Assembly: GCA_007694885.1 (NCBI GenBank)
Contig: REEW01000102.1
Location: forward strand, 1 to 42,716
Direction of reading: 5' to 3'
Origin: Wenzhouxiangella sp.
Lineage (GTDB): Bacteria > Pseudomonadota > Gammaproteobacteria > Xanthomonadales > Wenzhouxiangellaceae
Length of the DNA: 42,716 nt
The notes under the pieces were generated by a model, which saw nothing but the letters and a program-made list of their open reading frames with translations, ran no database searches and was not told the DNA's origin. Numbering within the stretch: the first letter of the stretch is position 1; each line of letters opens with the position of its first letter. The translations under genes and the position numbers were made by a program. Of this stretch, positions 1 to 42,716 are shown one piece after another.

Positions 1-1046
<1,046 letters not shown>

Positions 1047-1119
1047 TCAAGTGTAAACGGCCTGATCACGGCTTGCTCTGGTAGCATCACGCTTCTGACA
1101 ACTTTCCGGGTGACTCTTG

Positions 1120-1677
1120 ATGGCTCTTGCACGCCTTGCTGGACTGATTTTGCTGATCATCGTCCTGACTGCCTGTGGATCACGCCAGGTTCAGGATTCG
1201 CTGGTCGGCTCCACGGCACAGCGCCTGGTCAGCTATGCCATCGATGACCTGGCCCGTTCACTGCCCGAGTCGGATTTCGCTCCCCTGTCCGGCCAGCGCC
1301 TGCGGATCGAGTCGCATTTTCTTGAAAACGGCGACCTGCGCGCCTACGCCGACCAGCGCCTGGCCATGGAACTGAGCAGCCGGTTCGGCATCGAGGTCGT
1401 CGACGGGCTGATGCCGGCCGATCATTCGCTGGTCGTTTTTTACACCTCGCTGGGTACGGACCAGGACCACCTGGGTTTCTTCCTGCCCCTGGGTTTCGTG
1501 CCCGGCGTCGACGAGACGGTGCGAATCAACCTGATCACGCTGGAGCAGTTCCACGGCATCGCCGAAATGTACTACTACCTGGATCAGGATCTGCGCAGCG
1601 ACATCCTGCAGTCGCGCAAGCGCACCGACGCGCTGGGGCTGCCGATCATCACCATTCCGTTGAGTACCCTGCCGTAA
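1120..1677 (+). CDS. Hypothetical outer-membrane lipoprotein
   Basis: Encodes 185 residues that I cannot assign to a named family. The N-terminus is a classic lipoprotein signal: a hydrophobic stretch (LAGLILLIIVLTAC) ending in a lipobox with the lipidated cysteine at residue 19. Gly rather than Asp follows the cysteine, which predicts delivery to the outer membrane. The rest is a soluble mixed domain with no obvious motif. It begins with ATG at 1120; a TTG directly before it is a less likely start. It sits between divergent leuS and the histidine kinase gene, 59 bases before the latter. In many gammaproteobacteria the LPS-assembly lipoprotein gene lptE follows leuS, but here the orientation is opposite and the sequence does not resemble LptE, so I do not use that name. 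Confidence 0.75.
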   Translation: MALARLAGLILLIIVLTACGSRQVQDSLVGSTAQRLVSYAIDDLARSLPESDFAPLSGQRLRIESHFLENGDLRAYADQRLAMELSSRFGIEVVDGLMPADHSLVVFYTSLGTDQDHLGFFLPLGFVPGVDETVRINLITLEQFHGIAEMYYYLDQDLRSDILQSRKRTDALGLPIITIPLSTLP

Positions 1678-1690
1678 GACAATGGGCATA

Positions 1691-1708
1691 TGGCCGGTCT
1701 ACCGGCCA
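1691..1708. other. Perfect 8-bp inverted repeat between the lipoprotein and kinase genes
   Basis: TGGCCGGT-CT-ACCGGCCA is a perfect inverted repeat 14 bases after the lipoprotein stop codon and about 30 bases before the kinase start. There is no T-run on either side, so it is not a canonical intrinsic terminator. It could be an RNA hairpin that ends or protects the upstream message, or a protein binding site. Confidence 0.45.
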
Positions 1709-1736
1709 ATGACCATTCAGGCCAAGGCCATGTGCC

Positions 1737-3068
1737 ATGAGTGAAACTGCACCAACCGCGCGTCCAGGCAATCCGCTATCCAAAGCCACGGGCTCTGGCG
1801 ATCAATTCGTCGAAATGATCGCCGAGGCCACCGCGCCGCTGACCGGCGGCGATTACTTCCGCACCCTGGTTGCACGGCTGGCCAAGCTGCTCGGTGTCGA
1901 GGTCGCGCTGGTCACCGAATGCCTGAACTACCCCGAAAACCACGTGCGCACCCTGGCCTTCTGGCACGGCTCGAGCTTTTCCGAGGACATCAGCTTCGAC
2001 CTGGTCGGCACCCCCTGCGAGGACGTGATCCACGGCGGCGAATTCTGCTTCTACCCGGACCGGATGCGCGAGCGCTTCCCCGAATGGTCAGCCGAGGAAG
2101 GCGGCGTGGAGAGCTTCATCGGCATCCCGGTCTTCGCCCCCAGCGACGGTCGCGTGGTCGGCCACATTGCCGTCTATGACCACCAGCGCATCGATGAAGA
2201 CCGGATCGTGGAGTCGATGTTCCGTATCATCGCCGCCCGCGTGGGTGCTGAAATCGAGCGCATGCAGTCCGAGCAGGCCCTGCGCGACAGCGAGGCGCGG
2301 GCGCGCCAGCACCTGAGCCAGCTGGCTCACGTCTCCCGCCTCGGCGCGCTGGGCGAGATGGCCTCGGCGCTGGCCCATGAAATCAACCAGCCGCTGACCA
2401 CGGTCACGACCTACGCCCAGACCTGTCTGCACCTGCTCGACCGGCCCGAGCCGGACCTCGAAGGGCTCAGAAAAGCCCTGCGCCACTCGCTGGAAGGTGC
2501 CCATCGGGCCCAGCATGTCGTCAAGCGTCTGCGCGCCTACGTCGCCCGTGGCGAACTCAAGACCCGGCTCATCCCGGTCCAGCGCCTGCTCGACGACTGC
2601 ATGGTCCTGCTCCAGACCGAGACCCGGCATCACCAGATCGATCTGGATCTGGACCTGCCGACCGAGGTCTTGCGCATCCGGGTCGATACCGTGCTGATCC
2701 AGCAGGTTCTGCTCAACCTGGTTCGAAACGCCGCCGATGCCATCAACCACAGCGAACGCCCCGATCGCCGCATCGGCCTGCGCGTGAGCCGATCGGATGA
2801 CGACATGGTCGAATTCCAGGTCGAGGACACCGGCACCGGAATTGCCCCGGAGATTCGACCCAGACTGTTCGAGCCCTTCGCCAGCTCTCGCCAGGACGGC
2901 CTCGGGATCGGCCTGTCCCTGTGCCGCTCGCTGATCGAAGCGCACGGCGGCAAACTCTGGCTGGCCGATACCTCGGAGCATGGCTCGTGTTTCCGTTTCT
3001 GCGTGCCGGCCGGTTGCGAACATGGTCGTGACTCCTCAGCCAGCGGCGAGCAGGCGGCAATCGGCTGA
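1737..3068 (+). CDS. FixL-like histidine kinase with N-terminal GAF domain
   Basis: A 443-residue soluble sensor kinase with no membrane segments. Residues about 30-175 form a GAF-like sensor domain, followed by a short coiled linker. The phosphoacceptor H-box is ALAHEINQPL with His214, a form typical of FixL/DctB-type kinases (HPK4). The N-box (LLNLVRNAADAI), G1 (VEDTGTGI) and G2 (GLGIGLSL) ATP-binding motifs are all intact. The obvious partner is the FixJ-like regulator encoded at 3736-4371 on the opposite strand. The GAF ligand cannot be read from the sequence. There is no heme PAS domain, so oxygen sensing as in true FixL is not implied. The 3' end overlaps the convergent sigma factor gene by 33 bases. 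Confidence 0.93.
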   Translation: MSETAPTARPGNPLSKATGSGDQFVEMIAEATAPLTGGDYFRTLVARLAKLLGVEVALVTECLNYPENHVRTLAFWHGSSFSEDISFDLVGTPCEDVIHGGEFCFYPDRMRERFPEWSAEEGGVESFIGIPVFAPSDGRVVGHIAVYDHQRIDEDRIVESMFRIIAARVGAEIERMQSEQALRDSEARARQHLSQLAHVSRLGALGEMASALAHEINQPLTTVTTYAQTCLHLLDRPEPDLEGLRKALRHSLEGAHRAQHVVKRLRAYVARGELKTRLIPVQRLLDDCMVLLQTETRHHQIDLDLDLPTEVLRIRVDTVLIQQVLLNLVRNAADAINHSERPDRRIGLRVSRSDDDMVEFQVEDTGTGIAPEIRPRLFEPFASSRQDGLGIGLSLCRSLIEAHGGKLWLADTSEHGSCFRFCVPAGCEHGRDSSASGEQAAIG

Positions 3069-3551
3069 GAAACGCTCCTTGAGCTGCTGACGGGCCCGGT
3101 GGACCCGCGTCATCGCGGCGCTGCGGCTGATGCCCAGTACGCTGGTGATTTCGCCGATGGAGCAGCCCAGAACGGCCTGCATGCGCAGCGGTTCGGCATA
3201 CTTGCGCGGCAGTTTGGCGAGTTCGACCCGGATCTGTCCGTTGAGCATCAGCGTTTCGGCATCGACCTGGTCGGTGTCTGCGACGTGACGATCTTCGATA
3301 TCGACCGTGTCGAGACGCTTGCGCTCGAAGCGGCGAGCGTTCTCGCGGCGCAGCGTCGTCAGCAGCCAGGGCTTGACCGCCTGGGGATCCCGAAGCTGGT
3401 CGATCTTGCGCCAGGCCCGGATCATGGTTTCCTGGACCAGGTCCTGGGCCACTTCGCGGTCTCCGGTCAGCCAGCAGCCGAAGCGGAACAGATCGTCGGC
3501 ATGGGCGGCGACCAGGGTGTCGAAACGAGCGCTCTGGGTGTTTGCGGGCAT
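3036..3551 (-). CDS. ECF-type RNA polymerase sigma factor
   Basis: 171 residues with both sigma-70 core regions. Region 2 runs from about residue 10 to 75 (ADDLFRFGCWLTGDREVAQDLVQET, then AWRKIDQL and the -10-binding KPWLLTTLRR). Region 4 covers about 110-165 (KLPRKYAEPLRMQAVLGCSIGEITSVLGISRSAAMTRVHRAR). There is no C-terminal extension and no adjacent anti-sigma gene. I chose ATG 3551 because GGAGACAGG lies just upstream and the family begins there; the frame stays open upstream without family resemblance. Its neighbours are the convergent kinase gene and, upstream on the same strand, the FixJ-like regulator and hvf operon. ECF sigma factors are known regulators of related DUF692/DUF2063 metal-stress clusters, so control of hvf is a reasonable but unproven inference. 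Confidence 0.93.
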   Translation of the reverse strand: MPANTQSARFDTLVAAHADDLFRFGCWLTGDREVAQDLVQETMIRAWRKIDQLRDPQAVKPWLLTTLRRENARRFERKRLDTVDIEDRHVADTDQVDAETLMLNGQIRVELAKLPRKYAEPLRMQAVLGCSIGEITSVLGISRSAAMTRVHRARQQLKERFSADCRLLAAG

Positions 3552-3561
3552 GTCCTGTCTC

Positions 3562-3603
3562 CTGTCGGTTGGTGAACGTGGCCGACAGTATTTCGTCCGA
3601 CAG
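3562..3603. promoter_or_regulatory. Three copies of a CTGTCGG heptamer upstream of the sigma gene
   Basis: CTGTCGG occurs at 3562-3568 and its complement CCGACAG at 3582-3588 and 3597-3603. This gives one inverted pair and one direct pair with a 15-base period, immediately upstream of the sigma factor start codon at 3551. The arrangement suggests an operator or a repeated promoter element. The function is inferred from position only. Confidence 0.4.
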
Positions 3604-3623
3604 GGGCCGGGCACCATACGGAA

Positions 3624-3641
3624 TTCTACGGGTCGGTAGAA
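3624..3641. promoter_or_regulatory. Candidate response-regulator operator, TTCTAC-N6-GTAGAA
   Basis: A perfect 6-bp inverted repeat with a 6-base centre, TTCTACGGGTCGGTAGAA, lies about 73 bases upstream of the sigma factor start. FixJ-family dimers bind short inverted half-sites with a 4-6 base gap, so this is a plausible site for the regulator encoded next door. I did not find a second clear copy upstream of hvfA or of the kinase gene. Confidence 0.4.
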
Positions 3642-3675
3642 CTACCTAGAGCGATTTTCCGGTCCTGGAAACGCC

Positions 3676-3698
3676 GACCCGGCCATGCCGGCCGGGTC
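3676..3698 (-). terminator. Possible terminator hairpin after the response regulator gene
   Basis: Stem GACCCGGCC / GGCCGGGTC (9 bp, loop ATGCC) lies 37 bases beyond the stop codon of the FixJ-like gene. Read on the minus strand, only a short TTT tract follows, so termination may be weak. It separates the regulator gene from the sigma factor gene. Confidence 0.45.
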
Positions 3699-3735
3699 CT
3701 GAATGCAGCTTGGGGGATGGGGCTCGCAGCTGCTG

Positions 3736-4371
3736 TCAGAGCAGCCAGTCGCGGTAGCTGTAGCTCGACAGCACCATGCGGACCAGGTCCGATCCGTTGC
3801 GCGCCTCGAGCTTGTCGAGAAGGTTGGAGCGGTGAATTTCCACCGTGCGGACGCTGATATCGAGCCCGGCGGCAATCACCTTGTTGAGCTTGCCTTCCAG
3901 GATGCCTTCCATGACCTCACGCTCGCGCGGGGTCAGCTTGGCCAGGCGCGCTTCCACATCGCTGACCGCGGCCACCCCGACTTGCTCGACCCGGTCGATT
4001 TCCAGCGCGTTATCGAGTTTGTCCAGCAGCAACTCGGCGTCGAACGGCTTTTCGAGAAAATCCAGCGCCCCGGCCTGGACCGCGCGTACGGCCATGCCGA
4101 TATCACCATGGCCGGAAATAAAGACCACGGGCATCCGGATGCCGGCCTCGCGCAGACGATCCTGAAGCGCCAGCCCGTCCATGCCCGGCATGCACACATC
4201 CAGCAGCAGGCAACCGCGATCGGCAGGCCCGACCACCTCGAGCAGGGCTTGCGCCGACTCAAACAGACGGTACGGCATTTCGTGGCTGTCGAGCATGAAG
4301 CCGATCGCCTCGCGAACCGCCTGGTCATCGTCGGCGACCCAGACCCGGGTTCCTGTGGCTGCGGTGTTCAC
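3736..4371 (-). CDS. FixJ-like response regulator (receiver plus LuxR-type HTH)
   Basis: A 211-residue DNA-binding regulator. The receiver domain covers residues 8-125 with the acidic pocket DDD at 14-16, phosphoacceptor Asp58 in LLLDVCMPGMDG, the Thr/Ser position in FISGHGD and Lys in LEKPFD. The output domain is a LuxR/FixJ helix-turn-helix (LTPREREVMEGILEGKLNKVIAAGLDISVRTVEIHRSNLLDKL in pieces). I placed the start at GTG 4371, 8 bases after a strong GGAGG; the longer open frame upstream is unrelated to the family. It lies 84 bases after hvfX on the same strand, so it may be read through from the hvf operon. Its cognate kinase is almost certainly the GAF kinase at 1737-3068. Confidence 0.93.
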   Translation of the reverse strand: MNTAATGTRVWVADDDQAVREAIGFMLDSHEMPYRLFESAQALLEVVGPADRGCLLLDVCMPGMDGLALQDRLREAGIRMPVVFISGHGDIGMAVRAVQAGALDFLEKPFDAELLLDKLDNALEIDRVEQVGVAAVSDVEARLAKLTPREREVMEGILEGKLNKVIAAGLDISVRTVEIHRSNLLDKLEARNGSDLVRMVLSSYSYRDWLL

Positions 4372-4411
4372 GTTGGCTCCCTCCGGTTCCGGCCCATGCC
4401 TGCTGCGCGAG

Positions 4412-4432
4412 CACGACCGCAGCGCGGTCGTG
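4412..4432 (-). other. Strong hairpin between hvfX and the response regulator gene
   Basis: CACGACCGC-AGC-GCGGTCGTG is a perfect 9-bp stem with a 3-base loop in the 84-base gap between hvfX and the regulator gene. No U-run follows on the minus strand. It could be a partial terminator or an mRNA-stabilising structure that lets hvfABCX be expressed more than the regulator. Confidence 0.5.
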
Positions 4433-4455
4433 TCGGCCACTTCCCTGCCCACGAT

Positions 4456-5145
4456 TCAGGCCGGCTGCTCGGCATACCGGCCATAGCCGGTGTAGCCCAG
4501 CAGTCCGGCGCTGATCAACAGCAACACGATACCCCAGGACGGGATCAGATAGACCGTGCCCAGGCCAACCACCAGCGCGGCCAGGCCGAAGGCGAACAAA
4601 TCCTCGCGGCGCTCGTTCAACAGGCCATCGCGGCGGGTCAGCTTGACCAGCAGGTGATCCAGGCTGAGCTTGCCGCCACCCCAGAACACCAGCGGCAGAA
4701 TCATGGCCAGGAACAAAAACGGAATCCGGAAGTTGCCGCGAAACTCACCGTCCTCGACCACCCGTGAGACCGAGTAGCCCTCCCAGAGCTGCCCCAGGCT
4801 GTCCCAGGACGCCGGCCAGTGGACTGCGGCGATGGCCACCACGGTGATCACCAGCAGGGAAAAGGCGAAAAACCGGGTAAACAATCCCAGGACCAGGGCA
4901 ATCGCTGCCAGCATTTCGCCCCAGGTGACCATGAACCAGTTCATGTTGGCCGACAGCAGGCCGAAGGGAAAGACGAAATCCTGGTTGACAAACCAGCGTG
5001 GCGCCTCGGTACCGACGGTGAACTTGCCGTGGCCGGCGGTCCAGAATTCATAGGCCAGCAGCAGGCGCAGGCCGATCGGGGCAACCCAGTCGCCACTGCC
5101 GCGCAGCCGCTGGGTCAATTCGTCGTAGAACTTGATGATCTTCAT
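4456..5145 (-). CDS. hvfX: DoxX-family membrane protein of the hvf operon (HvfX)
   Basis: 229 residues with a DoxX/SURF4-type fold. It opens with a short cytoplasmic helix, then WVAPIGLRLLLAYEFWTAGHGKF (the DoxX signature region). Several hydrophobic helices follow, including LAAIALVLGLFTRFFAFSLLVITVVAIA, IPFLFLAMILPLVFWGGG and two at the C-terminus. ATG 5145 is preceded by GAGGAG at good spacing; a GTG six bases earlier overlaps that site and is less likely. DoxX proteins accompany DUF692/DUF2063 genes in the Haemophilus hvf and Cupriavidus gig clusters. Their exact job, perhaps redox or quinone chemistry at the membrane, is not settled. It lies 77 bases after hvfC, in the same operon. Confidence 0.88.
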   Translation of the reverse strand: MKIIKFYDELTQRLRGSGDWVAPIGLRLLLAYEFWTAGHGKFTVGTEAPRWFVNQDFVFPFGLLSANMNWFMVTWGEMLAAIALVLGLFTRFFAFSLLVITVVAIAAVHWPASWDSLGQLWEGYSVSRVVEDGEFRGNFRIPFLFLAMILPLVFWGGGKLSLDHLLVKLTRRDGLLNERREDLFAFGLAALVVGLGTVYLIPSWGIVLLLISAGLLGYTGYGRYAEQPA

Positions 5146-5222
5146 GCTCACTCCTCATTCAGTCGTTCGATTGGGTCGGTCCATGCGTTGTGCGAGCAAG
5201 GCCGGCTTAAAGAGCGAGAGAT

Positions 5223-6008
5223 TCAGGCGGGCAGAATCGGCGAGATCACTTCCCGTTGGCTCAGGTGTTGCAGCATCCCGAACCCGGCTTCGATCACCCG
5301 ATCCGGGGGGCTGATGTTCAACTCCTCGGCCAGCGCTTGCAGTAAAACCAGACCGGTCGAGTTGCGGTTGGATTGCATCCGCAGCAGGAATTGCAGGGTG
5401 AAATCGTTGACTCGCTCGAACGCTACCCGGTCGTCGTGGCGGCGGTAGACAAGCAGATTGACGGGTTGGTCCAGCGGCTGGTCGGGAACAAACGCCGGCC
5501 GGATCTGATGAACCGGCCACTGGTAGCGCGCCATCTGCAGGGTCGGGTTGAGGGCGGGAGCGTAGTCGGACCGTTCCGGTCCAGCCGGGCGCGGCTCCGG
5601 GGGCTCGGACTCGTGCAGTCGCGCCAGCGTCTCCAGGTATTCCCAGTGAACCAGCTCGGCCATCCACGGCCGATCGCCCAGCCAGTGCTCGCCAGGGCCG
5701 GCCATGAAGGCCAGCAGTTCGCTGCCGATCTCGGGGAACAGGGGCGTGGTCGAGCGATGCGCGACCATCAATTCCCGGATCAGGCCATCCCACTCAACAT
5801 CGTCCAGCAGGCGCCGAAGGACCGGGAAATTGCGCGCCATGAGGTTGCGCAGGTTGCCGAAAAACAGCCTTCGATAGACCGCCATACGGCGATCTTCGAC
5901 GCCCTCGGGCGCCGGGCAGTTCCCGGGATCACGCAAGTGCGCGGCAAACTCCGCCTGCAGGCGGAGCATGCGTTCAGGCGGCAGCGTGCTGTCCGGCTTT
6001 TCCGCCAT
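5223..6008 (-). CDS. hvfC: DUF2063 partner protein of the MNIO enzyme (HvfC)
   Basis: 261 residues. The N-terminal half (about 10-105) is the helical DUF2063 domain (LRLQAEFAAHLRDP, VYRRLFFGNLRNLMARNFPVLRRLL), often listed as a putative DNA-binding domain. In MNIO systems it acts as the recognition partner that delivers the precursor peptide to the iron enzyme. The C-terminal half contains LVYRRHDDRVAFERVNDFTLQFLLRM and resembles the second domain of HvfC-type proteins. ATG 6008 has AAGGG just upstream and lies 35 bases inside the end of hvfB, implying translational coupling. Longer in-frame starts upstream give a sequence unlike the family. Located between hvfB and hvfX. Confidence 0.9.
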   Translation of the reverse strand: MAEKPDSTLPPERMLRLQAEFAAHLRDPGNCPAPEGVEDRRMAVYRRLFFGNLRNLMARNFPVLRRLLDDVEWDGLIRELMVAHRSTTPLFPEIGSELLAFMAGPGEHWLGDRPWMAELVHWEYLETLARLHESEPPEPRPAGPERSDYAPALNPTLQMARYQWPVHQIRPAFVPDQPLDQPVNLLVYRRHDDRVAFERVNDFTLQFLLRMQSNRNSTGLVLLQALAEELNISPPDRVIEAGFGMLQHLSQREVISPILPA

Positions 6009-6828
6009 AGCCCTTCTGGATATCGGTGATGGTCGTGACTTCGGCCAGCAGTTCGGCCAGCGGCGGGAAATTGAAATCCCGTTCCAGCACCGTCGGCACC
6101 GGGCCGAGGAAATCATAGGCGTGCCGCAACAGGCCCCAGACCGGGTCGGCCACGGCCGCGCCGTGGGTGTCGACGATCAGGTCGTCGGCCTCGTGGTGAT
6201 GACCGGCGATGTGCAGGTAGGCGACCCGATCGTGCGGCAGCCCGGCAAGAAATTCATCCGGATCATAGCCGTGGTTGACGCTGTTGACGTGGACGTTGTT
6301 GACATCCAGCAGCAGCAGGCAGTCGGCGCGCGAGCAAACCTCGTTGATGAATTCCAGCTCGGTCATTTCGGTCGCCACGGTCGCGTAGTAGGAAATGTTT
6401 TCCACAGCAATCCGGCGACCGAGCGCGTCCTGGACCTGCTCGATCCGGCCGACAACCCAGTCCACCGTTTCCGGCAAAAACGGCAGCGGCATCAGGTCGT
6501 ACAGATGGCCGTGCTCGGAACAGTAACTGAGATGCTCGGAAAAGCAATCCACCTCGTGCTCGTCAAGAAAGCCCTTGAGGCGTTTCAGGAAGGTGCGATC
6601 CAGCGGCTCGGGCGCGCCGATCGACAACGACAGGCCGTGGCAGACAAAAGGGAACCGTTCGGTATACCAGGCCAGCTGGCGGCGCAACTTGCCGCCGACG
6701 CCGATCCAGTTTTCCGGCGCCAGCTCCATGAAACCGACCCCGGACAGATCAGCCTCCTGCAGCGGGCCCAGCAGGGCCCGCCGCAGTCCGAGTCCGGCAC
6801 CTTGTACCGATGTTGGGCTCGAGGTCAT
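5974..6828 (-). CDS. hvfB: MNIO (DUF692) multinuclear iron oxidative enzyme (HvfB)
   Basis: 284 residues of the DUF692 TIM-barrel family, the same family as methanobactin MbnB. These enzymes use two or three iron ions and oxygen to rewrite cysteine residues of a precursor peptide, for example into oxazolone-thioamide groups. The metal-ligand motifs appear in order: CHGLSLS, SEHLSY, AVENISYY, LLDVNNVHVNSVNHG, YLHIAGHH, VDTHGAAV and VLERDFN. No key ligand appears to be missing. Translation begins at ATG 6828, 18 bases after the hvfA stop codon, and the 3' end overlaps hvfC. Its likely substrate is HvfA, the EGACG-repeat peptide encoded immediately upstream. Family assignment is very secure; the exact product is inferred from studied relatives. 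Confidence 0.95.
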   Translation of the reverse strand: MTSSPTSVQGAGLGLRRALLGPLQEADLSGVGFMELAPENWIGVGGKLRRQLAWYTERFPFVCHGLSLSIGAPEPLDRTFLKRLKGFLDEHEVDCFSEHLSYCSEHGHLYDLMPLPFLPETVDWVVGRIEQVQDALGRRIAVENISYYATVATEMTELEFINEVCSRADCLLLLDVNNVHVNSVNHGYDPDEFLAGLPHDRVAYLHIAGHHHEADDLIVDTHGAAVADPVWGLLRHAYDFLGPVPTVLERDFNFPPLAELLAEVTTITDIQKGYGGKAGQHAAA

Positions 6829-6846
6829 GCCGATTCCAGCGATTTT

Positions 6847-7161
6847 TCAGGCTTCGCCGCAGGCGCCTTCACCGCAGGCACCCTCTCCGCAGGCGCCCTC
6901 ACCGCAAGCACCTTCTTCGTCCTTGTCGTCGTTGTCTTCGTCGTCCTCGCCACAGGCACCTTCGCCGCAGGCGCCCTCGCCGCAGGCGCCTTCACCGCAG
7001 GCGCCTTCTTCGAAGTTGACCTGTTGCGACATGAAGCCGCGATCCAGCGCTTCGGCCTCGAACAGGTTGTCGGCAGACGGATCGGCAGCAATCGCTCCGA
7101 GCGAGAAGGACAAGGCAGATAGAGTGCCAATGGCGGTGGTCAGCAGTTTCTTGTCGGTCAT
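6847..7161 (-). CDS. hvfA: EGACG-repeat precursor peptide of a copper-type RiPP (HvfA)
   Basis: A 104-residue secreted peptide. Residues 1-26 form a Sec signal peptide (MTDKKLLTT, hydrophobic core, AIAA), followed by a conserved leader-like segment (DPSADNLFEAEALDRGFMSQQVNFE). Then come eight copies of the pentapeptide EGACG: four encoded at 6949-7008, an 11-residue acidic linker EDDEDNDDKDE at 6916-6948, and four more at 6856-6915. The only cysteines are the eight in the repeats. In studied HvfA proteins the repeat is EGKCG, whose cysteines are modified by HvfB/HvfC and bind copper. Here alanine replaces lysine throughout. The start at ATG 7161 has GGAGA 7 bases upstream. It is the first gene of the hvf operon. 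Confidence 0.93.
   Translation of the reverse strand: MTDKKLLTTAIGTLSALSFSLGAIAADPSADNLFEAEALDRGFMSQQVNFEEGACGEGACGEGACGEGACGEDDEDNDDKDEEGACGEGACGEGACGEGACGEA
6856..7008 (-). repeat. Coding repeats: two blocks of four 15-bp units in hvfA
   Basis: Each unit encodes EGACG. The two blocks (6949-7008 and 6856-6915) flank a 33-bp acidic linker. Units differ at third codon positions (GGC/GGT, TGC/TGT, GAA/GAG), so the repeats are not recent identical duplications. The peptide pattern appears to be kept by selection. Confidence 0.95.
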
Positions 7162-7422
7162 GATCAAATCTCCAATGAGGGGAAAGGTTGTTTTCAAGAC
7201 TAGCCGTCTCGAGGCGGAATACGGCGGGTCTGTTGATGCCCGCTTGCTGTACCAGACCGGAACCCGGCCGGAATGATTGCAGGCGTTTTCGTTCAATCGA
7301 GTGGACTTGGGACGCCACTGGCAGTATGCTTCGCGCCCATCGTTTGCTCGATCACCGCGAACAGCCTAAACGGCAGTGGCAGGTCGGTGCAAGCGCACCT
7401 ACTTCCGGCCAGAGTCGAGCTT
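7162..7422. other. Intergenic region between divergent hvfA and the methyltransferase gene
   Basis: These 261 bases must hold the hvf promoter on the minus strand and the methyltransferase promoter on the plus strand. I see the hvfA ribosome binding site near its start codon, but no convincing sigma-70 hexamer pair. That would be compatible with an ECF-type promoter, whose consensus I cannot define here. No terminator or palindrome stands out. Confidence 0.5.
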
Positions 7423-8178
7423 GTGGACCCCGAAATCAAGCAAAAGGTCAATCAGCGCAACTGGTTTTACCGTTTTGACCTGCCCGACGGCAGCGTGACC
7501 GAGTCCTACCTCCCCGCCTCGGCCCAGCAGGTTCACACGACACGCCTGGAGATGGTCGAACGCGTGCTCAAACCCTTGCTCGCCAAGCACCACGGGCTGA
7601 GCGGGCTTGATCTCGCCTCCCACCAGGGCTGGTTCAGCCTGAAGCTTGCCGCCATGGGCTGCGCCTCGGTGACCGGCATGGAACCCCGTCCAGGCCACAT
7701 CGACGATGCCCGGCTCATGGCCCGGGCCAGCAGCGCAGAAAACATTCGCTTCGTTAAGTCCGATATCCAGAACATCGACGCAACCGACATCGAGCCGGCC
7801 GATATCGTGCTGATGCTGGGGCTGATCTACCACCTGGAAAACCCGGTCGCCGCGATCCGCGCCGCGCGCGCCTACTGCCGGCGTGTCTGCCTGATCGAGA
7901 CCCAGGTCGGACCGCACTTGTCGGGCATGCTCGACTGGGGCAGCCACGAGTTCGTCCGCCCGATCCAGGGCTGCTTCACGGTGATCGACGAGACCGAAGA
8001 AACGCACGGTGGCGAAGCCAGCACCGACGGCATCTGCCTGGCCCCCAGCGCCGAGACGCTGCTGTGGATCATGGAAAAGGTGGGTTTCGTCGAGGTTGCG
8101 CTGGTCTCACCGCCAGCCGATGCGTATGAACAGCACCGGCACGGCAAACGGGTGCTGGCGGTCGGCTGGGTGCCCTGA
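7423..8178 (+). CDS. SAM-dependent methyltransferase (DUF1698/CmoB-like group), substrate unknown
   Basis: About 251 residues with a Rossmann methyltransferase core: motif I is GLDLASHQGWFSLKLAAMG, followed by VTGMEPRP (acidic end of strand 2), FVKSDIQNID and the post-motif stretch IVLMLGLIYHLENPVAAIRAA. The motif I form LDLASHQGWFS resembles the small-molecule and tRNA-carboxymethyl type methyltransferases rather than rRNA enzymes. I chose GTG 7423 because the preceding open frame to 7273 looks non-coding; the ribosome site is weak, so the start is uncertain by a few residues. It is divergent from hvfA and convergent with pgi. A role in the hvf pathway cannot be excluded, but nothing in the sequence supports it. 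Confidence 0.82.
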   Translation: MDPEIKQKVNQRNWFYRFDLPDGSVTESYLPASAQQVHTTRLEMVERVLKPLLAKHHGLSGLDLASHQGWFSLKLAAMGCASVTGMEPRPGHIDDARLMARASSAENIRFVKSDIQNIDATDIEPADIVLMLGLIYHLENPVAAIRAARAYCRRVCLIETQVGPHLSGMLDWGSHEFVRPIQGCFTVIDETEETHGGEASTDGICLAPSAETLLWIMEKVGFVEVALVSPPADAYEQHRHGKRVLAVGWVP

Positions 8179-8201
8179 AGCATCCGGCCGAGCGAGAAGT
8201 A

Positions 8202-9641
8202 TCAGGACTCCTTGCCCAGGCTCTCCAGGCTCACCGGCGCGCGATCCAGACGCTGTCGAATCTGCGCGGCCAGGCGCTTGCCCTCTTCGACCCCCCACTG
8301 ATCGAACGCGTTGATGTCCCAGAACACGGCCAGGGCATAGACGGCGTGTTCAAAGCTGGCCAGCAGATAGCCCAGCCCTTCCGGCGTCAGGCGCTCGGTC
8401 AGCAACAGCGCGACCGGACGATTTCCCGGCAGCCTTTGAAAGGCAGCACCGTCGGAGCGGCCCCGAGTCAACGCCCGGGCCTGGGCCAGCAAATGCGACA
8501 GTTGGGCTCGATGCCATTCGGGATAGGCGTGATCGTCGGCCAGGCTACCGACCAGGATCAGGGGGTGGGTCTCGGGTCCCTGATGGAACGCCTGGAAAAT
8601 CGAATGCTGAAGATCCGTGCCGCGGCCGCCGAAAATCAGGGGCGCGGTCGGCTGATCCACGGGCCGGTCGCGCAGATCCACGCCCTTGCCGAGACTTTCC
8701 ATGATCAGCTGCTGCAGATAATCACCCAGCAAAGCCAGGCGCGGCTCGTAGCTGACCACCCCAAGAGTGGGCAGATCGAGCCCGCGCCGCAGGAAGTGCA
8801 TCAACAAGGCGAGCATGACCGCCAGGGAACCCGCATCGGGGCTCTCGCAAAAACGCCGGTCTGCCTGCCGCGCGCCGGACAGCAGCTGTTCGAAACGCTC
8901 CCGACCGATCACCGCTGCGGCACTGACCCCGACCGAAGACCACAGCGAAAAGCGACCGCCCACCCAGGCGGGGAAATGGAGCACCCGTTCGGGCGCAATT
9001 CCGAACTCGACGGCGCGATCGGGACGCGCCGTACTCGCCCAGCTTCGATCGGTAAACCCTGCCCCCATCCAGTCGCGCGCGGCCCGGGCGAGAGTCAGTG
9101 TTTCTTCGGTGCCGAATGATTTGGATGCGACCACCAGACCGGTTCGGGCGGGGTCAAGACGGCGGGTCAGCTGTTCGAATCGACGACCGTCCATGGTCGA
9201 CAGCCAGTGGACGCGAACGCGGCCGTCGAAGGCGTCCAGCGCATCGGCGACAAGACGCGGCCCCAGGTCCGAACCGCCAATGCCGACGTGCAAGAGGTCG
9301 GTCAGACCCTGACTACCCTCGTGCAACTCGGCGGCCAGATGCAGGAAACGCTCGCGTTGCTCGGCGAGTTCCGGATCAGGTCCCGCCGCCCGCAGCGACA
9401 TGTGCAGGGCCGGCTGGTTTTCGCTGGGATTGACGATCGCACCCGAGAACAGCGCCGTGACCGCCCGGGCAAGTTCGCCTGTGCCGGCGAGGCCGAGCAA
9501 CTCGTCGCGCGCCGCGCAGGTCAGCGGGAAGCCGGAATAGTCCACACGCCAGCCGGCATCGATCATGGAAAAGCGCTTGTGGCGCTCTGGATCGTGTTCT
9601 GACATCCGGGCCACGTCAAGTTTGTTGTTTTCTTGCCACAT
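8202..9641 (-). CDS. pgi: Glucose-6-phosphate isomerase
   Basis: Interconverts glucose 6-phosphate and fructose 6-phosphate in glycolysis and gluconeogenesis. The protein is 479 residues, short for the family (E. coli 549), mainly because the N-terminal helices are trimmed. Conserved blocks in order are ENQPALHMSLR, HVGIGGSDLGPRLV, VASKSFGTEETL, WVGGRFSLWSSVG, FGGRGTDLQHSIFQAFHQG (catalytic His) and INAFDQWGVEEGKRLA (catalytic Lys). The usual DYSKNRI motif is altered to VDYSGFPL. ATG 9641 follows GGGGAT at good spacing; in-frame ATGs at 9659 and 9665 lack a site. Codons stay open to 10004 but run through a terminator and are not coding. It is convergent with the methyltransferase gene. Confidence 0.96.
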   Translation of the reverse strand: MWQENNKLDVARMSEHDPERHKRFSMIDAGWRVDYSGFPLTCAARDELLGLAGTGELARAVTALFSGAIVNPSENQPALHMSLRAAGPDPELAEQRERFLHLAAELHEGSQGLTDLLHVGIGGSDLGPRLVADALDAFDGRVRVHWLSTMDGRRFEQLTRRLDPARTGLVVASKSFGTEETLTLARAARDWMGAGFTDRSWASTARPDRAVEFGIAPERVLHFPAWVGGRFSLWSSVGVSAAAVIGRERFEQLLSGARQADRRFCESPDAGSLAVMLALLMHFLRRGLDLPTLGVVSYEPRLALLGDYLQQLIMESLGKGVDLRDRPVDQPTAPLIFGGRGTDLQHSIFQAFHQGPETHPLILVGSLADDHAYPEWHRAQLSHLLAQARALTRGRSDGAAFQRLPGNRPVALLLTERLTPEGLGYLLASFEHAVYALAVFWDINAFDQWGVEEGKRLAAQIRQRLDRAPVSLESLGKES

Positions 9642-9784
9642 CGTCGAATCCCCGTTCATTGCCATGGTCGCTGGAGAGAGGATTCGCCCCAGTCTCACTG
9701 TGCCTTTCTGGCCAGCACCCAATGCATTGTAAAACAAGGCTGCAATGCCCGACACGCCAATTGTCGTCGGCCTTGAGACCGGAC

Positions 9785-9814
9785 AAAAAAAACCCCTTCC
9801 GTTTCCGGAAGGGG
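9785..9814 (-). terminator. Intrinsic terminator on the minus strand upstream of pgi
   Basis: Perfect 9-bp stem CCCCTTCCG / CGGAAGGGG with a 4-base loop, followed on the minus strand by eight T residues. It lies about 145 bases upstream of the pgi start, so it either ends a separate small RNA or attenuates pgi transcription. Confidence 0.88.
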
Positions 9815-9889
9815 CAATAATGTCGGAGTGATGTACCTCGCTTCGCGCCCTGCGACCCTTGTCCAACCGTTGTGGTTTTGCCAAGGTTG
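9793..9889 (-). ncRNA. Candidate small RNA or pgi leader RNA of about 100 nt
   Basis: A possible sigma-70 promoter on the minus strand has -35 TTGGCT (9920-9925), an 18-base spacer and an extended -10, TGG-TAGCAT (9896-9901). Transcription would begin near 9889 and stop at the strong terminator ending near 9785. The predicted RNA has a CCAACC / GGTTGG stem near its 5' end. It has no coding potential that I can see and resembles no RNA family I know. It could equally be an attenuated leader of pgi. Confidence 0.4.
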
Positions 9890-10099
9890 GTAGTAATGCT
9901 ACCACAGCAACCGCATCAAAGCCAAGCGGCTTGGCAAGATATTCAAGCAAGCACGCTTGTTTGGAAGCAAGTCCGGGAAGAAAGTTCCAGCGCGAGGTGT
10001 TCACGGTGGTTTCACCCTGTGCGTCGCATCATCGGGGCGTGTTCGGAGCGGTCCCTCCAAGGCCCTGACTCCCTCCCTCCGTTCCGAATGCGAAAGCAA

Positions 10100-10135
10100 G
10101 ACCCCGACCACGGCTCCCGGTCGGGGTCTTTTTTT
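10100..10135 (+). terminator. Intrinsic terminator on the plus strand before the DUF3429 gene
   Basis: Perfect 10-bp stem GACCCCGACC / GGTCGGGGTC with a 9-base loop, followed by seven T residues. No plus-strand protein gene lies directly upstream, since pgi is on the minus strand. It therefore suggests an unannotated plus-strand transcript starting somewhere between about 9850 and 10050. Confidence 0.85.
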
Positions 10136-10211
10136 GCTCAGTCGACCGTTTTTCTGGCGACCACGATCCAGACGCATAGAATAATGGTCAGGATTCGAAC
10201 AGGGGCAGACC

Positions 10212-10643
10212 GTGGACAATCGTACCGTACACATCACAAGAATACTGACCTGGAGCGGCGTCATTCCATTTGCCGCAATCGCATTGTTCGCGATACTGGA
10301 TGCACCCGACTGGCTGGAGCGGTTGCTGACCGCTTACGCGGCGTTGATCCTGGCCTTTCTTGCCGGAACCCTGTGGACGCGTCACCTGCTCGGTGAGCGG
10401 ACCCGGCCGCGCCTGCTCATCGCCAGCAACGTGCTGGTGCTTGCTGCCTGGCCGGCCATTCTTCTGCCCATCGCCTGGGCCGCGCTCTGGCTGGCCGTAC
10501 TGTTTGCAATTCACCTGGCCCTCGACGAGCCCTGGCGGGGCTACGGCATGCCCGGCTGGTACCGTCGCCTGCGCCTGGCCGTCAGCCTGACCGCGATCGG
10601 CCTGCTGCTGGTTGGAGGCCTGGTGGGAGTCGGACTCCAATGA
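10212..10643 (+). CDS. DUF3429 family membrane protein
   Basis: 143 residues with four predicted transmembrane helices, roughly 8-27 (ILTWSGVIPFAAIALFAIL), 36-53, 64-98 (two closely spaced) and 122-142. The family is a short inner-membrane protein of unknown function. The start is GTG 10212 after AGGGG. The last four bases overlap the start of the ABC ATPase gene, so it belongs to the same transcript. Whether it has a part in the exporter is unknown. Confidence 0.8.
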   Translation: MDNRTVHITRILTWSGVIPFAAIALFAILDAPDWLERLLTAYAALILAFLAGTLWTRHLLGERTRPRLLIASNVLVLAAWPAILLPIAWAALWLAVLFAIHLALDEPWRGYGMPGWYRRLRLAVSLTAIGLLLVGGLVGVGLQ

Positions 10644-11311
10644 CTGAAGCCGTTCTGAACATCCGCAATCTGCAGCGACGCTTCGGCAGCGCACACGACG
10701 TCCAGGTCCTGGCCGACCTGAACCTGGACCTGGTCGAGGGCGAGCGCGTTGCTGTAATGGGTGCGTCCGGATCCGGCAAAACGACCTTGCTGCACCTGGC
10801 CGCGGGCATGGACACCCCGGACGCCGGCGAGGTTCTGATCGGTGGCCGTTCGCTTTCGGCCCTGGTTGAACCGGAGCGGACCCGATTCCGGGCGCGCTAC
10901 ATCGGACTCGTGTTTCAGGATTTCAACCTGATCGACAGCTTGACCGTCCGCGAAAACATCGAGCTGCCGCTGTGGTTGAACGGCATGACCGCGCAATCCG
11001 GGCGCATCGACACACTGGCCGAAGAACTCGGCATTGCCGCCCTGCTGCAGCGGCTGCCCGAGAAACTTTCCGGCGGCGAGAAGCAGCGCGTGGCGATTGC
11101 CCGGGCGCTGGTTCATCGCCCGGCCCTGCTGCTGGCCGACGAGCCGACTGGCAGTCTCGACCAGACTACGGCCGAAGGAGTTTTGCGGCTGTTCGACCGG
11201 GTCACGCGCCAGCACAACGTCACCTTGCTGATGGTCACCCACAACGACGAGGCCGCAGCGCTGTGTGATCGCATCCTGCATCTGCGCCACGGACGCCTGA
11301 GCGATAGCTGA
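10640..11311 (+). CDS. ABC exporter ATP-binding protein (AttE/LolD-like)
   Basis: 223 residues, one nucleotide-binding domain of the MacB/LolD/AttE class. Walker A is GASGSGKT (residues 41-48), the Q-loop is LVFQDFNLID, the signature is LSGGEKQRVAIARAL, and Walker B plus D-loop is LLLADEPTGSLD. The switch His is in MVTHNDEA. It powers the permease encoded next, whose start codon shares one base with this stop (TGATG). Together with the lipocalin-like protein that follows, the set matches AttEFGH-type transporters. The substrate is unknown; related systems extract or move lipids, lipoproteins or peptides across the envelope. Confidence 0.94.
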   Translation: MTEAVLNIRNLQRRFGSAHDVQVLADLNLDLVEGERVAVMGASGSGKTTLLHLAAGMDTPDAGEVLIGGRSLSALVEPERTRFRARYIGLVFQDFNLIDSLTVRENIELPLWLNGMTAQSGRIDTLAEELGIAALLQRLPEKLSGGEKQRVAIARALVHRPALLLADEPTGSLDQTTAEGVLRLFDRVTRQHNVTLLMVTHNDEAAALCDRILHLRHGRLSDS

Positions 11312-13746
11312 TGCGTCTGCTGCTGCAATCCTCGCGGCGATTTTTCTACCGCCATCCGGGCCAGCTGATTCTCGCCCTGGTCGGGATTGCCGCCGGGGTC
11401 GCCGTGGTCACCGGCGTGGCCCTGATGCGCGAGGTATTGATCGATGCCCTGGACAGCGCCACCGAATCGCTGAGCGGGGCGGAGTCGATCCGCATTGTCG
11501 ACCCGCGCGGGCCCATGGACGAAACCCTGTTCATTGAACTGGCCATGACCCGGGGCGCACCGCCCCTGCTGCCAGTCCTGAGCTCGCGCTTGCGTCACGG
11601 CAACCGCATGCTCGAGCTGCTGGCGCTCGACCCGCTTTCCCTGGAACAAGGCGGCCCCGTGCGCCTGACCGGCTCGGCAACCGGCCCGCTGTTCGGCCAG
11701 GCCAACGCGGCGCTGGTCAGCCAGCGCACCCTGGAGCGGCTGGACCTGGAGGTCGGCGCAACCCTCTCGGTTCGTCATTTCGGTGAACAACTGGACCTTG
11801 AAATCGTCAACGTGGTCGCCGGTGGGCGCGAACTCGATGATCGCATCATCATGGATCTGGCCGCAGCCCAGCACTTGACCGGCCGCCAGGGCGAGCTGAG
11901 TTTCATCGAGGCACCCGTCGACGCGCGCGCCTGGTTGGCAGAGCGCCTGCCGGAAGAGTTGCGGCTGATCGACGCCGACCAGCGGCGTGAATCCGCCGCC
12001 AGCCTGACTGCCGGCATGCGCGCCAACCTCACCGCCATGAGCCTGCTGAGCCTGGCGGTCGGACTGTTCGTGATCTACAGCGTGCTCGCGTTTCTGCTGG
12101 TCCAGCGACGCAGAACCATCGGCATGATGCGCGCGGTCGGCGTGACCGAGGGCCAGGTCCGTGGACTGCTGGCCAGCGAAACCCTGATTCTTGCCGGCCT
12201 GGGTGCGCTCGCAGGCCTGGCCCTGGGCACCCTGATGGCCTCCGGCCTGCTCGAACTGGTTCGCCAGCCGGTCGCGGAACTCTATCGCATGGTCGCCTCG
12301 GCCGGCGTTCAGCCAACGCCGCTGCTGTACGTGTCGGTCTGGATTCTCGCCGTGGTCATGGCCCTGGCCAGCGTTTTCGGGGTGCTGCGCGAAGCCCAGC
12401 GCATCCCGCCGGGACAGCTGGCGCGCACCGTTCACGAGGAGCGAAGCGGCGCGTCGCCGATCTGGCGCTGGCTGCCCGTATTCCTGCTCGTCGCCGGCCT
12501 GGGCCTCATTCTCGTCACCCGCAGCCTGCCGCCGGTCCTGGTGGGATTGTTCATCATGCTGTCGGGCTGCGCGCTGCTGGCGCCGGTGCTCGGCATGCAC
12601 CTGTTGCGCATGACCGCCGCGCTGACCCGCAGCTCACTGGTCGGACGGGCGATCAAGATGCTGCTCAGTTCGCGCCAGCGCCTGGCACCGGCCGTGTCGG
12701 CGCTCAGCCTGGCCCTGGCCTTGAGCGCCGGAGTCGGCATGATGGTGCTCGGCTTTCGGGCGACCGTCGATGACTGGGTTGCCCGCCTGATCAATGCCGA
12801 TACCTACCTCACCGTCAGCCAGGGCCAGCTGGATTCTTCCAGCATGGAAACACTCCAGGACTGGCCGGAGGTGGAGATGTTGTCGGGTTCGCGCCAGGTC
12901 CGGATGGATGACGGCAGCATGGTGGTGGGTTACGACCTCAACCCGCGCGCCTGGGAAGGCTTCGAGTGGCTCGACGGCGACGGATTGGCCGCACGCGATC
13001 GGGTCGAAAGCGGACAGGCGGTGCTGGTCACCGAGCCCATGGCGCGGCGCGATGGCTTGAGCGCCGGCGACACGCTGGAACTGGTCACGCCGTCCGGGAC
13101 CGTGGAGTTCGAAGTGGCCGCGGTCTATCGCGACTACAGCACCGACCGCGGCATGATCGCCATGATCGGATCCCGCTTTCGCGAACTCTGGAACGATGAC
13201 CAGCGTGACAGCATCGGCTTGTACCTGGGGCCCGGGGTCGACCATGAAGCCCTGGAGCAGCGCGTATCCGAGACCTTTCCGGCCGGACATCTCACGACCC
13301 GCGAATCGGTTCGAGAACAGACCCTGGGCGTGTTCGACCGTACCTTCCGGATCTCCTGGGCGCTGGCCATCCTGGTCGGCATGATTGCCGCCATCGCCCT
13401 GATCAGCGCCCTGCTGGCGCTGGGCCTGGAGCGAGCCCGCGAATACGCGACCCTGCGCGCCCTCGGATTGAGCCGGGCCGGCCTGGCCGGCGTGGTTCTG
13501 ACCCAGACCACCAGCCTGGCCGCGATCGCGGTGCTCCTGGCCGTTCCGTTCAGCCTGCTCATCCACGCCACCCTGTCCCTGGCAGTCCAGCCACGCGCCT
13601 TCGGCTGGAGCCTGGCGCTGAGCTTTCCGCTGCAGCCGCTTGCCGTCCTGATTCCGCTGGCGCTGCTGATCGGCGCGCTGGCAGGAGCCTACCCGGCCTG
13701 GAAGATCGCCCATCGTGATCCCGCACCCTTGCTGAGGGCCAGCTGA
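11311..13746 (+). CDS. ABC exporter permease, FtsX-like, double-length (AttF-AttG type)
   Basis: An 811-residue integral membrane protein with two FtsX/MacB-type permease units in one chain. The first helix is at about 18-38. A periplasmic domain follows, then three helices between about 240 and 355 (SLLSLAVGLFVIYSVLAFLL and onward). Two more helices lie near 388-430, then a second periplasmic domain and a final three-helix FtsX core near 685-800 (ILVGMIAAIALISALLALG, LERAREYATLRALGLSR, then LLIGALAGAYPAWKIA). The LERAREYATLRALGL coupling helix is typical of the family. It is translationally coupled to the ATPase and to the lipocalin-like gene by one-base overlaps. Confidence 0.93.
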   Translation: MRLLLQSSRRFFYRHPGQLILALVGIAAGVAVVTGVALMREVLIDALDSATESLSGAESIRIVDPRGPMDETLFIELAMTRGAPPLLPVLSSRLRHGNRMLELLALDPLSLEQGGPVRLTGSATGPLFGQANAALVSQRTLERLDLEVGATLSVRHFGEQLDLEIVNVVAGGRELDDRIIMDLAAAQHLTGRQGELSFIEAPVDARAWLAERLPEELRLIDADQRRESAASLTAGMRANLTAMSLLSLAVGLFVIYSVLAFLLVQRRRTIGMMRAVGVTEGQVRGLLASETLILAGLGALAGLALGTLMASGLLELVRQPVAELYRMVASAGVQPTPLLYVSVWILAVVMALASVFGVLREAQRIPPGQLARTVHEERSGASPIWRWLPVFLLVAGLGLILVTRSLPPVLVGLFIMLSGCALLAPVLGMHLLRMTAALTRSSLVGRAIKMLLSSRQRLAPAVSALSLALALSAGVGMMVLGFRATVDDWVARLINADTYLTVSQGQLDSSSMETLQDWPEVEMLSGSRQVRMDDGSMVVGYDLNPRAWEGFEWLDGDGLAARDRVESGQAVLVTEPMARRDGLSAGDTLELVTPSGTVEFEVAAVYRDYSTDRGMIAMIGSRFRELWNDDQRDSIGLYLGPGVDHEALEQRVSETFPAGHLTTRESVREQTLGVFDRTFRISWALAILVGMIAAIALISALLALGLERAREYATLRALGLSRAGLAGVVLTQTTSLAAIAVLLAVPFSLLIHATLSLAVQPRAFGWSLALSFPLQPLAVLIPLALLIGALAGAYPAWKIAHRDPAPLLRAS

Positions 13747-14864
13747 TGCGCCTGGACATACTGATCATTCTCGTGCTGGTCTTGCTGACCGGCAGCTGGC
13801 TGGCCTGGCAAACCCGCCAGCCCGAGATGCCGGTCGAACGCCTGAGCGTGCTCAGCCTCATGGCCGGCGGCGACGGCGATTTCCGGCGCGTGACCGAGCC
13901 GGTACCGCTTTCATTTCCCGAGGCGCACGCCAAGCATCCCGAGTACCAGAACGAATGGTGGTACTTCACCGGCAATCTGGACACCGAGGACGGTGAGCGC
14001 CTGGGCTTCCAGTACACCCTGTTTCGCTTCGGCACCCGGCCGGCCGAACGCCTCGATTCAGCCTGGGCCGCGGACACGACCTGGATGGCGCATCTCGCCC
14101 TGAGCGACGGCCGGCAGCAGCAGTTTTTCCAGTCCGAACGCTTCGCCCGTGGCGCGCTCGGCCTGGCCGGTGCCGACGAAACCCGCTGGTGGCTGCGCGA
14201 CTGGGAGGTAATCAGGGACGACCAGACCTGGCATCTCGAGGCCGATGCCGGCGATTTCGCGCTGGAGCTGGCGATGACGCCGAAACGTCCGATCGTCCTG
14301 CAGGGCGACCAGGGCTACAGCCGCAAGGGCCCGGAACCCGGCAACGCCTCGCGCTATTACTCGGTCACCCGCCTGGACACCCGCGGCCAAATCCGGATCG
14401 GCGAACAAACGCTTGCAGTGACCGGCCTGTCCTGGCTGGACCGGGAATGGGGCTCGAACCAGCTGTCGGAAGAGCAGGCCGGCTGGGACTGGTTCGCCCT
14501 GCACCTCGACGACGGCCGCGACCTGATGCTGGCGCGCCTGCGCAACCTCGACGGATCGACGTCGGAATGGTCGTACGGGCAGCTGGTGCAGCCCGACGGC
14601 AGCGCGCGTTATCTCGAAAACGAGGAATTTTCCATGGAGGTGCTGCGCTGGTGGACCGATCGCAACGGGGCCCGCTGGCCGCTGGACTGGCGCATCGAGG
14701 TTCCCCTGGCCGGACTTTCTCTGGTCACCCGCGCCACGTTCGACGACCAGCACTGGCAGGGATCGGTCGACTACTGGGAGGGCATGATCGAGGTCATCGA
14801 CTTCGACAGCGACCAGCCGGCCGGTCGCGGCTACCTCGAACTGTCCGGGTACGGCGAGGGCTGA
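13746..14864 (+). CDS. Lipocalin-like (CrtC/AttH-type) envelope protein
   Basis: 372 residues. An N-terminal hydrophobic segment (residues 4-20) is a membrane anchor or uncleaved signal. The remainder is the two-lobed beta-rich AttH/CrtC domain: PEYQNEWWYFTGNLDTEDGERLGFQYTLFRF in short overlapping motifs, then WLDREWGSNQL and WDWFALHLDDGRDLMLARLR. The family includes AttH of the Att ABC transport system and carotenoid 1,2-hydratase. No other carotenoid genes are here, so the AttH-type role is far more likely. It probably binds a lipid-like ligand outside the inner membrane for the coupled exporter. The start shares one base with the permease stop. Confidence 0.9.
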   Translation: MRLDILIILVLVLLTGSWLAWQTRQPEMPVERLSVLSLMAGGDGDFRRVTEPVPLSFPEAHAKHPEYQNEWWYFTGNLDTEDGERLGFQYTLFRFGTRPAERLDSAWAADTTWMAHLALSDGRQQQFFQSERFARGALGLAGADETRWWLRDWEVIRDDQTWHLEADAGDFALELAMTPKRPIVLQGDQGYSRKGPEPGNASRYYSVTRLDTRGQIRIGEQTLAVTGLSWLDREWGSNQLSEEQAGWDWFALHLDDGRDLMLARLRNLDGSTSEWSYGQLVQPDGSARYLENEEFSMEVLRWWTDRNGARWPLDWRIEVPLAGLSLVTRATFDDQHWQGSVDYWEGMIEVIDFDSDQPAGRGYLELSGYGEG

Positions 14865-14933
14865 GCGACGGCTCGCGGCCTTTCGTTCCGGTCGCTTCCA
14901 TCGACGATCCGTCGCTGCGTCGCGCGCCCCGAT

Positions 14934-16217
14934 TCAGGGATGACGAAAAACCTCGCCGTCGCGCATTACGAAACGCACGTCCATCAGTACGCCGACATCT
15001 TCCAGCGGATCGCCGGCCACGGCAATCACGTCGGCCACAAAGCCGGGCTTGAGCCGGCCCAGCCGATCGGCCTGGCCGAGCAACTCGGCGGCATTCACGG
15101 TGGCCGATCGCAGCGCATCGGCCGTCGACATGCCGGCCTCGACCATGTACTGAAACTCCAAGGCATTGTCGCCGTGCGGGCAGACCCCGCAATCGGTGCC
15201 GAAGGCAACCCGGACACCGGCGGCGTGGGCTCGCTCGAAGGTTCCCTGGCTCAGGGGACCGATTTCGGCCGCCTTGGCCGCGACCACCGGCGGAAAAAAC
15301 CCTTCCACGGCAGCCATGTCGGCAACAAAGCGTCCGGCCGAAATGGTCGGTACGTACCAGGTGCCGTACTCGATCATCAGCGCGATGGTTTCATCGTCCA
15401 TGTAGGTACCGTGCTCAATGGAATGAACCCCGGCAACAATGGCGCGACGTATGCCTTCGTTGCCGTGGGCGTGGGCGGCAACGTGCATATCGTAATCGGC
15501 CGCTGTGCGGACGATTTCGGCAATCTCGGCCTCGGTGAACTGCGGGTTCTGGCCGCTCCGGGCCACGCTGAGCACCCCGCCGGTCGCGGTGATCTTGATC
15601 AGGTCCGCATCGTCCTTGTAGCGCTGGCGTACCGCCTGGCGGGCATCGTCAAGACCGTTGACCACGCCCTCGCGCGGGCCCGGGTCGCCCATCAGATCGC
15701 GCCGGAAAGCGTTGGTCGGATCGGCGTGACCGCCGGTCGTTCCCACGGCCTGGGCCGAGGTGAAAATACGAGGTCCGGGTACCTGACCGCTGCGGATGGC
15801 GTTGCGCAGGGACACCGAGGCGTTGAAGGCATCACCGAGATCGCGCAAGGTGGTAAAGCCTGCCTCCAGCGTGATGCGGGCGAAATGCGCCCCGCGCAGG
15901 GCGATGTCGGCTTCATTGAGGGTAAAACGTTGCACATAGGCCTGGGGACCGAACTCCACGCTCAGGTGCGTGTGCATGTCCATCAGTCCGGGCAGGCAGG
16001 TCAGTTCGGTCAGGTCCACCGCATCGGCGTCGGCCGGTGTGTCTTCCAGCCCGGCGTGTACCGCCTGGATCCGACCATCTGCGACCACCAGTGTGTGGGC
16101 ACCCAGCGTCCTGCCCTCATCCACGTCGACCAGGGCGCCGCAGCGCAACCAGACCTCGCCGGCCAGGGCGTGCGATACCGCCATCAGGCCCATCAACAAA
16201 ACCGCAATCATTTTCAT
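14934..16217 (-). CDS. Secreted metal-dependent amidohydrolase (imidazolonepropionase/Xaa-Pro dipeptidase-like)
   Basis: 427 residues with a signal peptide (MKMIAVLLMGLMAVSHALA), so it acts in the periplasm. It is a metal-dependent TIM-barrel hydrolase: DMHTHLS (HxH metal pair), LIKITATGG (bridging Lys), HVAAHAHG and GVHSIEHGT (metal His), and FGTDCGV (catalytic Asp). This pattern fits the amidohydrolase subgroup that includes Xaa-Arg/Lys carboxypeptidases and prolidases, which cleave peptides or N-acyl amino acids. Substrate specificity cannot be read. ATG 16217 puts the signal peptide in register; an upstream GTG at 16232 is the alternative. It is convergent with the att operon and lies after the AmpE-like gene on the same strand. 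Confidence 0.9.
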   Translation of the reverse strand: MKMIAVLLMGLMAVSHALAGEVWLRCGALVDVDEGRTLGAHTLVVADGRIQAVHAGLEDTPADADAVDLTELTCLPGLMDMHTHLSVEFGPQAYVQRFTLNEADIALRGAHFARITLEAGFTTLRDLGDAFNASVSLRNAIRSGQVPGPRIFTSAQAVGTTGGHADPTNAFRRDLMGDPGPREGVVNGLDDARQAVRQRYKDDADLIKITATGGVLSVARSGQNPQFTEAEIAEIVRTAADYDMHVAAHAHGNEGIRRAIVAGVHSIEHGTYMDDETIALMIEYGTWYVPTISAGRFVADMAAVEGFFPPVVAAKAAEIGPLSQGTFERAHAAGVRVAFGTDCGVCPHGDNALEFQYMVEAGMSTADALRSATVNAAELLGQADRLGRLKPGFVADVIAVAGDPLEDVGVLMDVRFVMRDGEVFRHP

Positions 16218-16260
16218 TTCCGAATCATCCACGCGCGAACCAATCGGGCATGGTAACCCA

Positions 16261-17073
16261 TCAGGCCAACCAGCCAGCTATCAACAGCAGGCTCAAGACC
16301 ACCAGCCAGATCAACAACATGCGCCAGACCAGCCGGTGACCCAGGGCAACGCCGTCTTCGAACCCGACGTCGGCATCGGTCAGGGCAGCGGCGACTTTGT
16401 CCAGGACAGGGCCGCGGAGCATCCACCCGTCCCGTTGCGCCCGATCCGTTTGCCAGGCTGAGCGAACCCGGTCGAAATCGCCGCCCATCGCCGCACTCAA
16501 CAGCATCAGCGCCAGCACCGGCCAGTCGAGCACGTCGCGCAGGCGCATCAGCCAGTCGGCCTGGGCCGGGCTCATCCCCGGCTCGTGCAGGGCGACGCGA
16601 GTCAGGCGGTACAGCAAGGCACCGGGGATTCCGAGCACGACAAACCAGAACAGCATGCCGAACCAGCGCGCCTGGGCGGCGCGGAAGACGGCGGCAGCAG
16701 CTTCGGCCGGGCCCGCATCGCTGCGGATTCGCATGACTCTGCGAGCCTTGAGGAAGCGCGTGCCGCTGCCGCCGGCTTTCAACGCCTGGACGTCCCGATC
16801 CAGGTCGCGCGGACCGAGCGTGTAGACGAAAACGGCCAGCGCCAGGAGGAACCAACCGAGGCGTCCCAGCAGGGTGGTGGCCAACAGGGTCAGAGCCAGC
16901 GAAGCCAGCAGGGCCACGACCAATACCGCAACCGCAACCGCCCAGGGACGCTGCCCGCTTCGCATCCGCACCAGATGCACGGGCTTTAGCAGCCAGTCGA
17001 ACTGGCGCCAGCGAACCAGCGGAAAAATCAGGTGACTGAGCAGCAGGCCCAGCACAACGATCAGTACGGTCAT
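16261..17073 (-). CDS. AmpE-like inner-membrane protein
   Basis: 270 residues with about four transmembrane helices (residues 2-20, 45-85 as two, 125-150 and the last 20). The layout matches AmpE of the CobD/CbiB-like family: a short N-terminal helix with HLIFPLVRWRQFDWLLKPV, then GPRDLDRDVQAL, and RDVLDWPVLALMLLSAAMGGDFD (AmpE has DWVPVRL at this place). AmpE accompanies AmpD in beta-lactamase regulation in enterobacteria, but its biochemical role is unclear and ampD is not adjacent here. Similarity is moderate. It lies about 43 bases upstream of the amidohydrolase gene, possibly on the same transcript. Confidence 0.7.
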   Translation of the reverse strand: MTVLIVVLGLLLSHLIFPLVRWRQFDWLLKPVHLVRMRSGQRPWAVAVAVLVVALLASLALTLLATTLLGRLGWFLLALAVFVYTLGPRDLDRDVQALKAGGSGTRFLKARRVMRIRSDAGPAEAAAAVFRAAQARWFGMLFWFVVLGIPGALLYRLTRVALHEPGMSPAQADWLMRLRDVLDWPVLALMLLSAAMGGDFDRVRSAWQTDRAQRDGWMLRGPVLDKVAAALTDADVGFEDGVALGHRLVWRMLLIWLVVLSLLLIAGWLA

Positions 17074-17169
17074 CGATCGCCGGGCCCCTGTGTCGCTGCG
17101 CGCCGGCGCACGATCGGTGCAGTCTCAGTCAGATCCAGCCTCCGGTCTGCTGGACGCGCGATCGTGACC

Positions 17170-17514
17170 TCAGGCGATTCCGAACGATGAACCGCAGCCG
17201 CAGGTCGTGGCCGCATTGGGATTGCGAATCACGAAGCGGGCACCCTGCAGGCTCTCGCTGTAGTCGACTTCGGCACCTTCCAGGTACTGGAAACTGAGCG
17301 GATCGATGACCAGGGTGACGTCGTCGCGACTCACGGCAACGTCGCCCTCTTCGACCTGTTCGTCGAAGGTGAAGCCGTACTGGAATCCCGAACAGCCGCC
17401 CCCGGTAATGTAAACCCGCAGTTTCAGCGCCGGGTTGGCTTCCTCCAGGATCAGCTCACGGACCTTGGTGGCGGCCGCCTGGGTGAAAATGATGGGTTCT
17501 GCAGCTTGGGTCAT
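17170..17514 (-). CDS. erpA: Iron-sulfur cluster insertion protein ErpA
   Basis: A 114-residue A-type carrier that delivers Fe-S clusters to apoproteins, including isoprenoid-pathway enzymes. The three cluster-binding cysteines are present: Cys41 in [11 protein letters not shown] and Cys105/Cys107 in TTCGCGSS. The DEQVEEGD and [10 protein letters not shown] segments match E. coli ErpA more closely than IscA or SufA. The length matches the family. The gene begins at ATG 17514. A likely promoter just upstream has an extended -10 (TGC-TATATT near 17557) located between this gene and the terminator at 17578-17605. Confidence 0.96.
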
Positions 17515-17577
17515 GGCAATACGATCTACTGGTTACCGGTGCATTGGAGTGACAATATAGCATTGCTGCAGTCGAGG

Positions 17578-17605
17578 AAAAAAAAGCGGCCTGACAATGG
17601 CCGCT
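17578..17605 (-). terminator. Intrinsic terminator on the minus strand upstream of erpA
   Basis: Stem AGCGGCC / GGCCGCT (7 bp, loop of 7) followed on the minus strand by a T-run of eight. It stands about 64 bases upstream of erpA and has no protein gene before it on that strand. It therefore ends a short non-coding transcript. Confidence 0.88.
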
Positions 17606-17695
17606 CAATTTGTTTGCCCCAAACCGGATAGCATGGCGCGCTTGTTATATCAGTCAAATAGAATGTTGTATTTTCATGAATTTTTCGTAATGCGC
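17578..17695 (-). ncRNA. Candidate small RNA of about 118 nt upstream of erpA
   Basis: A near-consensus promoter on the minus strand (17702-17731) points into an AT-rich stretch that ends at a strong terminator (17578-17605), predicting a transcript of about 118 nt. It contains only a seven-codon frame (MKIQHSI), so it is probably non-coding. erpA appears to have its own promoter after the terminator, which favours a separate small RNA over an attenuated erpA leader. No known RNA family is recognised. Confidence 0.55.
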
Positions 17696-17701
17696 CCGTC
17701 C

Positions 17702-17731
17702 TTTATACATCGCCCCGGCAATCAGCGTCAA
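17702..17731 (-). promoter_or_regulatory. Sigma-70 promoter on the minus strand upstream of erpA
   Basis: TTGACG (17726-17731), an 18-base spacer, then TATAAA (17702-17707) read on the minus strand. Ten of the twelve hexamer positions match consensus. It drives the candidate small RNA and possibly erpA by read-through. Confidence 0.7.
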
Positions 17732-17789
17732 GCGCCAACGGCTTCCGGAGCCACCATCGGCAAGCAGCCCAACCACAGGAGACCGTTCC

Positions 17790-18209
17790 ATGCTCTGGCT
17801 TGAAGCTTTCCACATCGTTTTCGTCGTCACCTGGTTTGCCGGCCTGTTCTACCTGCCCCGGCTGTTCGTGTACGCGGCTGAGAACCCCGCCGGCCCGCGC
17901 TTCGACCTGCTCGCCATCATGCAGCGGCGTCTGCTGGCGATCACCCACATTGGCGGCGCCCTGGCCGTGCTGCTGGGACTTGCGCTGCTGATCAGCGAAC
18001 CGTGGCATCTGACCTCAGGCGGCTGGATGCACGCCAAACTGGTCCTGGTGGCCGGGCTGGTCGCCTACCATGTCTGGTGCTGGCGCCTGGTCGGGGTGTT
18101 TGCCCGTGGCGGCAATCAACACAGTTCGCGCTGGTATCGACTGTTCAACGAGGTCCCTGCCCTGTTTCTTGTCCTGATCGTGATCCTGGTCGTGGTCAAG
18201 CCCTTCTGA
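17790..18209 (+). CDS. hemJ: Protoporphyrinogen IX oxidase HemJ
   Basis: Oxidises protoporphyrinogen IX to protoporphyrin IX at the inner membrane in heme synthesis. 139 residues with four transmembrane helices. The family signature LEAFHIVFVVTWFAGLFYLPRLF includes the essential His8, and GGWMHAKLVLV carries the conserved Lys83. Both residues are needed for heme binding and activity in studied HemJ proteins. The length matches the family. AGGAGA stands 8 bases before ATG 17790. It is convergent with nudE. Confidence 0.95.
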   Translation: MLWLEAFHIVFVVTWFAGLFYLPRLFVYAAENPAGPRFDLLAIMQRRLLAITHIGGALAVLLGLALLISEPWHLTSGGWMHAKLVLVAGLVAYHVWCWRLVGVFARGGNQHSSRWYRLFNEVPALFLVLIVILVVVKPF

Positions 18210-18236
18210 CCGCCAGGGGCAGGCTGGCCGGCGAGG

Positions 18237-18806
18237 TTAGACCAGCCCGCGCGCCAGCAGATCGCGCGCCATGTACAGCGCGGCGATGCTCCTGCCCTCG
18301 CTGCAATCATCGCGCTGAACCAGCTCGGCCAGTTCATCCAGGGCCCAGGGGACGACTTCCAGTTCCTCGGGCTCGTCGCCGGGCAAGCGGGACGGATAGA
18401 GGTCGCGAGCCATCACGACCTGGGTGACGTGAGTCATGTAGCCGGGCGCCATGCTCAGCGCCCCCAGATCCAGTAAATCGCGGGCGGCAAAACCGCATTC
18501 CTCCTGCAGCTCTCGATTGGCGCCTTCCAGCGCCGACTCGCCGGGTTCCAGGCGACCCTTGGGCAGGCACAGTTCGTAGCGATGGAAACCGCAGGCGTAC
18601 TCACGCACCAGCAAGACGTGTTCCGGGTCCGGCATGGCCACGATCACGACGCCGCCGAGGCCGCGACTGATCAGGCGCTCGTAGGTGCGCCGCTCGCCGT
18701 TGGCGAACTCGAGATCGAGCTGCTCAACCTGGAACAGCTTGGCCGGTTTCCGCTCACGGCGGGCGTGAACAATCGGCAGCGGGCGGGGGCTGCGGTCAGG
18801 AGGCAT
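18237..18806 (-). CDS. nudE: Nudix hydrolase NudE (ADP-sugar/NADH pyrophosphatase type)
   Basis: 189 residues. The Nudix box is GRLEPGESALEGANRELQEE with CGF following, giving the full GX5EX7REUXEEXGU pattern. N-terminal text LFQVEQLDLEFANGERRTYERL and the later MAPGYMTHVTQVVMARDLYPSRLPGDEPEEL match E. coli NudE, which hydrolyses ADP-ribose, Ap3A and NADH. The start at ATG 18806 overlaps the end of the phosphatase gene by 11 bases and lacks a good ribosome site, so translation is probably coupled. The same phosphatase-nudE order is common in pseudomonads, where the partner is cysQ. Confidence 0.92.
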   Translation of the reverse strand: MPPDRSPRPLPIVHARRERKPAKLFQVEQLDLEFANGERRTYERLISRGLGGVVIVAMPDPEHVLLVREYACGFHRYELCLPKGRLEPGESALEGANRELQEECGFAARDLLDLGALSMAPGYMTHVTQVVMARDLYPSRLPGDEPEELEVVPWALDELAELVQRDDCSEGRSIAALYMARDLLARGLV

Positions 18807-19587
18807 GGAACAAGGATACCAATTGCCCGTGGAGCGCAGGCGTCGCCGCCAGAATCGAACGCGTTTCCAGCCCGACCGGCTGGCCGCCGAGATCGGTGAT
18901 GACCGCACCAGCCTCGCGGCAAATCACCGTCAGTGCGGCGATATCGAGGATGTTCACGTCGCTTTCGATGACGATGTCCTGGGCACCGTCGGCGAGACGA
19001 TGGTAGGAATAGAAATCGCCGTATCCGCGCGATCGGGCGGCCCGGCCGACGAGTTGCCCGACGACACTCCAGTCTTCGCGGCCGGCCAGGCTTCTGAGGT
19101 TGCCGAACGAAATATCGGCTTGTTCCAGCAACGCCACCGCGCTGACCGCGGCCGGGCGGTCGTTGATCCAGGCACCCCCACCCCGAACCGCCCAGGCCGT
19201 TTCCGCAAACGCCGGGGCCGACGAAACCCCGAGCTGGAGCTCGCCATCGACCATGAGGGCAATCTGGGCCGACCAGAACGGCAGGCCGCGAATGAAACTG
19301 CGGGTGCCGTCGATGGGATCGACCAGCCACAGGCAGCGACCGTCGCCGTCCTGGCCGTACTCCTCGCCGTACACGGCGTGGTCCGGAAATGCCGCCAGCA
19401 GGATGCGCCGGATTTCGCGCTCGCAGGCACGATCGGCCGCAGTCACCGGGCTGGCGTCGGCCTTTTGTTCAACGGCCAGGTCGGCGGATCGAAAATGTTT
19501 CAGGGCGATGCGGTCGGCCGCGGCCGCGGCCGCGCGTGCCACACTCAGTGCTCGATCCAGGTCGAGCGGCGGGTTGCCAGGCATCAT
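18796..19587 (-). CDS. Inositol monophosphatase-family phosphatase (HisN-like histidinol-phosphatase or CysQ)
   Basis: 263 residues of the Li-sensitive, Mg-dependent phosphatase family. Metal and phosphate motifs are EEYG, WLVDPIDGTRSFI and ESDVNILDIAALTVICREAGA. The sequences SRGYGDFYSYHRLADGAQDIVIES and LPFWSAQIALMVDGEL look more like HisN-type histidinol-phosphatase than CysQ, which usually has VDPLDGTKEF. The nudE neighbourhood favours CysQ (3'-phosphoadenosine 5'-phosphate removal). I leave the substrate open. It begins with two ATG codons at 19587/19584 and lies 43 bases after gspN on the same strand, so it may share the secretion operon transcript. Confidence 0.88.
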   Translation of the reverse strand: MMPGNPPLDLDRALSVARAAAAAADRIALKHFRSADLAVEQKADASPVTAADRACEREIRRILLAAFPDHAVYGEEYGQDGDGRCLWLVDPIDGTRSFIRGLPFWSAQIALMVDGELQLGVSSAPAFAETAWAVRGGGAWINDRPAAVSAVALLEQADISFGNLRSLAGREDWSVVGQLVGRAARSRGYGDFYSYHRLADGAQDIVIESDVNILDIAALTVICREAGAVITDLGGQPVGLETRSILAATPALHGQLVSLFHAS

Positions 19588-19630
19588 GGCTTCGTTTCAT
19601 TCAGGGGCCAGGGCGACCATTATCTCTCGA

Positions 19631-20341
19631 TCACAGACCGCTGCGACCGCTGAGGCGCAAACGCACCTGCCCATCGGGCTGAACTTCGCCGAGATCGCGC
19701 AGGGCGCGCTGGAGATCAGGCCGCTCGCGGTCAGCCCTGAGCCACAGATCCACCTGGTAGCGCTGCGCACCGACATCGATCCGGCCACGAACCTGGATTG
19801 GCGCCGACTGCAGCGACCGGATATCGAGCACCAGGGCATCTGTTCCGGGAGCGATCAGCAGCTCGATGTCGCCCAGCGATTCCTGGATCGCTCCGACCAG
19901 CCCGGCCTGGCGCCAGACCGCGCGCCCCATCGCCTGCGGCACCTGGCCCGGCGACAGCTCGACCTCGTCCAGGTCCAGTTCCAGAATGCCCACCGGCCGG
20001 GCCACGATCAGCCAGTCCGAAAGATCGAGCCGATCCAGGGCCAGCCAGCCGCGCACTGCCGGCAGGTCCAGCCCGCGCCCGGGACGCCAGCGTCCTTGCA
20101 GATCGGTGGCGCCATCCAGCGCTTGCCAGCGCCATTCCCGGCCGCTTTGCCAGCCCCAGCGCACGTCCAGAGGCTGCTGTCCGGGCTGGCGCCAGCGCGC
20201 GCTGCCGCTCCACACGGTGCCCTGAACCTGCCCCAGCCCGTCGGGCAGGTCGAGAAAGGGAACCAGCACGCGGGCCGGCAGGCTCAGCCCGGCAATCAGC
20301 AAAACGGCCAGCAACGCCAGCCCGGCGAGTCTAGCCCTCAC
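19631..20341 (-). CDS. gspN: Type II secretion system protein GspN
   Basis: 236 residues. An N-terminal transmembrane anchor (residues 3-22, LAGLALLAVLLIAGLSL) is followed by a periplasmic beta-rich domain (LPDGLGQVQGTVWSGSARW, typical of GspN/XpsN-like proteins). The start is GTG 20341, which overlaps gspM by 11 bases; longer frames upstream belong to another reading frame of gspM. GspN is an accessory inner-membrane component found in some type II secretion systems, including those of Xanthomonas, at the end of the operon as here. Confidence 0.85.
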   Translation of the reverse strand: MRARLAGLALLAVLLIAGLSLPARVLVPFLDLPDGLGQVQGTVWSGSARWRQPGQQPLDVRWGWQSGREWRWQALDGATDLQGRWRPGRGLDLPAVRGWLALDRLDLSDWLIVARPVGILELDLDEVELSPGQVPQAMGRAVWRQAGLVGAIQESLGDIELLIAPGTDALVLDIRSLQSAPIQVRGRIDVGAQRYQVDLWLRADRERPDLQRALRDLGEVQPDGQVRLRLSGRSGL

Positions 20342-20816
20342 TGGCCAGAGTGACCCGGACGTTGACCAGCCCGGAACTGCGGCCGCGGTCAACGTCGAGC
20401 TGATCGACGACCACGGGATGACCGACGGCAAGCTGCTCCAGCCAGCCCATGGTGGCCAGAAATTCAGCGCCCTCCAGCCAGACCCGCACCCGATCGTCAC
20501 CGGCCGGCTCGATCCGGGACAGGGCCCCGGCCAGGCCGGCGGCGCGTGCCGTTTCATCGGCCAGGCCCAGCAACGAGCGACCACCGCGATCGCGACCGCG
20601 ATCGCCGCGCCGGCGCAGCTCCGCTGCCACCGGCGCAACCGCGTCCAGCCAGTCGAGCAGCGCCTGCTGGCCGGCCACGCGCTCGCGTTCTGCGGCGCGG
20701 GACTCGGCCAGCGGCTCCCACACCCCGACAAACAGCGCGGCCGCGACCAGCACCAGCCCGGCAAGCACGATCAGGACACGCTGACGCGCATTGAGCTGCT
20801 CCCAGAACGTACTCAT
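20331..20816 (-). CDS. gspM: Type II secretion system protein GspM
   Basis: 161 residues: a short cytoplasmic segment (MSTFWEQLNARQR), one transmembrane helix (about 15-32) and a periplasmic ferredoxin-like domain. The arrangement WEQLNARQRVLIVLAGLVLV then WEPLAESRAAERERVA is typical of GspM. It binds GspL in the inner-membrane platform. It overlaps gspL by four bases and gspN by eleven. Confidence 0.9.
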   Translation of the reverse strand: MSTFWEQLNARQRVLIVLAGLVLVAAALFVGVWEPLAESRAAERERVAGQQALLDWLDAVAPVAAELRRRGDRGRDRGGRSLLGLADETARAAGLAGALSRIEPAGDDRVRVWLEGAEFLATMGWLEQLAVGHPVVVDQLDVDRGRSSGLVNVRVTLASEG

Positions 20817-21979
20817 CGGCTCACCTGGCGAATCCTGATCCGGCCGCTGGCGCCTTCGGCGTCGAGACTGGCCGACTGCACCGCAGCGTCCAGATCAAGC
20901 GCCCGCAGCCTTTGTTCCAGATCGTCCAGGGCAGCCACGTCCGGCGCGCGCAGGCGCAGATCCAGCTGCCCATCGCGAAATCCCATGCCGTCGACCGTCA
21001 ACGCCGACTGGCCCGAAACAACCGGTGCGGTTCGATAGACCAGGTCCAGCAGCCCGGCCGACTCACCGAAACGCAACCGGGTCAGCTCGCGCTCGGCCAG
21101 CTCGCGGTGGCGGCCGGCCGGCGTCACGCCCGGAAAAATCTGGCCGAATCGCTGATCAATGGCCGCCTGCAGGCTGACCGCCTCGGAGCGCAGCAGTTGC
21201 CGCTCAAGCACAGCGATGCCGAGGGCCAGGGTCAGCACAACCACCGCCAACCCGCCGGCCCAGCGCCAGTGGCGACCGGCCGTGCGCGCCGAACTCGGTG
21301 TCCACGGGCCGCTGAGCAGATTGATCGGCGCCGCGAGCGCCTGCGGCGCCAGGCTGGCCAACAAATCATCGCCGGCCAGGCGCAGCGCAGCGCGATCGAT
21401 CGCATCCGGCACCTCGCCCCCGTACCAGATCCGCTCGACCCCGGGCCCGGCAACCGCGTCAAGAAAATCGCCGATCAGCTCGGCGTCGAAACTGCCGAAC
21501 TGCCAGCGCCCCCAGCGCAGCAGAACGCGGTCACCGGCAGCGGCCAGGCTGACCTGTCCTTCCTCCCAGGGCAGACAGAGCGCATCCGGGCAGACCAGCT
21601 CCACCGGCTGATCTTCCATTGGCGCCATGAGCCGGGCCATTTCGTCGTTGGCAATCACGACGCTCTCGACTCGACCCTCCGGATCGCGCCCGGCAGCGAC
21701 CACGTGTTCTTCCTCGGCCGAACCGGCCAGGTGTTCCTCGGCCGCCCAGCGCAGGGCCTGGTCCAGACGTGCCGCCGAAAGCGACGGCAGATCCAGGCTC
21801 AAGCCGGTGCAACGGCCGGCATCCTGGAGCAGCAGCTGGGGCACTTCAGCGGGCCAGTCCGGGTTTGCCGGGTCGCTTCGTCCGCGCTCGGCCACCTGGC
21901 CCCTGGCGTCGATGACGGCCCACGGCCAGCGTTCGCCGACGGCATGGATAAGCAGTTTGTGCTGACTGGACCGGGCCAT
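20813..21979 (-). CDS. gspL: Type II secretion system protein GspL
   Basis: 388 residues. Residues 1-235 form the cytoplasmic actin-like domain that recruits the ATPase GspE. One transmembrane helix lies at about 239-260 (GGLAVVVLTLALGIAVL), and the C-terminal periplasmic part is the ferredoxin-like GspL domain. It starts at ATG 21979, 28 bases after gspK. It couples ATP hydrolysis by GspE (encoded elsewhere) to pseudopilus growth. Confidence 0.92.
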   Translation of the reverse strand: MARSSQHKLLIHAVGERWPWAVIDARGQVAERGRSDPANPDWPAEVPQLLLQDAGRCTGLSLDLPSLSAARLDQALRWAAEEHLAGSAEEEHVVAAGRDPEGRVESVVIANDEMARLMAPMEDQPVELVCPDALCLPWEEGQVSLAAAGDRVLLRWGRWQFGSFDAELIGDFLDAVAGPGVERIWYGGEVPDAIDRAALRLAGDDLLASLAPQALAAPINLLSGPWTPSSARTAGRHWRWAGGLAVVVLTLALGIAVLERQLLRSEAVSLQAAIDQRFGQIFPGVTPAGRHRELAERELTRLRFGESAGLLDLVYRTAPVVSGQSALTVDGMGFRDGQLDLRLRAPDVAALDDLEQRLRALDLDAAVQSASLDAEGASGRIRIRQVSR

Positions 21980-22007
21980 CTGTGGAGCTTCCTTGCAAAA
22001 ACGTCGG

Positions 22008-22934
22008 TCAGGGCAGACCCTGACTCAGGTAGCGGAAATCATACCCCGAGCCACCTTGATGAATCAGGCGATGGTAGTCGCGCTCGATACCGTCGAGTAC
22101 CACCCGGGCCTGGGCCATGAACCAGCGGCTGGTCACGCCCAGGTAGACCTGTTGTTCCGGCGTCAGTCGTCCGGCCATGAGCGGATGCGCCGCCAACTGG
22201 GCTGTCTCGGTAAAGGGTCCATCGGCCAGCACTCGCCTGGCCTGCTCGATGTCCAGGCCGTCGACCAAAGACCCCAGCACTTCCGGGCTGGTGCTGTTGA
22301 CGTTCACGCTCAGGCGTGTTTCCGGCAGTGCCGTGACGTGCGGCAGCAGGCGTTGGTACACCTCGGCATCGACACTGCGCACCCAGCGCAGTTCACTGAC
22401 ATGGGACAGCGGCAGGCCGGGTACGCGATACGGGGGCGTTTGCGAACCGTACCATCCGTCGCCGACCCGACCCGGCCGGGCCGCACCGGCATCGGGGCCG
22501 GTCAGCCATTCGGCCAGTTCAGCAGCCACCGATCGCGGCAGGGCCAGGTGTTCAAGCAAACGCACCAGGCTGGCTTCGGCGCCAGCGGCCACGACCCGAT
22601 CCGGACTGGCCAGGGCGTTGAGATTGAAGCGCCCCTGCTGGTCGAGCAACCGGCCCTGCACGTAGCCGCCCGGAACCTCGAACGGTTCGGTCCAGCTTCC
22701 GGTCAGCGTGGCCGGATCCAGGCCTTCGGCCAGGGCCCGGCCCAGCAGGCGCTCGACCAGCGTCTCCATGCCCAGGGCATACTGCCAGGACCGCTCGCCG
22801 GCCAGGAAGGCCTCGGTGCGGGCCAGGTCGCGCTGGGCCCGTTCAATCAATCCAATCGCCAGGACGGTCGCCAGGGCCACTGCGATCACCGCGATCAGGA
22901 GGGCACTTCCGCGTTGATCCTGAGCCGCTCGCAT
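22008..22934 (-). CDS. gspK: Type II secretion minor pseudopilin GspK
   Basis: 308 residues. An N-terminal prepilin-like segment (QRGSALLIAVIAVALATVLAIG) has the cleavage Gly before SALLIA. The long globular domain contains the GspK-typical LLDQQGRFNLNAL (metal-binding region) and LSVNVNSTSPEVLGSL. GspK lacks the usual Glu at +5 of mature pseudopilins, as here, and caps the pseudopilus tip. ATG 22934 shares one base with the gspJ stop. Confidence 0.93.
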   Translation of the reverse strand: MRAAQDQRGSALLIAVIAVALATVLAIGLIERAQRDLARTEAFLAGERSWQYALGMETLVERLLGRALAEGLDPATLTGSWTEPFEVPGGYVQGRLLDQQGRFNLNALASPDRVVAAGAEASLVRLLEHLALPRSVAAELAEWLTGPDAGAARPGRVGDGWYGSQTPPYRVPGLPLSHVSELRWVRSVDAEVYQRLLPHVTALPETRLSVNVNSTSPEVLGSLVDGLDIEQARRVLADGPFTETAQLAAHPLMAGRLTPEQQVYLGVTSRWFMAQARVVLDGIERDYHRLIHQGGSGYDFRYLSQGLP

Positions 22935-23512
22935 CACGGCAGCACGATGATCCGCTCAACCAGACCGAATCCGTCCGTTTCCAGCCGATAGCGCACCGCA
23001 CGCGGCAGTTCGGCGGAAGCGCCGTTTTCCGGCCACTGCTCCAGCCAGCGCCCATCGGCGCTGTAATAGTTGAACTCCAGGAGTTGCAGCCCGGCAAGGA
23101 CTTCCTCGTTAAACGCGGGAGTGGCCGGCGTGCGGTCGGTGACCGGCCAGGACGTGCGGACCAGCTGATCGCTTTGTGCCGACCATGCGAAACGCTGCAG
23201 CTGACTGCGCCGATGCTGCTGGGGATTGGCCCAGCCGGCCCGGGTTCCTTCCAGCCCCCCGCCCTGGCCGGCCAGCGCCGGCATCAACTGCCCGTCCGGA
23301 CCTCGCGCCGGTCGCGCTGCCAGCTGGCGCAGGTCCGTTTCCAGCCGGACCAGGCCGCGCTGCAGTTCGGCCAGTTCGACACTGCGCTCGCGATGAACAA
23401 ACGCGGCCTGGCTGAGCGTATTCAGGGCCGCGTACACGCTGCCGGCCAGGATCGCGAACACGGTGACCGCGATCAGGACCTCGACCAGGGTGTAGCCGCG
23501 CTGGCGCCTCAT
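22934..23512 (-). CDS. gspJ: Type II secretion minor pseudopilin GspJ
   Basis: 192 residues. The prepilin site is RRQRG before YTLVEVLIAVTVFAI, with Glu at +5 of the mature protein. The C-terminal portion (QLLEFNYYSADGRWLEQWP, PRAVRYRLETDGFG) is typical of GspJ. It forms the tip complex with GspI and GspK. It overlaps gspI by four bases. Confidence 0.93.
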   Translation of the reverse strand: MRRQRGYTLVEVLIAVTVFAILAGSVYAALNTLSQAAFVHRERSVELAELQRGLVRLETDLRQLAARPARGPDGQLMPALAGQGGGLEGTRAGWANPQQHRRSQLQRFAWSAQSDQLVRTSWPVTDRTPATPAFNEEVLAGLQLLEFNYYSADGRWLEQWPENGASAELPRAVRYRLETDGFGLVERIIVLP

Positions 23513-23910
23513 CGAGGGAGAAATCCGGTATGGGTCAGGATCGGCGTTTCGTGTCGGGCGCTGGCGTGCACCGCCACGTCCACGCGGATCAGGTCATCGC
23601 CCGGGGCCGGCTGAATCAGTGCCTGCCAGTACCAATCGCGGTCGCCCATGCGGCGCTGGCCTTGTCGACGGCCGGACGCGGGTGCTGCTTCCAGGCGCAG
23701 CTCGGCGAGTACATTGTCGGCCACCCAGAGCGCAAGCGTCCTTTCTTCAAGCATGGACTGGCCGTCGATCGCCTGGGCGCCGGCCCGGGCCAGCGCTGCC
23801 AGGGCAACCGCCACGATCACCAGGGCGATCAGAACCTCGAGCAGGGTGAAGGCCCGGCAGCGAGTTCGGCAGAATCCGCCTCGGCCCCGAACGCGACCCC
23901 CGATCTTCAT
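23509..23910 (-). CDS. gspI: Type II secretion minor pseudopilin GspI
   Basis: 133 residues starting at ATG 23910, overlapping the gspH stop by four bases. The prepilin helix reads AFTLLEVLIALVIVAVALAAL with Glu at +5. The residue before the processing site is Ala rather than the usual Gly, so cleavage by the prepilin peptidase would be at A-F. The C-terminal DWYWQALIQPAPGDDLIRVDVAV fits GspI. The open frame extends far upstream in a different phase of gspH and is not coding there. Confidence 0.9.
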   Translation of the reverse strand: MKIGGRVRGRGGFCRTRCRAFTLLEVLIALVIVAVALAALARAGAQAIDGQSMLEERTLALWVADNVLAELRLEAAPASGRRQGQRRMGDRDWYWQALIQPAPGDDLIRVDVAVHASARHETPILTHTGFLPR

Positions 23911-24395
23911 CGGTCGGGATCGAGACTCAGGCGCCCGCCGGCACTGGCCGACAGCCGCACCCGCTCCCCGGCCGGGCCGATGGCCAACTCGAACGCGGTC
24001 ATCTCGCCGAGCGGTTGACAGACGATCTGCGGCGTCGCGGCGGTTTCTTCCAGCTGCTGCCGCCTGCCCTCGATCAGCAGCAGCGGCGCCGCCGCTTCCG
24101 CCCAGCTGCGAGGCCGACCCAGCCGGTCGTCGGGGGCCCTGGCCCAGCCATCGGCGGTGGCCTGCCAGAAATCGTAGCCGTCGGCGTCGAGCCTGATGCC
24201 TCGCGGTCTGGACTGAAACAGTGCCTGCTCGCACTGCGCGTCGAGCAAGGCGGCGAAGCGGGCCAGTTGACGCTCGGGATCGTCTTCCGATTGCCAGGGG
24301 CCGACGCTGAGCACGGCCAGTGTCGCCAGGATCGCGCCGATCAGGACCACGACCAGCAACTCGATCAGGGTGAAACCGGGCGCCGGACGAAGCAT
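23907..24395 (-). CDS. gspH: Type II secretion pseudopilin GspH
   Basis: 162 residues. The prepilin signal is APG before FTLIELLVVVLIGAIL with Glu at +5. The GspH/FimT-type C-terminal domain follows (GIRLDADGYDFWQATADGW). ATG 24395 shares a base with the gspG stop codon. A minor pseudopilin placed between the major one and the tip complex. Confidence 0.92.
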   Translation of the reverse strand: MLRPAPGFTLIELLVVVLIGAILATLAVLSVGPWQSEDDPERQLARFAALLDAQCEQALFQSRPRGIRLDADGYDFWQATADGWARAPDDRLGRPRSWAEAAAPLLLIEGRRQQLEETAATPQIVCQPLGEMTAFELAIGPAGERVRLSASAGGRLSLDPDR

Positions 24396-24838
24396 CAATC
24401 GCCCCAGTTGCCGATCTCCGCATTGACGCCCTCGCCGCCGGGCATGCCGTTGGCGCCGAACGTCCAGACATCGAATTCTCCGTGTACACCGGGGTAAAGA
24501 TACTGGTAGTCGCGGCCCCAGGGGTCGCGCGGCACCCGGTCCAGGTAACCGCCCTGACGCCAGTTCGGAGCTTCCGGCTGGCCGGCCGGCCTGCGAACCA
24601 GCGCTTCCAGCCCCTGCTCCGTGGACGGATAGACATAGTTGTCGAGTCGGTACATGTTCAGCGCCGTGGCCAGCGCCTGGATGTCCTGCTTGGCCTTGGT
24701 GACCCGCGCCCGATCCGGTTCGTCCATGACGCGCGGCACCACGATTGCGGCCAGGATGCCGATGATGACGACCACGACCAGGATTTCGATCAGCGAAAAG
24801 CCGCGGGCCGGATGCCGGGATGCGGATGACAGCTGCAT
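24395..24838 (-). CDS. gspG: Type II secretion major pseudopilin GspG
   Basis: 147 residues. The processing site is ARG before FSLIEILVVVVIIGILAAIVVPRVM, almost identical to known GspG proteins. The C-terminus has the calcium-loop family text RDPWGRDYQYLYPGVHGEFDVWTFGANG. I chose ATG 24838 with GGAG 9 bases upstream; longer in-frame starts would add an unrelated prefix. It is the first gene of the gspGHIJKLMN operon and diverges from rsmE across 109 bases, which must hold the operon promoter. Confidence 0.96.
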   Translation of the reverse strand: MQLSSASRHPARGFSLIEILVVVVIIGILAAIVVPRVMDEPDRARVTKAKQDIQALATALNMYRLDNYVYPSTEQGLEALVRRPAGQPEAPNWRQGGYLDRVPRDPWGRDYQYLYPGVHGEFDVWTFGANGMPGGEGVNAEIGNWGD

Positions 24839-24947
24839 TGACTTACACTCCGGAAAAGGCATTGAACACTTCAGACAAGACATGATACGCGCATGAAGCC
24901 TTCCGGCAATCGCCGCTTGCACAAGTTCCTGGTGAGGCATTGAGCCA

Positions 24948-25679
24948 ATGCGGGTCGTGCGTGTCCACATCGACCGGGACCTGGCGGGCCAGGCCAGTAT
25001 CGACCTGACCGGAGCCCCGGCCCATTACCTGCTGCGCGTGCTGCGCCTCCGGGCCGGGGCAAGCGTGGCCCTGTTCGACGGCAGCGGCCTGGAATATCCA
25101 GGCGAGATCGTTGCCACCGAGGCCCGTGCCGGCTGCCGCGTGCGCCTGGACGCACCACGGGCGCCGGCCGTCGAATCGGCTTTCCAGGTCACCCTCATCC
25201 AGGCGGTTGGGCGCGGTGATCGGATGGACTGGTGCGTCCAGAAGACCACGGAACTGGGAGTGGCCCGGATCCAGCCGGTCTTCACGGAGCGCACCGAAGT
25301 CCGCCTGGACGAGCGACGCGCCCTCAAACGGCGCGATCACTGGCACCAGGTCGCCGTTTCGGCGGCCGAGCAAAGCGGGCGCGTCCGCGTCCCGCAGATC
25401 GATCAGCCGGTGGCCCTGGAAGACTTGCCGACACCGTCGCTGCCGGGTTTTTACCTCGACCCCGGAGCAACACTCACACCCGGCGAGCTGACCATGCCCG
25501 CGCCACCCCGCTGCACGGTGATCATCGGGCCCGAGGGCGGTCTGACCGAAGCCGAAAGCGCCCGTCTTGTCCGGTCCGGTTGCCAGGGTCTGCGTCTGGG
25601 GCCGCGTATTCTGCGTACCGAAACGGCCGGCCCGGCCGTTCTGGCCATCCTCCAGAGCCGCTTCGGAGACCTGGCATGA
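24948..25679 (+). CDS. rsmE: 16S rRNA (uracil-1498-N3)-methyltransferase RsmE
   Basis: 243 residues. An N-terminal PUA-like domain (HYLLRVLRLRAGASVALFDGSG) precedes a SPOUT methyltransferase domain. The knot motifs are VIIGPEGGLTEAE and LRLGPRILRTETAGPAVLAI, which are diagnostic. The enzyme methylates U1498 in the decoding centre of the 30S subunit. The last four bases overlap the next gene. Confidence 0.96.
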   Translation: MRVVRVHIDRDLAGQASIDLTGAPAHYLLRVLRLRAGASVALFDGSGLEYPGEIVATEARAGCRVRLDAPRAPAVESAFQVTLIQAVGRGDRMDWCVQKTTELGVARIQPVFTERTEVRLDERRALKRRDHWHQVAVSAAEQSGRVRVPQIDQPVALEDLPTPSLPGFYLDPGATLTPGELTMPAPPRCTVIIGPEGGLTEAESARLVRSGCQGLRLGPRILRTETAGPAVLAILQSRFGDLA

Positions 25680-26308
25680 GCCCGGCTCGGCGCAGGCTGG
25701 TGCGGGCGCGGCGCTGGCTGCTGGAGCACGATCACCGGGTCAGCTTCACGGTTCTCTACATCAGCCTGGCGCTGGTCCTGTCCATGGCCATCTCCATGTT
25801 CTGGCTGGTTGCCGTGGTCGCCGCCCACGGCGTGCTGGAATACTGGTCTCTGGGCAAAACCGGACCGCGCGATCACCGTCTCGGCCGCACCCTCTGGCAC
25901 ATCCGGCTCGACATCCTGCTGGTCCTGGCGGCCTTGTGGCTGGGCCTGTACATCGACCTGCTGTTCGGTGTGGCAGGCCTGGGGGCGGCGGCGCGCACCG
26001 GGGCCCAGGTCTCGGCCCGCGTGATCGCCTGGCAGCGCACCATACGCGGGGTGCTGTTGACCGTGGACGAGGCCGCGCTGGCGGCCAAGGCGGCGTTCGG
26101 CGGCACAGGCGGCGGGGCGCCAAAAACGGCCGCCCGCCGCAGCGAGCCGTTGCCCTGGCGGCAGCCCTGGGGCTGGGCCGACCGCCTGATCGTGGCCACG
26201 ACCGGAGTGCTCGCGCTTTTGATCCTGCTCACGCCCGTGCTCACCGATCACAGCGTGGTCGAAGCGCTCGCGATTCTGGGCCAGGATCTGCATCCGTGGC
26301 CGAACTGA
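25676..26308 (+). CDS. Hypothetical inner-membrane protein
   Basis: 210 residues, coupled to rsmE by a four-base overlap (ATGA). Predicted helices lie at about 22-52 (VSFTVLYISLALVLSMAISMFWLVAVVAAHGVL in overlapping pieces), 75-100 (LDILLVLAALWLGLYIDLLFGVAGLG) and 170-190 (LIVATTGVLALLILLTPVL). The N-terminus is strongly basic. I do not recognise a named family and see no catalytic motif. It lies between two ribosome-methylation genes, but no functional link can be read. Confidence 0.8.
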   Translation: MSPARRRLVRARRWLLEHDHRVSFTVLYISLALVLSMAISMFWLVAVVAAHGVLEYWSLGKTGPRDHRLGRTLWHIRLDILLVLAALWLGLYIDLLFGVAGLGAAARTGAQVSARVIAWQRTIRGVLLTVDEAALAAKAAFGGTGGGAPKTAARRSEPLPWRQPWGWADRLIVATTGVLALLILLTPVLTDHSVVEALAILGQDLHPWPN

Positions 26309-26330
26309 CCCCACCCGTGCAGACATATCC

Positions 26331-27257
26331 ATGAGCAAATCGACCTCCGACTGGCTGACCCTGGAACTCAGCGTTCCGGCCGAGCAGGCCGAGCGCGCTG
26401 AAGACTGCCTGTTTGCCGCCGGCGCCGTCTCCGTGACCCTGCTCGATGCCCAGGACCATCCCCTGCACGAACCCGGGCCCGGGGAGTTACCGCTCTGGCC
26501 CTGGGTCCTGGTCCAGGCATTGTTTCCGGGCACGGTCGCGCGCGAGCCACTGAGCGAGCACCTGCTCGCCGCCGGCCTGATCGATTCGGCCACCGCGCTC
26601 GGCTTTTCCGACCTGGTCGATCGCGACTGGGAACGCGCCTGGATGGACCAGTTTCGGCCGATGCGCTTCGGCCGCGATCTGTGGATCTGTCCCAGCCATG
26701 TTTCGCCCGACCCGGACTGGCCGCTGGTCGTGCGTCTGGACCCTGGACTGGCCTTTGGCAGCGGCACCCATCCGACCACCGCCCTGTGCCTGGAATGGAT
26801 CGACTCGCTCTCGCTGATCGACCGGCGCGTGATCGACTACGGCTGCGGATCCGGCGTATTGGCCATTGCCGCGGCATTGAAGGGTGCACGCACCGTTTTT
26901 TGCGTGGACCACGACCCGCAGGCGCTTGCGGCCACCCGCGATAACGCCGAACGCAACGGCGTGGGGACACGAATCAGCGCATGGTCACCGGCAGAGTTTT
27001 CAAGCCTGGAACCCCATCAGCGCCGGGCCGACGTGGTGGTTGCCAATATCCTGGCCGGCCCGCTGGTTGAACTGGCGCCGAGTTTGGCGCAGTGCATCCG
27101 GCCGGGCGGCCAGCTCGTTCTGTCCGGAATCCTGGCCGAACAGGCCGCCGCGGTGGCCGAAGCCTACCGCGATCTCGATCCGCATCCCGATCAGGAAAAC
27201 CGCGAAGGCTGGGTGCGCCTGGTGTTCCAGCGCCGGGACGATGCCGGTTACCGGTAA
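26331..27257 (+). CDS. prmA: Ribosomal protein L11 methyltransferase
   Basis: 308 residues. An N-terminal substrate-recognition domain contains [16 protein letters not shown]. The methyltransferase core has [23 protein letters not shown], motif [21 protein letters not shown], the acidic [18 protein letters not shown] and the post-motif [18 protein letters not shown]. All are characteristic of PrmA, which trimethylates lysines and the N-terminus of L11. It starts at ATG 26331, 22 bases after the membrane protein gene. Confidence 0.97.
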
Positions 27258-27267
27258 ACTTTCGCCC

Positions 27268-27630
27268 ATGGAACTGTTCAAGGTATTTCAGATCGAGGCG
27301 GCCCACTTCCTGCCCAACGTACCCGAAGGCCACAAGTGCCGGCGCATCCACGGCCATTCCTTCGTGATCGAGATTCACGTCAGCGGAGCGGTTGACGAAA
27401 AACTCGGCTGGGTGATGGATTTCGCCGACCTGAAAGCTGCTTTCCAGCCGCTCCACGAGCAGCTCGATCATCATTTCCTCAACGAGATCGAAGGCCTGGA
27501 AAACCCGACCAGCGAAAACCTGGCGCGCTGGATCTGGCAGCGGCTCGCGCCCCGACTGCCGGAACTTTGCCGGGTCGTGATTCGGGAGACCTGCACCTCC
27601 GGCTGCAGCTATCACGGTCCAAAAGCCTGA
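27268..27630 (+). CDS. queD: 6-carboxy-5,6,7,8-tetrahydropterin synthase QueD
   Basis: 120 residues, the second enzyme of queuosine precursor (preQ0) synthesis. The zinc ligands are His13 (EAAHFLP), His28 and His30 (RRIHGHSF), with catalytic Cys24 in [29 protein letters not shown] and [12 protein letters not shown] closely match E. coli QueD. It starts at ATG 27268, ten bases after the prmA stop, without a clear ribosome site. Confidence 0.96.
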
Positions 27631-27658
27631 CAAGCCGTGGCACCGGCCGTCACAGGAT

Positions 27659-27687
27659 TTGCCCCACGGGGCCGGAATACCTACAAT
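27659..27687 (+). promoter_or_regulatory. Sigma-70 promoter of hppA
   Basis: TTGCCC (27659-27664), a 17-base spacer and TACAAT (27682-27687). Transcription would start near 27694, giving an 80-base leader before hppA, whose ATG follows AGGGAGTAACAATCG. Confidence 0.65.
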
Positions 27688-27775
27688 TGCACGGTTGCAT
27701 GGCCTGCCTAGCGCGCCGTTCGAGGTTCGACCACATCCAATCAACCACCTGCCAGTTCTTAGGGAGTAACAATCG

Positions 27776-29812
27776 ATGAACCAAATGATGATCCCCCCGA
27801 TTCTCGGGGTTGTGGGCCTGATCACGGCCTTTCTCATCTACCGCATCGTCATGCGGTATCCGGTGTTGGAAGGAAAGCCGGTCCAGATCGCCAAGCTGAT
27901 CCAGGAAGGCGCCATGGCCTTCATGCGGCGAGAACTGATCCTGATCGCCATTTCGGTCGCGGTGATCTTCGTCGCCCTGGCGATCTCGGATCTCGGCATC
28001 GAAACCGCGGTCTCGTTCCTGGTTGGCGCCGTTTGTTCGGCCGCTGCCGGTTTTTTCGGCATGATGGCGACCACCCGGGCCAACGTGCGCACGACCACGG
28101 CGGCACACAATGAAGGGCAGGATACGGCCCTGACCGTTGCCTTTTTCGGCGGCTCGGTGATGGGCCTGGTACTGGCCTCTCTGGGCCTGGTCGGACTGGG
28201 CTCGCTGTACCTGGTCTTCGGCACCGACCCGCAGACCGCGCACAACATCCACGGCTTTGCCATGGGCGCCGGCGTGGTCGCCCTGTTCTATCGCGTCGGC
28301 GGCGGCATCTTCACCAAGTCCGCCGATGTCGGCGCCGACCTGGTCGGCAAGGTCGAGGCCGGCATCCCGGAAGACGATCCGCGCAACCCCGGGGTGATTG
28401 CCGATAACGTCGGCGATAACGTCGGCGACGTGGCCGGCATGGGCTCCGACCTGTTCGAATCCTACTGCGGTTCCATGATCGCCACCGTGGCGCTAGCCAC
28501 CGTGATGGTGCTGCAGGCCGGGGGCGCCGGTTCCATGGTCGACCTGGGCGGCCACCTGGTGCCCGGCGAGAGCCTGATGAGCCTGCCGCTGCTGCTGGCC
28601 TCGCTCGGCCTGGTCTGCTCGATCGCCGCCATCGGTATCGTCCGACTGGTCTCCAACAAGTCGCCGCAGGTTGCCTTGCGGATCGGCACCTTCTCCGCCT
28701 CCATCGGCTTCGTCGTCCTGGCCTATTTCCTGATGCAGGCCATCGGCGTGGGCGCCAACGTCTGGTTCGCCACCCTGGTCGGCTCGGTCGGCGGCGTCAT
28801 CATCGGCCTGTCGACCGAGTACTACACGGCCGGCAAGCCGATTCGCGACATCGCCCGTTCCGGCGAAACCGGGGCGGCAACCGTGATCATTTCCGGCCTC
28901 GCGATCGGCATGCAGTCGGTGACCATTCCCATCCTGACCATCTGCGCCATGATCTTCGTCGCCAACGCCAACGCCGACCTGTATGGCGTGGGCATTGCCG
29001 CGGTGTCCATGCTGGCAACGGTCGGCTTCACCATGGCCATCGATGCCTACGGCCCGGTGGCCGACAATGCCGGCGGCATTGCCGAAATGTCGGGGCTGGG
29101 CGAAGACACCCGCAAGATCACCGATGGTCTGGACTCGCTGGGCAACACCACGGCCGCGATCGGCAAGGGCTTCGCCATCGGTGCCGCCGCCCTGGCCGCG
29201 CTGACCCTGATCACCGCCTACATTGCCGAGGTCAGTCACCGGATTCCGGACTTCCAGCTCCAGATTTCGGATCCGAACGTGCTGATCGGCATGTTCATCG
29301 GCGGTCTGTTCCCGTTCCTGGTTGCCTCGATCACCATGACCGCCGTGGGGGATGCGGCCTTCGAGATGATTCAGGAAATCCGGCGCCAGTTCCGCGAGAT
29401 CCCCGGCCTGCTGGAAGGCACGGCCGAGCCGGACGCGGCCCGCTGCGTCGATATTGCGACCAAGTCGGCCATCAAGCGCATGATCCTGCCGGCCGCGCTG
29501 GCCGTGCTGGGTCCGGTCGTGATCGGCTTTGGCATGGGCGCTGAAGCACTCGGCGGGATGCTCGGCGGCGGCCTGCTCGGCTGTGTGCTGCTTGCCCTGA
29601 CCATGGCCAACGCGGGCGGCGCCTGGGACAACGCCAAAAAGCACGTCGAGGAAGGCCATTTCGGCGGCAAGGGCTCGGAGGCGCACAAGGCCAACGTTGT
29701 CGGCGACACCGTTGGTGACCCGCTGAAAGACACCTCCGGCCCGTCGATGAACATCCTGATCAACGTGATGGCCATCGTCAGCCTGGTGATCGCACCGCTG
29801 CTCAGTCAGTAG
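27776..29812 (+). CDS. hppA: Membrane-bound ion-translocating pyrophosphatase
   Basis: 678 residues with about 15-16 transmembrane helices. It hydrolyses pyrophosphate and pumps H+ or Na+ out of the cytoplasm. Substrate-binding motifs include [50 protein letters not shown] and [21 protein letters not shown]. Ala at the GNTTAA position, where K+-independent enzymes have Lys (GNTTKA), predicts a K+-stimulated enzyme. The helix-6 text DLFESYCGS has the gate glutamate in the Thermotoga-like position rather than the plant-like GSYAEAS form, so Na+ transport is possible. A good promoter precedes and a strong terminator follows, so it is a single-gene transcript. Confidence 0.97.
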
Positions 29813-29834
29813 CACCGACCCGCAGCAAGGCACG

Positions 29835-29868
29835 AAAAACGCGGCCTCCTGAGGCCGCGTTTTTTTTT
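29835..29868. terminator. Strong terminator after hppA, usable in both directions
   Basis: Perfect 10-bp stem ACGCGGCCTC / GAGGCCGCGT with a 2-base loop, followed by nine T residues on the plus strand. Five A residues precede the stem, so the symporter gene transcribed from the right could also end here. Confidence 0.93.
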
Positions 29869-29870
29869 GA

Positions 29871-29996
29871 GGGGTCAGGGGTCAGGGGCTAGGGGTCAGG
29901 GAGCCTGGTCGATGGCGTCGAGCTCGCAGAAGAATCTTTCCCGGGAATTCACAGGCATCGTCGATGCTCCCTGACCCCTGACCCCTGACCCCTAAT
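29871..29996. repeat. 126-bp inverted-repeat element with GGGGTCA arms (MITE/REP-like)
   Basis: The left arm (29871-29904) is built of four GGGGTCA-type heptamers, one varied to GGGGCTA, ending in GGGAGC. The right arm (29966-29994) is the inverted form with three heptamers. A 61-base core between them includes the palindrome TTCCCGGGAA. It carries no gene. The size and inverted arms suggest a non-autonomous miniature element or an extragenic palindromic repeat. Confidence 0.7.
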
Positions 29997-30025
29997 TACC
30001 AAGACGTTGGCCGCGTAGGGCCGAC

Positions 30026-31186
30026 CTACGCCTGGTCCACCTCTTCGGCCACAACCGAGTCGACGATCAGCGCGATCGCCCCGTCGCCGGTCACGTTGCA
30101 GGCCGTGCCGAAGCTGTCCTGGGCCATGTACAGCGCGATCATCAGCGCAATCGCGGTCTCACCGAAGCCGAGCATGGTCCCCAGCAGGCCGACCGCCGAC
30201 ATCACCGCGCCACCCGGAACTCCAGGCGCGGCCAGCATGACCACCCCAAGAGTCAGGATGAACGGAAGCATGCTCAGCAGCGACGGCACCGCCAGCGCGT
30301 CCTGCAGCACCATGACCGCCACCGCGCAGGCGACGATGGTGATGGTCGAGCCGGCCAGGTGGGTGGTGGCGCACAGCGGGACGGTAAACGAGGCCACCGA
30401 CTCGCGCACCCCGTTGGCCCGGGCCGACTGCATGGTGACCGGTATGGTGGCGGCGCTGGACATGGTGCCCAGGGCGGTGAAATAAGCCGGCAGCATGCCG
30501 CCGATCAGCTTCAGCGGCGGCGCACCGGCGCGGATGCCGGCCACCAGGAAAAGAACCAGGATCCAGGCCCAGTGCAGCGAGACCGACAAGACCAGCACCA
30601 CGCCGAAAGTACGCAGCGTCGCGAACACGGTGCCGGCCGCCGCCAGCTCGGCAAATACGCCGGCGATGTAGAACGGCAGCAGCGGGATGATCAGACCGAC
30701 CAGCAAGACCTTGATCACGTCGCGCCCTTCGTCGAACACCTGCTTGAGCCGATCGGCGCGCGCAGCGCTTATGCCAAGTCCGAAAATGAAGGCGGCCGCC
30801 AACGCGCTCATGATCCCGAACAGCGGCGGAATTTCCAGGGTGATGAACGGGTCCGGGGCGGTGCCGCCGGCCGCGGCGGCCGAAACGGCGCCGGCCGAAA
30901 ACAGCGGCACCAGGGCTGCCGTGGCCAGAAACGCCAGCACCCCGGCGATGATGGTCGACAGGTAGGCCAGTCCCAGCGTCGTTCCCAGCAAGCGACCCGA
31001 GTCGCGCGGCAGCCCGGCGATGCCGCTGGTGATGAAAAACAGGATCAGCAAGGGAATGGTGAAAAACAACAACTGGCCGAACATTCCCTTGAACGTCAAC
31101 AGGATCCGGGTCACCCAGGTCGGCGCGAACAGGCCGATCAGGATGCCCAGGGCAATACCGGCCAGCAATTTCAGGATCAGTTTCAT
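30026..31186 (-). CDS. SLC1-type dicarboxylate/amino acid:cation symporter
   Basis: 386 residues of the DAACS (GltP/DctA) fold with eight helices and two re-entrant hairpins. Hairpin 1 carries the serine-rich SSAATIPVTM motif. The helix 7 region has HLAGSTITIVACAVAV, hairpin 2 has AAPGVPGGAVMSAV, and helix 8 has CNVTGDGAIALIVDS, corresponding to the NVxGD substrate and cation site. The canonical Arg/Asp pair for amino acids is not fully recognisable, so the substrate could be a dicarboxylate or small neutral amino acid. ATG 31186 is preferred over ATG 31192 because GGAGA then has correct spacing. Confidence 0.9.
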   Translation of the reverse strand: MKLILKLLAGIALGILIGLFAPTWVTRILLTFKGMFGQLLFFTIPLLILFFITSGIAGLPRDSGRLLGTTLGLAYLSTIIAGVLAFLATAALVPLFSAGAVSAAAAGGTAPDPFITLEIPPLFGIMSALAAAFIFGLGISAARADRLKQVFDEGRDVIKVLLVGLIIPLLPFYIAGVFAELAAAGTVFATLRTFGVVLVLSVSLHWAWILVLFLVAGIRAGAPPLKLIGGMLPAYFTALGTMSSAATIPVTMQSARANGVRESVASFTVPLCATTHLAGSTITIVACAVAVMVLQDALAVPSLLSMLPFILTLGVVMLAAPGVPGGAVMSAVGLLGTMLGFGETAIALMIALYMAQDSFGTACNVTGDGAIALIVDSVVAEEVDQA

Positions 31187-31217
31187 GGGCATTTTCTCCG
31201 CTCGGCCGATGGCCGTT

Positions 31218-31976
31218 TCAGACCCACTCCGGCAAACAGAGCCAGGCGTTTGTCAGCGCCGACTGCTGGCGCTGGTAGTCCGGCACCAGTTCAGCCACCC
31301 GGTTCCAGAAGGCCGGCGAATGATCCGGATGAACAGTGTGGACGAGTTCGTGGACCAGCACGTACTCGCAGGCCGGGGCCGGACAAAACAGCAACCGCGC
31401 ATTGATCGACAGGTCGCCGCGCGATGAACAGCTGCCCCAGCGCGAACGCTGGTTTCGCACCCGCACCGCCCCATACCGAAAACCGTGGGCCGCGGCCAGG
31501 TGCGCCACCCACTGCGGCAGCGTGTGCCTGCCGCTGGCCAGCAGCCATTTTTTCAGGGCCACGGAGATGCGCTGATCCAGCGCATCGTCGGCCAGCGCGG
31601 GCAGGTGAAACACCAGCCGGTCGGTTTGCTCTTCCAGGGCCAGGCGCCGGCGCCGCGTTGTCCGGTAGTCCACACTCCACTCGCGATCGATCGCCGGCAG
31701 GCTGATCCGCGCCGGTCGATTTCCCAGAAGAGCCGGTTCGTGGTCGTTGCGAATCGCCGCCTGACCGTCCTGAACCCGCCGGATCCACTCGGCCCGATCG
31801 GCCAGCAACGCCGGGATGCGGCGCCGATCGAAGCGCGCCGGAACGGTCACGATCAGGCCCTGGCGCGGGTCGATGCGAAGGCGGACATGGCGAGCACGCG
31901 GGTGGACGCGGACCCGGTAGGGCAGTTCGGACGACTCGCTGCTTTCGGTGGACACGGGGAGGAACGGGCGAAACAT
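31218..31976 (-). CDS. YgjP-like (DUF45) zinc metallopeptidase-fold protein
   Basis: 252 residues. The C-terminal part has the zinc signature VHELVHTVHPDHSPAFWNRV (HExxH plus a later His), preceded by RNQRSRWGSCSSRGDLSINARLLFCP, both diagnostic of the YgjP/WLM-like family. The N-terminal region is a beta-rich domain (VRVHPRARHVRLRIDPRQGLIVTVP). The E. coli homologue is an uncharacterised metal-dependent hydrolase. It lies 31 bases upstream of the symporter gene on the same strand and is divergent from the ABC-F gene. Confidence 0.92.
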   Translation of the reverse strand: MFRPFLPVSTESSESSELPYRVRVHPRARHVRLRIDPRQGLIVTVPARFDRRRIPALLADRAEWIRRVQDGQAAIRNDHEPALLGNRPARISLPAIDREWSVDYRTTRRRRLALEEQTDRLVFHLPALADDALDQRISVALKKWLLASGRHTLPQWVAHLAAAHGFRYGAVRVRNQRSRWGSCSSRGDLSINARLLFCPAPACEYVLVHELVHTVHPDHSPAFWNRVAELVPDYQRQQSALTNAWLCLPEWV

Positions 31977-32050
31977 TCGGCTACCATTATGCCCTGCTGC
32001 TGCCGTTGTTTTTACTCTCCATCCGACCTGGTCCCCAAACCCGTGACCCC

Positions 32051-33946
32051 ATGATCCAGCTGTCCGACATCACCTTGCGCCACGGCCCCGAAACCCTTCT
32101 GGAACGGGCATCGGCGACCATTTTCCCGGGCCATAAGGTCGGCCTGATCGGGGCCAACGGCAGCGGCAAGACCAGCCTGTTTCGTCTCCTGCTGGGCGAG
32201 ATCGGCCTCGATGCCGGCGAGCTGTCGGTGCCGACCGACTGGACGGTGGCCCACATGGCCCAGGAAATCCAGAACCTGGACCGGCCGGCGATCGACTTCG
32301 TGATCGACGGCGACGAACGACTGCGCGCGGCAGAACTGGCGGTGGCCACGGCCGAGCACGACGGCGACGGGCATGCCATTGCCCACGCGCACGCCGGGCT
32401 GGCCGATGCCGGCGGCTACGATGCGCATGCCCGCGCCGGGTCGCTGCTCAACGGTCTCGGCTTTGCCAGTGCGCAGCATCGGCGGCCGATTTCGGACTTC
32501 TCCGGCGGCTGGCGCATCCGCCTGAGCCTGGCCCGCGCCCTGATGTGTCCGTCCGATCTGCTCCTGCTCGACGAGCCGACCAACCACCTGGACATGGAAA
32601 CCGTGGTCTGGCTCGAAGAGTGGCTGCGCCGCTACCCGGGCACCCTGCTGCTGATTTCGCACGATCGCGATTTTCTCGACCAGGTCGTCGACTCGGTTGT
32701 GCACATCGAACATCATCAACTCAACACCTATGCCGGCGGCTACAGCAGCTTCGAACGCCAGCGCGCCGAGCGCATGGCCGGACAGCAGGCGGCCTGGGAA
32801 AAACAGCAGCGCGAGATTGCCCATATCCAGAAGTTCATCGACCGCTTCCGGGCCAAGGCGACCAAGGCGAAAGCGGCCCAGAGCCGGATCAAGGCCCTGG
32901 AGCGCATGGAAGCGCTGGCCCCCGCCCACGTCGACTCGCCCTTCGATTTTTCCTTTCCGGAGCCGCCGCCGGCCACCAACCCCCTGCTCCACCTCGATCG
33001 ACTCACCCTCGGCTACGGGCAGACCAGGGTGCTCGAAGGCGTCTCGCTCAGCCTGGCCCCGGGCGACCGCATCGGCCTGCTCGGGCTCAACGGGGCCGGC
33101 AAGTCGACCCTGGTCCGGGCCCTGGCCGGGGAGCTTGCACCACTCGACGGGCAACTCACCAGCAGCCCGAAACTGCAGGTCGGTTACTTCGCCCAGCACC
33201 AGCTCGAACAACTCGATCCAGCTGCCAGCCCGATCCAGCACCTCCTGCGCCTGGACTCCACGGCGGTCGAGCAGCGCCTGCGTGATTTTCTCGGCGGCTT
33301 CGATTTCCGGGGCGACATGGCCACCGGCCCGATCGCAAACTTCTCCGGCGGCGAAAAGGCTCGGCTGGTCCTGGCCATGCTGGTCTGGCAGGCGCCCAAC
33401 CTGCTGCTGCTCGACGAGCCCAGCAACCACCTCGACCTGGACATGCGCCACGCCCTGACCCGGGCCTTGCAGGGATTCGACGGCGCCGTGATCACGGTAT
33501 CGCACGATCGCCATCTGCTGGCCAGCACGGTCGTGGACTACTGGCTGATCCACGCCGGCCAGGTCACTCGATTCGACGGCGATCTCGATGACTATCGACA
33601 GTGGCTGCGCAGCCAGGGCAGCGCCCCCAGCCCAGAACAATCCAGCCCGGGCCGCGAAACAGGCCGAAGCCGCAACAAAACCGTGGGCCGGGCACGCATC
33701 AAACCGATCCAGAATCGCATCGATCGCCTGACCCGCGAAATCGACGCCGCAGCGCAGACCCTGGCCGAAATCGAACAGCGCCTGGCCGAGCCGGCCATGT
33801 ATGGCGGAGACCACCACGACGAGCTGCAGCAATTGCTGCAGCAAAGACAACGGCTGGGCGAACAGCAGGCGGCGCGTGAAAGCGAATGGATGGAAGCCGA
33901 GGCAGCGCTGGAATCCCTGCAACATCCGGACGGGACCGAGCGCTGA
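32051..33946 (+). CDS. yheS: ABC-F family ATPase (YheS-like)
   Basis: 631 residues with two ABC domains and no membrane part. Domain 1 has Walker A GANGSGKT, signature FSGGWRIRLSLARAL and Walker B LLLLDEPTNHLDMETV. The basic linker (RFRAKATKAKAAQSRIKALERME) is the P-site tRNA interaction motif. Domain 2 has GLNGAGKS, FSGGEKARLVLAML and LLLLDEPSNHLDLDM. A C-terminal coiled coil (about 560-625) completes the layout. Length and order match E. coli YheS (637 residues), a translation factor that helps stalled ribosomes. I start at ATG 32051; the TTG at 32006 would add a non-conserved prefix. Confidence 0.94.
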   Translation: MIQLSDITLRHGPETLLERASATIFPGHKVGLIGANGSGKTSLFRLLLGEIGLDAGELSVPTDWTVAHMAQEIQNLDRPAIDFVIDGDERLRAAELAVATAEHDGDGHAIAHAHAGLADAGGYDAHARAGSLLNGLGFASAQHRRPISDFSGGWRIRLSLARALMCPSDLLLLDEPTNHLDMETVVWLEEWLRRYPGTLLLISHDRDFLDQVVDSVVHIEHHQLNTYAGGYSSFERQRAERMAGQQAAWEKQQREIAHIQKFIDRFRAKATKAKAAQSRIKALERMEALAPAHVDSPFDFSFPEPPPATNPLLHLDRLTLGYGQTRVLEGVSLSLAPGDRIGLLGLNGAGKSTLVRALAGELAPLDGQLTSSPKLQVGYFAQHQLEQLDPAASPIQHLLRLDSTAVEQRLRDFLGGFDFRGDMATGPIANFSGGEKARLVLAMLVWQAPNLLLLDEPSNHLDLDMRHALTRALQGFDGAVITVSHDRHLLASTVVDYWLIHAGQVTRFDGDLDDYRQWLRSQGSAPSPEQSSPGRETGRSRNKTVGRARIKPIQNRIDRLTREIDAAAQTLAEIEQRLAEPAMYGGDHHDELQQLLQQRQRLGEQQAARESEWMEAEAALESLQHPDGTER

Positions 33947-34048
33947 TCACTTGTCCGTTGGGCCGCAATCCGCTATCGTCTGTCCTGCCTTGAGTCTCGG
34001 ACGCTTCGTGCAGCCACCCCCTGTTTCAGCCCGGATTTCCGCGCCGTC

Positions 34049-35305
34049 ATGACCACGCTGCTTGCCGTTGGCGACCTGCACCTTGGGCGCATTCCGTCCG
34101 CCCTGCACCCGGACCTGCTGGCCCGGGCGTCCGAGCTCGGGCCCGAGGCGGCCTGGTCTCGCGCCGTCACCGAAGCCATCGACCGTCAGGTCGATGGCGT
34201 TGTGCTGGCCGGCGACGTCGTCGAGCGCAGCCGCGACGTACTCGTCGCCTACGGCGATCTCAAAAGCGGAATCGACAAGCTCACCACCGCCGGCATTCGT
34301 GTGCTGGCCGTGGCCGGCAACCACGATACCCTGGTGCTTCCCCGCCTGGCCCAGGAAATACCCGACCTGGACCTGCTCGGCGCCAACGGCCGCTGGCAGG
34401 AAAAGCGGGTGGGCAAACTGATCATCGCCGGCTGGTCCTTCCCGCGCCCGCAGGTTCGCAGCAGTCCGCTGAAAGACTTCCCCCGCATGGCCGAACCAGA
34501 ACGCGTGATCGGCCTGCTGCACTGCGACCGGGATCAGGCCGACAGTCCCTATGCGCCGGTCAGCAGCGCCGACCTGGAGGCTGCCCCGACCGCGGCCTGG
34601 CTGCTGGGCCACATCCACCAGCCGGATGATCTGTCCGGGCCCCGTCCGATCGGCTATCTGGGCTCGGTGACCGCGCTCCGGGCCTCCGAAACCGGTCCGC
34701 GCGGACCCTGGCTGGTGCGCTGGACCGGCACGGCGATCGAAGCCCAGCACATCCCCCTGGCACCTCTTCGCTTCGAAGCCGTAGCGGTCGATGTCTCCGA
34801 CCTGGAAGGCCCCGGGCAGCTGGCCGAGGCGGTCCTGGGCCGCGGTCGAGACCTGGCCCGGCAGGTCGCTGCCGGCGAGCGCCTGCCGGAGGTGGTCGGA
34901 ATGCGGATCGTGTTGACCGGTCGCTGCCGATTTGAACGTGAGCTGCCCGCGGCGGCGGCTGAACTGCTCAACGAGTCGCGCCCCTGGAAGGAACGCGGCA
35001 TGGTGTTGTTCGTGCAGAAGGTCAGCATCGAGACCGAGATCAATCTCGACCTCGAGGAACTGGCCAGACAGTCGGACCCCTGCGGCCTGCTGGCGCGCCG
35101 CCTGCTCATCCTGCGCGACCGCCAGCAACCGGACTACCGGCGCCTGCTCGATCAGGCGCGCATCAAGCTCGGCCGGATTTCAGGGCTGAGGGAGTTTCAG
35201 GCCCTTGATCCCGAACTCGATGACGCGGACGTCCACGACTGGCTGCAGCGGGCCGGTCAGCGCGCACTGGTCGAACTGGTTGCCCAGCGCCGGAGCGAGC
35301 GATGA
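34049..35305 (+). CDS. Mre11/SbcD/YhaO-like DNA repair nuclease
   Basis: 418 residues. The calcineurin-like phosphodiesterase core has all metal motifs: VGDLHLG, LAGDVVE, AVAGNHDT, LLHCD and LLGHIHQP. A C-terminal capping and partner-binding region follows. The four-base overlap with the Rad50-like gene shows they act as a pair. The partner resembles YhaN, so the best analogue is YhaO of the YhaON pair rather than classical SbcD. Expected activity is Mn-dependent nuclease action on DNA ends. Confidence 0.9.
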   Translation: MTTLLAVGDLHLGRIPSALHPDLLARASELGPEAAWSRAVTEAIDRQVDGVVLAGDVVERSRDVLVAYGDLKSGIDKLTTAGIRVLAVAGNHDTLVLPRLAQEIPDLDLLGANGRWQEKRVGKLIIAGWSFPRPQVRSSPLKDFPRMAEPERVIGLLHCDRDQADSPYAPVSSADLEAAPTAAWLLGHIHQPDDLSGPRPIGYLGSVTALRASETGPRGPWLVRWTGTAIEAQHIPLAPLRFEAVAVDVSDLEGPGQLAEAVLGRGRDLARQVAAGERLPEVVGMRIVLTGRCRFERELPAAAAELLNESRPWKERGMVLFVQKVSIETEINLDLEELARQSDPCGLLARRLLILRDRQQPDYRRLLDQARIKLGRISGLREFQALDPELDDADVHDWLQRAGQRALVELVAQRRSER

Positions 35306-38300
35306 AACTGACCCGGCTGGAGATTCGCCGCTTGCCGGGCATCGACCGACCGTTTTCGGTTCAGTTCGCTGCCGATACGGTCAACCTGATCACCGGTCCC
35401 AACGGTTCGGGCAAATCCAGCCTGATTCGAGCAACCCGCGCCTTGCTCCATCCGCGCGCCGACGAGCCCTATCTGGAACTGAGCGCCCAGTGGCTCGACG
35501 ATCAGGGCAGCCTGAGTTGCGAGCGCAGCGGCCAGCGGGTCCAGTGGCAACGCCACGGGCAGATCGTCGACGCGCCGAAACTGCCCGGGCCGGAAGCCAT
35601 GGGTGCCTACCTGGTCAGCTCCGAAGACCTGGCCGCGCTCGGCCAGACCGAAACGCACATCGCCGCCGAACTCAACACCATCCTGGCCGGTGGGTACGAT
35701 CTCGGGGCGGTCCTGTCTTCGCCTCCCTTCACCCCACCGGCCAGGCCGCAGAAACTGGCTCGGGAGGTCGAAACCCTGCAGCGCGCAATAGGCGAAAAGG
35801 AAGCCGAATACTCCGCCCTGTACGAGGAACTGCAAAAACTCGGCCGGCTGGAATCCGAGCTTCACCAGGCGACGCGGTCGGCCGGACTGCTGAGCGCGAT
35901 CGACGACGCGCTGGCGCTGGCCGATGGCATCACTCGCCGCGCCGCACTGGAAGCGACGCTGATCGACGAGTTTCCCGGCGGCATGGACCGGATGCGCGGC
36001 GATGAAATGGATCGCCTGGAGCAGGCACGCCAGCGCCTGGAAAAGAAGCGCCAGGCACTGGCAATCGAGCAGGCTGCGCTGGACGAGGACTCGAGCCAGC
36101 TTGAGCGCACCGGCGTGGACGATCCTGCCGATCTGGAGGCCCTGCAGTCGCAGCTGGCCGATGCACGCAACGCGCTGGCCCAGACCGAGCAGGACTTGAG
36201 TGCGGCGAACGATCAGGTCGCGGTCGCCGAGCAGGCCCTGGCCCAGGCGGCGCGACGCCTGGGCAGCGACCAACCCGAACAGGTCGAGCGCCTGAACCAG
36301 GAAACCCTGGAATCGCTGGAACGACAGGTCGAGCGAGTGCTCGGTTTGCGCGAGAAAATTCGCGCCTTGAGCGGACAGCTGATGCTCGCCCAGGGATCGC
36401 GCAATCCCAGCGGGCGTCCCCAGGAGGCCCTGCGTACGGCCCGCAGTGCACTTCAGGAGTGGCTGCAACTGGCCCGACTCAACCCGCTCGAGGGCGTGCT
36501 ATGGGGCAGCCTGGGCATTGCCGCCCTGCTCGGAAGCCTGCGGTTGCTGTCGGCCGAGCGCATTGCCTCCAATCCGGAGCTTTTGTTGCTGGTTGGTCTG
36601 GCCGTTGGTCTGCCGCTGGCTCTTCTGGTGCGCTTTTTCCTGCGCCTGCGGGATCGCGAGCGGGCTCGAGCGCGCTACCTGGAGACCGATATCGAGGCAC
36701 CCCTGGGGTGGAGCGAAAGCGAGGTGGTCAACCGCCTGGAGCGGCTGGAGACCGAACTGGAAGCTGCCAGACAGCATGAAGTCAGCCTGTCCCGGGCCGG
36801 CGACCTGCGCGAACAGCTCAACGTCCAGCGCAACAGCCTGGAACGGGCCCGGGCAAAGTTCCGGGGCATGGCGGAGGAGTTGGGCATTTCCGCCGACCCA
36901 CGCCTGGAGACCGGCTTTTTGCTGTGGTGCCGCCACCTGCAGGACTGGCAGCACAACGCCCAGCGTCTGAACGAACAGCGCCTGCGCCTGGAAAGTCTCG
37001 AGTCGCGCCAACGTCGTCAGCGCGAAGAAGCTGCCAGGTTACTCAAAGCACAAGGACTTGAAGCCGACGAGATCTCGTCAAGGCAGCTGGCCAAGCTGGT
37101 CCATCAGCTGGCGCCGCGCGTGCGCCGCCATACCGAGCTCCATCAATCCGTTCAGGCCCGGCGCAGACGAGTGGCCGAACTGCAGTCCGATATCGACCTG
37201 GCCGAGCAACAAATCAGCCAGATTTTCGAGAGTGCCGGCATCCGCGATGATGACCTGTCGTCGCTGCGCCAAAAATCCGAGCAGTTTCCGGCGTGGCAGC
37301 AACTCGAGCAGGAACTGCGCGAACTGAGACGGGAAGTCACCCGGCTGGAAAAGCGACTGGTCGATCAGCCGGACCTGCTCGAGCAGGCTCGAAAACCGCA
37401 TCGCCAGGCGCTTGAAGCCCTGCGCCAGGCGACCGAGCAGCGCGCCGAACGCCGCGATCAGCTCAATCGACGCATCGCCGAGATCCATACCCGCCACGCC
37501 GATACGCTCAAGCGCAGGGAACTCGAGCGTCTCGGTACCGAGCTCGATGCACTGCGCGACCGCCTCGCCGGCGAGCTCGACAACCAGATGGTTGCGGCAG
37601 CTGGACGCTACCTGATCGAGGAAGTCGAGACAGCGCATCGGGCCGAGCATGAGCCGGCCATGCTGGTCGCTGCCGATCTATGGCTGGACAGCTTCACCGG
37701 CCATCGCTACCGCTTGATCTTCGAAGCCGGCCAGTTCTCCGCGCTGGATACACGCAGCGGCCGCCAGCAGGCTCTTGATGAGCTGTCGACCGGCACACGA
37801 GTCCAGTTGATGCTGGCTGTCCGACTCGCCTGGATCGAACAGCAAGAGCGTCATACCCACCCCCTGCCGGTATTTCTGGACGAGGTCCTCACGACCACCG
37901 ATGCCGATCGCTATCGGGCCGTGGTTGGTGCGGTCGGCGCCCTGGTCGCGGCCGGCCGCCAGGTGTTTTATCTCACCGCACAGAACGACGACGCCAGGGC
38001 CTGGTGGGAATGGCTGGGCGACGACCTGGAGCCGCACGCGATCGACATGGCCGACATTCGTCGCGGCGAGGTTGTGCCGCTCAGCGCCGGGATGCCGGAG
38101 AGCGGTGTCCAGGAACGCTCATTGCCCGATCCTGGATCGGTGGGGCCGGACGAATGGGCGCAGGCCGTCGGGGTTGACCCGATTGATCCATGGCAGGCCA
38201 GCGGCCAGATCCATCTGGTTCATGTGCTGCGCGACGACCTGGGCCTGGCCGATCGCCTGTTGCGCCTGGGACTGGAGCGGCTGGGAGAACTCGAAAGGCT

Positions 38301-38748
38301 CATCGAGCGTCTGGAAACCGCCCCGGCCGGGGATCCACCGCTTACTTCTGAGGAGGCGGCAACCTTGAGGCAGCGGGTTCAGGCGGCCGCCCTGATTCTC
38401 GATGACTGGCGTAACCGGCACCCCCGTCCGGTAGACACCGAAGTCCTGCAGCGGTGCGGTCTCCTCAGCGAACGCTTTCTGCCCCAGGTCGGCGCATTGG
38501 CCGAGAAGATCGGCGGCCATCCGGGTCGGCTGATCGAACGGCTGGAGGAAGGCGCCGTGCCGCGCTTCCGCTCCGAGGTCATCGAGCAACTGCGCCAGTG
38601 GTTGGCCGACGAAGGCTTTCCGGCACGACGGGCAGGAGACGCGCCGCTGACGGCAGGCGAAATCGCCCTGGAGACCGCCCTGCCGGTCGACCAGGCCGGG
38701 CAACTTCGCAGCTGGCTGGAAGCCGCCATCCGCGACCCGCTTGGCTGA
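35302..38748 (+). CDS. Rad50/SbcC/YhaN-like ATPase with internal membrane hairpin
   Basis: 1148 residues. Walker A is ITGPNGSGKSSLIRA (near residue 35). Long coiled coils cover about 155-390 and 470-800. The signature motif is ELSTGTRVQLMLAVRLAW, and Walker B is PVFLDEVLTTTDADR (about 855). In the middle, at about 398-447, two hydrophobic helices (VLWGSLGIAALLGSLRLL and LLLLVGLAVGLPLALLVRFFL) replace the zinc-hook CxxC of Rad50, as in Bacillus YhaN. This predicts a complex tethered to the inner membrane. After the ATPase domain there is an extra region of about 225 residues (about 925-1148), helix-rich and of unknown function. It is coupled to the nuclease gene. Confidence 0.9.
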   Translation: MKLTRLEIRRLPGIDRPFSVQFAADTVNLITGPNGSGKSSLIRATRALLHPRADEPYLELSAQWLDDQGSLSCERSGQRVQWQRHGQIVDAPKLPGPEAMGAYLVSSEDLAALGQTETHIAAELNTILAGGYDLGAVLSSPPFTPPARPQKLAREVETLQRAIGEKEAEYSALYEELQKLGRLESELHQATRSAGLLSAIDDALALADGITRRAALEATLIDEFPGGMDRMRGDEMDRLEQARQRLEKKRQALAIEQAALDEDSSQLERTGVDDPADLEALQSQLADARNALAQTEQDLSAANDQVAVAEQALAQAARRLGSDQPEQVERLNQETLESLERQVERVLGLREKIRALSGQLMLAQGSRNPSGRPQEALRTARSALQEWLQLARLNPLEGVLWGSLGIAALLGSLRLLSAERIASNPELLLLVGLAVGLPLALLVRFFLRLRDRERARARYLETDIEAPLGWSESEVVNRLERLETELEAARQHEVSLSRAGDLREQLNVQRNSLERARAKFRGMAEELGISADPRLETGFLLWCRHLQDWQHNAQRLNEQRLRLESLESRQRRQREEAARLLKAQGLEADEISSRQLAKLVHQLAPRVRRHTELHQSVQARRRRVAELQSDIDLAEQQISQIFESAGIRDDDLSSLRQKSEQFPAWQQLEQELRELRREVTRLEKRLVDQPDLLEQARKPHRQALEALRQATEQRAERRDQLNRRIAEIHTRHADTLKRRELERLGTELDALRDRLAGELDNQMVAAAGRYLIEEVETAHRAEHEPAMLVAADLWLDSFTGHRYRLIFEAGQFSALDTRSGRQQALDELSTGTRVQLMLAVRLAWIEQQERHTHPLPVFLDEVLTTTDADRYRAVVGAVGALVAAGRQVFYLTAQNDDARAWWEWLGDDLEPHAIDMADIRRGEVVPLSAGMPESGVQERSLPDPGSVGPDEWAQAVGVDPIDPWQASGQIHLVHVLRDDLGLADRLLRLGLERLGELERLIERLETAPAGDPPLTSEEAATLRQRVQAAALILDDWRNRHPRPVDTEVLQRCGLLSERFLPQVGALAEKIGGHPGRLIERLEEGAVPRFRSEVIEQLRQWLADEGFPARRAGDAPLTAGEIALETALPVDQAGQLRSWLEAAIRDPLG

Positions 38749-38778
38749 AGCCCGACCCGTGGCCCGGCACTTGCCGGG

Positions 38779-39570
38779 CTACAGATTGCGGCCGTAGAAC
38801 AGTTCCTGAATCTCCTGCTTGAGGCGGCGTTCGATGCGCTGGCGCTCGCGACGCTCGATCTGATCGGCCTGGATACCAAACAGATAGTTGTCCAGGTCGA
38901 AATCCTTCAGCCGCATCTTGGTGTGAAACAGGTTTTCCTGGTAGACGTTGACGTCGATCATGTCGTAAGCATTCTTGGTATCGCGGCTGAAGAAATTCTG
39001 GATGGAGTTGATCTTGTGATCGATGTAATGCTTGCGTCCACGCACATCCCGGGTAAACCCGCGCACGCGGTAATCCACCGTCACGATGTCGGACTCGAAG
39101 CTGTGGATCAGGTAGTTCAGGGCCTTGAGCGGGGAGATGACGCCGCAGGTGGCCACGTCGATGTCCGCTCGAAAGGTACAGATGCCGTCGTGCGGATGAC
39201 TTTCCGGGTAGGTGTGCACCGTGATATGGCTTTTGTCGAGATGGGCGACAACGGTTTCCGGCAACGGGCCGGGAGCGGCACTGCTGATGTCATCGGTGCT
39301 GGTGACCGGTTCTTCGGCAATCAGCATCGTGACACTGGCCCCCTGTGGCTCATAGTCCTGTCGAGCCACGTTGAGAACGTTTGCGCCGATGATGTTGGAG
39401 ACATCGGTCAGAATCTGGGTCAGGCGTTCGGCGTTGTAGGCCTCATCAATGTAGGCGATGTACTGCTGGCGCTGGTCTTCCCGGGTCGCATAGCACAGGT
39501 CGTAGATATTGAAGCTCAGGGCCTTGGTCAGGTTGTTGAAGCCGTGCAGCTTGATTCGGCGCGAGGACAT
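38779..39570 (-). CDS. speD: S-adenosylmethionine decarboxylase proenzyme
   Basis: 263 residues of the E. coli class. It makes decarboxylated SAM, the aminopropyl donor for spermidine. The self-cleavage site is Lys113-Ser114 in [17 protein letters not shown], where Ser114 becomes the pyruvoyl group. The catalytic Cys lies in [39 protein letters not shown] and the C-terminal [24 protein letters not shown] are near-identical to known SpeD proteins. ATG 39570 is divergent from the CRP-like gene. The leader contains the inverted repeat CGATAA-CCTTTCA-TTATCG at 39603-39621. Confidence 0.97.
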
Positions 39571-39602
39571 GGATGGTATTCGCTTCCGGAGATGAACGTG
39601 GA

Positions 39603-39621
39603 CGATAACCTTTCATTATCG
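39603..39621. promoter_or_regulatory. Inverted repeat in the speD leader
   Basis: CGATAA-CCTTTCA-TTATCG lies 33-51 bases upstream of the speD start codon, between speD and the divergent regulator. It could be an operator or an RNA hairpin in the speD 5' untranslated region. Confidence 0.4.
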
Positions 39622-39696
39622 GGCATTGTGGCCGATATTTCCTGACAAAAGGCGAATCGGCCTCGCTGACGTTCCACGGCAGTCTTGCACCTGGAA

Positions 39697-39725
39697 TTGA
39701 CGGGTGTGGCCCGTACGGGCACAAT
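39697..39725 (+). promoter_or_regulatory. Sigma-70 promoter of the CRP-like gene with a palindromic spacer
   Basis: TTGACG (39697-39702), a 17-base spacer and CACAAT (39720-39725). The spacer contains GCCCGTACGGGC (39709-39720), a perfect 12-base palindrome overlapping the first base of the -10 element. A regulator bound there could repress or distort the promoter. Confidence 0.6.
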
Positions 39726-39785
39726 CGGGACGACATGGCGGCTGCGTTGGCCTGCCGCAACCAACAAAGAACCAAGAGACTGAAA

Positions 39786-40457
39786 GTGACTGAACCCCAG
39801 TTCTACCCGGTGGACCGGGAAGCGATCAATCGCCTGCTGTCGATTTCCCAGCGGCATTACTTCGAACCCAAACGCGTCGTGATGCGGCCAGGTGATCAGG
39901 GCCAAAGCCTGCTCTACATCGTTGACGGCTCACTATCAATATCCACCGAAGGAGAAGACGGCCGCGAGCTGATCCTGAGCTATCTCAACCCCGGCGACTT
40001 CCTGGGCGAAATGGGTTTGTTCATGAAAGCCCGGGAACGCGAAGTGCTGGTGCGAACCAGGACCAGCTGTGAACTGGCCGCAGTCGACTATGATCGACTG
40101 CGAGAGGCACTCGACGGCGAACTCAAGGACCATGCCGTCGAGATCATGACGGCGATCGGCTCCAAGCTGGCCCAGCGACTGCTTCAAACCCGCCGCAAGG
40201 CGCTGCACCTGGCTTTTCTCGACACCCAGGGTCGCGTGGCCAAGGCCTTGATCGATCTGTGCAACGAGCCGGGGGCGGTGTCCCATCCGGACGGCACCCA
40301 GATCAAGGTCACCCGGCAGGAACTGAGTCGATTCGTCGGCTGCTCCAGGGAAATGGCCGGCCGGGTCATGAAAACCCTGGAAGAGGACGGCATGTTGCGC
40401 GCCTCCGGCAAGACCGTGATCGTGCTGGGCAAGCACAAGGGGCCGGCAGCCGGCTGA
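39786..40457 (+). CDS. clp: CRP/Clp-family transcription regulator
   Basis: 223 residues. The cyclic-nucleotide fold covers about 15-125 (LLYIVDGSLSISTEGEDGRELILSYLNPGDFLGEMGLF), then a dimer helix and a winged HTH (VTRQELSRFVGCSREMAGRVMKTLEEDGML). At the ligand site the E. coli cAMP contacts Ser83 and Ser128 correspond to Glu and Arg here. Xanthomonas Clp, a c-di-GMP-responsive homologue, also has Glu at the first place (TREVILRTRTQCEL compare REREVLVRTRTSCEL). I prefer GTG 39786, which has AAGAGA upstream. An in-frame ATG at 39735 would lie only about 3 bases after the predicted transcript start. The stop codon directly abuts the stop of the convergent PP2C gene. Confidence 0.9.
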   Translation: MTEPQFYPVDREAINRLLSISQRHYFEPKRVVMRPGDQGQSLLYIVDGSLSISTEGEDGRELILSYLNPGDFLGEMGLFMKAREREVLVRTRTSCELAAVDYDRLREALDGELKDHAVEIMTAIGSKLAQRLLQTRRKALHLAFLDTQGRVAKALIDLCNEPGAVSHPDGTQIKVTRQELSRFVGCSREMAGRVMKTLEEDGMLRASGKTVIVLGKHKGPAAG

Positions 40458-41255
40458 TCAGGTCTTACTGCCGATTCCCCCCAGCCAGCGCCGCCAGGGC
40501 GATTCCTTGCCCGAGGCTGCCGAATCCATAGGGGATCGGATCAGGATCAGCGAAATGTTGTCCCGCGCGCCCGCTGCCATGGCGCCCGACATGAGCCGAT
40601 CGGCCATCTCATCCAGTCCCCGGTGCGCGCTCAGAATCCTGCCGATTTGATCGTCGCCGAGCTCGCCGCTGAGACCATCCGAGCACAACAGCAACAGCTG
40701 GCCGCTCTGCCACTGCCCCGAGATTCGGTCGATCCGCGGTTCAGTCTCGCCCTGGCGTCCCAGACAATCGGTGAGCACGTGGCGCTTCGGGTGCGACGCC
40801 GCTTCGGCCTGGCTCAATGCGCCGGACTCCATCATCAGACCGGCCAGGTTGTGGTCTCGCGTCAGCTGGCGAAGTCGGCGACTTGCCCGGTCGAAGAGGT
40901 AGGCCCGACTGTCACCGACCCACTCGATCTCGTAGCCATCGACGAGTTCGCGCAGGGCCACCACCGTGGTGCCCATGTCGGACAATTCCGGATTGGCCGA
41001 TTGTTCGGCCCGGATCGCGTAATGGGCGGCGAGAATCGCCGAACGCATCGAAGCCCCGGCCGCGACCGATGCCTGTATGGTGGCGCGCGCCAGGCTGCTG
41101 GCTTCGGCCCCGCCGGCGTGTCCGCCCATGCCATCGGCAACCAGCCACAGGCGCGCCGCCTCGTCCACCAATATGGCGTCCTGGTTGCTGGCGCGGACAC
41201 GTCCGGTTTCAGACTGACCAACGGAGCGATGATTGATCACAGGATCTGGGGTCAT
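40458..41255 (-). CDS. PP2C-type serine/threonine phosphatase
   Basis: 265 residues, a soluble metal-dependent phosphatase. Metal motifs are RASNQDAIL, VADGMGGHAGG (paired Asp and Gly), LLCSDGLSGEL and GARDNISLILI. The GDSRAYL block is also present (WVGDSRAYLFDRASRRLRQLTRDHN). It resembles Stp1/PrpC phosphatases that reverse Hanks-type kinase phosphorylation, but no such kinase or FHA gene is seen in the window. It is convergent with the CRP-like gene with no bases between the stop codons. Confidence 0.94.
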   Translation of the reverse strand: MTPDPVINHRSVGQSETGRVRASNQDAILVDEAARLWLVADGMGGHAGGAEASSLARATIQASVAAGASMRSAILAAHYAIRAEQSANPELSDMGTTVVALRELVDGYEIEWVGDSRAYLFDRASRRLRQLTRDHNLAGLMMESGALSQAEAASHPKRHVLTDCLGRQGETEPRIDRISGQWQSGQLLLLCSDGLSGELGDDQIGRILSAHRGLDEMADRLMSGAMAAGARDNISLILIRSPMDSAASGKESPWRRWLGGIGSKT

Positions 41256-41386
41256 TGATTACTACAGCGTAAACTATGCTACTTTTGCGCCATTTCGCTC
41301 GAGCTCGCTGGCCAGGGGCACGCATTCAATTCCTGGCATCATGCCCGATCGCACTTTCGAACCGAATCCTCATTGGTCAATTTACC

Positions 41387-42716
41387 ATGCACACTGCCGA
41401 CCGTTCCGACCTGAATCGCTGGCGCGTCATCAAGTTCGGCGGCAGCTCCGTCGCCAACCCGGCCTGCTGGCCGCACATTGCGAAAACGGTGCAAACGGCA
41501 CTTGACGAAGGCGCCCGACTGCTGGTCGTGGTCTCCGCCCTGCGCGGCATCACCGATCTGCTCGCCGCCCAGACCAGTGCAGAAACGGCGCAGCCGGCCG
41601 GCAGAGTGCTGGAGGAAGTCCGGCGCCGCCATATCGATCTTGCCGCACAACTTGGCCTGACCGACTCCGGCCTCGACGACTCTCTGGCCGCATTGAGACA
41701 CTGCCTGGACAAAGCCGACCTGGGCGAAAATCCCGCAGCCCAGGCCGAACTGATGGCCCAGGGAGAACTGCTGAGCAGTCGCCTGGCCGTTGTGCTCCTG
41801 GATCATTTCGGCCTCCAGAGCAACTGGCTGGACGCCCGCGAGGTATTGCGCTGCCCTGAGGATCCGAACCGATCGCCGGCCAGCGAGTATTTGTCCGCGC
41901 ACTGCCCGGCCGCTCCCAATCGCCAACTACAGGCTCGCCTGGCCGAGACCGACCGCTGCCACGTCATGCCCGGATTCCTGGCCGCCAACTCCAGGGCCGA
42001 AACCGTTCTGCTGGGGCGCGGTGGCTCGGACACGTCGGCCAGTTGTGCTGCCGCTGTCCTGGAAGCCGAGCGGGTTGAAATTCATTCCGACGTCCCCGGT
42101 CTGTTCAGTGCCGATCCGCGCCGGATTCCCGGCGCCCGCCTGCTCAAGATGGTCAGCTATCGCGAGGCCCAGGAACTGGCCGCCATGGGTGCCAAGGCGC
42201 TGCATCCGCGCTCGCTGATCCCGGTCACCCAGTACCGGATTCCGCTGTGGCTGCGCCAGGTCGACCGGCCCGACATGGAGGGCACGCGGATCAGCCCTCA
42301 GGCACGCGACCACGGTGCCCAGGTCAAGGCCATCGTCCAGCGCAAGGGCATGACCCTGGTCGCCCTGGAAGGCATCGGCATGTGGCAGCAGGTCGGCTTC
42401 CTGGCCGACATCTTTACCGAGTTCAAGACCCTGGGACTGTCCGTCGACCAGGTCTCCACGTCTGAATCCAACGTGACCGTGACCCTGGACCCGGGCGCCA
42501 ACGTCACCGACCAGGCCACGCTGCGTGAACTGCGGCGCCGCCTGGAACGACACTGCCGGGTCGAGATTCTGACCGACTGCGCCACCATCAGCCTGGTCGG
42601 ACTGGGCATCCGCACCATCCTGCATCGGCTGGGACCGGCGCTGGAGGTGTTCGAGCAGCGTCGAATCTTCCAGGTCAGCCAGGCGGCCAACGATCTGAAC
42701 CTGACCTTCGTGGTCG
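41387..42716 (+). CDS. lysC: Aspartate kinase, N-terminal part (gene runs off the right edge; possibly a LysC-LysA fusion)
   Basis: Open from ATG 41387 to the window end, 443 codons. Catalyses ATP-dependent phosphorylation of aspartate, the first step to lysine, threonine and methionine. Motifs are VIKFGGSSV (ATP site), VVSALRGITDLL, LGRGGSDTSA, VEIHSDVPGLFSADPR and MVSYREAQELAAMGAKALHPRSL. ACT regulatory domains start near residue 320 (KGMTLVALEGIGMWQQVGFLADIF). The N-terminal layout and the WQ-containing ACT segment resemble xanthomonad proteins in which the kinase is fused to diaminopimelate decarboxylase. The fusion would need another 400 residues beyond the edge, so this cannot be confirmed here. 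Confidence 0.93.
   Translation, partial: MHTADRSDLNRWRVIKFGGSSVANPACWPHIAKTVQTALDEGARLLVVVSALRGITDLLAAQTSAETAQPAGRVLEEVRRRHIDLAAQLGLTDSGLDDSLAALRHCLDKADLGENPAAQAELMAQGELLSSRLAVVLLDHFGLQSNWLDAREVLRCPEDPNRSPASEYLSAHCPAAPNRQLQARLAETDRCHVMPGFLAANSRAETVLLGRGGSDTSASCAAAVLEAERVEIHSDVPGLFSADPRRIPGARLLKMVSYREAQELAAMGAKALHPRSLIPVTQYRIPLWLRQVDRPDMEGTRISPQARDHGAQVKAIVQRKGMTLVALEGIGMWQQVGFLADIFTEFKTLGLSVDQVSTSESNVTVTLDPGANVTDQATLRELRRRLERHCRVEILTDCATISLVGLGIRTILHRLGPALEVFEQRRIFQVSQAANDLNLTFVV

Follow-up and report, generated by a model that had tools for sequence, protein, structure and literature searches.

The window (the whole stretch of 42,716 nucleotides analysed here) contains an hvfABCX operon on the minus strand, its four genes following in close succession from 7161 to 4456, and the span of 4456-7161 given for it in an earlier, sequence-only reading is correct. 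The first gene, hvfA (6847..7161, identified as an open reading frame and with profile models), encodes a precursor peptide of 104 residues; hvfB (5974..6828; profile models, alignment with a structural homologue and active-site columns) encodes an MNIO (DUF692) of 284 residues; hvfC (5223..6008; profile models) encodes a DUF2063/NGO1945 partner protein (PME1, RRE); and hvfX (4456..5145; profile models) encodes a DoxX-type membrane protein. The earlier assignment to the MNIO RiPP operons of the hvfABCX kind is confirmed, with HvfB (413.1 bits against PRK05409/HvfB, cut-off 360), HvfC (239.7 bits, cut-off 142) and HvfX (109 bits, cut-off 80) all scoring over the curated cut-offs of their NCBIfam models. 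HvfB also matches the Pfam family MbnB_TglH_ChrH with 341 bits, and HvfC matches DUF2063 and NGO1945_C. HvfA gave no match in a Pfam search; it passes the repeat-domain model NF050137 (24.3 bits, cut-off 19.5) but falls far below the cut-off of the NCBIfam HvfA equivalog NF050188, which represents oxazolin itself (27.7 vs 95 bits), and it is therefore a relative of oxazolin rather than the same peptide. Possessing an HvfB-type MNIO adjoining its precursor, a PME1, a DoxX/HvfX protein and a secreted EGxCG-repeat precursor, the locus is, as judged from its genes, a recognisable member of the known MNIO/PME1 kind of 5-thiooxazole metallophore system (oxazolin/fontiphorin, the 'captophorins').

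HvfA has the layout MTDKKLLTTAIGTLSALSFSLGAIA/ADPSADNLFEAEALDRGFMSQQVNFE-(EGACG)4-EDDEDNDDKDE-(EGACG)4-EA, in which the slash marks a cleavage site placed by eye and about residues 1-25 were judged, likewise by eye, to resemble a signal peptide. A recognition-like block, NLFEAEALDRGF (within 7068-7030, minus strand), looks conserved and reads NPF....L..GY in relatives. Two blocks of four EGACG repeats (6949..7008 and 6856..6915) lie either side of an 11-residue acidic linker, EDDEDNDDKDE (6916..6948), all on the minus strand, and every one of the eight cysteines falls inside an EGACG; the signal peptide and the 4+4 arrangement described earlier are both borne out. Seven distinct DNA sequences are found among the eight 15-nucleotide copies of the repeat. 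Compared pairwise, the copies differ 63 times, always silently, and variation is confined to the third positions of the five codons, all of which vary; the array is thus coding sequence kept as such, not one read by chance, and the repeats are under purifying selection. The suggestion of two four-cysteine metal sites, on the other hand, does not survive comparison with relatives, where arrangements of 3+3, 3+5, 4+6, 2+3+2 and 2+2+2+2 occur; with block sizes running from 1 to 6, a fixed 4+4 stoichiometry was rejected. An acidic linker is common in Wenzhouxiangella, but neither the linker sequence nor the size of the blocks is constant. At three other loci (L089, L098 and L162) the repeat blocks of the HvfA-type precursors are separated by a stretch resembling an EF-hand (DKDGDGSVSRAEF or similar), whereas the EF-hand fusions of the MNIO landscape paper are C-terminal (PMC12452194).

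The survey covered 121 HvfB-type loci, drawn from the family, order and class to which the window belongs, and the precursor was read in 108 of them. The comparison of EGACG with EGKCG homologues that the sequence-only reading had proposed showed position 3 of the repeat to be Lys in 449 of 551 repeats outside the family but Ser or Ala in 213 of 259 within it (Ser 123, Ala 90), where only 17 are Lys. Replacement of Lys by Ala in all eight repeats is thus real, but it does not set this locus apart: loss of the lysine and acidity are both common to the whole family, in which the median core charge per residue is about -0.29, against about +0.03 outside. All-Ala arrays are found at five Wenzhouxiangella loci (the window, L055, L057, L058 and L059), and at least 10 changes between Lys and non-Lys are needed on the HvfB tree. 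Among 84,980 species genomes (GTDB species), the ten-residue EGACGEGACG occurs in 17 stretches, 13 of them within an hvfA-like open reading frame (twelve Wenzhouxiangella-type and one in a Pseudomonadales MAG); the other four, in unrelated genera, showed no such frame. The Lys-free substrate variant is uncommon and family-wide. Separately, we observed that an HvfA-like protein of a Pseudomonadales MAG outside the family (L014, CALSRU010000004.1:296001-304000) has four EGACG repeats, and that L168 (G045:C4:59500-70719) has EGECG repeats, with Glu before Cys, a residue which at that position severely impaired FonBC processing in a published assay.

HvfB aligns over nearly its full length with 3BWW, an MNIO from Histophilus somni. 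Nine residues, H99, E143, D175, N177, H206, D220, H222, E249 and D251, are invariant in the 121 loci; they comprise metal-site and catalytic residues, the iron ligands being assigned as in MbnB. None of the 33 family loci has lost the R16/R17 pair or the F252 that mark the Lys-Cys class, and the window enzyme shows R16 R17 and E249-R-D251-F252. A search for a compensating active-site change, in which N-terminal columns were masked and then checked separately, found none: only columns 124 and 145 split the family from the rest, and L115 and L168, unrelated loci also without Lys, do not share the family states there. One Hvf-type MNIO locus (L156, G229:C76:29500-46500) is unusual in that its precursor has CGTFCGG / KCGNICA instead of EGxCG and its HvfB has ERDL instead of ERDF.

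The oxazolone-thioamide product assumed in the earlier reading has been superseded, since fontiphorin, oxazolin and gonophorin contain 5-thiooxazoles, not oxazolone-thioamides (PMC13097082, PMC13419390). Every MNIO-PME1 product so far characterised carries 5-thiooxazole and as a rule binds Cu; for FonBC, in vitro modification of a variant with Ala at position 3, EAACGEGACG, is reported (PMC13097082). Because the HvfB residues are intact and FonBC accepts this variant, the product of HvfA is likely to carry eight 5-thiooxazoles, and HvfA is probably, by analogy with these relatives, a secreted Cu-binding peptide.

Alignment of hvfA upstream regions, in which the surrounding DNA is largely unrelated, revealed an ECF-type promoter motif composed of TGMAAK and CGGTCT, or sequences close to these, with 16 nt between them wherever it is present. 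The window has an exact match, TGCAAT-N16-CGGTCT, at 7254..7281 on the minus strand, with 120 nt from the start of the motif to the hvfA ATG. A second exact copy in the 3' end of hvfC (5350..5377, minus strand), about 205 nt before hvfX, is a candidate internal promoter; several motif-bearing relatives share it and every motif-free relative lacks it, though a conserved coding motif occupies part of the same sequence, and retention of the copy may therefore partly reflect coding constraint. Exact sites across 14 genomes numbered 61, compared with 11 for the reversed pattern; several of the 61 fall within coding sequence and are probably there by chance. In relatives the motif precedes relocated hvfC, hvfX, an ECF/DUF3379 gene pair (in genome G030 the site before the sigma gene is intergenic) and genes for thioredoxin, peroxiredoxin and MsrB, and other intergenic sites precede genes for AhpC/TSA, TlpA-like proteins, thioredoxin, MsrB, DUF3179, DUF4426 and a VTT/pyridine-nucleotide reductase. 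A weak motif-like sequence, CGTAAG-N16-CGGTCT, also occurs at 1673-1700 of the window, 64 nt upstream of a GAF kinase gene; among relatives it may be retained at L051, but elsewhere its conservation is not evident.

The relocation of hvfC was seen in a subclade of four genomes (G025, G026, G027 and G013; loci L057, L059, L060, L062 and L067, with L177-L180), where the gene lies apart from hvfB and next to nth and rnf-type genes, these neighbours being named from reading the proteins and not from a family search. Loss of hvfC in this subclade was considered and rejected, the gene being present elsewhere in the same genomes. In G025 and G026 the relocated hvfC has an exact motif immediately upstream, and hvfX is preceded by another. 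G025 combines two copies of hvfAB with a single hvfC, so the partner protein must act in trans.

The candidate recogniser of the motif is an ECF sigma factor whose gene (3036..3557, minus strand) is the second after hvfX, and which was identified from profile models and orthologue co-occurrence. Between the two lies the gene of a FixJ-like response regulator with a GTG start (3736..4371, minus strand; profile models, with the same gene after hvfX in several relatives), and convergent with the sigma gene is that of a GAF-domain histidine kinase (1737..3068, plus strand; profile models). Orthologues of the sigma factor occur in nearly all genomes with the motif before hvfA and in few without it: the motif (score at least 10/12) is present at 22 of 24 loci with an orthologue in the genome vs 2 of 15 without, an association confounded by ancestry, as the genomes are related and offer too few independent pairs (four, usually with two or three agreeing and none opposed) for the sign test to be significant. 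As exceptions, G005 and G022 have a variant motif and no detected sigma orthologue, and L084 and L057 lack the motif while the sigma factor is present in the genome. Upstream of the window's own sigma gene there is no clear motif (score 8/12). We propose, by inference, that this sigma factor recognises the motif, and the genes that follow the motif suggest that hvf is part of a regulon for envelope thiol/oxidative stress, comparable to those of Haemophilus RpoE2 and Neisseria sigma-E.

Taking together the features computed here (gene content, repeat structure, active-site residues, family-wide lysine loss, and the motif with its sigma co-occurrence), we consider it quite probable that the locus is a captophorin (oxazolin/fontiphorin-type) operon for a 5-thiooxazole Cu(I) peptide, induced under stress by an ECF sigma factor. 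For 5-thiooxazole formation, Cu binding and export we draw on the studied relatives: HvfC would bind the leader part of HvfA, the multi-iron centre of HvfB would oxidise the eight EGACG cysteines, with four electrons removed from each, to 5-thiooxazoles, and the peptide would be exported by Sec with removal of its signal peptide. Cu(I), and possibly other soft metals, would then be bound through the thiol-bearing rings in the periplasm or outside, where the DoxX protein HvfX may help metal binding in some way. The signal and the effect of charge are our own conjecture. Envelope thiol/oxidative stress, probably including copper stress, would lead the sigma factor to turn on the operon through the TGMAAK-N16-CGGTCT promoters; the Lys-to-Ala replacements would remove eight positive charges to give a strongly anionic product, and this change is expected to alter the solubility and aggregation of the metal-loaded peptide and not the installed chemistry.

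Two other accounts of the peptide itself may be weighed against this. Were HvfA left unmodified, its cysteines acting as ordinary thiols in a metallothionein-like or antioxidant role while HvfB and HvfC served another substrate, the divergence of the repeats from the consensus Lys motif and the thiol-redox proteins of the proposed regulon would both fit; but HvfB is the sole MNIO found in the host genome, hvfABC are adjacent, the active site is intact and the studied homologue FonBC modifies the Ala variant (PMC13097082), and we consider this account highly improbable. The Lys-free acidic peptide might instead be an adaptation to a hypersaline or alkaline habitat with its acidic proteomes. The far more negative family core agrees with this, as does the near restriction of EGACGEGACG in GTDB species to Wenzhouxiangella-type genomes, mostly CSSed MAGs, which we take to come from Cock Soda Lake sediment. 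However, the Lys/Arg fraction at position 3 showed no association with local protein acidity, estimated from short flanking stretches with reading frames filtered by codon position, whether among family loci (rho 0.11, p 0.54) or among the others (rho -0.08, p 0.48); over all loci together there is a weak correlation (rho -0.21, p 0.03), which is caused by the contrast between the two groups. Salt or alkali was on these grounds rejected as the cause of the lysine loss, and the adaptive account as a whole seems doubtful.

A further account concerns control of the operon, which could be driven mainly by the FixJ-like regulator and GAF kinase, or by a housekeeping promoter, with the sigma factor uninvolved. 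The regulator follows hvfX in seven loci including the window, down to about 63% identity and usually with the kinase, and in the window's clade the sigma gene adjoins these two genes and not a DUF3379 gene, none lying beside it in the window and no match to DUF3379 over the cut-off being found in the host genome (88% complete). Against this, genomes with no response regulator near hvf also carry the motif, its spacing of 16 nt unchanged, and it further stands before relocated hvfC, hvfX and the ECF/DUF3379 pair; control without the sigma factor appears improbable. For the sigma-dependent reading in its full form, we put the chances as evenly balanced: the 5-thiooxazole metallophore genes of the Wenzhouxiangellaceae and their neighbours would form a periplasmic thiol/oxidative-stress regulon under a PRK12517-like ECF sigma factor, elsewhere paired with DUF3379 (probably an anti-sigma factor), acting via TGMAAK-N16-CGGTCT; hvfC and hvfX, on moving, would each have kept or gained a promoter copy; and the window's clade would lack DUF3379 and have a FixJ-type two-component pair in its place. 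Within the part of the literature searched, we found no description of DUF3379 or of this pairing of sigma factor and motif.

The locus, which we take to come from a salt- and soda-lake bacterium, exemplifies natural Lys-free arrays. These show that an unchanged maturase active site is compatible with drift of the residue before the modified Cys among Lys, Ser, Ala, Asn and Thr, and they offer natural substrates for testing the role of the lysine in copper binding and aggregation. The motif, in turn, leads to a directly testable hypothesis about the conditions under which these widespread metallophores are produced, and would connect them with the repair of methionine and thiols in the envelope, the pattern seen in Haemophilus and Neisseria.

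Among known systems, an earlier reading had counted Cupriavidus gig as an EGKCG-type relative; the Cupriavidus DUF2282 precursor is the gig gene. In the landscape paper the Cupriavidus precursor shown is a DUF2282 (Buf1) bufferin, not an EGKCG-type peptide (PMC12452194). The bufferins Buf1 and Buf2 (DUF2282; 6/12-Cys) of the Caulobacter sigma-F regulon resemble the present system in combining MNIO, DUF2063 and DoxX proteins, in their link to metal stress and in the sigma-factor genes of Buf1 clusters (PMC3511200, PMC12452194), but their precursor type is unrelated; HvfB scored 269.7 bits against MNIO_BufB (cut-off 310), and HvfA matched neither DUF2282 nor any other Pfam family. The Buf_EGKCG/oxazolin precursors, the third largest precursor group of the MNIO landscape, share the Sec signal peptide; their profile is centred on repeated EGKCG, and the portion of that paper available to us describes no Lys-free family arrays (PMC12452194). 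Closest are fontiphorin (FonABC of Fontimonas thermophila; PMC13097082), likewise with a Lys-Cys class MNIO, a PME1 and repeated EGxCG five-mers, from which the window HvfA differs in its eight natural EGACG repeats, strongly acidic core and array split by an acidic linker, and oxazolin (hvfABCX of Haemophilus influenzae; PMC13419390), which has the same four genes, a signal peptide and C-terminal EGxCG repeats, but six EGKCG repeats arranged in AEGKCGEGKCG pairs. In Haemophilus, too, an ECF sigma factor (RpoE2) controls the DoxX operon, in a system that has a small cytoplasmic anti-sigma factor of 67 residues related to those of Neisseria and Streptomyces (PMC7907618). The gonophorin cluster of Neisseria, in the rpoE operon NMB2140-2145, is similarly an ECF-controlled MNIO/PME1/DoxX cluster along with msrAB (PMC2893595, PMC13097082), but the sigma gene lies inside the operon with a ZAS anti-sigma factor and the promoter is GTMAGBWTT / CGTCTAAH with a 12-13 nt spacer (PMC2893595). 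ECF control of hvf-type operons together with msrAB being established in both genera (PMC7907618, PMC2893595), the regulatory logic is known; the newer part, and the most useful new result, is the promoter motif and the proposed sigma regulon.
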